NCBI RefSeq assembly: GCF_022965805.1
Contig: NC_133106.1
Location: 34,027,913-34,091,912, forward strand
Direction: 5' to 3'
From: Primulina eburnea
Taxonomy: Eukaryota; Streptophyta; Magnoliopsida; Lamiales; Gesneriaceae
Length of the DNA stretch: 64,000 nt
A model generated the notes under the pieces. It did not search any database. It was not told the origin of the DNA and worked only from the letters and a program-made list of their open reading frames with translations. Position numbers and translations under genes: made by a program. Each line of letters begins with the position of its first letter. Position 1 is the first letter of the stretch. This document shows, piece after piece, positions 1-64,000 of this stretch.

Positions 1-968
1 CGTTATGGACTTTTCAAGGAAGCTACATGCTTAGAGAGGGTGGAGTTAACATTGGAGAATCTTATGGGATTATGGATTTTAATTGGGTTCGTCCTAAAAA
101 TACTACTTTTGTGCAAAGATTGCAATTTGCGAGACAGATGAATCAAGGTACCATTCAAGTTCTCACTATATATATATATTCTTTTTCATGCTTTAGGTAT
201 TGGGTTTAAATCAAATAATTGAACACATGCACATTTAAAAAAATAATGAAAACAAGTTTTCCTTTTTATCATGTTTATTTATTTAACCAATCAATTAGCT
301 AGCGGCCAATAACTAGAGTTTTGGTTTAAGCAAGTGACGTTAATTATATGTTTGTATTTTGAAAATAAGATCAATTTTTTTTTTTTAATTCTTGAATTGT
401 TTATCCATGAAATAACTTTGACAAAATTAAAAATTTAGTCACATAAACCATATGTTTTCCATTTTTTTTTTCCATTTTCGGTTAGCTATAATAAACTAAT
501 TTTTTCACAGATTCAAATCCGAGTCATCCAACTTCCTACAAAATATTCCACCCCCAAACTGGTCAATGCGTGAAGTTTGGCGAAAACGATATCTTCCTAT
601 CCAACTGCGTCTCTGCAACTCGATGGGATCAACACCAAGACGGTGGTCCAATCAAGCTTGCCGGAAGTCCACGGTGCCTAGTGGTGGCGGGAGACAATGT
701 TGCCGCACATGTTTCGAAGGATTGCGCCAGCAATAGCAGCAAGTGGAAGACTGTTTCCAACTCTAGGCTTCATTTAGCTGCCCAGAATGGTCAAGGGAGT
801 TATTTGTGCTTAGAAAAGAATGCAGTCGATGCCACAATTCTTACTAAGAAATGTCTCTGTGTAGGAGACAACCTAGTCGATCTTCCTACCTGTGCTGAAA
901 ATCCTCAAGTACAATGGTTTAAGCTTGTCCCCGTTGTAAGGCCCGAGAAAGTGATTACTGTAATCTGA
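1..968 (+). CDS. GH5 (cellulase-family) glycosyl hydrolase with C-terminal lectin-like domain, 3' part
   Basis: Last two exons of a gene that begins left of the window: about 1-147 (codons in phase from base 3) and 511-968, with donor GT at 148 and acceptor CAG ending at 510; the split Asp codon joins in frame. The first exon encodes the end of a plant GH5 catalytic domain (WTFQGSYMLREGGVNIGESY, then NWVRPKN). The second exon has the feel of a ricin-B-type beta-trefoil: a Q-T-G-Q-C-V start, repeated Cys residues, GSPRCL, SRLHLAA, LCLEKN and a final VQWFKLVP. In the plant family this lectin-like tail follows the barrel of secreted glycosidases acting on cell-wall polysaccharide; the substrate is not known from sequence. 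No catalytic Glu can be judged because the core lies outside the window. Stop TGA at 966-968. The alternative, an unrelated mannanase-like GH5, is less likely because of the lectin tail. Confidence 0.87.
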
Positions 969-1066
969 AATGATTTATTATTTAATCAAGGTAATTATAG
1001 ACGGATCGGATCGAACCGGGAAAGATGAGACAAGACGCGAAATATATGTGCGAGGGTGTGCATTCG

Positions 1067-1350
1067 CGCACATGCGCGACGTGTAAGCGCGCACATGCGC
1101 ATAATGTCCAAAACCTCTCGCGCATATGCGCGGGACAGGGCGCGCATATGCGCGAGGTAGGTGAAATGCCGAGGAAAAACTCCAGAGAACTCGGAGCATA
1201 TGCGTGAGGGAAATGGCGCACATGCGCGTGATGGACAGAAGGCTCGGCGCATATGCGCGACGATTTGCGCGCATATGCGCGAGCACCCCAGTAGCAAATT
1301 TTGGATAAAGCCTCCGGCGCATATGCGCGGGGCTTGGGCGCCCATATGCG
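1067..1350. repeat. Array of ten CGCAYATGCG palindromes
   Basis: Ten near-perfect palindromes with core CGCATATGCG or CGCACATGCG start at 1067, 1090, 1121, 1143, 1195, 1217, 1248, 1270, 1318 and 1341. Steps between starts are 23, 31, 22, 52, 22, 31, 22, 48, 23, so a block of four palindromes (about 125-128 bp) is repeated twice and a third block begins. Each core holds an E-box-type CANNTG. Open frames across it are by-products of the repeat. Confidence 0.9.
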
Positions 1351-2376
1351 CCAGTCATGCAAAATGTAAGGATGCCACTTGGTCTCTCGTATGCAGCATG
1401 GGTGTATATATATACATATAAACGTTAAGGATCAGAAAATAAATGGAAAGGAAAGCTTTGGGGAAAGGCTTCGTTCGTAAATTTCGAAATTAATTTACGA
1501 GAAATCTGTCCGTTCGATTTTGAATCTGAATACGGTATTGTGTTCCTATCGACGTCAGCTACAACTTGACGTAAGTTTTGCTACGTTTTGACATGTTTTG
1601 AAATTAGACTATTGTCAGAATTGAATAGGATTCATATATGATGTTCTTGTCATTTTAGACATCATAGAATCGAAGTCAGATTGAAGAACAGATTGATTAT
1701 GTAATTGTTATGATTTTTGGAGTCGATTTGACTGAGAATTCATATCAGATATGTATGATTATTGAGATTATGACTGATATCGACATTAATTATGAGTTTT
1801 GGTATTATATCTGTGATGTTTGGATTGACGGGGTTATCGAGACTGTATTGTTATACCGTCGAAACATCAGTTGGTTGATATTGAACAGATTCGGTAGTGA
1901 TTTTGATTATATCGTAGTATTGCCGATATGAATTGGATGGTGTCTTGATTCGACATTGATCAGATTATGTGTTTTGATTTGAATTGATCAGAACAGGTTC
2001 TGAATTGAGTTGTTATTGATATTATTTCTGTTCGATATTGTTATTACCAGATTGGGAATGGACCGAGACAGAGTCGGGACTTCTTCTTCTTCTTCTGAGC
2101 GAGAAGATAAATGTATAAATTAATGTTGAGTTGGGATTGCACAACTCGAGTGAGGTTTGACTCGAGTTTCCCTAAATCACATACTTTACTTTATTGCATT
2201 GATATTGCATTGATTTGACTGATATACTTGTTCTCTTGATTATAGATAGCAGGTATTAGACGAGTAGTCTTATGACAGAAGTGCTGATAGTGGTGGGATC
2301 ACCACGGGCACATTGTACGATGCCATGAGATAGTGTATTGGCGGAAGTGCCATAGTCTGTCACTGGATAATTGGCT

Positions 2377-2631
2377 ATCGATGTGGATAGAATTATAGCT
2401 CCTTCTATTACTGGTGATCAGTACTGTATCGATGTGGATAGAATCATAACTTCTTCTATTACTGTTGATCGAGGTTATATCGATGTGGATAGAATCGGAG
2501 TTTCTTCTATTACTGGTGATCGATACTATACTGATGTGGATAGAAACAGAGCTTCTTCTATTACTGGTGATCGATACTATATCGACGTGGATAGAACTGG
2601 AGTCTTTTCTATTACTGTTGGTCGATATGGA
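2377..2631 (+). repeat. 51-bp tandem repeat, five copies
   Basis: Units start at 2377, 2428, 2479, 2530 and 2581 with the lead 'atcgatgtggatagaa' and the middle 'cttctattactg'. The period of 51 bp is a multiple of three, so an open frame of 17-residue repeats runs through it, but there is no sign that it is translated. Confidence 0.9.
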
Positions 2632-3275
2632 ATGCCAATGTCTGGAAACCGGGATCCCTATGCTAGGATTGAGTCTAGTCTAAAATGTAGAGTCACGAGT
2701 TTGAGTGACAGTTATATCGATTGATATTGATGGATGTTGAATGATGTTCCTGATTGGTACATGCTTAGAATAGATTTATTCTTGATATTGAATTATGTTC
2801 CTGATCAGGGTACATGTATAGAATATGATTTATTCTTGTAATGGATTTATATCATGATTTTGATATATGATAGAATTTTCTGTTATATGCTTTTATATTG
2901 TTTATATGATGGCATGTATACATGATTTATACTGGGATATTTATATCTCACCGGAGTTATCCGGCTGTTGTCTTGTTTGTATGTGTGCATGACAACAGGT
3001 GGGCTAGGATCAGGGTCAAGAAGAGTACGAGGCTGGACTAGATAGCGTGGAGATCCGGGCTTTGAAGCAACTTAGGATTCAGCACCGACTTGTAGTTGAA
3101 CCTAGTCGGATTAATGTAGATTATACAATAATTGTATGTTATGTTTAATATGTAATTTGAATTTAATTACATTACGTTTCCACTGTTTAATTTAAGAAAA
3201 AAAATTTAGACCATGTTCATTATACTTGATTAAAAACACAAATATACTAAATGGAGGAAGTACTAAGGGATGTGA

Positions 3276-3443
3276 TAAAAACTTGCGTGAGACTGTCTCA
3301 CGGGTCGTATTTTGTGAATTGAATATTTTATTTGGGTCACAAATGAAAAAATATTACTTTTTATTCTAAGATGATTACTTTTTATTGTGAATATCGGTAG
3401 GGTTGACACGTCTCACAGATAATGATTCGGAAGACCGTCTGTC
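3276..3443 (+). mobile_element. GTCTCAC MITE, copy 1 (degenerate 3' end)
   Basis: Member of the roughly 180-bp family described in the findings: starts 'aaaaacttgcgtgagac', has the central 'attactttttattgtgaata' and 'ggttgac' blocks. The right end has decayed (gaagaccgtct) and no target duplication is visible. Confidence 0.75.
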
Positions 3444-3479
3444 ATTATTTAATAATTAAACAAATATGGGGAAGGGTAT

Positions 3480-4206
3480 TTTTGGTACTATATAGTTTAA
3501 TGTAATAGTTAACCACACTCTTTAAAAACAGACCAAACGCAACACTATTTTCAGCACTACATTGAAATCTAAAGTTATCACAGTTTTAATCATTTATGTG
3601 ATAATCATTTAAGTAATCCTATCATTCAAACCAAACACAGCCTATGCGTTTGGTTGCAATATAAAATAAACTAATGATTAGTAAGTAAATGATAAAGAAA
3701 ATGATTGTTGTAGAAATGTAATGTATGGTAGTGTGTTTGGTAAGATTTTTAAGTATGGGATAATTTTAAAATTTTTGATGAAATGACAAAATTGCCCTTC
3801 CTCTTTTATTTTTCTTCTTCCACTCCGATGGCGGCGGTCCGGCGGTGGTCCGACGGTGACGGTCCGGCGGCGGCTGTGCGGTGGTCCGGTGAAGGCTGTG
3901 GGGTGGCGTCCGGCGAATTTCCGACGGCGGCGAGGTCCGACTGCGGTCCGACGAGGGCGGCGGCGGCGGTCCGGCAGCCGAGGTGGTTCAATAGCGGTGA
4001 AGGAAGAAGCGTAAAATTGGAAAGAGAGTAGGGATATAGGAGAGATTAATCATATTTCGGAGGAAGGAGGTATTATTTAATCACGCATAATATCACCTAA
4101 TCACTTGTAGGAGAGATTGAGCTGGATAAATAAAAATCGTACAAAACACAGGATAAAGTGTGATAAAATAATCAATCCTACCTAATCCTATCTAACAAAC
4201 GCAGCC
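3480..4206. mobile_element. MITE-like segment with GC-rich core
   Basis: The part from about 3643 begins TGCGTTTGGTT and the stretch ends near 4206 with AACAAACGCAG, a short inverted repeat. Inside lies a CGGCGG/GGTCCG-rich core (3825-3985) quite unlike its AT-rich surroundings. The short open frames in the core (both strands) look like products of GC richness. No clear target duplication was found. Confidence 0.35.
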
Positions 4207-4550
4207 TTATTTAGTTCATCTATGTAAATGGTGTGGAGAATTTTAGTCCTTTTAGATCGGCCTAGTAGAATAACTGTCCATCCACCCGGTTCCGTGGATC
4301 GAGTTAGTTAGATTTAATATTTTTGATAATTTTCTATTTTAAAATATAAATTGATAAAAATGTTAAAAAAAAAATTAGCATTTAAAATTAATATTGTGCC
4401 GTTGGGCAGGGTCATTTATTAGGGCACCCACATTGGTATGTTAATGGGTGTTATTAACACCCATTAACATTAAAGCACCAATGTGGGTGGAGGTGTTATT
4501 AATTTTTTGTGCCAAGTCAGCAGAAAAATTCATCAGAATGAACGCCCAAT

Positions 4551-4827
4551 TGATATCGCTGAAATCGGTGATGCTAGCTGGGAGGTCAGATCCCTGCTTG
4601 GAGAGCTCGGACCAAACGTTTGAACGCTGTCTGGGAGGTCGGATCTTCACCTTGGGAGCTCGGATCAGACACCTCGAAATCCAGAAACACAAACAAGAGT
4701 GTTAGAAGGGGGCCGGAAGGTTGTTCCGGCGTAGCCCCTCCGACGCTCAAGTCAGAAAACTGAGAGAGAAAACTGTGTGTGCAAAGAGAATGTGAAAAAG
4801 TATGAATTAATAAAATAATGAAAGGCC
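4551..4827 (-). mobile_element. Truncated LTR fragment, related to the solo LTR at 46631-47381
   Basis: Read on the minus strand this segment matches the 3' part of the solo LTR: shared blocks 'gcgtcggaggggctacg', 'ggaacaaccttccg', 'tcttgtttgtg' and several 'gagctc'/'gacctccca' motifs, with the LTR end ATCA at 4551-4554. The U3 part is missing. It sits inside the Harbinger-like element, so it was either captured by it or inserted into it and then cut short. Confidence 0.7.
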
Positions 4828-4837
4828 GTTAATCCGA

Positions 4838-5015
4838 AATTTGCGACGGTTTTTGAAAAACTGTCGCAAATTCAAAAGCGTCACTACTTTCTTATTTTTT
4901 TTAAAAAAAATCGCAACTTGCGACGGTTTTGTAAAAACCGTCGTTATTTGCGACGGTTTTATTAAAAACCGTCGCTAATAGCGACAGTGTTTGAAAAACC
5001 GTCGCTAACATTATT
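4838..5015. repeat. Cluster of GCGACGG / CCGTCGC motifs
   Basis: About seven copies of 'gcgacggtttt' or its reverse complement separated by A/T runs, able to fold into hairpins. The same motif recurs at 20460-21145. Arrays of this kind are common in the subterminal parts of plant DNA transposons (CACTA and related), but no CACTA end is present here. Confidence 0.65.
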
Positions 5016-5464
5016 TATGAAGGGTGTGTGTTAATAATGGGGAAGTGTTAATGTAATGAATATGTGGCTCGTGTACCCCATCATTTTTTATGAGACGGAG
5101 AGTTATTAACATGAATTAATTCCGACGGATGCGGATGCCCTTAGGACAAGGCAAAAAAAAAATTATGGCCATGGAGGAGGGAAAACCTCTCCCCCAGCTT
5201 TGTGCCTGTTGAATCAAATTGTTGGATTCCCATTAACCATATGGTCAAATACACCTTAGCATTTTCACTATTACCATCCCTTTCACCTGCTTGTCTGATC
5301 TGTAGGCTATCCTCCATTAAAGCTCCACAGTTCAGTTTCCTTCCTTTCCTTCGTAAAGTCGTTGCCTTTAAGACTCTTTATAACACTTTTAAAAGTTGAA
5401 TCATTTTTCTCCTCTTGAAAGCTATTTTCACCACCTTCGCACCACTATACTGGCTCTACCAAAC

Positions 5465-7635
5465 ATGGAAGCCTTCAGTTTATTCAAATACTGGCGTACC
5501 AGCGGCGGAAGTGGAAGCAACTTCATCACTGCAGACACCACTGTTGTCTATCCACGCGCTGCCACGAAAACCATCTTCACTTCTTCCCGGGCCGAAGGCC
5601 CTGGCTCTTCAGACGGAGAGGACGGTCCATATTTTGACCTTGAATTTGCACTGCCGGAAGATGAAAGAGACAATGAAGAAGAATCGTCAGAGAAAACGGA
5701 TGAAAATTACCAAAGATATCCGAAGACTGCAAATGGAGACGAGACGGGAAGTGGGAATGGTGGTGAAGAAATGTCAGAGGCTGAAGAAGAAGAAGAAGAA
5801 GAAGGGGAGGTGAACATTACTCTTACTTCTGATCAGAATCGTGAACTCACTCTTTCCCCTTCGGAAGTTCTTTTCAAAGGGAGTTTGGTTTCGGTTGAGC
5901 CGACTAGCATTATTTTGAATGATTCGGAAGATAACTCCAGATTCCCCGTTTTTCTACTGAAATCAGCAACCAAGTTCCGGGTGCTTCTTCTGAAGCTAAA
6001 GAAATCAAAATATGTAAATAGGATTCTTGAAAAGACCGAGAAAATGGATGCTAATGGGCATGAAAATTCCTCTCCTCGGGAATTTCAAGTAAAGCAGAGT
6101 ACAATGAGCGGTAAGTTTCTCACTGTGATGTGTCAAGCTGAGGAAGCAAGAATGCCTCTTGTTTCTTCATTTACCAGAGATAATAGCTCAAAGAGTAAGC
6201 ATGGCGGCAAATGTACGAAGAATAATCAAGAAGATTCTGATTCAACGGCGTCCTCAGAAGAGAGAAATTTGACAAAAGAAGTGGTGCAAAAGTACATAAA
6301 AATGCTGAAGCCTTTGTACGTTGGCGTCTCGAAACATTATGTGGAGAAGTTGAAGTTTTCTGGGCAGTCGAACATTTCAGCCGGAGCAGCTTCCAAGAGA
6401 GGCGAAGCGGTTTCTCTTCCGGCGAAGAAAGAAGGGGAGACGACAAAAGCCCCGTCGTCGGCCGGATGCGTGAATATTCACTCAAAGCGATCTTCCATAA
6501 ATAGTAATCTACAAGCAGGGCTAAAAGTAGTGCGTAAGGGTATCTCCAACCCTGCGCCAAAATGGCGTTTTTACGCCATTTTGGCGCAGGGTTTCTTCCC
6601 CAATGGAGCTGCGCTATTTTGCCAAAATAGCGCAGCTCCATCTCCTCTGCGCCAAATTTGGCGCAGAGGAGAGCTTTGCGTCAATTTGGCGCAGAGCTCT
6701 TTAATTTTTTTATTTTTTTTGTTTTTATTTATTATAAATATTTATATTAAAAATTATAAATATTATTTAAATAATAATTTAATATTAATATATTATTTTA
6801 ATAATTAGATATAATGATTTATAAATAATAATTAAGGAATAATTTGATTTAATAAAATATAAGAAAAATTAAATAAATAAATAAATAATTAGGAATAATT
6901 TGATTTAATGATTTTTTTAATATTTTTTAATTAATATAAATATGTATTAAATATTTTTCATAATAATATTATATAAATGAAGAATAAAATTAAATCGTGT
7001 TGATATAAAATATAATTCATAATAAAAATTCAAACACAAAAAAATTAATTATAATTATAATACTAATATTAACATTAATTATAATTATATTGTTAAATTT
7101 GTAAATAAATAGTAAACAAAAAGAATATTTTAGGAATATATTTTTTAGTGTAAGATTTGAAGTAAATGGGTTGGAGATGGATGTTATATTTGGTGCAGAA
7201 ACTGCACTATTTTGGTGCAGAAACTACACCAAAATAGATTTATGGGTTGGAGATGGCCTAAGCACCTGGGCAAAATCCGGTCAACTTCCGCCATCGTAAC
7301 GCCGCCTCCGCCGCCCGGGAAAATGGATCCCAGCCGTCGTGACGACTCATTACTGCAAATCCATGATGGCATTCAAGGCGCCATTCTACATTGCAAGAAA
7401 TCATTCAACGCATCAAGAGGTAATTTTCCGATTAACTTATCCCCAAGATTTCTTTCAACCTTTTTTTATTAGTTGAATTAATTAACTAATTCCCTCGATA
7501 AAATTAAATTGAACTTCAGACGTGGAATCTTCGGGATTGTCTCGCTCGGTGAGTGATCCATCGTACGAGAAATCTGTAATAATGTCAACGGACTCTTCGT
7601 CTTCAACGTCGTCGTCATCATTTTCATGGGAATAA
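5465..7635 (+). pseudogene. MAKR: Membrane-associated kinase regulator (MAKR) gene interrupted by a transposon
   Basis: Coding parts: 5465-6537, 7262-7419 (separated by an inserted element, not an ordinary intron) and 7520-7635 (after a GT-AG intron 7420-7519). Start chosen at MEAFSLFKYWR, the conserved MAKR N terminus. Family marks: FDLEFALPED (acidic core), an acidic tract from a GAA repeat (about residues 106-114), QKYIKMLKPLYVGVSK near residue 300, and the C-terminal RRDDSLLQIHDGIQGAILHC and SRSVSDPSYEK. MAKRs are BKI1-related membrane-bound proteins that act on receptor-kinase signalling. Without the insertion the frame would be 448 residues; the insert separates VVRK from HLGK. As the DNA stands, translation runs on into the element and stops at 6806-6808, losing the conserved C-terminal motifs. 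Everything else in the frame is intact, so the insertion appears recent. It could still make protein if the insert were spliced or excised. Confidence 0.88.
6538..7258. mobile_element. PIF/Harbinger-like MITE inserted in the MAKR coding exon
   Basis: 721 bp with inverted ends GGGTATCTCCAACCC and (other strand) GGCCATCTCCAACCC, flanked by TAA at 6535-6537 and 7259-7261, a typical 3-bp Harbinger target duplication. The left part holds three strong hairpins built from 'ctgcgccaaa' and 'gcgctatttt' (6550-6690); the rest is AT-rich (6700-7180) with no transposase. Joining the flanks with one TAA restores the MAKR frame exactly. Confidence 0.85.
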
Positions 7636-9116
7636 ACTAAAGACAACTTAGAATGATCTTAGCTAATTCTAAATTATCCGTGCTGTATTATAATTTTTAT
7701 ATATTATACAGAATAAAGTGCAAAGTGTAAATTAGTGAGTTCAAAGTGCTTGGAATAATCAAATTTTCCCCCTGGAATAATTTTTATCTAAATAAATTTT
7801 ATAATATTAATATTTGTCCATGAATTGAATAATATAGTTACATTTATATACCGTTAATGTATTTTATTTAACACATTAATCTATTTATGAAGATAGTTAA
7901 TAGTTATAAATGTTTCTTATTGGGCTTGGTAATTCAACTAGTAACATTAATATATTTATAAAGATAGTTAATTAATAGTTGTAAATGTTTAAAAGAAGGC
8001 CTTGTATATTTATAAATATATATAAAATCAGAAAAGTCCATAAAAAATAGTACGTTCTCACCAAAGAACATGTAATTAAAAAATATTTATCATTATTAAT
8101 GTATTCACATGTCAAATTAAATATTTGAAAATAAATAACAAATAAATATATGATTAAATTTGAAGTTTTTTCGATTTCTTTTTAGAATTTGAATATGTTG
8201 TCCTTTGGAAATATAAATTATATTTAAATGTCTACATGGATTATGTCATTTTATTTAATTTTTAGACGTGAATTTAACTAATATTTAGAAGTTTCTACGT
8301 TCCAATTAATTTCCTATTTTAGCATACAAGTTTTTTGATATTTCTGTCTTATTTTTTATATATTTATATTTATTCGCACTCATATATGTGACTCAAATCC
8401 TAAGTTGAGCACTTATAATAGAATTTAATGGGAAAATAACATTCGAACTTCATTCATAGCTTCTAACAACCAAAATAAATAAATAATAAAGCCAAACCCA
8501 ATATTCTAGGCGATGATAGGACACCATTGTTTGAGACAGCCACTTACATTATAGGAGCAAAAATTTATGGATGGTAATATTGTGGTTATTAAAATATTTG
8601 AGTAAGACGTTAGTATTTAATAAATAATAATACATATGGTAGATCGATTAAATTTAAAATAAGATGATATTTATCATTTTCTATAATTAATAAATATAAA
8701 TAAAATAAATGTATGAAATATAATATTGTGATTTTTTTATTCAATTATCCAATGATATATATAGTCAAGTCTTAACTTATATAAGGGTTCACTAATGATG
8801 TCCAAATCAAAGTTTCGATAAATTTGTGGACGTGTCAGGTATAAAGATGCATAAATTTGTGTAAAAATAATAAAAAAATCTAATTTTTAAAATTCGATGA
8901 TTATAGATATTAAATTTGATCGTCCGCTGTGATCTCCTAAACAAATATGACGTCATAAACAAAGAAACTAGAGAAACACTACTAGAAATTAAGAGATAAA
9001 CTCCTAACACAATCTATATTTTCAATGAAATCATGTAGGAGTTCATAAAATGCTGAAATATACTAAATAATATGATTAATTAGTATTATACATATGATAT
9101 ATACACTATAAAAAAC
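7636..9116. other. Intergenic, AT-rich
   Basis: 3' flank of the MAKR gene and the space before the LEA_2 remnant. AT-rich, no coding signal, no clear repeat borders seen. Confidence 0.6.
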
Positions 9117-9566
9117 TCAAGGGCATGTTATAATAATGTCCATATTTAAATCCCCGGCCACCAAAATCTTTTTAGGGGCACGTGCTTCGGGGATCGCCAG
9201 CCATCCAAGGACGACGCCATTCTGCGACGTGATAGTAGCCAAACTACTATCAAATTTGTAACGTCCATAGTTGGTGTTCTTAACCGCAACTCCAGCAGAA
9301 AAGCTAACAATATTGTCATTCCCTGTATTCGCAATCGTGACTTGTTCCAATCTCACCTTGGGCGTTTTGACACGTAGAAAAACAACGCTGAACACGACGA
9401 TTATGATGGCCTGAAGCACAGCAAAGATAGCAATATAAGCCAAGCATTTCATTCATTTCTTCTTCTTCGTTGCTTGTTCGGAACGGTTATACGTAGCCGA
9501 TTCCTCGTCGCTTCGTGGCGCCGTGGCTGGGGCTAAAGGGTATCCTTGTTGATTCGGATCATCCAT
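9117..9566 (-). pseudogene. LEA_2 / NDR1-HIN1-like protein, broken copy
   Basis: Minus strand. The frame opens at 9566 (MDDPNQQGYPLAPATAPR, a Pro-rich cytosolic leader ending in a Lys run) and hits TGA at 9453-9455, then continues in the same frame with MKCLAYIAIFAVLQAIIIVV (membrane segment), then VRLEQVTIANTGNDNIVSFS and VAVKNTNYGRYKFDSS, which are typical of the LEA_2 fold, then WLAIPEARAPKK. It ends at 9117-9119. The TGA stands where related proteins have a basic residue before the membrane segment, consistent with CGA to TGA. The C-terminal half of the LEA_2 domain is also missing, so there are two separate defects. A start at 9452 could still give a 111-residue protein, but without the usual leader or the full domain. 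Confidence 0.8.
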
Positions 9567-9940
9567 AGTTTCTTTCTTGATTTTCTTTTTAATTTAATTG
9601 AGGTGATTGGTTTCAGAAGTAATGCACGTAGGGACGATGGAACGAAATTATGAAGTTGGATACGATGTGTGGCTTTCTTTTAAATTTTATATATAGTATA
9701 GGGTAGGTATTAAGGCTGGTTCTTGGAAATTAAGTTTTGATTTAAATTTTAATAGAAATGATTGAAAATTTTGTGATATTAACGCGTGGATTTGTAGGGG
9801 GAGTTTTTTTTACTTCTAGAAGGCAATGCCTTAAATTGTTGATACTAGTTCATGCTGTGATAGTAAATATGTGAAAGTTGAATGTCGCGTACTAAATTAT
9901 GATAGCAATAATAATGTTTAAAAGTTCTTAAAAAAAAAAA

Positions 9941-10120
9941 GAGTAGGTCTCTTGTAAGACGGTCTCACGAATCTTTATCTGTGAGACGAGTCAATCCTAT
10001 CGATATTCACAATAAAAAGTAATATTCTTAGCATAAAAGTAATATTTTTTCATGGATGACCCAAATAAGATATTCGTCTCACAAAATACAAACCGTGAGA
10101 CCGTCTCACATAAGTTTTTG
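9941..10120 (-). mobile_element. GTCTCAC MITE, copy 2
   Basis: Reverse orientation: 'gagtaggtctcttg' at the left and 'cataagtttttgc' at the right, with the common 'ttcacaataaaaagtaata' centre. Both flanks are runs of A (11 and 14), consistent with a target duplication in an A tract. The A runs themselves cannot prove it. Confidence 0.85.
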
Positions 10121-10675
10121 CAAAAAAAAAAAAAAATGATGTTTAAAAGTTGCCGAAATAAGAAATATTTAGATGAAATTGAAATATCATTTAAATTCTC
10201 GAGTCGAAATAATCTAAGCTCCATTTTTTTTATCACACACTTATTGTTAATCATAGTTGAAATACGACGTTTTCCTGTCATTTCTTAGTAGGCAGGCTAA
10301 CGAGATTGTGGAGTTTTTCAAATGCCTTTGTTTTCATGAGGTAGACGTTGGACGCTTTTAAAGTTGAAATTAACTCTTCTTTGTATGAAATATGAATTGA
10401 GAATCTTCAATATTTTCGAGTAGACCTAAATATTATCATATCTATACTTAGAGTTATTAAATTCTAATCAAGCTTGAAAATTTATCGCACCCTTGTTTAC
10501 TTTTCAATAAAATTAAATATTCTTGAAATTGTCCCTTTTCTGATTTTCTAATCGATGCGTATAATAAAAATCAAAATGACAATAGAAATATAATATTATA
10601 TATTGTTACTATATTTTTGTGGTCAACTAGGCTTTTTATACTCGTTTCTAACTGCCCTAGATATTATTTGTCGAT

Positions 10676-11087
10676 GTTCTAAAAAGCCCGCTTAAGTTTC
10701 GCTTAAACGCGCTTAAGCTTGGAACTCGACAAAACGCCCCGGTTAGGAGAAAATCGGAAAAAAAACGGTCAAACTGAAACTACAGTTGGACTGAATTAAG
10801 CGTAATTAAGACTTTAATTAAGCGCACTTAAACACAAGTAATCGCATCTGTTTATTTTTATTTTTTTTATTCTGAAGGTATGTTTTTATAAATATGAGTA
10901 TTAATACATCAGACTTAAATTTATCATATTTATGTATTATTTTATTTATTTATTGGTCTGAGATAATTACAATTACACTAAAGATAAAAACACGTTTTTC
11001 ACGTTTAAGCCTGTGTTAATCTCGCTTAAGCTTGAGAAGCCTGAAACTCAACATCAGCGCTTCGGGATGCTTCACGCTTTTTAGAAC
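10676..11087. mobile_element. 412-bp element with 12-bp perfect terminal inverted repeats
   Basis: Left end GTTCTAAAAAGC (10676-10687) and right end GCTTTTTAGAAC (11076-11087) are perfect inverted repeats. Inside both ends are 'cgcttaag'-type motifs (cgcttaagtttcgcttaaacgcg; tctcgcttaagcttgag). There is no coding capacity. No matching target duplication was found, so the superfamily is open. Confidence 0.6.
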
Positions 11088-12402
11088 CTTACTATTTCCA
11101 GATACTTTAAAAAATATTATGGATTTTTTCCTAATAAATTTGCAAAACTTTTAAATGAAAAATCCATAATCACTTTTTTTAGCATATTTTTTTCCTAACA
11201 TTTACAAACACTACCTAACGTCTCTACCACAAAATTAGATTATTATGTAAATTGGAAATAGAAGATAATTTTAGAATCAATTTATTTATTCAAACTGTGC
11301 TATATTATGTATACCCCAAAAAACTAAGAAGAATGGTAGAGATATTCTAAGGAAATTAAAGTGAAACAACACCTTTTTTCCCCGTCAGTTTTTGTTGGTA
11401 AAATAAGAAAATTGTAATTTTGGTCTTATATGTTTGTTTCTTGACGATTCTAATCAATTATGTTATCCAATTTTAATAGTGATCATGTATCTTTTAATTT
11501 TTTTCAATGTTAGTTATTTTTCATTTGATACGTTGATGTGACAATGCATAAATCAGCATCATGTCAAAGCCACATGGACATTGCATATGTGTTTAATCAG
11601 TGTCATGTTAGAAAAATGACTAAAATTGCAAAAATAACAAAGACAACGTACCAATACTAAAATTTTATTATTATACATTGTACAATGGTATCGTGCTTTA
11701 ATTTGTAACATTATTTATAAGTGTTTGAAAAAGCAAAAAAATTAAATTTACATGGTTAGCCAAAGAAAATGATGCCAAAGCATTGACTGAATAAAATTAA
11801 AGTACCTTAATTACCATATACATGTATATGCTTCTTCTATTCTAATAGGGAAAATATTTAATAATAGAACTACAATATCATATGTGGGAAAGCATCTTAA
11901 CAGCACAACTCAGGAATAATGACTGCTTGCAATGGTCACACTTGGAACAATCCAATTGAAAATCATCATTCCTTTCATGAATTTTCCCTTTTCTCCGATC
12001 CCAATAGCAAGTAGGCAATTCCTTCATGATTTAATGAACTCTCACATTCCGTGATGTGAAGCCAGTTGCCGATTCTGCCACGCAAATGATGCTCCGTGGA
12101 TATCATATCGCTCCCTATCGAACCATTCACAACCACTTTTCTTGATTGTGTTGGCTGAAGAAACTATTTTTGAATCAACATAAATTACCTTGTGTATATT
12201 TCTTCTGTATATCTATCTTTCCTATCAAGGCTATACATAGACTAGCTCCTGCCACTTTTATTTCCCCTTTTCTTGGTATTCTTGCTCGATTTTCGCGATA
12301 CTTCAATGAAATGGAAGTTACATAGAGCTGTAGGAGTAACCAAGAGTGGGACGGAATGTAGAGGATTGAGCGTGTGGTAGTTATGTACTCAAATTCGTTG
12401 TC
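11088..12402. other. Intergenic and 3' flank of the RBOH gene
   Basis: AT-rich to about 11880 with nothing recognisable. The less AT-rich part 11880-12402 probably includes the 3' UTR of the RBOH gene, which is transcribed leftward. Confidence 0.5.
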
Positions 12403-15400
12403 TCAGAAATGTTCCTTGTGGAATTCAAATTTTGTTGACCCCTTCTGGTTATATTCATTGCAGAGCTGGTTGAGTTCTTTTGCCAAAACTGGTGCCCCAC
12501 AATAGAAAACTCCTGTTCCAATTGTATCAAATTGAAAAATGTTTTGTGTTATTCAAGAGCTTTTTAAATGGTTTGTATACTGACCCATCCTTGCATTAGC
12601 ATGCTTGGTGCCGATTTTCGAGAGAACTTTTTTCCAATCAGGCCTTGCAAAATGGGTTCTAACCTGTTACAATCAGAGGCCCGATAAAGGGAAAAGAGTC
12701 ATTTAAGATCATGGATTGGCTAGCTGAGAGCAGAATATTTGTTGCAGAAGAAACCATAATGTGAAAGTGATGAGACAATGGCAAACTTACCCTCGTGCCG
12801 GACACAATATCAACCCCATTTTTGGCATGGTTAAGTGCCTGAACCATGGTGATGAGAGCCGAACGAGCATCCCCTTCCTCGTATACACTAGTTAAATAGT
12901 TGTGCATCTCAATGACACCCTGTAAGTTTATGAAATATAGTTGTAAAAAGCATATTATAAGAATATCAGCGGCGTAGTGTGATACTAACATGGTATCATA
13001 CCCTTTGATCAAGTTCAGCCACTTCATCCATGACTCCTTTGAACCAATCGAACGACCCTTGCTCTCTCGTGACCCAATAAAAGTAAGCATTGGTGGTTCT
13101 AAGAGGTTTCTTTCTTTTCGGTGAAACCTTACTAAGGGAGGAAGAGCTGAAAGATCCCCCACTCTGATCTGAATACCTGCTGAAATCTGAAATTGAATCC
13201 TGGAAAGAGTAACCAACTTTATTAAGCTGAAATGATATGGCGGAAAATGAAGACTTCCATAATCAATACTGATACTCACAGCCTGCTCCTCCAATTTGAT
13301 AATATTGTTTAGTAAATCTTTTAGGATGCTTATGAAAGGTGTAGCTCCTATCCCAAGACCAATAAGTAAGAGGACGTCATATTTTCTGTAGTTTTGTGCC
13401 GGAGCTCCATAAGGTCCGTCAATTAGTAACTTTGGCAAACTGGATTTTGAGGCAATTTTCAGATCAGTTTGCAGATTTCTGAAGAGAAAAGGGCACGCTA
13501 ATGCACTAGTACCACAAGAATGTTACCTTTTCTTGGTAGTTTCATCCGCTTGAAGTAGCCCACTCTTTCCAGAAACTGGTGCCTCACAAGCCTCAGAAAA
13601 CACCCTTTTTAGTTCATGTGTCCAATCACCTAACTGCCGTACGTGAATACTAAGGTAGTCATCACCAGGCGCCGAGGTAATTGAAAATGGATGCCTGGAT
13701 ATTGTACAAATCGAGCAATACCAACATTAAACAAGGAAGAAATAACACGGTTGGTTGATAACGAAATGACGCAGAATAAACATTTTAAACCCTGTCTAAT
13801 ATGTAGTGCAGTGATTGTTATTTTTACCATTCAAATGGAGAAATGGCAGGACATTGGACAAACATGTATTGCCCGCTCTTGTATTTAAATTGCGGAGGCT
13901 TTGACATTTGCAAGGTGAGGACATTTCCTGGATAAATAGCAACCTGAAAATAATAAAATTAAAAACATTGGGGGCTTGGGGCATTTCTTTTAGCCATGAC
14001 ATCCTTGATTTTTCGAATCATAAATGAATTGTTTTTTTTTTTACCATTTTTCTAATAGATCACATTGCATAGAAAACAAGAACTGTCATAAGCATGCTCA
14101 CCTTCAGAAGCCGGACGCTACGGAAACCCGACCGGAAGAATCTGAGTATTCTTTCACAGGTATAAAGAAGTACCGGAACTGCCAGATACATCCATGTCTA
14201 TAACCAATGAAAAAATGCAAGATTATTAAACTCCAAACTCTTAAGTCCAAACCAAAAATCAAAGACCTATAAATTTACTCACCGTCTTTTTGTACCAGTC
14301 ATGCACAAGGTAAAGATAATTGCCATGGATGATAAGCAAGACGTAGACCAAGACAAACAAGTGGTGTGCATACCAGAAAGCATTGTATCCTGTAAGCCTA
14401 TCTAATGGCTTCGGCAACTTGATCAGACTCCTCCTAAACCACCGTGTTGCCAATACAAAAGCAATTATCATGAAGATAAGCATCAAGATTCCCGTCACAC
14501 CCTCAATTCCTCCAACAAGGTCTGGGTATGTGGGCCGACGATCACCAAAGTCGTCGTTCAAATAAAGGGAATAATTGGACTCGGATACACGTGTAAGCCT
14601 AGGGAAGTCGCAGGCAAGGTGGTTACCAACGTGAAGTATGACACCAACTACAATAGCAGCAGCAATGGTCTGCACATTTCAAGTTTTGAACAAGGAACAT
14701 TGAAAAAATTATATATTAGTACAGAATCCACTATATATTTTTATTTCAATTGATCACCGTTATTCATGTTTTGATTTCAGTATATCTAAACATTTATTTC
14801 TACCATACAGAGAAGACAGTTCTAACACATGCTATTTCTCTTGAATGCGCTCCATACATAGTTAGCACTCTTCTACCAGTTAAATGGTCGCTGGTTTTTT
14901 ACATCATACACACTGTATATCGATATTGTATTAGTATTACCATCTTTATTATTAGATTATATCTTTCGGCTACTCACTTTTGGTCTCCAAATACAAATAA
15001 ATTTTCGTTTCCAAACTACTCCATCACGACACCGTCGTTTTTAAATGAAATAAAATATAGCATAATAAAAACTCAAACAATCAGGTTTCAATAAAAAAGT
15101 TACTCTATGTTCAAAAAAAAAAAGTTACTGTAACATCGTTATAGTTCATGTACTACATATAAAATTATATTTCATATCAAAATAATATACATACAGGGTG
15201 CACATGTAGCGTTCCAAATTTACTCGTGTATGTTAAGTTAACTCGCACAGCTGCTTAATATCTTCATTTTTCTCTAGAAGTGTGATTTACAGTACCAGAA
15301 GAATCTATTGTTTCCTGCTCTGCTTCGGCCAATGTTTTATACCAATGCATATGCTTCTAGACTACATGTTTTCATGAAAGGTAAGTGAGACTCTTACCAA

Positions 15401-18400
15401 TTTTCTCGTTTATTTAATTACCTTGCCCACGTTTTGACTTGTTCATTGGCACATACATTGTTTCCTGTAATCCCATAACTGAGAACTTATTTTAACAAGC
15501 TCTCCGGTCTTATATCACATTTAAGTACACAAATGACACGATGTATGGGACAAGAAGATAATTTTCCACTCTATATCTTTTCTAATATTTATAAGCTTAA
15601 TCCGCATCCTCACGGGCTATCTGACAAACAGACAGAAAAAAATAAGTTGGGACTTGCACAGAGCAAGAAAATAGCAAATGTCAAAGCTTTCTGCTGATAT
15701 TAATTCGACTTGCTAAAAGATGTCACACCTAAAATAAGTGATGCAGGGACAGGAGAAGGCAAGCACAATCGCCCCGTTTTAAAATTTTCACCTACACTTG
15801 AATATGATCTCAATATTCAATTCATAATATCGAAAGTGTTTCACCTTTAATACCGCTCTGCTATTGCTTTGAGTCAAAGTAAAACAAGATATTGGTTTAC
15901 CTGGTGAAAGTTGATATTGTCATCAAATGGCACAAAGTAAGCCACGTTGGAGGACCTCAGCCAAGTAATGGTATTCCTACACACAGGCAATAAAACAAGC
16001 GCCATGTTGAATTTCAAAGTTTCAGCTGCACCTTTAGCCGTTAGAAGACAATAACCCATTATTTTGTAAGCATTTTTCTGTTTGTACTGGTAGAACTTCC
16101 AAGTGAAAAGACCAATCATGATCATGATCCAAAGTAATGTCACCCAAATTCTCTTCCAATTTTCTTCGACAAAATAAAGAAACTTGTTGCTCAATCTTTG
16201 GATCCGGCCTCTGTTCCTAAGCCCATGTAGATTTTGACTCATGGCCTGGCTTGTGTAGCTCAGGGCTTGACTGTAATTTAAGTAAGTATCCTTTTGTAAT
16301 AACAGTGTTTCCAGCTGCCATAGCTGCATCATCACATGACAAAGTCATCATAATCAAACATACACGAGATATTTCAGGAAATATGGATCGTGCGCTTTTG
16401 TCCTTAAATGGGACGGTGAAATTAATGTGGACCATACTCTTTCGACGTTCGTTGAGTGCTGAAAACACGGATTTGATGCCCGCTAACGGAAACCTCCACA
16501 TGGGGAGGATCCTGTGAGCTCAAAAGTCATCTTCGTCACATGAGATTTAATGATAAAGTTCACTTGCAAGTTTTTTTGGCCTCAAGTTCTTGATTAGAAA
16601 AACCAAATGATTTTCCGACTCCTTCGAAAAAAATTAGATTAATCTGTGAAATATCTCCTTTGATTCTGTATCGTCCCTACTCTTCCAAATTAAATTCTAG
16701 AACGTGAAATGGGATAAATCTTATTATTTTAGTGGCTCGAGAAACAATACCTTCCAGTGGTTACTTCTTAGCCATAAAGCCACTTTAAACTTTAGTCAAT
16801 CATCTCAACTATATATATATAAATAGATATGCATATCCTTAGTTGGAGATTCTCATAATTTACTAATGTAAGACATGACAGTTGTCTTAATTAAAGAACT
16901 TCGTCCACCTAGCTAAGCATGAGAAATTAATAATCGAGTTTCATTTGAATGTGTTTTTCACATTATGATCTGAACCAAGTCTTCTATTGAGCTCAACTAA
17001 CAGGAATTAGGTACTGAGATTTTTATTCAAGAAAGCTACTTCTGCACTACTTTGGATTTGACCAGATTATTACAAGCTAGCTCTAATCAATTAGTTTCCT
17101 CCTCTGAACTTTATTTATGATCATTTACATTTAACCTGAAGTCTACTACCAATTTTATTTTTTTATTGAACTTGCTAGCTATCACTTTATTTTTATTTTC
17201 TTTAGGTAATTTGAAACTTGAATGACCAGTTATTTAAATAGTAGGTATATGGTGCTTACCAATAATAGACTACTTCTATCTGATGATTCATGAGGTTTTG
17301 ATTAATTCTTTACTTAATCTCTTAATTTTTTTAAAAAAAATCATTTGACTTAAAAAAAAAAAAAAGGAAATGACAACTTCAAAGGTCAAATATTGGAACT
17401 CGTCTATCTATATCAATTAAAAAAACCTTTTATTCATGTATATAAAGATCAAGTCACTCATTTGTCATCTAACGACTGACTTTATGGTGACAAAAGTGAA
17501 ATGTAATAATTTTAGTTGTAACCATTTTCCATTCTATACTATTACAAGTGTTGTGGTTGGTGCATACCTCAATGTAGCCAAGTCTCTCTGGGTCCAATTC
17601 TTCCATTATCAGAGCTGCATATTCTTCTGCTTGTTCTTTTAGTCTCGATAACTTGTTTGCAGAAGCACTAAGCATAATGATCTAAGATAAAGAGGAAAAA
17701 AAAACAAAATTAAATGCATGAAAATTGAAAAGGAATTAATTAATTGGTTTGTCGAATTTATATAATTACAAAAGTACACCCACACCAACCCCACAAATTC
17801 GAGGAATATTAAAAGATACGTGGGTGCAATTTGGATAGTTTCAACGTTAAATAAGTTGACAAAGACAAAAACAAAAAACAAAGCTAGTGTTGTGCACTAA
17901 TGCGCGCACTTTGGAATGTGATTAATCTATTACTCCACTATTCACTGTCTAGGGTGAAATTTTTATGGTAAAGAATCTGCCAGACTGTACTTACCACACC
18001 TCATTATCATCATTACATTAGTTTAATAAATTTAAAACAACGAGATTAATAATTACCTGCTTTTCATTGGTACTGAATTAATATGATTCATTTAATCATT
18101 AATCTAATCAAATCAGATGGAGTCAATAAATCACGTTACCTCCTTAACTTCCGTTTCGGTGATCCGACCATCCTCGTTCTTGTCTACCCTGCATCAATAT
18201 ATTTTTAATCATATTCCTAAATGGATGATAATATGGCCGAGTTTCACTTTTACTATAAGATTAATTAATCGGTACTTAAATAGTTTTGTTAAGAGAATCT
18301 GTCTCAATTAATTTAATATTTATTAATTACTATTTTCATGTATTTAATTACGTGCATGTATATTATTATTAACTTATATCTGAATTGATGATAAATAGAT

Positions 18401-19448
18401 AGCAATTGTGAGTTCTTTGTATATTATATATCCTCGATCTCCTGTTTTGTTTGATAAAGGGAGTGGATACTAAATTATTTAAACCAGAAAAGTTTTAATT
18501 TTTAATACGAAACAAAACAGCTAAATGCATACATGTCGAAGAAAATCTGAAGCCTGGAGTCGAAGCTTTGATCTGTAATTTGCGACCAAAATTCGAAAAG
18601 TTCGTCTCTCGAAATCTTTTCGAATTTCAATCTCCTCCTTCTGCTCAATGCATCGAATAATTCCAACCCGAATTCATTGGAATCTTTCATCCCTGTGAAA
18701 ATACTACCGAATTAGATCGAAATTTTTTTCACAAGCAGCAATAATTAATTGAATGATGGCTATTGAATAAATTCGAACTTTTGGAGGATTTGTTTGATTT
18801 CAAGCAATTTGAAAACAATTAACCTATGCATTGTGCGAAATCTGCGCGGTAAAGAAAGCCGTCCCTGGCTAGCTTCTGGAAATTTTTCTCGACTTCTTCC
18901 CATGCATCAACGCTGTTCTTCTTGCTTTTAGTGATGAATTTCAACCCTTTAAGTGCTTTCTGCGCGCCTGAGCGGGTCCGATCCAGCTGTGCGCGCTGGC
19001 GACGCATCGCCCGCGCCGCCAGCGCAGATTCCAAGCCGTTACCGCCGACCCCACCAACGGTGGATAGTATCCGAGACGCATGCCCGTGGCTACGCGAGAA
19101 CCGCCGCAGCTCCGCTTTCAGCTCCTGAGAGAAATGCTTCGCCTTCGCCACCGCTTCCGCCTTCAACTCCTGAGAAAACTGAAGCAGTCTGTAAGAGGGG
19201 CTCCGGTGCATTGTGGACGATCTCGAAGTCGACGATGGCACCGGAGCTTCGATCCCGGCAATGATGTCATTTCCGTCGATTGTAATAACCGTAGCCGGCT
19301 CAACACTTCGCAGTACAATCGTATCGTCATCCTGAAAATCAAGCGTCACTTCCACGAACTCTTCTGCCGAGTGCGTTGACCCTTCCGAATTCCTGGATGG
19401 CACAGCATCAGAATCGCATCGGCTGTCATATTTTCCGGGACTTTCCAT
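12403..19448 (-). CDS. RBOHF-like: Respiratory burst oxidase homolog (NADPH oxidase), RBOHF-type
   Basis: Fourteen exons, complement of 12403-12512, 12585-12663, 12791-12919, 13002-13199, 13280-13439, 13527-13694, 13828-13943, 14102-14197, 14283-14669, 15901-16323, 17568-17681, 18140-18188, 18533-18692, 18824-19448; all GT-AG, total 2814 nt, 937 residues, a normal RBOH length. Start at [10 protein letters not shown] terminus [20 protein letters not shown] and [19 protein letters not shown] point to the RBOHF group. EF-hand [12 protein letters not shown] near 263 and a second, weak one (DPERLGYIE). The membrane core (about 317-620) has the haem-histidine helices ([33 protein letters not shown]). 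FAD site [14 protein letters not shown] site [10 protein letters not shown]-terminal [15 protein letters not shown] and final FHKEHF. The enzyme moves electrons from cytosolic NADPH to apoplastic oxygen, making superoxide for signalling; Ca2+ acts through the EF-hands. No defects seen. The two long introns (14670-15900, 16324-17567) hold nothing recognisable. Confidence 0.96.
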
Positions 19449-20454
19449 TTCACCAGAAATAGGATCAATGTGTTGGTGAGAAGAAACAGTATGCAGACAC
19501 ATATATGGAGTGGAAGCGAAGCGCGTCAAGAATCTGTGTAAAACGACATGCAACGCGGAGGTGGTGTTAAAAAGGAAAGAAAGAGACAATTTATGGTGCA
19601 GGACAGAGAGGACCTTAGAGACTGAAACTAAGGTTTTTTGTTTGAATTCCTCTGGGGATTAATCATGGAACGAGTATTGTTTCTGAATTTTTTATGGAAG
19701 ATAAGTGGTTAAGTTGATTGAGATTATACATCTATGGCTGACGCAATGCAAATGGTCATTATAACGGGAGAGGCGTTGATGGCCATTGTAGATGAGAAAT
19801 TTGCTCACGCTAATATAAGTACTGTGTTACATATATTTTATTGAAATCCAAATCAATTATAAGGAACATCTATCTCAATTTTGCGATATAGATAATGATC
19901 CGACTTATAAAAAAAATATTATTTTTTATTTCAAAATTAAATACTGCTTTTCACTATATATATGAATCTGGTCGATCCGTCTAATGAATAATTGTTATTG
20001 AATTAGTTTTTAGTATTTTTATCTGAAAACAAGCATTAAAAGCTAATTCAAAATTGGGGAATGGATTATTGTTTAATTCAGTAAGATGGAGTCAAAATAA
20101 TTTTTAAATCAAGGCAAATGGTATTTAGGAATTCAAACATGACTACGATACCTGCGTAGAGTCCAAACCAACGTGACACAACCACTTTGACTCATTCATA
20201 CCTTGTTTGTAAATATATAGCAAGATTAGCATGTACAATATATGAATTATTTTTGGATAAATTTGAAGCCTACCAAATGCTTTCCAGTAAATTTAAATAT
20301 TATTAAAAATTAAGATCATGAACGAGTAAACTAATCGTGGATTTATTAAGATATTTCGACTTACTAACAACTATTAGATGTTCAAAAAAGGTAAAATAAT
20401 ATTTTTGAAAAAGACATATTTTGTTATTTTCTTTAATTTATAGTAATTACCACG

Positions 20455-21150
20455 TCTCCTTACTTAGCGACGGTTGATATTTGACCGTCGCTAAAAGTAG
20501 CGACAGGTTCAAGTCAACCGACGCCGATTAAAAATTTGGCGACGGTTAAAAGAACACCGTCGCATTTTCAAAAAAATTCCACCCCGGATATATTTCCCTC
20601 CATTTTAACCGTCGCCGATTTAAAATGTTGCGACGGTTTTTACTAAAACCGTCGCCATTTTCAAAAAAATTCAATCCCGCCTATTTTCCCTCTATTTTCT
20701 TCCACCACTCTCTATAAATACATACAAATTCTCTCCAATTTCTTCCACTTCACTTCACAACAATTAAAATTTTTTCTCACTTACACAATTTTACAACTTC
20801 ACAACACTTAAAATTTTTATCACTTACACGATTTTACAATTTCACAACACTTAAAATTTTTATTTCTTACACGATTTTACCACTTTACGATACTTAAAAT
20901 TTTTATCTTTTACACGATTGTACCAATTCATAACACAGATTTATTAAATTTTTTTTAATTTACCTAACATATTAGAGACGGAAGTCATATGAACCCCGTC
21001 GCTACGTAGCGACGGTTTTTGATATACATTCCGTCGCACACTAGCGACGGTGACTAACATTACTTCTGTCGCAAAATAGCGACGGTTTTGAACATAATTC
21101 CGTCGCAAAATAGCGACGGTTTTGAACATGAATTCCGTCGCTAAATAATA
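20455..21150. repeat. GCGACGG / CCGTCGC motif cluster
   Basis: About fifteen 'gcgacgg' or 'ccgtcgc' motifs in both orientations (20466 to 21143), interrupted by a 44-bp tandem repeat and a TATA-like 'tctataaata' at 20711. Motif pairs such as 'ccgtcgctacgtagcgacgg' (20997-21016) are perfect palindromes. It resembles the subterminal repeats of plant DNA transposons; I found no terminal repeat. Confidence 0.65.
20756..20937 (+). repeat. Tandem repeat of about 44 bp, four copies
   Basis: Units start near 20756, 20800, 20843 and 20886, each with 'cacaacacttaaaattttta' or a variant followed by 'cttacacgattttac'. It follows the TATA-like sequence and may be the leader of a transposon transcript. 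Confidence 0.75.
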
Positions 21151-21576
21151 ATTAAGAGGAAGTTATATGATATACTACTTCATTATTCACTATAATCGAT
21201 GAAGTAAAACACATTTATTACTTCGACACCGGTCCAATTCTGGACCGGTTTTTCTCCCAAAACCGGCCAAAAGACTTCGGTATTTTCAATACTACAACTT
21301 CGGGTATTATGCGAAGTAAAAGGTACATCTATTACTTCACGTCCTGGCTTCCGTCTGTTTACATGTCGAAGTAGGTTTGTTGGTGCTTACATTAATTTTA
21401 ATTAATGACGCTTGACACGAAACATGTGAAAAATATTGAAATAATTATTGCTATCGCGGATAATTATTGTAGAATTCGAGTCAAATATTTGATCTACAAA
21501 AATTTTATAATCTTTTATATATCCTTGATCGATTGGATCTAAAAATTAGATTTACGAGTGGATGGTATTGTAAATT

Positions 21577-21757
21577 GAGTAAGTCTCTTGTGAGACGGTC
21601 TCACGAATCTTTATTTGTGAGACGAGTCAACCATATCGATATTCACAATAAAAAGTAATATTCTTAGCATAAAAAATAATATTTTTTCATGGATGACTCA
21701 AATAAGAGGTGTCTCACAAAATACAACCCGTGAGATCATCTCACACAAGTTTTTGTC
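21577..21757 (-). mobile_element. GTCTCAC MITE, copy 3, with 9-bp target duplication
   Basis: 181 bp, reverse orientation. The 9-bp direct repeat TTGTAAATT lies at 21568-21576 and 21758-21766, exactly at the family ends 'gagtaagtctc' and 'tttttgtc'. Confidence 0.93.
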
Positions 21758-22429
21758 TTGTAAATTTAAGTTCCATAATATATATTATTTTTTTAAAAAA
21801 AAAAAAGTTAAAGCGACGAGGTCAACTACATATCAGTTGAATAAAAGTATAGACACAAAATCTATGGTCCGTGTAATTTGCATAAATTTTAAATTAAATG
21901 ACTTCTCCCACAAGATAACCGAAGTATAGAAAATTAAGTTCATGTTATGATCGAAAATTAATTTAGAGGGGATGAATAAATAATATCAATCAAAATTTAT
22001 AAAATATTTATGTTTGATTAGTAACGCTGAAATAAAATTATTGTCAGTCCGTCTTTACTTCGAATACTTATTCATTTTGAATTGTTGAACTCTTCTAAAA
22101 CAATTTATTCGATCAGCTCTCACATCTCAAAAATAATAATTTTTTTTATAGGTATATTTTATAAAATATGATTTTGTATCAAGATAAAAACAAATTTTTC
22201 CATTACACCAATAATGATAAAGATTTGCTTTGGGGAAAATTCGAACAAAATTATTAATTTACATGTACCACCAAAAGTTATCATCGTGATTCGTGTATAA
22301 CATTGTAAAATGAATATTATTCGGTGAGTTAGTCTCATAACACTGCATCATTTTTCCTTCCTTCCGACGACCATTAATGGATTCAATGTTCGGATATTAT
22401 CTACAGGTAAGGTGAAATAAATCTATTAT

Positions 22430-22585
22430 GACAAAAATTTGTGTGAGATGATCTCACGGATCGTATTTTGTAAGACAGATCTCTTATTCCGGTCATCCAT
22501 GAAAAAATATTATTTTTAATGTTAAGAGTATTATTTTTTATTATGAGTATCGGTAGAGTTGACCCGTCTCACCAGAGACCTACTC
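22430..22585 (+). mobile_element. GTCTCAC MITE, copy 4, internally shortened
   Basis: Starts 'gacaaaaatttgtgtgag', ends 'gagacctactc'. The right inner palindrome is missing, so it is about 25 bp shorter than the others. Flanks ATCTATTAT (22421-22429) and AGCTATTAT (22586-22594) match at eight of nine bases. Confidence 0.9.
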
Positions 22586-23629
22586 AGCTATTATTTGGTG
22601 TACAACGGCTCGAACGAAGTCGAATTTGTAATAATAACTAATAATCAATGAAAGTATGTGAGAGATTCTAATTATAGCACTAAACGTAACTCAAAAAGTT
22701 TCATACTTTACCGAAATGCACCATTATTGATAAACAAAAAATCTAATTTCACGTCGTGAATTGTTATTGTCAAACGGAGATGTCGTGAGTCGTGACTAGT
22801 GAGTAAGTGAGTGAACTCCTAGAATTAAAATCTTTTCTTATTTGAAATAAAAACAAAAACAAACAAATTAGGCCCACTATTTCAAGGACTCGCAGCCGAA
22901 GCTTCTGAATCGGCCGCCTCGGTCAATTTGCTACCAACTCCTGATATTGAATAAAAATTTATAAACAATAATTTATGGCGGACATAATTTATAAATTGGG
23001 GAAAATAAAAACACTGAGCAAATGGAATAGAATGTGTCACATTTAAAGGCCAAAAAACCTAATAATTTATTATAAATTAATCATTTCAATTAAGCAACTT
23101 AAAAGGAAGACCGAACACACCAAAATCAATGTCATCAATCATTTTCTTGACACTTGTGAGAGGACAACGTTTGTTTGGGGGTTGGTAGTGTTAAAATTTT
23201 GGATACAAATATCAAATAATATTTCAATATTATGTAAACGAATAATGTTTATTCATTAATTAGTTAATTATTTTAGCTACTATACGACCATTTACATTAG
23301 TTTTATACAATTATGTATGATTGCATTCCTTCTATCTCGACAAATCGGCAAATATCAAGTTAATTTCATTAATCTTTTTTTATCTTTCCAAAATTTAGTT
23401 AATTATAAGAGCTAAATTAAATAAAGGTATATCAAGGGTTTTTTTCCGTAATTAATTTTAAAAAAAAATCGTAATTAACGTGGATGGTGGAGTTTTGTGC
23501 ACGCCACCGTTAATTAATGTTATTTACATTATTAATTTATTAAATAATAAAAGAATTAGAAGAAATAAAAAAATATATTATTCTAGTATGCTTAAATATT
23601 AGTTAATTAAAAAATTCTGAGGAAGCAAA

Positions 23630-24062
23630 ACGTAAAGGTGATATATCGTAATGTATATCGTATCCAAAAATGTATATTTTATATCGTACCGAAAATTACG
23701 GATTCGGTATATATATTGAAATTTTCGTTATGTATAATTATTATATTGATTATACTGAAATGTTGTGATATATCGAGATTTCGATATGGTATCGATATAT
23801 TAGTATATACCATTTGATACCGAAAAATACTTTGTATATTTTAAAATTTTTACTTTTTATTTAAAAATAATATATATATATTTTAGTTTATATATATTAT
23901 TTCAATATTTCTTATATTACCGAATATTTTGAATGTCATACCATTACCGTACTAAAATTTCAGTATTAATATCATACCATACAGAAAACTTTCGATAAAT
24001 TCGATATTTTTTGTATGATGATATCGATATCATGAATCGTTATTTTTTCTCAACCTTACAAA
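23630..24062. repeat. AT-rich 'cggtat/ataccg' repeat, copy A
   Basis: Dense in 'tatcgatat', 'ataccga' and 'cggtat' words and shares order with 28590-28996 ('tatttcgatatggtatcg', then a T/A-rich middle, then 'ttctcaac' at the end). It is likely an old non-autonomous transposon. Possible ends are TAAAGGTGA and TCAACCTTA; flanks match only weakly. Confidence 0.55.
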
Positions 24063-25106
24063 TACGATGGATACGCTAATCAATAGGACTGATGAAGTAC
24101 CAATTAATGCAAAAAATAAAATTTAAAATCCTAATGTTGTGTTTTAAAAGTAAGATAATTTGCAAATAACAAAGATACCAAACACTTGATTATTTAAATG
24201 CCATATTCTTTATAATATACGTTAGAAACATAGAGATAATACACATGTAAAAATATAGTTAAGCAATAAAATTCATGTAAATGAGAAACACGAAGGTATA
24301 AAGTCAATGGTGGCTCCAACTCTCATTGAAAATGGTGTAGAATGAAGACTAAATTGCATGCAAAACAAATTTTAACCTAACAATCCAACTTCTACATCAC
24401 CTAAATTTAAGGTGGGCCACGATACATTCATGCCTGATTGAAATTATTTCATTAGAGAAGTTTTAATATCAATAAATTATATATATTTGAGAAATACTTT
24501 TTTATGCTTTAAATTAGATAGTATTGGCCGAAAAAACACTTGGATACATTGAGGGAAATGAATTTGAAATCTATGTATTTCGATTACAATTTTATTATTT
24601 ATAAATGAAACATTAGATTACATATTAAATTAATATCTTGCTTATTTATATATTAATTATACACATAGAATGAATTGCCAATGACGTTATTATTGAGTGA
24701 TCTTGAAATTCACCACAATTAACATTAAATATTATATAAACATATCATATATGAATTTGAAATTTATGATTCCATTTCTCTAAAACAAATATATGTTTGA
24801 ATATAATTGAAATCTATATCCCCAGTTCATCTAATAGTTTCAAATTATTCAAACCTACATATAAAAAATATTTATTGTCTCTCCCTACTCATGAAAAAAT
24901 GTATAAATCTGCTTCAAGTGCGTGTAGACCATGAAAACATTCGAATTAGTTTGGAATAAATCAAAGGGGGGGAATGAGGCAAAAACCCGATTACGTGGAA
25001 TGGGTTAGGAAAAATAATGCATAAACTCGACAAAAAGTGTGGGTAATTAAGTACATGTCTTGAGATCAGAAAAGGTTCTGAAATTGTTTTAATCTTTAGA
25101 GTGACA

Positions 25107-25107
<1 letters not shown>

Positions 25108-25190
<83 letters not shown>
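25108..25190. repeat. (AT)n microsatellite, about 83 bp
   Basis: Uninterrupted TA dinucleotides. Further (AT)n tracts are at 25551-25574 and 25731-25770. Confidence 0.97.
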
Positions 25191-25193
<3 letters not shown>

Positions 25194-25724
25194 ATTAATC
25201 CCCATCAACCAAAATACCAAATAATAGTAGGTTATTGCTATTAACCATCTTAAGAGACTTTCATAATTAAATTTATATATCTGAATTTTAATGGTGCCAT
25301 TAATCGAAGATCATACATGTGATACATAGAAATATATCTGAATTTCTTTTTTGGCGTTATATATTTTTGGGGACATTGATCTTCCACGTCCTAATTAACC
25401 ATCCTACGACCAAATGAGAAAAATTTATATAAACTAAAAAAATATGACAAAATATGTGCCGAATTACGTAGAAGTTAAATTTTTAGATTAATAGTTTAAC
25501 ATTTCCAATTTAATTTTTTTTATATATAAAATATATGTTCCACAAACATCATATATATATATATATATATATATGTTCTTACATGCAATACTCTGTCTGA
25601 CCGAAGAGACATTGATTTTATAAGATAACAAAGGAACTCGTTATGTTTTCCTTTTTCAAAATGAGTACGGTCCGACGCTTAATTTGCGTTTTATTATTTT
25701 TCTTTCGTCACTATTGATCGCCAT

Positions 25725-25773
<49 letters not shown>

Positions 25774-26899
25774 CTTTTGAACTTCACCAAAAAAACATCA
25801 TATCAACCGAGATAAAATTTCATCTTATTAATTTTCAAATATGAGATTTTGGTTGCATTTTCGACAAATAAGTTGGAGCTCACGATTGATAAGCAATTCT
25901 TTGTATCACAAGCTTGATGAAACAAATGGCCCGCTAATAGTTGATTGCGGGCTTAGTTAAAGATTGAACTCTAAACAGTAGTCCAATAATATATGTTTTT
26001 CCTAGTCTGAAACTTTATTTTGGGCTTTCCCTGGAAATTCATTTGTACCAATTAAAGTATTAATTGTATGCATGTAACCATCGTAAATTGTCATTGCCAA
26101 CAGCGTAGGACAATGATCGCTTCGAAATTGTAAAAAAAAATTGGATTTGACATATTGATGTTGTAACAAACAGTGTTACGAAATGAGCTGCTCCGGGTGG
26201 TGGTGGACAGTTCCTAACAAATAAATATATATGGGGGGTGGTTCTCACTTGCGTCAAGAACTACGTTGGAGGCGTTGGATAATATCCGACGACAATCTTT
26301 CGGCTCTTGAGTCAGCTATCACCTCAAGAATATACTCTGAAAACAAGAATTCTTTAAAAGTAAAAAATGAGAGACCTTGAGGATGGAGTGAAATCTTCAA
26401 TTTATAAACTTTTCATGACGGATTGTGGGCTTAATGCGTGTGAGTCTATCTTTAGATTACTTTCATTAATTATATAAATTCTAGTTTCATAAATTAATTC
26501 AGAGCACTATGATTCGAGCTTATAAATTTATGACTTGGCTATATTTGATTTTTCATGAACCAAACGATATGATATATCATGTGCGCTTAGACTGTATTTC
26601 AGATGCTTGATAAGAGTGTTATTGATTGCTCAGATAATCGATCATATTATATAATTATCTATATCTATTTTTTGTTTTCACTCATTTCATATATAAAAAA
26701 ATACCTAATGTTTTACTGCTACGGTTAAATAAAAAAATAAAACTGGAGTTCGAATGGATTCTATTTTGTCAAATTTAATAATCAAACACGAAACTTGAAT
26801 TCATTGACATACTTCTTAGCATGATACAACCTATGGAGATAATTTAAACGATATATTGTAGCAGAAGAACAGCTCGAGTCAACCAGACAACTATATAAT

Positions 26900-26903
26900 A
26901 TAC

Positions 26904-26941
<38 letters not shown>

Positions 26942-27309
26942 AATTATTTATCAGTTAGAATTTAAAAATAAAATTTTGATGTTTTTTTTAATATATTAAC
27001 CGTTGCTAAGTAATGGTAGTGAAAACCGTCGCAACCTTTTTTTTTTTGTAGTTTTCATCGCAGTTATAAATTCGTATCATTATTGGCCAATTATAACTTT
27101 TACATTTTACGATTGACTTCGTGCGTGTCCTTTTCAATGAATGTATTAAAGCTCTATAAGTGGCTGAAATATATTCGGCGTCGGTGCACCAAAGCTAGGC
27201 GCTCGATGAAGAAGAAAATGACGTCCGGCTGTATATTACACAAATATGACAAAAATTTAAATTTAAAAGCCAAAAGCACAATATGTCTTATCGAATTTGT
27301 TACCGAAAG

Positions 27310-27355
<46 letters not shown>

Positions 27356-27371
27356 ACCGAAAGATAATATA
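26900..27371. repeat. (AT)n tracts and a duplicated unit around one of them
   Basis: (AT)n at about 26900-26942 and 27311-27350. The unit 'ttgttaccgaaagataatat' occurs at 27297-27316 and again at 27352-27371, on either side of the second tract. A decayed GCGACGG-type motif (aaaccgtcgcaacc) is at about 27023. Confidence 0.85.
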
Positions 27372-27836
27372 TATTAATATATATATATATGTATGTATAT
27401 TGATTATTTTTCATTCTTAACTCTGTGAATTTACAATTTGCAGTTTTAGTTCAATAAATAAGTTAATTTTATAATTCATTTTTAGTTCTTTTCATCAAGA
27501 TATTAAGGTGAAATGAAAAATAATGACTCTCGTAATTAAAAAATTATAGACACGTACATACTTTAACCTATTATAAATATTCAACTACGCACGTACTAGT
27601 TTGGGTTTATCCGAATCTTATTACTTATTTTATTCCAATTTGGGTTACTGGATGATTATATAGATAACCTAAACTTTGTTATTCCTATACCCACAAAAAT
27701 TTATAGGCCTAGCCTAACATACGTGTCTATTCATGATTTACTCAAGGTTTAATTCGAATCTTTTATTGTTTGTAAATTAACACGACGAGGGGTTAATGTG
27801 CTATTAACAAGGGGACAAATCAATATAATAAGAGTA

Positions 27837-28003
27837 GAGTGTGTCTCATGTGAGACCGTCTCACGGATTTTAATCTGTGAGACGAGTCAACCCTACAGAT
27901 ATTTAAAATAAAAAGTAATACTTTTAGCATAAAAAATAATACTTTTTCATGGATTACCCAAATAAGAGACGACCCGTAAAACCGACTCACACAAGTTTTT
28001 GTC
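27837..28003 (-). mobile_element. GTCTCAC MITE, copy 5, with perfect 9-bp target duplication
   Basis: 167 bp, reverse orientation, flanked by ATAAGAGTA at 27828-27836 and 28004-28012. Ends 'gagtgtgtctcatg' and 'caagtttttgtc' fit the family. Confidence 0.94.
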
Positions 28004-28589
28004 ATAAGAGTATGTAACGTAGATAAATAAATTTGACTAATTTAAAAAGGCCGAAATAGTGGGATTTATTCTTTCCACTTTTTAATTGCATGTGAAACCA
28101 CATCATGAATATTGTGAAGCCTATATCTTCCCACGTCAAATGATTTTATTGATAAATATTTGCAAGAAGCAAAAACACTTTTTGTGGTATCCCTAACCTA
28201 GTCGCCAATTACATCGCATATTCGACAATACAAAGGTACGTGTAACAATTGGATTGGAAACTACCTTTTTCGTAGTAAAAATAATAATTAGTGTGAGCAT
28301 GCCTTTTGACTTATTTGACCATTTGCCGTTGCTGTCCAAAATAATTTATTTTAGTTGGTTTTCACATTCAGCTGCATTCAAAAAGGTATAAAAATTTGAA
28401 GCAATTGAGTTTGAGCTAAAAATTTATCCACAAAATTGAGGGAAATCATATGTAAATTAATTAGGGCCTAATAACTCACCATTGGAGCGTGGTCGAAAAT
28501 AATCCGTAAGAACAAGTGAAGGCGGTTATATTTGACTTATTTGTAATTTAATTTAGCCAACGTTCTTGCCAAATTTTGGGATGATATAA

Positions 28590-28996
28590 TGTACCGTGTC
28601 GAATAGAAAAATATATACCTATATTGTGTCGAAAATTTACGAAATTAAAAATATTTATACAGATATTGTACCAAATGTCTCGCTTTACCGAAACATTCGG
28701 TATCAATAATTAGTATATCCATTACACCGAAATATTGCTATATTTCGATATGGTATCGGTATTTAATGTTATATACCGAAAAAATTACTTATATTTAAAA
28801 ATTTAAAATTATCAATTAAAAATATTATATTTTTTTTAATTTATATATATTATTTTAGTAAAATTTTCAAATCTCATGTCGTTAACATACCAAAAATTTC
28901 TATATCGATACCTTATCGTACTGAAAATTCTGATAAGTTCAGTACTTTTCGGTACGATAATCTCGTTATACCTAAAATTCGGTATTTTCTCAACTC
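28590..28996. repeat. AT-rich 'cggtat/ataccg' repeat, copy B
   Basis: Same orientation and block order as 23630-24062: 'ccgaaatattgctatatttc', 'gatatggtatcgg', a T/A-rich middle, and 'ggtattttctcaac' at the end. The two copies are well diverged. Confidence 0.55.
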
Positions 28997-29662
28997 CTGG
29001 CCAATTGCATGCTTTTAAATATTTCTTTATATTCGAACGATTATTCAAGTGAATCTAGTAAGTTAATTTGAATTTTAAAAATAACTTCTCTCCCAAAATA
29101 ATTAATTCAAAACTAGTGTAGCCTTCTAAGCTAGAGTTGAAAAATGGCAATCTATTAATAAAAGAAACCAAATAGTGGAAAAATCTTTTAAATAAACGAG
29201 AACAAAAAGAGTTGAATTTTTCATATATACCTTTGAAAACATAATCTAGAATGCTTCAAAAAATCAATTCCAGTTTGCTGGAATTATAGCTGAAATATTA
29301 ATGCGTGTCAACAAAATTTACGACCGAAATCAAACAAAAAATTTTATTTTTCTAATATATTCAATTTAAGTTAAAAGAAATGGAATTAATCAAATCTTTT
29401 TTATCTATAAATCAAAATTATCAAAACAAGACAGTACTCTAATGACATAAACGTTTTTTTAATAAGGAAAACTCGAACCTAATTAAAAGAAAAAAATAAA
29501 TGCACACTTATTGTAATAAATAAAATAAAATTATGATATGCATGTTCTTTATCTTTTAACCACATATTTCTAGATATAGTACTGTCGGCCGTCCACAGTA
29601 AAAAGGAAAGTGCATAAGATGGATGACATAGACAAATACTTCAAATTATCAATTCGTCCCCT

Positions 29663-29670
29663 TATAAATA
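29663..29670 (+). promoter_or_regulatory. TATA box of the LURP-one-related gene
   Basis: TATAAATA about 100 bp before the start codon at 29765, leaving a leader of roughly 65-70 nt. Confidence 0.55.
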
Positions 29671-29764
29671 CATATATACGTCTGTACACACAGCAAAATA
29701 GCAATCTGAGTCCCCTCCATTTTATTCGTCAAAAACGAACAAAACAGTTGTCAAAGTAGAGAAA

Positions 29765-30841
29765 ATGCTTCTTTTCTTGAAATCTTCATCAAGAACAGTC
29801 CATCATTATCCTGATCAAGAATCTGGAATAGAGATTAACAATTACAGTGATGATATTGATCATCAACGATGCTGCACTTCACTTACCGTGTGGAGCAAAT
29901 CACTTGTTTTCGGCTGCAATGGCTTCACTGTGATCGGATCAGATGGGAGTCTAGCGTACAGGGTTGACAATTACTCTGACAACCCTAATCAGATCGTTCT
30001 CATGGATGGATCAGGAAATCCCATTTTCACCATTTGTCGTCGCAAGGTATAATATATTTAATTATTAATTACTACTCATGTATAGTTCATTAATCTTTGG
30101 TTTTTAATTCATGATTTTTGGTAACATATATAAAGTTTTTGCTTCCATTAATTTGCTGCTATCTCATTTTTTTTAGCATAAGAAAGGTGAGAAATTTTGA
30201 TAATGTAGACATTTGATGCTTTTAATGAATATGTTTTCTGAAATGAAATTTGGTCGTCAAATTTGACTTTTTAGAATTTTTTAAGAAAAATTATGCCTCT
30301 GGAGTTCTACGTTTAGAGAATGGTGAAATGGGCTATACTGACGAATTTCAGAACAATTGTTAAAATGGATTTTCATTTTACCAATTATTTTTGTTGATTG
30401 ATTTCAGTATTTGACTTACGTTTTCTTTTATTTTGTTTTGAAAACTGGCAGAAGCTGAGGCTGATAGATGACAACTGGCTAGTCTACAACGGAGAAGTGG
30501 GGAAATATAGCGATAAATCTTCAAGAAAACCAATCTTTTGTGTGAAGAAAAATGTAAACATTTTGAAAACAAAAAAACTAAGTGCTATTGCATATGTTTA
30601 TAACGATGGGAGTACTGCTTCTTCTAAGAGATGCGCGTATACGATCGAGGGATCGTACAAGCACCGTTCGTGCAAGATTTTGGATGAAACGGGACAGGTC
30701 GTAGCTGAGATCAAGAGGAAACAGGCGTCGACAGGAGGCGTATCGTTCGGTCTCGAAGTATTTGTTCTCGTTGTGAATGCTGCATTTGATCCTGGATTTG
30801 CCATGGCAATTGTACTACTTCTTGATCAAATGTTTCACTAA
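29765..30841 (+). CDS. LOR: LURP-one-related (LOR) protein
   Basis: Two exons, 29765-30046 and 30452-30841, GT-AG intron of 405 bp joining in phase 0 at CRRK|KLRL; 223 residues. The protein has the tubby-C2-like barrel of the plant LURP-one-related family (DUF567): TSLTVWSKSLVFGCNGFTVI, then GSLAYRVDNYSDN, VLMDGSGNPIFTICRRK, LRLIDDNWLVYNGE, and the final AFDPGFAMAIVLLLDQM, which corresponds to the hydrophobic C-terminal helix. Family members include Arabidopsis LURP1, needed for basal defence to an oomycete; most others have no known biochemical role, and the fold resembles phospholipid scramblase/tubby. Start chosen at the first ATG, 95 bp after a TATA box, upstream of the conserved core. 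Nothing is missing. No neighbour suggests a shared pathway. Confidence 0.92.
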
Positions 30842-31274
30842 TTATTTTAATTTCAAGTGTATTATTTGCACCTGCTATTTGAATTTTAGGTTTTATAGTT
30901 TTTTTCAATAGAATGTAAATGACAAAATTTTAAGGTGCAAATAATATTCAGTTTTTAACTATTATTGTTGTCCATATGTAGTATAATTATAATGCCTACT
31001 TTTGCCTTCTTATATAAGAAGGTTGGAGAATAAACTGATGTCATGTACACCGAATCTAAATTAACATTTTATTTCTGTGATACATTTGCTCCATTATATT
31101 AGAGATCAGAATCGCAAAAAAACCTATAATAACATACTAAAATTGAAATTTCATATTATGAATAATTAAATATTCAAATATATTGACCAAAATTACAATT
31201 TTCCCCTTGAAATAACATCTCTTTAATTCATTGTATTTGACAGACACATTCGCTTCAAAAAAACATTCCTACAA

Positions 31275-31457
31275 TGGTAAAAACTTGTGTGAGACGGTCT
31301 CACGGGTCGTATTTGTGAGAGGGATCTCTTATTTGGATCACCTATGAAAAAGTATTACTTTTTGTTGTAAGAATATTACTTTTTATTGTGAATATGGGTA
31401 GGGTTAACTCATCTAACAGATTATGATCCGTGAGACGGTCTCACATGAGACCCACTC
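31275..31457 (+). mobile_element. GTCTCAC MITE, copy 6, with target duplication
   Basis: 183 bp, forward: 'tggtaaaaacttgtgtgag' to 'gagacccactc'. Flanks TCCTACAAT (31266+1 to 31275) and TCCTACAAC (31458-31466) share eight bases, the ninth differing; this fits the 9-bp pattern of other copies. Confidence 0.92.
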
Positions 31458-32088
31458 TCCTACAACGTACCTTCTAGTTTTTTGCAATTGCAACCTTTTT
31501 GCTATTATTTACTTCTCAATCAAAAATATAAGTAGCGATGCTACACGAGGTATAAGTTCATTAAATTCTTCTAGAATAAATATTTTTATTTGAAAAGTCA
31601 AGTTATAAGATTTATAACGAATTTATATGAGTTTATTATTAAATAAATAATAATAAATTTGTTTAACCTAAGCAAAAGAATCGAATTATATTTTTATGCT
31701 AAAAGTAAAATTGATTTTCTATTCCAAATCTAATGTAACATAAAACCTTGGAAATTTTTATTTTAATAAATAAACATAATAAATACGTAGCATTAATTTC
31801 AATAAATTTGAGGTATATGGATTTATAACATGCAAGACAGATTTGATGTAGCTGGACCAGGCTTCCAAGTTATCCGGCCCAATGGACAGACCCATTTCGT
31901 GTACCTGTCATATTGTACTTGTAGGACTACCCAAGATTGCATTATATTTGAAGATTTGGATTTGAACGAATGATTTGAAAGGAACCGATATTTGAATCGA
32001 ATGTATTTGTTATTATGAATTTGAATTTATAGTTTTAGATTTATCTATCCAAATATAATATGAAATTTAATTTGAATTTATATTTAGA

Positions 32089-32290
32089 TAAGGTTATGTT
32101 TGTACGGAAGGATTTGAGTGGATTATATTTCAAATTCACATATAAAATCTATTGAATTCATTTGGTTCGAAATTAGAACGAGAGATTTAAATACCTTGTG
32201 TCGTCATCCATTATCCAAACCAGCCGTTTGAAATCCATATATTTGAAATTATATCACAAATCTAAATTCTTTTAATTCAAACACAACCTA
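32089..32290. mobile_element. Possible short TIR element
   Basis: Left 'taaggttatgtttg' and right 'caaacacaaccta' are imperfect inverted repeats around about 200 bp rich in 'atttgaaat'. No convincing target duplication. Confidence 0.3.
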
Positions 32291-32510
32291 AGTGATCTCA
32301 TTGATTTTACTAGGACGTGAGGATGATTCCATGTATATAGGCTGCCTACTATGTGCCATTTTCGCACGTAAGACATCGTGGGATGTAAAACAACAGTTTC
32401 CCTTCCCATTCTTAATTTGCAAGATATATAATTAACTCGTGATTCTTTCATTAATTCAATGACGGAATTGAGGTATGGGTTCCATCGGAACCATTTCATA
32501 TATATTCTAT

Positions 32511-32766
32511 TTTATTAAAGTTGAGGACATGATAATAACCACCTAAGAAAGACACCAAATTTTTCTTTCAACTTTATACTAATATTACACTTTTGATTTT
32601 TGTTTTTTATTTTAAAATTTTAACGTACATTTTTATTTTTATTTTTTTAATTTCAACAATTCAAATATCAATTTAATCCCTCCATAATTCGTCAAATTTC
32701 ACTTTAGTCCATCGATAATGATAAAAAAGACTGTACATACACTCATCGTGTGTGCAGAATAACTGA
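32511..32766 (+). mobile_element. Helitron-like non-autonomous element, copy 1
   Basis: About 256 bp and collinear with 48150-48413: 'attctattttattaaagttga' lead, 'caacaattcaaatatcaatt', 'caaatttcactttagt', and the end 'gcagaataactga', with final CTGA (CTRR rule) followed by T. The 5' TC is not clean in this copy. Confidence 0.55.
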
Positions 32767-33479
32767 TATAAAATATGATTGTATCCATCTTTGGAAATTC
32801 ATTTTATATACGACTGATATCTTTTTGATCGTTTAATCGCATGACACATTATTCCCACACCTTTTCCATCCCTCACGCTATCTCCATTTCACAACTTACA
32901 CTAACATGCAAATTCTTGTCTCGTATGATTACCTAGTTTCCTCCGAAAGTCCTCAAATCTTGCTTACAATCTTCAAATATCTCAATTTATGCACCAATCC
33001 CATCACAACACCTGTAAAAAAATGTGATCAAAGACAAAAGTTAAGGATTGGCAAGGTATCTAGAAATTAGATTCAAGGATGAAATTCAATACAAACAAGA
33101 AAAAATTTCGTTTATTAATCTTATAAGGACGCAATCACTGCTCTCTGACGATCATCCATGATGTTAAAATTGAATATAAATTCTCAATAATATCAAATTT
33201 CTCAATTTCAAGCTACATTTAATCGACTCAAATTTTGCCATTAATCCTCCATTCCGGGCATTATAATATATAAACCGTTCTGCTCAGGTATAATCCCAAA
33301 GCATTGGTCCAAATTGGATAAAAAAAATAAAACCAAAATCAAGTTCAAGGACTACATAAAATAATAATAATAATAATTCACGCAATCTTGATCTAAACAA
33401 CGTTTTAACTAAGATATGTAAAATGGGCGTTAGACAAACAAGCACGGCAATCTAGTTTTCATACCAATCTATGGATCTA

Positions 33480-33487
33480 TATATAAA
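33480..33487 (+). promoter_or_regulatory. TATA box of the GH9 gene
   Basis: TATATAAA about 55 bp before the start codon at 33542, so the leader would be short (about 30 nt). Confidence 0.5.
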
Positions 33488-33541
33488 TGGGCCAGACAAT
33501 AAAGGGTTCATAACAAGACTAATTACCAAGTTCTAAAAAAT

Positions 33542-36500
33542 ATGACTTCTCACTTAGTAATCTTGTTTGTGATATCATTATTTACTGGTCCGATAGCAAG
33601 TACAAAATCTATTATAGATCCTAAATTTTGCTTGGAGGCTAGTGATTACAAGGATGCAATGAGCAAAGGGATCTTGTTCTTTGAAGGCCAACGTTCGGGT
33701 AAATTGCCGTCGAGCCAACGAGTGAAATGGAGGGGAGATTCTGCTCTATCAGATGGAGAACTTGAAAATGTAAGATCCATTTTATGCTTCTAAGGGAGAT
33801 TGGTTATTTGGATATATGGCTAATGACAACATGTTGATATCATATAGGTAAATTTAACCGGAGGATATTATGATGCTGGTGACAATGTGAAGTTTGGATG
33901 GCCAATGTCATTTTCCGTGAGTTTGTTGAGTTGGGCTGCTTCCGAATACAAGAATGAGATCACTTCAGCCAATCAGCTTCGTTACCTCCAAAATGCGATC
34001 CGTTGGGGAACAAATTTCTTGCTCAGAGCTCACACATCGTCGACCACACTCTACACTCAGGTCACTGTTTTGTAGATTTACGGTTATGCTTATTCAACCA
34101 AAAACGCTTAAATTTGGTGTTGTAATCTTCACTTTCTCGAATTAACCGGATAAAAATTTAGATAATTTTTTTAGTTATTCTCGTTTGTCGGCTCGGTGAG
34201 TTCTAATATTCTATAGTCACATTACTTTTAAAAATAATTAATAGGTTGGGGATGGGAACAATGATCATCAGTGTTGGGAGAGGCCTGAAGATATGGACAC
34301 GGCGCGAGCACTGTATAAAATCAGCGCTTCTTCACCCGGAACTGAGGCAGCCGCCGATGCTGCCGCTGCCCTTGCTGCCGCATCCATTGTTTTCAAGGGG
34401 GTTTCTCCAAATTATTCCACACGACTCCTACGCCACTCAAAATTGGTGATCAGATATATATTGCTTCATGTAGTCTGATTAGTTAGTATTAGTAGTACTG
34501 ATTGAAGTTATTAAACTACTGTTGGTTTCAGTTGTTTCAGTTTGCAGACAAGTATAGAGGATCTTATCAGGCTTCTTGCCCTTTTTACTGTTCATTCTCT
34601 GGGTATCAGGTAATACCAAACGACGCCATTGTATTCTGAAGATGCATCAGGCCCGTAAATATGCCCCCACTATAATAGTGCTTATAAACATCTATTCTAC
34701 ATTTTTTCAAACGAATTATAAGAGTCTATCATGTTATTTTTTTTCATAAATCTATTCATACTTCTCCCACAATCTAATGTTTCCATCCAACTATATAGAC
34801 TGAAGCTCTTTAGAAGCTGGACGAACACCACTCAATCCCACAACTAGAGTAGGACGATGCTACGTACCCGTATTCAACAATATCTAATGAGATTTTGAGC
34901 CAACATGCACCCACGTTGTATTATTGTAAGGATGATATATGGATAAATGATTATACACGAGGGCTTATAAAATATTTTTTTTGGCTTACAAGGATGAATT
35001 GCTGTGGGCAGCTGCTTGGCTATATAAAGCAACTGCAGACAACAAATATCTAAATTACGTAACGAGTAATCAGGGATGGAGTCAGGCCGTTTCTGAGTTC
35101 AGCTGGGATAATAAGTTCGCTGGGGCTCAAACTTTACTAGCTAAGGCAAGTATAAAGATCCACGAATCCAATTCACTTGTCTCAACGTTAAATTTGTCCT
35201 TAATTTCATGGTTCATATGTGGAAGAATAAAAGGGAAAATTGCAATTTTTGAAGTTTGGTTCATTATGATTTTGGTCTTGTACGTTATCTTAACTGGGTT
35301 CCATTTGCCAAAAAAAAAAAAAATCAGGAATTCATTGCAGGAAAGTCGAACCTGGCAAAATACAAGGATGGAGCTGATTCATTCGTGTGTGCGTTGATGC
35401 CTGGAAGCAGCACTGTGCAGATCAAGACAACTCCTGGTTAGTCAGACAATCATATTAAGTAGGGTCTAATGTTTGAATTTGAAAATCATGAAATTAATTG
35501 GGCTGGGTTTACAGGTGGACTTCTATATACTAGAGACAGCAGTAACCTGCAATATGTGACGAGCGCTTCAATGATACTTCTAGCCTATTCCAACATCTTA
35601 AGTGCAGCTCATGTTGAGGGGGTCCAATGTGGATCTGTTCATTTTTCTAGTTCTCAAATCAAAGCCTTTGCAAAATCACAGGTTAATTAATTTATTGACA
35701 TATGTTTTGTACGTACGCATGATATTATTTTACAAGACTGCTTATTCTATAATTAACCACTTAATGGTTGGTTCAGTACGTAAAATTACCTGAACAAGGC
35801 AGGCAATCTAATGAAAGATATTGTCAGTGTTTTTAAAAAAAAATAAAATGAAATGGACGTCTAACAATTAACTACGCTAGGCTATTAATATTTTCACCGG
35901 GTGTAGCGAAATTCAAGCATAAATAAATGTTTTTATCCTTGATTATTATAGTTAGGCATTTTCTTCAAGATTTTATTAATTACTACGAGATTAGCTTCAC
36001 CTTAGTTTCCACGGTGCTCTCCAACTTGGTTGACGATAGTAATTAAGCTTATCCTTATTAATTGATTAAATGTTGACTTTATTAACACACATACACACAC
36101 ACACACACACACAATTATGTATGTATGTATATGTATTGTACAACATTTTTGAGTCACAATCAATTTGAAAATAGACAAGTTGAATAGATACTTAAAATTT
36201 TATATTCCTAATGTGTCCCTAGCTTCAAAATAGAGTATATATAAGAACCGATCCTTTATTTTTTTGTAAAAAAAAGAATATAAAACCCAAAGAATAATTT
36301 TATCCTTTGGAAATTAGCAATTCATTTAAACACTAATATTAATAATCACTTCAGATAAAAAAATAATAATAAGAAGTAATAATTGAATAACTCAAAAGCC
36401 CTATTCTTTATTTATTTAGGGAAATTTGATTTTTTTGCAATTTTGACTATCAATATTATCAAAATTTAGTTTTAGTCTAACATTTTTGTTTTTTATGATT

Positions 36501-37134
36501 TAGTTCTTTTATTTTGAATTTTTAGTCCTTTTTTTTGCATGTAAGTGCTTATGAGGTGATTAGCATATCAGGGTCATGTCACTGTTACGCCATCAGCACA
36601 TAGACAATATTTGAAAAAAGGAAATAAATAAACATAAAAGACAAATTTTAAATTTTCTCTTTATTTTGAAAATTACATACACTGCGATAAAGGTCATAAT
36701 TTTGTGATCACTGTGAGATGTGGTTTTTGGTTTCACAGGTGGACTACATTCTTGGAAATAACCCCAAGAAGATGTCATACATGGTTGGATTTGGTAACAA
36801 ATTTCCCACACAGTTACACCACAGAGGTGCATCAATTCCCTCTATCCATACCCATCCTGCGAAAGTGAGCTGCAACGAGGGGTATTCAGACTGGTATTTG
36901 TCTTCAAATCCAAATCCGAACACACATATAGGCGCCATTGTTGGAGGGCCGAATTCGAATGATGAGTTCACAGATTCGAGATCGGATTACTCACATTTAG
37001 AGCCCACCACATACATGAATGCAGCTTTTGTGGGATCTGTGGCTGCTTTAGTTGGTGGCCACACTGATCGGCATAGGTGCTTGAATTTACATGCTAATAG
37101 AACCAAAGATGTGGTCCACGGTGCACAAGTGTAA
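33542..37134 (+). CDS. Endo-1,4-beta-glucanase, glycosyl hydrolase family 9 (secreted class)
   Basis: Eight exons: 33542-33769, 33848-34060, 34245-34445, 34532-34609, 34993-35145, 35328-35436, 35515-35681, 36739-37134; 1545 nt, 514 residues. A hydrophobic N-terminal signal peptide ([17 protein letters not shown]) precedes the (alpha/alpha)6 barrel. Landmarks: [42 protein letters not shown] with the catalytic-base Asp region, [63 protein letters not shown], the active-site His in HHRGAS, and [20 protein letters not shown] with the Asp/Glu acid pair. There is no C-terminal cellulose-binding module and no membrane anchor, so it fits the secreted class B group that acts on cell-wall glucans. Intron 5 (35146-35327) starts with GC instead of GT (AAG|GCAAGT), and the reading frame and family sequence LLAKEF support it. 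No damage seen. Confidence 0.95.
36085..36112. repeat. (CA)n microsatellite
   Basis: Short CA-repeat in intron 7 of the GH9 gene, followed by 'tatgtatgtatgtatatgtat'-type steps. Confidence 0.9.
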
Positions 37135-37754
37135 TGGAAGCTAGCTAGCTAAGTTACCGGGTGTAAATATAGAACTATATACGTACATATATAGAACAAA
37201 AGGGTTTTCGTGTAATGGAATTTTAGTGATGTGTATGATATTACTAGCTATGAAAGTAACATGTGTGTTTGAATACAAATTTGGACAGCTGGCTTAGTTT
37301 AAAAAATAGATATTTTTTTATGAAATATTTTATATTTATGATTGATTTTGTTTATTTGATTTTTTCAGGAGTGGGTCATCCCATTTGTTAAAATATTAAG
37401 TCAGAAATAAATATGAGACAAAATGGAAGTTAATTCATCACAATTTGAAATAATGATGTGACTATATATTATATTATATGTAGGTTATTTATGAACGCAT
37501 ATTTATAGGAATTGTTTAGACAAACAATTTTGATGCATCGGTATATACAAAACAAGAAAAAATGCTACCGATAATATTTTCCACTGCATCGATTAAAACA
37601 GAAGTGCATCATACACCACATGACCATGGATACGATCAAAGTCTTTTTTTTTTTTTGGGAAGCAAAATACTGTTTAATAATCAGAATCTTACATGTTCTC
37701 TATGTAACAGTAACATTGTCGCATGTTCTCAATTCTTGAAATATATCAGCTACA
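37135..37754. other. Space between two converging genes
   Basis: 3' flanks of the GH9 gene (plus) and the WRKY gene (minus). No further feature seen. Confidence 0.6.
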
Positions 37755-39118
37755 TTATCTTTCCGGAAACTGTGGAGAAGATGTATGAGAATTAGCCAGT
37801 TCTGAAACAAAATCATCAAAATCTTCTAAACCCGAAAAGAATTCACCGTTCAGTATCAAATCATCGGACATGTCGAAATCATCAGCATCATTTATATCTG
37901 CCATTACTATTTTTCCCTCTTGTTTGATTCTTGGATGAAAATCAACATCAGTTGACGAAAAATGTTGGGTTTTTTTCGAATTGTGGCTGCTCGGTTCCAC
38001 GTCTCTTTCTTGCTTAACAAGAGGCAAGTTTGGTGCTTTTGAAGATGGGAATTTTTGCCGGATTGTTCCGGATAAGGAGTTCCTCCGAGTAGGCTGGCTG
38101 TGGCTGTGCTCTGCGGTGTAGGTTATGATAAACATTCGAGGATCTGCACAGCTTTGCTCCACTTGTTTCCGTGCCAAACAGCCCTTTGAGCTGCTACACC
38201 TGTAATAGCTCCTGTTCACAACATAATTTTTTTTTTTTTTAGTAATTGGCATGATGTAAAAGAACCAAGATGGTGATCTAAGATCACCATTATTTTATGC
38301 ATATGGGAAGTAGAAAAATTCAAGAAATTGACCTTTACATTTCGAAAAAATAAATATGCAGCTATTTTTCAGTTAGGTGATCGAGCTGAAAGGATCTTTT
38401 GCACATTTTAAAATCAATATCGATATGGAACAATAAGATTGATGAGTAACAACTTGAAATAGATCGATTGCACTTATCATGCATGTAAGAAACATTAATT
38501 CTGACCTTGGATATGGTGAACCCTTAATAGGTTTTTGGCCATACTTGCGCCAAGCCCACTTATCAGAAGCAATATCATCTGCAGAAACTTGAATCACCAC
38601 TCGTTTATGCTGATTCTTCCTACATAAAGAACAGGAAAATAAATTTTCTATCAAAAAAATAAATTTAAAAAATATAATTAAAAACCAACGTGTTTATCAC
38701 TATGTAGAGTGAAACTCAAATATTATTCTACAAACCTTCTTTTGTGTTTTGGCGGAGAAACAGCTTTACAAATGCCGTCAGCACAATGAGTCCCCGATAA
38801 TTGATCAGATTCTTGATTCCTCTTATAGTCCTCCGCACCAGTTTTTTGCTCATTTTCTTGAAATTCAAATGGAAACTGTGCAGGAACATGGTAGAATGGC
38901 TTGTAAAGTTCCTCTAATCCATTCCTCGAACCCCTTTCCCCATCGAAAATTTCAGGAAAACTAGCGGAAAACTCATGATCTATCGACTGATAGCCACCCG
39001 AATTGAAGTCGAAAAACAAATTGTCACCATAATCACGATCACATGCATCCATATCAGCAATCTTTGATAAATCACTACTTGATCCTCTGACTATTGCTTG
39101 CAAACTCCAGTCTTCCAT
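37755..39118 (-). CDS. WRKY: WRKY transcription factor, group IIe (WRKY22/27-like)
   Basis: Three exons, complement of 37755-38211, 38506-38619, 38736-39118, all GT-AG and in frame; 317 residues. Start [12 protein letters not shown] matches the conserved N terminus of the WRKY22/27/29 subgroup. A basic stretch ([15 protein letters not shown]) precedes the single WRKY domain: [37 protein letters not shown] and the zinc ligands C-X5-C...H-X-H (last pair in AEHSHSQ). The intron between PYPR and SYYRC is at the position shared by WRKY genes. The C-terminal third is acidic ([25 protein letters not shown]), consistent with an activation region. Such factors bind W-boxes and act in defence and senescence signalling. 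No clear W-box is visible close to its own start. No defect seen. Confidence 0.95.
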
Positions 39119-41834
39119 AACAGCTGCTGCATATTAAGCCATGAAACACGACTCTTGAATAAACTAAATATATAAAATCAATCAAACTTGATAACAGCCG
39201 TTTTCTTGACTGTTCTTCAGCGTGAGGAACGAATATTTTAAAAGACGAATCACATCACCGACGTCTATATACAGACCGTAAATGATTGAATTTTTTTTTG
39301 TTAATTTTCCATATTGCTTGCGTTTGGTTTTTCTTAATTTCGAAAGACGGATCCCAAGTTGGAAAACCAAGAGTGTCACACGCTTTCACCGATATGAATC
39401 AATGTTGTGTTCTCACTTGTTGACGAGGATTGGAGGAATAATAATAAAAAAGTTTTGTCTGAATGGCAGTGATGTTGAAAAAAAAAGGTGATATTTGATC
39501 GTTTATATAATATATTTTTTTTGATGATGTCAGGCAGACGATTGGATTACTCATTTTTTTTTTAAATTATCTCATCAAGTACTGTATTAAAACTGTTACA
39601 CTCAATTATTTTCATTTTCACGACGAAATCTTTAATTTTTTAATTGTTTTTGAATTAATCAAGATATTTAGCATTTAACACTCTCTTTTTTTTATTAGGC
39701 AACCTAGCTCTTAGGTAAGATCATGGAAGAAAGTTACTAATTTTGCTAGGTTTTTATGAGGGTGGGTGCGTCTATTTGTACTTAATTTGTAGGTATAGTA
39801 TGTAATATGTATACACGAATAAGGAGAATAACACAACGAATTTGTGGTGATTATAAAAACTAATATTATTATATTATGGTAAAATAGTATATTTTATAAG
39901 AATTTAAATCTCGTATGAGTTAAATATTATATTTTATATATGGAGTTTTAGGGAGTCCGTTAACTGAAATAATGATATAGATATGCTGCTATACATGCCG
40001 AATATAATGGCCTAACCATAAAAGGCCAAACCTGTCAAAATAAATATTTCAAAAAGTTTTATGTTTTGATCTTTTATTTTTGAAGTTTATTTAAGGTGAT
40101 AGACATGGTTCTATTTCTAAATAATTATACTTTAACTTCTGTTGAGGGTAAATTAATTTTTAAATAATTTTACCATTTTACCTACATATTAGTGTAGCAA
40201 CTTGTGTAAATGAACATGTCAATTAACTGACATATATAGTATATAATAATATTTATTTCCAGAATTAATTAGTCGTTATTCAATAAATTCCCTGAAAAAT
40301 ATGTCATGAAAGATACATTCTTTTTCTTTTAAAAAAAGGGATACATTTTTTGGTAGAGTGCTAGCTTCAACTTACCATAGATACGGGCATATTTATTTCT
40401 TTTCTAGTGAGTTTTTCTTTCTTTCTTTTTTTTTTTTTTTTGTAATTTTACATCTCTAGCTCATTTCAAATTGGGATGTTATGTATTTCATATTTATAAA
40501 TAATATATGTTAACTATATTTTTATAAACTTCTCTTATTATAAAAACATATTTGTTATTTAAAAAAAAAACACAAATGGTCCATCTACCAGAAAAACGTG
40601 AACGAAAATAGATATTATTACCGATGGAAAAATGTGGACCGAATTTATGTAACATGGTTTCAACGCACCATTTACGGTGGCGGACTTAGGGGGGCTTGCA
40701 AGTGGATATGGATATGTATACGCATTAACGTGAACTTTAGGGATTGTAGCTAGAATATAATTGACTACTTTTTTGGACCACGAACAACTCTAAGTTTCCA
40801 TGCCAAATTTATTTGCCTTTACCATACATATATATACACACTTCATTATTCTCTGTATTTGTCTTTATTAATAATTTTAATATATTAATATATCAATCAC
40901 GAATTCTGGATTTAAATTTTAATATTATATTGATGCTCATTAACATGTGTTGTATGCTTATATAGTTATAATATTTATATTTTTTTGTTATTTTTAAATT
41001 AGTGATTTTCTCATTTTTTTAATCAGAAGTGATAGACTATCTAATTTCAATTCAATCTTAATTTTTTTTTAAAACATTTCTTTTATATATAATTAAAAAT
41101 TTACATCAAGGTGAAGCCCATAATGAAATTATGGTATTAATACTCATTATTCTTTTACACAAAAAATAAATAAATAAATGCTTATAAGTAATTTCACTCT
41201 TGTTATCCTAAACTAATATTTCTTTTAAAATCTATAATCTTATCTTTATCTATTTTTTTAAAAAAATAGATAGTCCAATGCTGCTAAAAATATGGGAAAA
41301 AAATTATTTTAAATAAAATATCATATTTAGATATATATTTTAACTATACTAGAACACATCGCTTGTATAAAGAAACTATATACATAGAGATCGAAATGGA
41401 AACTCTGCATTAAAATAAGAGAAACAAAGTCATGATTGTGCATAAATAGAAATATATGATATAATATAAAAATAAAACTTTTTTATGAAATGATTTAAGA
41501 AACGAAGGACTACCACCCACCCCACATGCAATATTAATTCACCTTCTCTTGTTCCACCACCTTGTTCAAATTTCTCTTCGTCCCTTCGGTCGAGCTAGTA
41601 GCTGCATATCAAATAAATTTTTTACCTGGTTTCTATTGAAAATTAGATTTGCAAAAATGAATTTGAATCTAATGCATATTGGAAAATATATGATCTCGTC
41701 GGGATATACTATGTTTTTTCTTTCCAGAATAGAAGAGCTTATTAAGACTAGTATTAATTGATTTTTCTTACAGCATCGACTATAGTGGATGCTGTCCACG
41801 CAATTTTTGTGAAAAAAATTATGTGATTTTTCTG

Positions 41835-42017
41835 GATTATGTCTCTTGTGAGACGGTCTCACGAATATTTATATGTGAGACGGGTCAACCCTACCGATGT
41901 TCACAATAAAAAATAATACTCTTAGTATAAAAAGTAATATTTTTTCATGGATGACCCCAATAAGAGATATGTATCACAAAATACGATTCGTGAGACCGTC
42001 TCACACAAGTTTTTGTC
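41835..42017 (-). mobile_element. GTCTCAC MITE, copy 7, with target duplication
   Basis: 183 bp, reverse. Flanks ATTTTTCTG (41826-41834) and AATTTTCTG (42018-42026) match at eight of nine bases. The left end is slightly altered (gattatgtctcttg). Confidence 0.9.
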
Positions 42018-43007
42018 AATTTTCTGCTGTTGGGGATCGAATTAAAATGATTTGAAGGAATTAATCAAACAAAAGTTGTAGCACATGTCTTTCGTCCTCA
42101 TAAGTTGAGCCCACCGCACTAAACGAAATTCATGTGAGATTGTAATCGAAGGTATTCGAGAATTTTAATTAGTTGTTTGTGCCCACTTATACACGCATGT
42201 GTAGGATGTAGACAGACGTAGAAATAGGATAGGGTAGGCCCGCATGCAAATTAAATTAAAAACAAATGGGCGAAATCTGGCTAGTTGGCGATTTGTTAGA
42301 CGCGGGGGATCTATATATTTTTTCCTTGTAGAAACAAAATAAAAATAAAAATACACATCAGGTCGGTGGATATAATCAAAATTTTAGGCTGGAATCTAAA
42401 TGGGTTTTCATTCAAGTAGATGAGCCCACATCATTTCAAGTCCGCCCTGGAAATTTTTTATTGAGGTGATTGTTGTCTTGATTGTCGATGGTTTTCGCCT
42501 ACGAATATCCCGACATCTCTTTCGTGAAATAGAATAAAGACAGCCCACGAAGAATTTGTTCAGTGGATTTCGTTTATTGTTAGCTAATCATTTGGAGCAG
42601 AAACCATTCAAGGATCTGACTCCCTGATTTAGCTGACCACCCGAATGCCTCATTTCAGGTAGTCTCCGCATCAATGACATACCGAGAAAAATGGCTCTCT
42701 ACACTCAAATCAGCAAGAAATTTCATGATGATTAGCTCCTTTGGTGAAATTGTTTAATTCCTCATATTTCTAACTCTTGTATTCGTAGCTTTAGTCCGGT
42801 TGATTTTTTTTGTTCCTACTTTATATTTTTTTAGCGAATAAACATGTTTTTGTGTCAATTCATATTTCTTTTGTGTGTTCGAGATTTTTGGGAGATTGTA
42901 ACTCACATGGGAATGAAGATTTTGAAGCTATCGATCACTTTAACTTCCAATCATTACTGGACTTCAGAAATAAGAGTAATTTCAGAACGGTTTTTGTACC
43001 ATAAACG

Positions 43008-43126
43008 AAGCCACGGCATAAGCCCAATTAGACAATAGTACTGCATTCATTAATAATCATAGTCATAGCCCAAGCCTAGTTAGCAACCAAACAAAGCCAC
43101 AGCCTAAGCCCAATTAGACAATAGTA
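43008..43126 (+). repeat. Two 33-bp direct repeats 86 bp apart
   Basis: 'aagccacggcataagcccaa...' at 43008-43040 and 'aagccacagcctaagcccaa...' at 43094-43126, both continuing 'ttagacaatagta'. Confidence 0.85.
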
Positions 43127-44018
43127 TTCCATTACTAAATTTACAAAACAAACCAAAATAGGAAATCTGGCTGTTGGAGCTGTTTATCACGAAAATTGCG
43201 GGATTTGTCAGACACGTGATCGTGTCAAAGTTGTGAAATAATCAAACTTCTCTAATCAAATATTGTAGATCTCGATTTGGTCGTACGTTCTAATTCATTC
43301 CAAATGACTCCAAAAAACGAAAACATAAAATGATGAATATGATGAAATTATAGGAGGAATCTATTAACAACATCAAATCTAATTATGTTGCTATGAATTT
43401 GATCAACGTTTTACAAAGAAGATTGGTGAACATATGGAATATTTAGAAGACTTTGCTACTAGAGTCAGAAGTTGAAATAAACAGACATAAAATGGACATA
43501 GAATTCTGCATAGTTTTGTTGTAGCTTATTGTGTTTTATTGTCGATGTCTCTTCTGATTCTTTTCCATGCATCTTGTCTGTCATATTCAGCATGTTAGTT
43601 TGGGCTGTATTCCACGATCTTTCCAAGTTCTTCTATGTTGGGTAGTAGCTTTGACTCATCGCATCGTACTTTTAATTAGCCAATTGCAATTCTTCTAGGC
43701 TTTCATCTGTTGGGTTTTTGCTTATGTATGCGCTTCCATTGTTAGTGGACTTCAAATGATTTGGGCTTTGGAGAATATGGCTCAACAGGAGCATCTTCAC
43801 TCCGACCATATTCAGACATTTTAAGAACAAATTTGCTACAGTTATAAATGGTATTTTATGCTTTCAATTTATTATTATTGAAGCGGGACCGAAGCATTTG
43901 TCTTTGTCGTTTATGGAAAATTAAAAGGAATTCTCCTTTAATTAGAAGAATATGTGTGGATCAAGCTTTTCCTTCTCCCTTTTCTTATACATATCTAGCA
44001 ATATAGAAACAAAGGATT

Positions 44019-44195
44019 CAAACCATAGCGGACCCACTTTCTCCCTTCTCCCTCGTACACAAATATTCATTTATGGAAAGTAATACAACCTAGAATTCAA
44101 GTACACCATTTGTTTCACGAGGCGGAACGGAACATATGAACCTTTTGTTGAGGAGCCGCCATAACTATCCAAACCAAAGCGGACCCACTTTCTCC
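44019..44195 (+). repeat. Two 26-bp direct repeats 151 bp apart
   Basis: 'caaaccatagcggacccac' and 'caaaccaaagcggacccac', each followed by 'tttctcc', at 44019-44044 and 44170-44195. Confidence 0.85.
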
Positions 44196-45621
44196 GAAAG
44201 TAACAGTAGGGCTGCGAATCGCGAGTCCATATTTTTATGAATTGTGACGTCTCTCTGTTTATTTATTTAACAAACAAACGACGAAACTCTCTGACCCAGA
44301 GGAAGTCTCACACAAAGATGCTCAAATTAAATTTGTGCTCTTATTAAAGTTGGACTGGTTGTTGACTTTTCAATTCCTACGTGGCATACCAAACATTCAA
44401 ATTCTAGAATGACAAATATCTGAACCTAACATTCCTTATTATATACACAGGGGGGCTTAAATAATCCCCAAGCTGACACTGCAATTTTTTGTAATTAAAA
44501 ATGTTTTTATCAATATTTTGGCAGCATTTTTATATTATTCGTGACCCAACCTATCTTATAATAAATAAATTTCGTGGAATATAAAATAGTTGATCGGATC
44601 TAGACCCGTCACAAATGGGGCCGGTTTAATGTTGTCCCTAGATTTGAAATTAAACCGGGAGATTATAAAAACCCTAAAAAATGTCGATTTAGAGTAAATA
44701 TCATATTATTAATTTTTTTAAAAAGGTGATGATAAACCATACATGCTAATCTAATGTTGAATCGGGACAACAACTCTATCATTGCTCTTCATTCCATTCG
44801 AACTCATTGTTGGTTCAATAATAGCCATATCTTTAACTCGGTTTGCTGCCGTTTAAGATTTTTATTTTGAACGATTTTTATATAAATATAAACAAACCGT
44901 ATATAGAGAGATGAATGATCTTATTTGTGATAATTTATTCCTCAATTTGTTTCCATAACGTTTTATTTGGTTATATTATCATTCAATATTCCAAGTTTTT
45001 ATAGTCAGAACTGAAAAAAAAATAATTTCGTTATATCTATATTTTTTTATGCATATCATACAAAACTTACAATAATATAACATCCCAAAATTATTAAAGA
45101 ATTTTCCCTCTTATTATCATGGAAAACAATTTTAAAGAACGTGAATGCAGTTGAATTGAAAAAAAAAATGAAATGAATTTTGAACACGAGATAAACTTAA
45201 CAAAAAGAAAAACTCACTCTCAGTAGGAAAAAAATTAGTGTTTTTATTAAATTGTGTATTGTTTGATTATGGCTTTTGAAATTCTGTTTCTTCTTCTGTT
45301 TAAAAATTAAAATATATATATATATTTTTCAATGTTTATCCAAGTGCCAAAAAACCTTGTGTTTTTTTTTTTGTTTGTAAAAAACACTTCAAAAAGTTGG
45401 GTTTATTTAAATTTTTTTTAAAACTACAACTTCTACGATCAAACTCGCATCATCTTGATTTTTCAGTGCGGTTTCCTTTGTTTTAACAAAATGTAAGTCA
45501 TCTGAAACTTGTGTTACTTGTTGGTCGGGCTGCTCTGAACACTGAGGAGAACGGAGAAAGGAAATTAATGGCAAGGGTGGCAATTTTACTCTCAAAATTT
45601 AACAAACATGATATTTATTGT

Positions 45622-46299
45622 TTAATTTTCTGTCCCTATCGTCACTACTTTTGTCGAACAAATTTTCCTCAATTTGTCCCCCACTTTAACCGGATCAACG
45701 TCTCCGATTAAAATTAGTGTATTGTCCCCAACATCCACACCTATATAGTCAACCCCTGCAAAAAAAAAAATGATTAAAAAAGAATAAACTAAGCACAGTT
45801 AATGGTAAAAATACTAAAAATATCCCATTGCCTGTGAATTTAATATTGATCACAACTAATTTTCAAGAAAATAACAATTTTTTAATCTATAAAGTATAGT
45901 CCAAGCAATCCAAAATAAAATCTGCATTCCTTTTTTATTTATGGGTTGCATCATTCTAGCAGTATATATCGCTGACCATGTTCAGAATTTCGATTTGATT
46001 CCACAGAAATAAAACATATATAAAAAGATTATATATTTTTTCTAATCGGTAAATAATTAGGCATTAGTTGAAAATATGTGAAAACACAGAGTTAAAAGAT
46101 GATCGATCACTACCTGGTAAGCAAACTGCTTTCATGGCCTTCTTTCTGTGCTTTTCATCCCTGACTTCCAGGCTCAGCACCATTTTCTGTGTATGTGAAA
46201 ATTGATGAAGTCAAAATTGTGATTAATTAAAAGTCAAAATATTTGGTGTATAAAATTTTCAAGATCATGTTTGTTCGAGAAGGATTTCACCTTTGCCAT
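45622..46299 (-). CDS. Small heavy-metal-associated (HMA)-fold protein
   Basis: Three exons, complement of 45622-45755, 46114-46186 and a 9-nt first exon 46291-46299 (ATGGCAAAG); GT-AG introns and frame all agree; 71 residues. The protein reads MAKKMVLSLEVRDEKHRKKA, MKAVCLPGVDYIGVDVGDNT, LILIGDVDPVKVGDKLRKIC and a short end. This is the beta-alpha-beta-beta-alpha pattern of plant HMA/HIPP-type proteins, whose genes typically have a very short first exon and an intron at the LPG|VD position. The metal-binding CxxC is absent, as in many members of this plant subgroup, and there is no C-terminal CaaX box, so metal binding and prenylation are not supported. Role unknown; relatives are stress-related. 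A TATA box lies upstream on the same strand. Confidence 0.85.
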
Positions 46300-46381
46300 G
46301 TGAGAAATGTTTGATAATTCTTGATTTGGAAGTAGAAGAAAGTTTGAGAATTAGTGAGAAATGAAGGTGAAGATGTTGCTA

Positions 46382-46389
46382 TTTATATA
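46382..46389 (-). promoter_or_regulatory. TATA box of the HMA-fold gene
   Basis: TATATAAA on the minus strand, about 83 bp before the start codon at 46299. Confidence 0.55.
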
Positions 46390-46630
46390 GGGAACAAATA
46401 GAGTCCGCGGCCTCCTTTCAACAAATCACTAGACGCGTGCAGAGGTTTGGTTAACAATTTCTTGACCAATCGAATCGAATTAATTTGATAATTGTCTTCT
46501 ATTATTTCGAAAAACTCTTGAAAAAATGGTAGTTGTGTTTACCAATTTGGCTCTGTTTCCATTAGAATTTTCAAACTAAATAAATGGAAAACAAAGCTTA
46601 ATTCAGAGAAGAAAATAAAAAATTTATACA

Positions 46631-47381
46631 TGATACCCCCGGATTGAGGATGGGCCCCACCTACTCTAGGTAGCCCAAATAGTTAGTGGCCCAGCGTTCA
46701 GGAACTTCTGGAAGGACATCTACGTGGAGGTCATCCAGGAGGTCATCCAGACCGACCTCCCAAAACACCCGTAATCAAGGCAGCAAAGACAGTGCCGAGC
46801 TCCAGAAGCGAGCTCCCATGCCGAGCTCCCACGAGTTTCCGAGCCGACCTCCCATATGACATATTCTCGTCGAGCTCCCTCAGGGTCCAGAGTATGGACG
46901 GGCTCTTGCCTAGGAGAGCTTATATTCAGACATTAACGGGTAGCCCACGGAAATAAGGCCCAAGAGAGTCAAGTCCAATAAGATCTAACCAAATCTAACA
47001 CAAGATCTAATCAAATCTGGCACAAGATATACCAAAATCTTTCAAGATTCTGAAGATCTAAACCTAGCTAATCAGGACTCTATCATTCTTCTATAAATAT
47101 TAGATTTCGTTCATTGTTTATTCATTCATATACACACACTTTCTCAGCACATACATTACTCTCCCAATTTCTGTTATCTGACTTGGGCGTCGGAGGGGCT
47201 ACGCGGGAACAACCTTCCGCCGCCCTTTTAACAGTCTTGTTTGTGCTTCCAGATTTCAAAGGTATGGTCCGAGCTTTACAAGTGAATATCCGACCTCCCA
47301 GCTATCTTTCGAATGTCTTAACCGAGCTCCACCAATGATGATCCGATCTCCCAACTATCATCCCGGATTTCAGCAACATCA
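46631..47381 (+). mobile_element. Solo LTR with TG...CA ends and 5-bp target duplication
   Basis: 751 bp, beginning TGATACCCCCGG and ending TTCAGCAACATCA, flanked on both sides by ATACA (46626-46630 and 47382-47386). It carries many 'gagctc' and 'gacctccc' words, a TATA-like 'tataaatatta' near 47093 and a block 'gcgtcggaggggctacg' near the 3' end. There is no primer-binding site, gag or pol beside it, so this is a solo LTR left by recombination. A truncated relative is at 4551-4827. The family (gypsy or copia) is not settled. Confidence 0.88.
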
Positions 47382-48149
47382 ATACATATTTTGATTCTAT
47401 TGGCTGGGCATTTGTAAAAATTTGAGTTGATTTGATTATTTTGAAAATGTGTTCAACGCCTTTAAAAAAGAAAAATAAAATGTTCAAAACGACTTGACTT
47501 TTGGAAGTCTCCCAGTACAGCGGGTCCATGTACAAATGTTTAATGAGAATATGAGATCGAGCGATCATCTACATGTAATATTAATATTTTTCACTTTAAT
47601 CATTATATATTACAAAATATACTTTTGATATTAAAAAATATTATTTTATCTGACTTAGCATATATTTCACAATATTATTTCATAAATAATTAACAAAAAA
47701 TATACATTTGATGTGAAAAATATATTTTTGATAGTTTTTGTGATCCAAGTATTAGTGAGACGAGCTTAAAAAAAGGATTAGTGAGTCACAAGTTTCGCTA
47801 TTTGAAGACGAACGGTAAGTGTTTAATGCACTTGAATGTTTTGAAACATGTTGTTTTATGGAGATTAACGTTGTTATTTTACTACGTAATTTATAGGGGG
47901 AAAAATATTTGAAAACTTCAATAGTATATCAATTTTAGAAGATAAAAAAATTAAAAATAGCCGACACAATTCCACTAGTATGATTTAAGAAAAATCAACT
48001 CAATCATTCAGAGTTGATTCAAGTTAAATTAAAATTGAGACGAAAGTGTATCAAAATTAGTCAATAAAAACGCCTTGGACACAGTTGATAATTCTATAGC
48101 CAAATTTTCTTCTTCTTCATCTTTTTTTTTTAAATACCAATATATGTTA

Positions 48150-48413
48150 TCTATTCTATTTTATTATAGTTGAACCATCTAAGAAGAATACCAACTTTTT
48201 CTTCTAACTTTATCCTTATATGATACTAATATTATACTTTTGTTTTTTTGTTTTTTTTTTCAAAATTTCAACAAACATTTTTATTTTATTTTTTTTATTT
48301 CAACAATTCAAATATCAATTTTGTCCTTCTATAATTTGACAAATTTCACTTTAGTTCATCGCTAATGATAAAAAAAATTGTACACATACGCATCGCATAT
48401 GCAGAGTAACTAG
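48150..48413 (+). mobile_element. Helitron-like non-autonomous element, copy 2
   Basis: 264 bp starting TCTATTCTATTTTATTATAG and ending in CTAG, with a small hairpin (GCATcgcatATGC) 8-10 bases before the end. It lies between A (48149) and T (48414), the AT target of Helitrons. It is collinear with 32511-32766. There is no Rep/helicase gene. Confidence 0.65.
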
Positions 48414-48848
48414 TATGAATAAATACGTGACTTGCTACTAATAATCTTCCAGATAAAATCTTTCATTGTTCATTTTTTAAATTAGTTCGACTGTGAAACA
48501 ATAAAAATAAACAAGAGTCTCAAATAGATGATAGAACAATTTTTTTTTTTCAAAAAAAGGAAAAACAATGACATATATGGAGCAAAATAATCTGAAACAT
48601 GTCATTTTAGGCTAGAACACGTGATTTTCGTCCAGTAAACAATTCAGATTGTAATAAGTCGCAGTAGTGAACACCAAAAAATAGTGTTATAATTCTTTTT
48701 CTATTGGAAAAAACAAAATATTACGATAGTTCGGCCAAATTTCATACCGAAATATGCCTTAAAGAGTGAACAAGAACCATCCCTCATAATTTCTCAACAA
48801 TAAAAAATTGAAGTTTTCTCCAACCACAGTTTTATACGTGGACCCATG

Positions 48849-49560
48849 TCTGGTTCACACGATAGGCTTCATATAATTTCAAAGCTCCACTTAAAGAGTT
48901 AAATCACACGATTTTCTGTTGAAAATTACTCAAAGCCTATAACAGATTTTATGTTTAAACCATGAATGGCCTGTATCGCACTAAAAAAAAAATTCATCTG
49001 CAGCACACTTTTGCTCAACCTTTATTGCACATAAATTGGCAAATTCAGGCATTGCGGAGAAAATTTTATATCGTGTAGATAGTCTGTTGTGTACTTCAAA
49101 CATTATCGTCGGTGATGCTTTTATCTAGGGTATACAGCCAGACAAGGAAGCTCGAAATAACACGAGAAGCTAAGCAGAAGTCAAATGGAGCGACAAACTA
49201 ACCTGCATCTTCAACCTGCAAGGAAGCTTGGGCAATTTCCAATGCCTCCTCCGCTGAAGAGTGAAGATGCACTATGAAGCTTGGCTTTCTCAATTGAAGG
49301 CTGCTTTCTTGCAAGTTCAGGAAGCAGTTTGAATTCCTATAGAGGGTCAGGGAGGTATCAGTCTCGCAAACAGAGCACGGTACAACAGGCAACATAACAC
49401 GCGATGAATTCAATTGTCATAAAAAATCTCACTTCATTGCTCTCAGATTGAACATTTCTTAAATTTTAAACATGCCTAGAATATTTACTAATTTGTCTGG
49501 TTCACACGATAGGCTTCATATAATTTCAAAGCTCCAACTTAAAGAGTTAAATCACACGAT
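48849..49560 (+). repeat. 64-bp direct repeat, two copies
   Basis: 'tctggttcacacgataggct...' ending 'gttaaatcacacgat' occurs at 48849-48912 and 49496-49560, differing by one base insertion. Confidence 0.9.
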
Positions 49561-49566
49561 AGGTTT

Positions 49567-50117
49567 CTTGCAGACCGTCGCTAATTTAAAATTTGAACTC
49601 ATTTTCCGCGGCGTGCTTATAATATGCATGCCGTGAATAATACTATTGACGGCGTACGATTAATGTACGCCGTTAATTTTTTAATACGATTTTTTTTTTA
49701 AAAAAATGATTTACTTTTTGCAGCACACATAAACTTGCACGTCGTTAATAATACTATTAACGGCGTGCTTTTATGGTGCGCTGTCGTTTATATAATTTAT
49801 TAACAGCACACATAAATGCATGTTGCGGATATTACTATCCGTAGCGTGCTTTAATGGACGCCGTCCATAATAATATCCGCAACGCGCTTTTAATGCACGC
49901 CGTTCATAGTATCAAGTTACTATCCGCAGCGTGCTTTTAATGCACGCCGTCCATAGTAATATCCGCATCGTTTTTTTAATGCACGCCGTTAATAGTATCA
50001 AGTGCAACACTATTAACGGCGCACATATGGGTGCACGTCGCGAAAAGTAGTATTCGCAGCGTGCGTTTAATGCACGCTGTTGATGATGTGCTGCGGAAAA
50101 TCATTTTTCTTGTAGTG
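49567..50117. mobile_element. CACTA (En/Spm)-type element, one end recognised
   Basis: The right end CATTTTTCTTGTAGTG (50102-50117) is the reverse complement of CACTACAAGAAAAATG, the classical plant CACTA terminal repeat. Inside are about a dozen subterminal motifs of the form 'cggcgtgc', 'gcacgccgt' and 'cgcagcgtgc'. The left CACTA end was not found; the element seems truncated on that side. Confidence 0.75.
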
Positions 50118-50158
50118 AGATTACTTGTTCCAACATAACCTAAAATAAACGATTATAA

Positions 50159-50430
50159 TTGATAGTTTACATATATTATATTGACTTCTTTGAGCAACCT
50201 ATTTGTATGACAAGCCTAATTTGTGAAGGAAAGCAACGCACTTCTTTTGCAAACAAATTACTCCCACCAAAAAGATAGAAATACAGAGGATAGTGAAAAT
50301 AGTTCTTATTTGTGTTTTTCGTTTTCAAAATTCAACAGATGTTTCATAGAAAATAAATTCAATTATTTCATTAATTTTTAATTGGCCCATAGAGAGTATA
50401 ACTTTCGGACCATATTATTATATATGGGCT
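50159..50430 (+). repeat. Duplicated segment left of the eIF4A-like gene
   Basis: Matches 54496-54780 in the same orientation: 'ttgatag', 'acttctttgagca', 'gtttgtgaagga'-like, 'aaattactccca', 'agaaaataaattcaa', 'tataactttcgga' and 'atatgggc' in the same order, with many differences. Confidence 0.8.
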
Positions 50431-50567
50431 TTCAAAGAGGGCTGGTTAAATTTATAAGAAGCAATGTGAATAGGGTTGATTCTATAATTAGGCCTACAGA
50501 AGGGTCGGATCCATCTCGGATAGGACGGAACCTCCTCTCCGAGTTTAAATAAAATTGTCTTAAAAAG

Positions 50568-50705
50568 GAATGTCCGAATTAGTAGAGTGCGTGATATCTT
50601 GACAAATTGTCGAGAGTTCGATTCTCTCTACGAAACACTATCTCGACCAAGTCTCACACAGGATTTGTTCTACCGTTTTACTAGAAAACTTGACATTTTT
50701 TAGCA
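50568..50705 (+). mobile_element. tRNA-like / SINE-like sequence
   Basis: Contains an A-box-like 'ttagtagagtgcg' (50579-50591) and a B-box-like 'gagttcgattc' (50614-50624) with a paired T-arm (gagag...ctctc), then a tail and a T run. It does not fold into a full tRNA. No target duplication was found. Confidence 0.4.
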
Positions 50706-51627
50706 TTGTGCACACTTACTTTATGTGTTGTGTGTCTTTTCTCCCTCATACTTCACATTAAGTTTAATCCTTTTTCAGTACCATTTTTAAGAAAACTGAT
50801 TTTGAAACAAACAAATACAATGAATTTCATGTATTTATCAAAATTTTGTTTCCAACATAGCCTAAACTTAATTTTGATTGTCACAGGTTCATTTTCATAT
50901 TTTAAATATTACATAAACTGTGGTTATGGACTCAAGTTCGTGAGTAACATTGATAAATTATGCTCTGAAAACGTATTAATAAATTAATTTTGCGACTAAA
51001 GGATAAATTATCACTAGATAGTCATTAGTGCATAGTCTTGAGATTAGATTTTTGTTCTTCGTTATTGAAAAAAAAAAAAAAAAAAACAAGTCCTTATTTC
51101 AAACTACCTAGATTGTTACAGATTTTAATTAGCTCACTTATCGAAAAAAAAGAGTTAATTAGCTCTGTATTAATTGACACTGCCTCTGCATGTTTGATAA
51201 TTACTCTGAGAAGCTTGATTGATTGATTTTCACCGAGTTCATTTTCCTTCTCTTTCCCCAAAGTCTGCCCTTCTTCTTCTTCTTCATCATCAAAAACTCA
51301 TACTCATTTTCTAATTCGAAAGATGACTTCATTTTTTATGTTGAGATTTGCTTTGCTTTTGTTTGTTGGGATCTCTTTATTTTTCGGGGAAGAAATATTA
51401 ACGTAGCTCAAACGGAGTTCGCGTGGGACAAGCCCCACACCCACCGCGATTTGGGTGGCATCGGCTCAGAACGAGGGCATGATGGCTTATTTTTATTGCT
51501 CGTTAGAGTCAGTTATCAACCTTCTGTCCAGTCTGTTTGATATAAAACAGAATTGGTTACTCAGCTCTATACTACTTTCCCTTAAACCCCAACTTTTTTC
51601 CCTCGTTCTCAACCTCAGCCGACTCCC

Positions 51628-53544
51628 ATGGCCGACGAAAACCTTCATTTCGAAGGAAACATGCGTGCCATTACCTGTTTCTCCGACCTTGGGTTGAACA
51701 AGAGCCTTCAAAACGGAATGTTACATCGTGGCTTCGAGAGTCCCTTCGGGGTTCAGAAGCGTGCGCTTCTCCCCATTATCAACAAAACAAATGTGGTGAT
51801 TGATGCTCCCGAACGTTCCGGACGATCCACAACTATAGCCATTGCTGTATGCCATTTCATCAGCTCCAACACCTCCGACCGCTCGGGGTATGATTTTTTT
51901 TTTGTCGCTCTGTGGATATCATAGCACTTGTAGTGGTTTATTGCCTTTTTTCGAGTGTTTCAATTACCAGTAGTTTCTATGAACTCTAGTTTACTGATTT
52001 GAATCTCGAAATCCTCGATCAATCAATGGACAGTAAAAATTACAGGAAAAAAAAGAAGAAACGCACAGTTTTTGGTTCGATTTTGAATTGATCTATATCC
52101 ACGGGATTTACTAAAATGATCGATCAATCCAGATGATACACACGACAACAATGATATGAATTCACTCAGATTATAGCTCTTCTTGTTGTTACTAAATTCT
52201 AATAAATCTTTTTTTGTTTTTAGTCCGAGAGCTTTAGTACTGTTACCTACCAGCAAATCAGCTTCCCACATGGAAGAACTGATTAAGGCAGTTGGCGCCC
52301 ATTCTAGAAACAACGTGTGCAACGTTGACAGGCGCAACCGCATGATCAAACGAGGGGTCGTACTCGGTTCTCCTGACCACGTTCTGGACACCTTTGAAAA
52401 GCAGCCTCTTGTGGCCACGTCAATCAGGTTTTTGGCGCTGGTTCGTAAGCTATTCTGATGTAGTTCCTCTTTGTTTTTTTATTTTGTTTTTATAAAACTA
52501 ATTTTACTTCCTGTTCCTTAGGATTGCTTTGATGACATGATTGAAAATGACCATTCAAATGAGCTAAAAGGCATACTCAGATGCCTTTCTCGGAAAATCC
52601 GGTTGCTCGTGATATCTAGAACTGATGTTTCTGGAGTTGCGGAGATGCTGGATTTCATGGGATTGAGTGACGCTCTGGTCATTCGAGCATATCGTCGTCC
52701 CGTATCAGTCATAGAGGTATTTGGAAGTATTTCCCAGAGTTATTTGTATGGATCTTGTGTTAACTCTTTTTTGACTTAATGACAGGGCATCCGTCATTTC
52801 TTTGTCCGCGAGCAGAAGGAGAAGCCTAAATATCATGTTTTGCTAGACGTGTTTCACGCTTTTAAAGTCTCCAAAATTATTATATTTCGCAACTCTAACA
52901 ATCAGGTTTAACTTTCTTTGCCAATGTTTTCAAATTTTTTAATATTTTTGTGAGTTATTGATCAATATTGTGTTGTGTTCTGTGGCAGGTTACTAGTCTG
53001 CGAAAAAAGATGCAAGCAAGTAACTTCGAAGTTTTAGAGATTAAAGGAAATACGTCGGCAGAGGAGTGTGATCGACGAATGAAAGAACTAGGCTTAAAGA
53101 AATTCCTTGTCACGACGGATGCTCTTGCGTCCGAACTTGTTGATGAGGAGGTTAGTTTGATTCTCTTTGTCATTAATATTATTTCATTCATTTATGAAGC
53201 TGTTTCTTAACTTTTGTTAGTCTTTGTAGGTTTCTTTGGTGATCAACTACGATCTTCCCGTCGACGCTCGGCAATACCTTCATCGCACCGGGTGGCATGG
53301 GCGCTTTTCTAGCTATGTAATTGATTTCCTTTTTTCTTTGTCTTGCTATCCAGTTTTGTTACTCTTATAGTAGTTGCTCAATATCCCAAGTCTAATGAAT
53401 GCATTTAACAATGATATACAGGTTACTGTTATAAATTTTGTTGGTGAAGAGGACTGGAAGCTGGTCCAATTGATCGAGAAGACCTACAAGATCAAGATTG
53501 ATCAAATGACACCGAACGTCTATGATGCTACTGTAAGGGACTGA
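51628..53544 (+). CDS. Divergent eIF4A/eIF4A-III-like protein lacking DEAD-box catalytic motifs
   Basis: Seven exons, 51628-51887, 52224-52440, 52522-52716, 52786-52905, 52989-53150, 53230-53316, 53422-53544; all GT-AG, all in frame, 387 residues (eIF4A is about 410). The whole two-lobe helicase order can be followed: FSDLGLNKSLQNGMLHRGFE, a retained Q-motif Gln in GVQKRALLPIINKTN, ALVLLPTSKSA, LDCFDDM, GIRHFFVREQKEK, KIIIFRNS, FLVTTDALASELVDEEVSLV, INYDLP and YLHRTGWHGRF. Catalytic motifs are changed: motif I GxGKT becomes SGRST (Walker Lys lost), Ia PTRELA becomes PTSKSA, TPGR becomes SPDH, DEAD becomes DCFD, SAT becomes SRT, ARG-D becomes ASELVD, HRIGRxGR becomes HRTGWHGR. ATP hydrolysis is therefore unlikely. 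LLPIIN and VINYDLP resemble eIF4A-III more than eIF4A. Introns are kept, so it is not a retrocopy. It could be a dead-helicase regulator or a fading duplicate; the open frame favours the first. Confidence 0.85.
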
Positions 53545-54495
53545 TTTTCGTGTTTAATACCATATGTTTAGGTTACGTTACGTATAATATTAATTAGATA
53601 TTTGTCCAGTGCTCCACACGACAGAATTTTGTTGTTTTAGAGTATCCAACCAGTATTTCAAGGGATGCTACTATAACTGTGGCAGACTATTTCTTAAAAG
53701 CAATAGAATGTCATAGCTGCTCGGAATGTATCAAGTAGTCGAGTCACGATCTTGAACCTCATCTGTTTTCTAGGAAATTAAAAAAATGGAAGGAGTAAAG
53801 TAGTCACAAATCAATTATGAGATCAAGCAATGAGGTTTTTAGGAAGATTGACAAGGAAATATAATCTGAGAACCAGTGGTACACAACCTCCTAGTTTGAG
53901 GGGTGGCTTGATTAGAACTCCAACTTACCTGCCTTGGGTGGTGAAAGAAGTTAGGCACATCTTTAGATTAAACAGGATAGGTTCACAATAATGTTGTCTT
54001 TTTGCTTACTTGATGAATCAACTAGCTTATGTCCATCTGTTGACAGTGAGAAATAGCTGCAACCTCTTATTGGCACACATACGATTTTCACAATCGACAA
54101 AAATAATTGCCTTTTAATGGTAATTCGTAAGTCATTCAAGGTCAACGAGTAAGGTGATTGAAGAAAGTACCTACAAACTGAGTGACAGCAGTAGTAAATT
54201 CATTCCCTGGATGTTGAACTGCATATTTTGTTTCATGCATGACATTACTTGCTCTAAGAAATACAAAATCTGATCCTCTGTATTGGGCATGAGCAGTCTT
54301 CGACTCCTTCTCATTAATTGAAGTAGAAACTGCAACTTTGTGTTTGCAGGATAATTTGGGTTTGTGCTGATGATGCTAGGACTGGATCGTACGGCAGGAA
54401 ATAGATCCCTATAGGATTTTTGGTCAATCTTTGACAAGCTACTCTTTTGATACACATGTCCTAATATACATGGTCTAAACAAGCATTTCTGGTAT

Positions 54496-54780
54496 TTGAT
54501 AGTGTTTACATGACATATATGATATTAACTTCTTTGAGCAAACATGCCTAGTTTGTGAAGGAACGCACTTATCTTGCTAATTAAATTACTCCCACACAAT
54601 ATACAAACCAAGCGTTTGCCAAAAAGATTGAAATACAGAATTTATGTAGGTTTTTAATATTTGTTTTCATTTTCAAAATTAATCGGACGTTTCCTAGAAA
54701 ATAAATTCAAGCACCCTTTTCATTAATTTTGAATTGGGCCATGGAGAATATAACTTTCGGATCATATATAAATATGGGCA
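54496..54780 (+). repeat. Duplicated segment right of the eIF4A-like gene
   Basis: Partner of 50159-50430, same orientation, so the eIF4A-like gene lies between two diverged direct repeats about 4.3 kb apart. Confidence 0.8.
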
Positions 54781-54952
54781 TGGTGATATAAATGGTTATC
54801 TAACCTTGGTTAACTTTTCAATTTGGAAAATGAGCTTTTGTAATGTATATTTTTGAAAAATGTTTGGACCGGGTCCAAACATTTTTAGGTATAAAACATA
54901 TATGTTTTTTTAACTTGAAGTTTTAAAAATTAAATCCGAACCGTTAACCAAA

Positions 54953-55428
54953 AATTTATATGTTCATGTAACTTGAAGTTTTAAAAAATTAAGTCCGAAC
55001 CAATTTAGATTATAAAGCTTAGAAAATATATTGATGTGAAATAATACATAGTAAAATGTATTAATTAAACAAATTAGGTAATTAGATAAGAAAATTGAAA
55101 AGTCACGTAAATAAATAAATAAATAAGACATTAATTAAGTAATAATTGAGAAGGGTAACCAAGTAAATTCACAATTGAAACTCATATATAAATTTATATG
55201 TTCATGTAACTTGAAGTTTTAAAAAATTAAGTCCGAACCAATTTAGATTATAAAGCTTAGAAAATATATTGATGTGAAATAATACATAGTAAAATGTATT
55301 AATTAAAAAAATTAGGTAATTAGATAAGAAAATTGAAAAGTCACGTAAATAAATAAATAAATAAGACATTAATTAAGTAATAGTTGAGAAGGGTAACCAA
55401 GTAAATTCACAATTGAAACTCATATATT
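54953..55428 (+). repeat. 238-bp tandem duplication, nearly identical
   Basis: Unit 1 about 54953-55190 and unit 2 about 55191-55428, period 238 bp, only a few differences seen (for example 'ttaaacaaatt' against 'ttaaaaaaatt'; 'taataattgag' against 'taatagttgag'). A partial third copy precedes them at 54912-54948. Confidence 0.92.
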
Positions 55429-55435
55429 TATAATA

Positions 55436-55485
55436 GTATATATAGGTATAGATATAGATAGATATAGATATAGATATAGATATAA
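55436..55485. repeat. (GATATA)n-type microsatellite
   Basis: Repeats of 'tagata' and 'tagatatagata' directly after the tandem duplication. Confidence 0.85.
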
Positions 55486-55529
55486 TCATAAAAGTCTGCT
55501 TTTTTTTTTTTCACTTTTTCCCACCTAAA

Positions 55530-56051
55530 TAGAGATGTAATCGAGTCGAGCCGAGCCGAACTCTTGAATGTTTGAGCTTGACTCGTTTATAATCGAGCCG
55601 AGCTCGAGCTTTATTTAACGAATATATGCATGGCTCGCGAGCTTATTCAAGCATTTATCGAGCCTAAACAAGCTCAATAAATATGAATTATACATTTAAA
55701 TTTTCATTAAATTAATTAAAAATAAATTATATATTTAAAGAAAAATACATTATTCTTATTAAAATTATTAAATTTATTATAATAAATAAATTTAATATAT
55801 TTTTCTATATATTTCATAAATATAATATGCAAAATCAATAAATCAAATATCAAAACTATTATTTTTCATCTAAAAGATTACTCATGAACTTATCAACGAA
55901 CATGTTCACGAGCTAACGAGCCGAATAGAATAATGTAAAGCTTGGGTTTGGTTTATTTATCTTAACGAGCCTCATTAAACGAACTTAAACGAGCTTTTAT
56001 CGAATCGAGTTTCGAATAGCTCTCAAACGATTTGATTCATTTACATCCCTA
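55530..56051. mobile_element. hAT-like non-autonomous element with 8-bp target duplication
   Basis: 522 bp, ends TAGAGATGTAAT and ATTTACATCCCTA (inverted), flanked by CACCTAAA at 55522-55529 and 56052-56059. Rich in 'cgagctcgag'/'gagccgag' words near both ends. No transposase. The 8-bp duplication and TA-G ends fit the hAT superfamily. Confidence 0.9.
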
Positions 56052-58107
56052 CACCTAAACACAAATACCATAAATAGAAATAACCTCAAATATGATGAAA
56101 ATATGAAGTCATCTAACAAAATATAGTCCCCTGAATTTAAATATATATAACCAGATTCCAGAACATATTTATTGACAATTGTGCCATCGGTTTCTGCATC
56201 AATTGTCATGTAATTTTTTTTATTTCTTTTTTTGTAAAAGTGACAGATCTAAATGCTTTTATCTTTCAGTTTCAATCAATATATCCACCTGCATGGCTGC
56301 ATGCAATTTCCAAAAAAGAAATTTCAATTTTCGGTGAAAAAACATTTTATAAAAAAATATCAAAATACGATGTAATATGAAAAGTAACCGATCAATATAT
56401 TGTCCAATAATATTATACTAGGAAAGGAAACCTCAATTCTTGAGGTGTCTCACCCATATTTATAGATCAACATATGATCATCTATATATTTTTTTAATAG
56501 GAAGTACACATGTGTTTATATTTGAGTAGGTCTTATTTAATAATTTGTTTTTTTGTTAATGGGTAATAAATAATTAAATATGAGTTAAAAAAGTAGTAAT
56601 TTTTTTCGTAATTAAATGATATAGCTAACAATAAACATTGCAAGTTTTTAAGGTATTAATAAAAAATAATCGTGTCAACTATATATGCTAAAGAAACAAA
56701 AATTGGGAGATAACTTGTGTCAATGTTAAATATGAGAAATGTGAAGTGAATTTTGTAATATATTAAAAAATGAGGTAAATTGGTTTATTTATGTGTGCTA
56801 TATTTGGATATTAGATGAAATGTTATATGTAGAAATTTATAAATTTAAGAGTTTGTAAATTTTGACATTTTAAGCATGTTAAAAAAGTGTGTACATATTG
56901 TAACGTATAAAAGTTTATTGCTTCTATTTAAAAACTGATTTATTTAACCAGAACAAATACTTTGAATATTATAGTTTTTGGTCAAAGCCATATGTATTAT
57001 GATTACAGTGATTTTTATTTTTATATTTGTAGTTACACAATCATTATTTCAAGTTGGAATTGCGCTTCAGAAAATAAAAAAAAAAACGCGAAAGTAGAAG
57101 GAATCTATAGTAGTGCAAATAGTTAGGAAAATGACTAAGTATGCTCGTATTAAAAGCTAGTCATATATCTACTCCGCAAATAGAGTATAATTTGATAATA
57201 GGATATCCATATTTAATTCATTGTAGCGCCTATAAGGTTTTCAAACCTAATAACATTATTGATGTTGGTAGATTTATGAATTTAGTAACTTGCATTTAAA
57301 TATTAACTGTGATATGATCTATTAAAAAATCAGTAAGAGCACATAAAACCTTAGTTTAATTAAAAAAATTGAAAACATGTTATTGTAGACAGGAGGATCT
57401 CAAAGATATATTGTTATTTATTTAAGAATTCAGTTGACATAGTTATGAATTTGGTAACCTCAATTTATAAAGATATTTAAACATGAAAGTTAATTTAATT
57501 CGTAAGACAACCGAATAGATTACTACAACGAGAGAATAATAAAAGTAATTAATTAAATTATATGAATAGAAGTTATTTGGAGTTCAGTATCATGTAATTA
57601 AAAAATGTTTATTTTTCAAATATAAAAGAATCGTTAAAAAATTTTAAAACAATTATATACAAAAATCTTGAATGCTTCGTAGAGATTACTAAATTTTTTA
57701 TACTTGAGCTTATGGACAGGAGCTTACTAAAAATTTTACACGAGCTTACTAAAATTATCATGTTTTCAATTTATAAACTGAAACTTCAAATATTTCGTTT
57801 AATTTTTCCCAAAAAAATACCGTATGCAGAACCATCTAAATTTCTAAACTGATTTAATTGACAAGACAATTGACACCGGTTCAATTGTACATATACTGAT
57901 ATTTATTATTTGATATATATCTTTATAATGTTTATTTTGGCCCGCGGCTCACTTAGCCGAATGTATAGAATGATACATGATATGAAATTCCAAACCGGTT
58001 CTGTCGCACAAACATGATTGATTTAACATATCACATAGGATTTTAAAACATTGCATAAAATAACACATGCAGGGAGTGAGATACTACTTCTTATATAAAA
58101 TGTTCAA

Positions 58108-58280
58108 GAGTAGGTTTCTCTCCCGAATCTTTATCTATGAGACGAGACAACTTTACTGATATTCACAATAAAAAGTAATATTCTTAGCATAAAAAATAAT
58201 AATTTTTCATGGATGATTTAAATAAAAAGTCTGTTTCACAAAATACGACTCGTGAGATCGTCTCACACAAATTTTTGTCA
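58108..58280 (-). mobile_element. GTCTCAC MITE, copy 8 (diverged)
   Basis: Reverse orientation, 'gagtaggtttctctc' to 'caaatttttgtc'. The left palindrome has decayed and the flanks no longer match clearly. Confidence 0.8.
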
Positions 58281-58477
58281 AAGATCAAATACTTCATTGT
58301 TAATTTTCTTACGGGCCCAAATCACCCTAAACCATCGCATGCAAGACAGTCTTTACCAGAAAAAGATTCTACCACCACAAATTGCGCAAAAGCAAATTCC
58401 TCGAACAACAGAATTTGAACAAATGAAAAGGATTCAAACAAGATTACCAGAGATCCTATTGAACGACTCAGATGGAG

Positions 58478-58529
58478 AACAAACCACTTATAATTCAAGA
58501 AAAATTCCTTCATCCAATCGTCTTCTTTT

Positions 58530-58593
<64 letters not shown>

Positions 58594-58643
58594 CAAACCA
58601 CTTATAATTCAAGAAAAATTCATTCATCCAATCGTCTTCTTTT

Positions 58644-58692
<49 letters not shown>
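58478..58692. repeat. 114-bp duplication containing (AT)n tracts
   Basis: A 55-bp unit starting 'aacaaaccacttataattca' at 58478 recurs at 58592 (period 114). Each copy ends in 'cttttcaat' and is followed by a long (AT)n run (58532-58591 and 58647-58692). Confidence 0.92.
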
Positions 58693-58696
<4 letters not shown>

Positions 58697-58852
58697 TTGA
58701 AACATCTTAACGAAGAAAAACAATAGACCCATAATAACTCATTGAAAATTTTAAAAATCACTTAATAATAAACATATCAGGAAAAAATGAGAAGCTAACA
58801 ACCATCCAAAAATTAATAACTCTGGCGTTAGGGATTAGCAATTGCCAGATTC

Positions 58853-61008
58853 CTAACCAGTCACCGAGCATTTCTTGTTAAATTCGTCATAAAGCTTCTT
58901 GTTCTCTGCGAGTTGGGCATCCGGATAGAAGGTGTCTGCGGTCAGAATATCAAAAAATTCAGGTCAAGTATAAGTGAAATTGAAAGAGCAACAGATGACA
59001 TGATGTTTACTGTCCAGATATACCTAAAGCAATCTCGGGATCAATTTCATCCTGAAGGGAGACTTTATGTGTGACTTGATCTTTCGGCTCCACCAGATCC
59101 AACTCTGGTCGAATGGCTGGGCACCCCTGGATAGATAAGAAGATGTATCACGAAAGAATTATAACTCCACGGACTTTAATATTTCTACAAGTAAACTAGA
59201 CTTGAAATTTGGACTCTCCGCCGCATAAGATTTTTATACGTGAGGTTTCAGAGCTCACCTGAAACTTTGCCTCTCGCAACTCAAAAAGATGCTCAATAGA
59301 GAGCTGGACCAATATAGTTCCTCCATGATGAATACCTCGTAATCGCTCAAATATGTCTGTCGGATGAAAAATCCAAAAGTGTGCCACTCAGAGATGCGTC
59401 ACGTCATTTGAAAGGGCACAACATAATAATGAAAAATGCATGTGTTATGGCATGCATACTTTTTACACCATCCAACCACACATTATGCAATAGCGGCAGT
59501 CATCAAATGTCAGACAATCCAACGTCACAAAATTAAAGGATTGGTTAGTTAAAGGAATTTTAGAAAACAAATTGTCTGCATTTTCATTCACTTCGAAATT
59601 CGGATTCCATTTTGCAATTAGAAATGTGCCCTCAGATATCCATAAAAAGGGTAAAACCCCAAAATGGAGACACAATAAGAATGATTCTGTGGCAACCACA
59701 GAATCATACCATGTCAAACATCAGATACCATCAACAAAAAAGAGAGACGATATGTAATCATCAACAAAGAAGTGAACCAGAGACCAGGGCAGTGGCCCAT
59801 AGTTTCTCACTTGTACTCCTCATGAAAATAGTTAGGGTTCGATCCCTCCCCCACCCCCTAGATTAGGGTTTAAAAAAAACAAACAAAGAAGTGAACCAAA
59901 CAAAAAATAGAAGCTAATATCAGATTAATGAAAAAGTAGAAGTGCCCCCCACTGCATAAAACTGCTCTGGCTAGTACCATGGAATTGCAGAGGAGAAAGG
60001 TCTTGCAGCGCAGAACCACACTCAGTAAGGAATCCAACAGCCACTTTAACATTTTCATAGATAGGTTTTTCCAACAGCAATGTTACCACCTCAAAAGCAA
60101 TAAGCTCGTGGGCTACTCGCTGGTTGACCAGGTGAGCAATAAATTTGACTGGAGCGACAAGTTCTCGCTGGTTGACCAGGTGAGCAAAAAGTTTGACTGA
60201 AGCGAGAAGTTGTGGCTGCCAAGAGAAGTTTCACCATAAGCAGACCTAACATTGTTTAAATAATGGAATTGGAACCAGTGAGAGAAACTGAAGTGCAAAC
60301 CTTATCATTGAGCTTAAATGCCCTCTGTAGCTGAAAAACAATCCTCCTCAACAAAAGATCACCAACTTCAGGGAACTTGGCATTAACAACAGCAACCAAT
60401 CCAGCAATCGCATCTGTGCTGGGTAGCCAAAGAATTTGACACTCCATGCATGAACGACAGAATAAACCCTTCCCTCGAATCAGATTCACAGCAAACAACT
60501 CCGGAATGATAATCTTAATATTAGTAGCAGCCACTCTATTCAACGAGAACGTCATACTCTTCCTCATTTCATCCCAAGTCATTCTCTGATATTCAATGGT
60601 GCTTTTAACTTGAATATCCTTCATCGTTGTGGCCAACATATGTGGTGTTATATAAACTCCTCCACTCCTCCCTGAATTAGCAGCTATGTCCCTGCCCGCA
60701 TTCTCATCGGGCTTTCCCACTTTATCGGCCTCACTCGGACTCGTGTCTCCCTCGTTTTTAGTCATAATTCGACTCTCTTCCATTCTCTCATCCATATTCT
60801 TCTTTTTCCGCTCCATACGTACATCGCCATCCTCATCACGCAGCGTTTCCCTTCCTTTCGTTGTGCACTTTCGCCACATTCTATTGTGATCTTTGCCATC
60901 ATACTCGGCAAGATGAGTTTTTTCACCCGATATCTCCCTATGCCGACCCCGACTTTCCTGTTTCTCATCCTCGCGTCTGCTGGAATCACTGCGACGAACT
61001 TTGCCCAT
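58853..61008 (-). CDS. CWC22-like protein, MIF4G region only (no MA3 domain)
   Basis: Five exons, complement of 58853-58935, 59024-59126, 59259-59356, 59978-60215, 60301-61008; GT-AG introns and frame all agree; 409 residues. N terminus (about 1-115) is charged (RRSDSSRREDEKQESRGRHR). From GGVYITPHMLA the CWC22 MIF4G fold can be followed: YQRMTWDEMRKS, TNIKIIIPELFAVNLIRGKG, LFCRSCM, LVAVVNAKFPEVGDLLLRRI, AHLVNQRVAHELIA, VAVGFLTECGSALQDLSP, FERLRGI, REAKFQ, then RPELDLVEPKDQVTH and LQDEIDPEIAL. It stops soon after (FNKKCSVTG), where full CWC22 continues into an MA3 domain and a long tail. A 48-bp in-frame duplication repeats AHLVNQR (see 60116-60211), and the segment after RGI is shortened and altered. 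In yeast and animals CWC22 is a spliceosome factor whose MIF4G domain binds eIF4A-III. Possibly a functional short paralog, possibly a decaying copy; introns argue against a retrocopy. An earlier in-frame ATG at 61068 exists but lies before the family start. Confidence 0.85.
59780..59881 (+). mobile_element. tRNA-derived SINE with perfect 17-bp target duplication
   Basis: About 102 bp in intron 3 of the CWC22-like gene (opposite strand), with A-box-like 'agtggcccatagtttct', B box 'gggttcgatccct' (59835-59847) and an A-rich tail. The duplication AACAAAGAAGTGAACCA is perfect at 59763-59779 and 59882-59898, showing recent L1-type target-primed insertion. Confidence 0.85.
60116..60211 (-). repeat. 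48-bp in-frame tandem duplication inside the CWC22-like exon
   Basis: Units 60116-60163 and 60164-60211 ('ctcgctggttgaccaggtga...'), five or so differences. Each encodes 16 residues ending in AHLVNQR; the frame is kept. Confidence 0.93.
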
Positions 61009-61611
61009 TCTTCGATGCAACAACCCCTGATTCCCTGAAACCACAAAAAACTTTTGGAAAAAAAACACCCACAGATCAGAGAGTGGAGGAAAGGTGTAGC
61101 TGCTTTCGGGGGAGAGGCTTGTTTTGATCTTTTGGACGGGATATATATATTCTAATATTTTTGATATGCTTTGGTATTTTGAAATGGTTGTTGATTTAAA
61201 TTCGCTATCATCTTTTTGTTATTTTTGATAATACAGTGTGTTTGATTATGAGATATATTCGGTCAAGATTTTAGAAGAATTGATAAGGCGTATCTTGATT
61301 TATCATATGTCATATTATTCTTGATTAGTAGGAATATGGAAAAGTGTTCAGGTTTGTGTTGCTAATTTCCTAAAACTTTATGATCGATAACGAAAGAAAA
61401 TATAATTTCTATATTAAATTTATTCTTCAAGATATATCTTCTTGAGGATATGATATTTAATATTTATTATGATTTTGTTTTCTTAAATAATTTATGTTAA
61501 GATTTTATTATGATATAATTTCTTCTTTAAATTTAATTTTCTATAGATATTATATTTAAGATAAAGATATTCTAGATATAATATTTATAATAATGATTTA
61601 ATGAGATATTA
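61009..61611. other. 5' flank of the CWC22-like gene
   Basis: Contains the presumed promoter and leader (61009-61140), then AT-rich sequence that may be the start of the LTR-like segment to the right. Confidence 0.45.
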
Positions 61612-61755
61612 ACTGTGGAACGGGTCAATCTTACCCATATTCACAATAAAAAGTAATACTTTTAACATAAAAAATAATACTTTTTCATTGATGACCCAAA
61701 TAAGAAATCCGTCTCACAAATACGACCCATGAGACCGTCTCACACAAGTTTTTGC
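61612..61755 (-). mobile_element. GTCTCAC MITE, copy 9 (left end lost)
   Basis: Starts within the family at 'aactgtggaacgggtcaatc' and runs to the intact right end 'cacacaagtttttgcc'. Confidence 0.85.
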
Positions 61756-63014
61756 CCTAATAAAACTCTTACTTTCCTTGTGCAGATAAAAGTATATATC
61801 TATAAATAAGATATCAAGGACATCATTGAGCCTCTTCCCTCTTGATCATACACATTAGGGGTGATCACGGTGCGGTTTTGCGGGTTTTTTAAAAAAATTC
61901 AAACCGAATTGCCATATGCGGTCGGTTAGTATTTTGAAAAAATAATCGCGGTTTTACATGAAGAATTAGTATTACGGTTTTTAGCGGTTTTTAGCAGTTG
62001 CGGTCGGTTTACGATTTTTTTAATGAAAAATATTAGAACATATATTTTAATTTATTTGAAAACAACAACAATATAGTGTCTTCAAATATAAATTATAGTT
62101 CAAAGCATATAAAGATAAAAATAGATAAAACAATAATCAAGATTTAAAACTAAATTAATAATTTAACACAACATACTTACAACAAAAATGACATTTATAC
62201 TACTTTATCATTTTTCTACTTTCAAACTTCAAACTAAATATTATAGCAAAAGAAATAAATAATCTAATAAAATATTAATATGAAGAATAATTAAGAAGAA
62301 GATAAGTTTTATTTGTAAAAATAAAAATTTTGAAGAAAGTTGAGATTTAATGAATGACAATTTCATAATTTGAATATAGTGTTTACAAATTATTATAATT
62401 CTAGGCCAAATATTATGGCAAGCGGTTTAGGCGGTGCGGTTTGGTGCGGTTTTTGGCAAAAAAAAATAACCGAACCACGTATGCGGTGCGGTTTACGATT
62501 ACTATTTTTAATCGCGGTTTTTTTTAAATATTATGAAAAACGGTGCGGTGCAATTCGGTTCGGGCGGTTCGGGCGGTTAATAAAAAAATTTGATCACCCC
62601 TAATACACATATACATGCACTTGTGCACGTCGTGGGATGTCAGAGAAATAATTCTTCAAAGACGTTGCTGATTTGAAGAGTGCAGATACTGCGTATTGCC
62701 TTGATTGTTGGAGACATCTCAGACAACATCCGTGATGAAGTTGGCTGAAGATCGTTTTGTTGCTCCAAAGTTTTTGGCTCATGTTTTTTGCTTTCTTGCA
62801 TAAGTTTTAATTCTGGTTATTTGTTTTTAGAAAGAATTTATTTTCTCAACTTGTTGAGAAAATTGATTTTTGTGAAAATCACTAGTTCTAGTTTTCGTAA
62901 ACGATTTGGTTTTCTAGTGATTAATTTTTGCCATGAGGTGTGCATATTTAATCTTGTCCATTTATTTATTTAAAGTGAATTTGTGTTACTAACTTTAATA
63001 TTCCGCTGCATATT
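61756..63014 (+). mobile_element. Probable Copia-type LTR fragment, host of two insertions
   Basis: The parts outside the hAT-like insert (61756-61855 and 62611-63014) read like a plant Copia LTR: TATA-like 'tatctataaataaga' at 61798, 'gtgcacgtcgtgggatg', and 'ttccgctgcata' at the end. No primer-binding site, gag or pol follows. Borders and target duplication not determined. Confidence 0.4.
61856..62602. mobile_element. hAT-like non-autonomous element with 8-bp target duplication
   Basis: 747 bp with inverted ends TAGGGGTGATCA and TGATCACCCCTA, flanked by ATACACAT at 61848-61855 and 62603-62610. Both subterminal parts are dense in 'gcggttt'/'ggtgcggt'; the middle is AT-rich. No transposase. 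Confidence 0.93.
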
Positions 63015-63021
63015 GTCTTAA

Positions 63022-63203
63022 GGCAAAAACTTGTGTGAGACGGTCTCACGGGTCATATTTGTGAGACGGATCTCTTATTTGGATCATCCATGAAAAAGTA
63101 TTACTTTTTATGCTAAAAGTACTATTTTTTATTGTGAAAATGGGTAGGGTTGACCCGTCTCACGGATTATGACCCGTGAGACGGTCTCATATGAGACTCA
63201 CTC
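63022..63203 (+). mobile_element. GTCTCAC MITE, copy 10, with perfect 9-bp target duplication
   Basis: 182 bp, 'ggcaaaaacttgtgtgag' to 'gagactcactc', flanked by TTGTCTTAA at 63013-63021 and 63204-63212. The best-kept copy in the window. Confidence 0.95.
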
Positions 63204-63212
63204 TTGTCTTAA

Positions 63213-63894
63213 ATGTTGTAACATTTGACACAACACTTAATTCTGATAAGACACAAAATTATAATCTTACTATATATAAATTACACCGCTGATTATATAC
63301 TTTTACACACATCTATCGAACAACATTCCTTACAGATAATAACATGATGGAGGTAAGATTTGTTTGATTTGACGATGAATATTTCGTGAAAATATAGGCA
63401 GGTTAATTGTCTATATTATTCTGAGGAGGTTATTGTTTTGAAAGATGAATTTAGATTTCAATGCCCTTAGACTTCTGTTTTTTGGCTTTGGTCAGACGAC
63501 TATGATTAGCAAAACAGAAATCTTTTGTGTCAAAGATTGTAAATTGCCAGGAATTGAAAATAACACGCATTTAATTTCTTTCTTATTTTTTTAAAAAAAA
63601 CATCTGCAAGAAAGAAAGTCTTTATACTAAACACGACAAGGATGGAGAATTCAACATTCTAAAATCTAAATATTATTTTTAGAATGGGAAGAAAGAAGTT
63701 AACATACTTCTAAAACGATAGAATCAGAAGTCAGGACCCAAATTGGGGAAAGACAATCGAATGATCAATTTCCATATATTCTTTTAAATGAAAATCGTGA
63801 ATCGCAAGGAGGGAAAACAACTGGCGCACTGGTGGGCACTGGGCAACAGCCCACTTAGCTTGAAAAAAAATATCTAAATGTTCGATATCTTATA
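63213..63894. other. Intergenic
   Basis: Nothing recognised; 63213-63330 may continue the LTR-like segment. Confidence 0.45.
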
Positions 63895-64000
63895 TAGGGA
63901 TGTCAATAGGTTCAGGTTTTATCCAGATCCGCAATGGACCCGTGTGTATGAGGTGGGTTTGGACATATTAAATGGATCATGGGTGGGTTTCGGGTCCAAT
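63895..64000 (+). mobile_element. Left end of a probable hAT-like element, cut by the window edge
   Basis: Starts TAGGGATGTCAATAGG and continues with 'gggtttgga' and 'gggtgggtttcgggt' words. The start and the word composition resemble the other hAT-like elements here; the right end is outside. Confidence 0.45.

Follow-up and report, generated by a model that had tools for sequence, protein, structure and literature searches.

The stretch of Primulina eburnea DNA analysed in this work (64 kb, hereafter the window) contains two genes that converge tail to tail, with a gap of about 5.3 kb from stop to stop. The first, a DEAD-box-like gene on the plus strand, has its ATG at 51628 and a stop ending at 53544 (seven exons, 387 aa); the second, a CWC22-like gene on the minus strand, runs from an ATG at 61008 to a stop ending at 58853 (five exons, 409 aa). 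The six introns of the helicase-like gene and the four of the CWC22-like gene have GT..AG ends, and every join is in frame. The layout, strands and coordinates proposed by the first-pass annotation, as well as the in-frame joining of all the inferred exons, were thus confirmed. The features of the locus are the following:

51628..51887, plus strand: helicase-like exon 1; motif I altered, Q motif retained in part; match in the plant's own genome
52224..52440, plus strand: helicase-like exon 2; motifs Ia, GG and Ib altered; donor GTTCGT
52522..52716, plus strand: helicase-like exon 3; motif II DCFD, motif III SRT; lacks the intron found at codon 211 of the C14 gene
52786..52905, plus strand: helicase-like exon 4; RecA2 begins here; D270 retained, D273 replaced by H
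52989..53150, plus strand: helicase-like exon 5; motif V altered
53230..53316, plus strand: helicase-like exon 6; motif VI altered
53422..53544, plus strand: helicase-like exon 7, stop codon included
60301..61008, minus strand: CWC22-like exon 1; charged N terminus and first half of MIF4G; N171 kept, K172 replaced by R
59978..60215, minus strand: CWC22-like exon 2 (gene model)
60116..60211, minus strand: 48-nt tandem duplication in the CWC22-like gene; two copies, 92% alike, adding 16 aa within MIF4G
59259..59356, minus strand: CWC22-like exon 3 (gene model)
59024..59126, minus strand: CWC22-like exon 4 (gene model)
58853..58935, minus strand: CWC22-like exon 5, truncated; homology to the other copies is lost shortly before the stop; no MA3

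The donor of helicase-like exon 2, at 52441, looks weak, and a rival donor (GTAAGC), the use of which would shift the frame, lies 4 nt downstream. A direct repeat, 70% identical, flanks this gene (50169-50429 and 54513-54779). Rfam gave 0 matches in the window, and a tblastn search (1e-3) revealed no further copies within 100 kb on either side of it. With regard to captured fragments, or to a transposon carrying both genes, only common kinds of repeats were found, this direct repeat among them.

It is known that eIF4A-III is an mRNA-marking helicase, normally loaded by CWC22, and that its intact DEAD-box motifs make it an ATP- and RNA-dependent clamp. The helicase-like protein has a full-length two-RecA architecture (Pfam DEAD, 4.2e-13; Helicase_C, 2.7e-13). 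The claim that every main catalytic motif is changed was upheld by the comparison with human and Arabidopsis eIF4A-III: all 11 motif stretches are altered and none is intact (motif I, GTGKT to RSGRS; motif II, DESD to DCFD; motif III, SAT to SRT; motifs V and VI also altered, the Q motif partly kept).

Sequence alone does not prove the origin of this gene. Its product is 34% identical to the eIF4A-III encoded on contig C14 (130/379), the highest-scoring solved structure is eIF4A-I (178 vs 168 bits), and two site counts favour eIF4A-III over eIF4A (26 vs 14 and 23 vs 14), whereas the sites fixed in eIF4A-III point to eIF4A instead (6 vs 9). The tree favours eIF4A-III (74/74), and a placement with eIF4A is compatible with the AU tests (p 0.15-0.29). 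The intron positions settle the question. Indeed, all six introns match introns of the C14 gene in phase, five of them at the identical column and the first one three columns off its counterpart, beside an indel; the C14 gene possesses seven introns and eight exons, the intron at codon 211 being the one missing from the window copy, while the eIF4A-type gene in L008 differs in intron positions. Hence the helicase-like gene derives from eIF4A-III, the relationship originally claimed for it, and an origin from eIF4A is rejected on these grounds. The rice eIF4A-III genes OsRH2 and OsRH34, which are 99% alike and whose products both bind MAGO and Y14, have eight exons each, like the C14 gene (PMC4830029, in part). 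With respect to eIF4A-III (DDX48; RH2/RH34 in plants), the window copy therefore shares architecture and intron phases and differs in its low identity, its altered motifs and one missing intron.

Neutral change to the divergence of the helicase copy would have introduced about 17 stops; since no simulated run was free of stops (0/200), the copy is not the product of simple decay. Outside the motifs, residues are kept at 49/118 invariant versus 44/176 variable positions (five reference proteins; Fisher p 0.003). Compared with its full-length paralog on C14, the gene keeps its frame and shows a pN (0.416) lower than pS (0.715), although its synonymous divergence (2.3) is near saturation and makes the dN/dS ratio a rough one. 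Two relatives of this gene, both with stops inside some of the matched stretches, are located on the same contig (C6:34.90 Mb, more precisely 34.9026-34.9052 Mb), with no CWC22 match beside them. Motif II is also lost in the one at C6:34.905 Mb (NCCD), which implies that the loss predates the split between this relative and the window copy. Canonical eIF4A-III is strongly conserved (C14 versus C15, dN 0.011 over 244 codons, exons 1-4), so that a long-kept family devoid of the catalytic motifs would represent a plant pseudoenzyme, raising the question of the role that an eIF4A-III fold might play without ATP.

As for the second gene, the MA3 domain of CWC22 is needed for splicing in human. The CWC22-like protein shares with CWC22 the charged N terminus and MIF4G (Pfam, 6.6e-8; CWC22-type chains match at up to 242 bits), its MIF4G is 71% identical to the family (190/268), and its exons 1-5 correspond to exons of the other CWC22 copies of this genome; it differs in lacking MA3 and the C terminus and in carrying the 16-aa duplication. 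Homology with the other copies stops inside exon 5, and a Pfam search of 53545-58852, with three frames read on each strand, found no MA3 match, confirming that the gene ends after the MIF4G region. The break adjoins a 1-nt shift, as in decay. The 48-nt duplication, absent from the exon-2 pieces seen of five other CWC22 copies, may disturb the MIF4G fold. No relatives were detected in viral or prokaryote contigs (exon 1 as query) or in plasmids (whole protein as query).

This truncated frame has nevertheless remained open. Neutral change to about 71% identity should leave about five stops in MIF4G, and the 409-aa frame contains none (simulated runs to 73% identity gave 4.8 stops, with 3/500 stop-free; those to 66% gave 5.9, with 0/500). 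The omega of this gene lies below 1: it is 0.33 over 268 codons, and 0.47, with a bootstrap range of 0.30-0.74, when only the 207 codons on which the references concur are counted. Evolution is fastest in the part of MIF4G encoded by exon 1, where the RecA2-binding helices are expected to lie (omega 0.87, 93 codons). Judging from these coding-sequence comparisons, past selection acted on both reading frames, and the data support the view that both genes are real and diverged, and not simply decaying. According to a different explanation, the two genes might be chance neighbours, an old and real pseudo-helicase standing beside a spare CWC22 copy that is now decaying, with no joint or decoy function. 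This would fit a genome in which CWC22 is multi-copy (five other multi-exon loci and a lone exon), at least one other copy carrying a stop (L039), and it would also fit the exon-5 break, the internal duplication and the relaxed omega of the window copy, as well as the dead-helicase relatives devoid of a CWC22 neighbour; however, it has to face the stop-free frame and a bootstrap range lying entirely below 1, and we consider it a serious but somewhat doubtful possibility.

A further issue concerns the way in which the two genes came together. The other eIF4A-III genes map on C14 and C15, contigs different from that of the window, and the other CWC22 copies on C9 and C4 and, 32 Mb from the window on its own contig, at C6:2.2-2.3 Mb; no locus holding both genes was found in the genome. 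Since these loci are not side by side, the linkage observed in the window is not a trivial one, a point that the first-pass annotation had left to be checked. Its alternative suggestion, a decaying segmental duplication carrying both genes, might be in agreement with the presence of introns in both, which makes both of them DNA-level copies. However, it does not fit the unlinked sources, the kept frames or the unequal synonymous divergence (2.3 for the helicase copy versus 0.4-0.5 for the CWC22 copy; fourfold sites at identical residues differing at 41/58 versus 22/70 or 17/69), and it was rejected as highly improbable. The CWC22 copy is far younger than the helicase copy, and each apparently arose on its own.

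On this basis, the explanation that we favour, and that we regard as about evenly poised between right and wrong, is that an old pseudo-helicase and a younger MIF4G-only CWC22, unlike in both origin and age, perform separate mimic and decoy roles. The former is an eIF4A-III paralog that has lost its ATPase and RNA-clamp motifs while remaining under frame and fold constraint, and it belongs to a group of at least three related copies on the contig; the latter is a partial CWC22 copy that has retained the start and MIF4G and was broken inside exon 5. If both are presently transcribed and translated, as we infer, the CWC22-like protein might bind normal eIF4A-III without spliceosome delivery, thus lowering the loading of the exon-junction complex (EJC), and the pseudo-helicase might act separately as a non-clamping mimic competing for eIF4A-III partners. 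That the two genes lie side by side most probably does not account for what they do. Human CWC22(110-409), which ends at about the same residue as the window protein in the alignment, inhibits splicing-dependent EJC assembly in vitro through eIF4A3 binding; CWC22(1-409) does not restore splicing, and CWC22(110-665) with the binding mutation is not dominant negative in human cells, for which the authors invoke a weak spliceosome affinity (PMC4482076, in part). This last result counts against the explanation, as do the high omega of the exon-1 part of MIF4G, the 16-aa duplication, the decay-like break, the weak donor of helicase-like exon 2, the stops in the two helicase relatives and the near-saturated dS of the helicase copy. 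The human fragment is an experimental construct and not a natural gene, and binding by the window protein is putative; a natural protein ending near the end of the inhibitory fragment would offer a direct test of a plant EJC-loading decoy.

The contact residues bear on the idea, put forward at first pass, of a co-evolved pair. In the form considered here, the two products would bind each other, or jointly the canonical partners, as a linked EJC antagonist. N171D/K172E in human CWC22 is an eIF4A3-binding-deficient change, and the joint change of D270/D273 on the helicase side stops CWC22 binding (PMC4482076, in part). In the window, the CWC22 side is conserved in kind (N171 kept; K172R, charge kept), a point that also favours the decoy explanation, and on the helicase side D270 is kept and D273 has become H. 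This idea draws on the adjacency of paralogs of known direct partners whose sources are unlinked, for which simple arithmetic (6 CWC22 loci, 3 dead-helicase copies, 20-kb reach, 812 Mb) gives a chance of about 4e-4 before allowing for post-hoc choice. Nevertheless, the D273 change, the very different ages of the two genes and the missing linkage at C6:34.90 Mb speak against it, and a co-evolved pair appears unlikely. A still bolder version, which we deem quite unlikely, would see in the locus a linked EJC antagonist built from two paralogs of the plant's own parts, a non-clamping eIF4A-III and a MIF4G-only CWC22 that captures eIF4A-III but does not deliver it; such an antagonist might adjust splicing or nonsense-mediated decay in a reproductive or sex-related context.

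A literature search among papers available without subscription found no report of a dead eIF4A-III/truncated CWC22 pair, and no dead eIF4A appeared in the title or abstract start of the papers that one of its queries listed. A CWC22 paralog with a role of its own is Mdmd, the male-determining gene of the housefly; it is an animal gene that keeps more of CWC22 than the window copy does, and it is not known to have a dead eIF4A-III beside it. Among plants, EcAPO2 of Eragrostis curvula is, like the window copy, a CWC22-like gene; it is tied to a genetic locus and found only in apomictic plants, and the text examined names no helicase partner (PMC13126312, in part). Unlike the window copy, the EcAPO2 orthologs keep both MIF4G and MA3 and mostly have eight exons (PMC13126312, in part).

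The two converging genes that the first-pass annotation had proposed, with exons joining in frame, were borne out by the models that we rebuilt from the DNA:

51628-53544, + strand: eIF4A-III-like gene (helicase copy), 7 exons, 387 aa
61008-58853, - strand: truncated CWC22-like gene (CWC22 copy), 5 exons, 409 aa

In both genes all introns are GT..AG and the frame is kept across all joins; the exon-2 donor of the helicase copy (GTTCGT) appears weak, and the use of a rival GTAAGC lying 4 nt downstream would shift the frame. Pfam matched DEAD and Helicase_C in the helicase copy, which among solved proteins comes closest to eIF4A-I (178 bits) and then to eIF4A-III (168 bits); in the CWC22 copy it matched MIF4G, and there the best solved relatives are CWC22 proteins. 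The CWC22-like label was correct, and so was the eIF4A-III-like one, in this case because of the gene structure.

As far as the origin of the helicase copy is concerned, the sequence alone is not decisive. It shares 33.9% of its residues with Arabidopsis eIF4A-III and 31.2% with the human one; for eIF4A, the values are 31.1% (Arabidopsis eIF4A-1), 32.5% (human eIF4A-I) and 29.7% (yeast). Where eIF4A-III has a fixed residue that eIF4A lacks, the copy agrees with eIF4A-III at 6 sites, with eIF4A at 9 and with neither at 21, the corresponding counts for sites fixed in eIF4A-1 being 6, 3 and 24; at the 124 sites that differ between the eIF4A-III of contig C14 and Arabidopsis eIF4A-1, they are 26, 14 and 84. 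Placement of the copy with eIF4A was not rejected by the AU tests (p 0.15-0.29). It is the gene structure that settles the origin. The genome harbors two eIF4A-III loci (C14:1444358-1448237 and C15:1056120-1059760), the C14 gene encoding 408 aa and having 7 introns. Five of the 6 introns of the helicase copy fall at the same alignment columns and in the same phases as in C14, and the first one keeps the C14 phase, 3 columns off and beside an indel, whereas the eIF4A-type gene in L008 has its introns at other positions; therefore, the helicase copy descends from eIF4A-III. Motif II of the C14 gene is DESD, a form reported for dicots in PMC6280879. In the same gene, GC in place of GT opens the intron after exon 6; the C15 locus shows, within C15:1056960-1057265, a stop and a frame disturbance where exon 6 begins, C14 being intact.

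The strongest part of the finding is what appears to be an old, constrained and catalytically dead eIF4A-III copy, together with its relatives. All 11 motif stretches that were compared carry changes, and no stop occurs in frame; a neutral simulation leading from the Arabidopsis protein to the identity of the copy yielded a mean of 16.6 stops (minimum 7) and stop-free runs in 0/200 cases. Outside the motifs, the copy keeps 49/118 positions invariant in five references vs 44/176 variable ones (Fisher p 0.003); inside them, it keeps 26/54 invariant positions, and the motifs are therefore neither specially kept nor specially lost. In the comparison with C14 (130/379 residues identical, pS 0.715, pN 0.416), dN/dS is 0.61/2.3, a rough guide only, since a dS of 2.3 is near saturation; here and throughout, dN/dS was obtained by simple counting methods within one genome. 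The own-genome search retrieved two relatives on C6, the contig of the window:

C6:34902636-34903600, + strand: helicase relative 1
C6:34904196-34905210, - strand: helicase relative 2

They are convergent, lie 0.8 Mb from the helicase copy and share 47-68% identity with it by exon; both may themselves be damaged, since several matched stretches contain stops. In one exon stretch of 221 bases, motif II is NCCD in relative 2 and DCFD in the helicase copy, so that the loss is older than their split; in this stretch 42/65 residues are identical (dS 0.80, dN 0.25), the last part aligning poorly.

The tests made here contradict the alternative offered by the first-pass annotation, a decaying segmental duplication embracing both genes. 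The sources of eIF4A-III lie on C14 and C15, and the other CWC22 copies are on C9, on C4 and 32 Mb off on C6. Moreover, where the residue is identical, 41/58 fourfold sites differ in the helicase copy and 22/70 or 17/69 in the CWC22 copy, so that the former is much the older of the two unless local rates are very unequal. No CWC22 match was listed by the own-genome search beside the helicase relatives at C6:34.90 Mb.

The same search revealed five other multi-exon CWC22 loci (L036-L040; C9:16.20, C9:16.47, C6:2.24, C6:2.31 and C4:3.09 Mb), read as pieces. It also gave a lone exon hit at C9:16.51 Mb, and C14 carries a distant MIF4G gene. Some of the five may be decaying, since exon 2 of L039 is interrupted by an in-frame stop and the match to L038 breaks off early in that exon. 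By translation only, MA3 starts in exon 5 of L038 and L040; the homology of the CWC22 copy with L038, L039 and L040 stops in exon 5, past a 1-nt deletion and just upstream of its own stop. The copy is 71% identical to this family (190/268 MIF4G codons), with dS 0.50 and dN 0.163 against L036, vs 0.20 and 0.024 between L036 and L040. Over 268 codons its branch has an omega of 0.33; restriction to the 207 codons with agreeing references, a filter that lowers dS, gives 0.47 (bootstrap 0.30-0.74), and on these agreeing codons the parts lying in exons 1 to 4 give 0.87, 0.38, 0.27 and 0.23. Neutral simulations yielded 4.8 stops at 73% identity (stop-free runs 3/500) and 5.9 at 66% (0/500).

According to PMC4482076, N171D/K172E in human CWC22 or D270K/D273K in eIF4A3 abolishes binding, CWC22(110-409) blocks EJC assembly in vitro via eIF4A3 binding, and CWC22(1-409) fails to restore splicing. 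In the CWC22 copy, N171 is retained and K172 is replaced by R; judging from the alignment, the copy ends at about human residue 409, like the inhibitory fragment; thus, it is plausible that it might act as a natural decoy for eIF4A-III. However, its exon 1 evolves fast, it carries a 16-aa duplication, and a mutant MIF4G-MA3 segment of human CWC22 is described in PMC4482076 as not dominant negative in cells. Binding of the helicase copy to any CWC22 seems doubtful, since D270 is kept but position 273 is H. We think that each gene, if active at all, acts separately on the canonical machinery. The co-evolved pair envisaged in the first-pass annotation is a possible, less likely reading.

The window (C6:34027913-34091912, in an assembly of 812 Mb and 1224 contigs) also embeds, with Pfam support, a respiratory burst oxidase, a LURP-one-related gene, a family 9 glycosyl hydrolase and a WRKY gene. 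A search of the 100 kb on each side gave no additional copy of the helicase or the CWC22 gene, and Pfam matched neither MA3 nor any other domain in the 5.3-kb stretch that separates the two genes. The repeats are the following:

50169-50429 and 54513-54779: two directly repeated stretches, 70% alike, flanking the helicase copy on both sides
54952-55427: tandem duplication of 238 nt (99% alike) in the stretch that separates the two genes
3273-3440, 9936-10146, 21572-21761, 58119-58281, 61597-61759, 63013-63204 and others: short element of ~140-200 nt, repeated throughout the window in either orientation

The short element looks like a MITE, a label of our own. Lastly, a Ricin-B-like lectin stretch at 495-965, with weak Pfam matches below the cut-off, has a 38%-identical relative directly upstream of the window.
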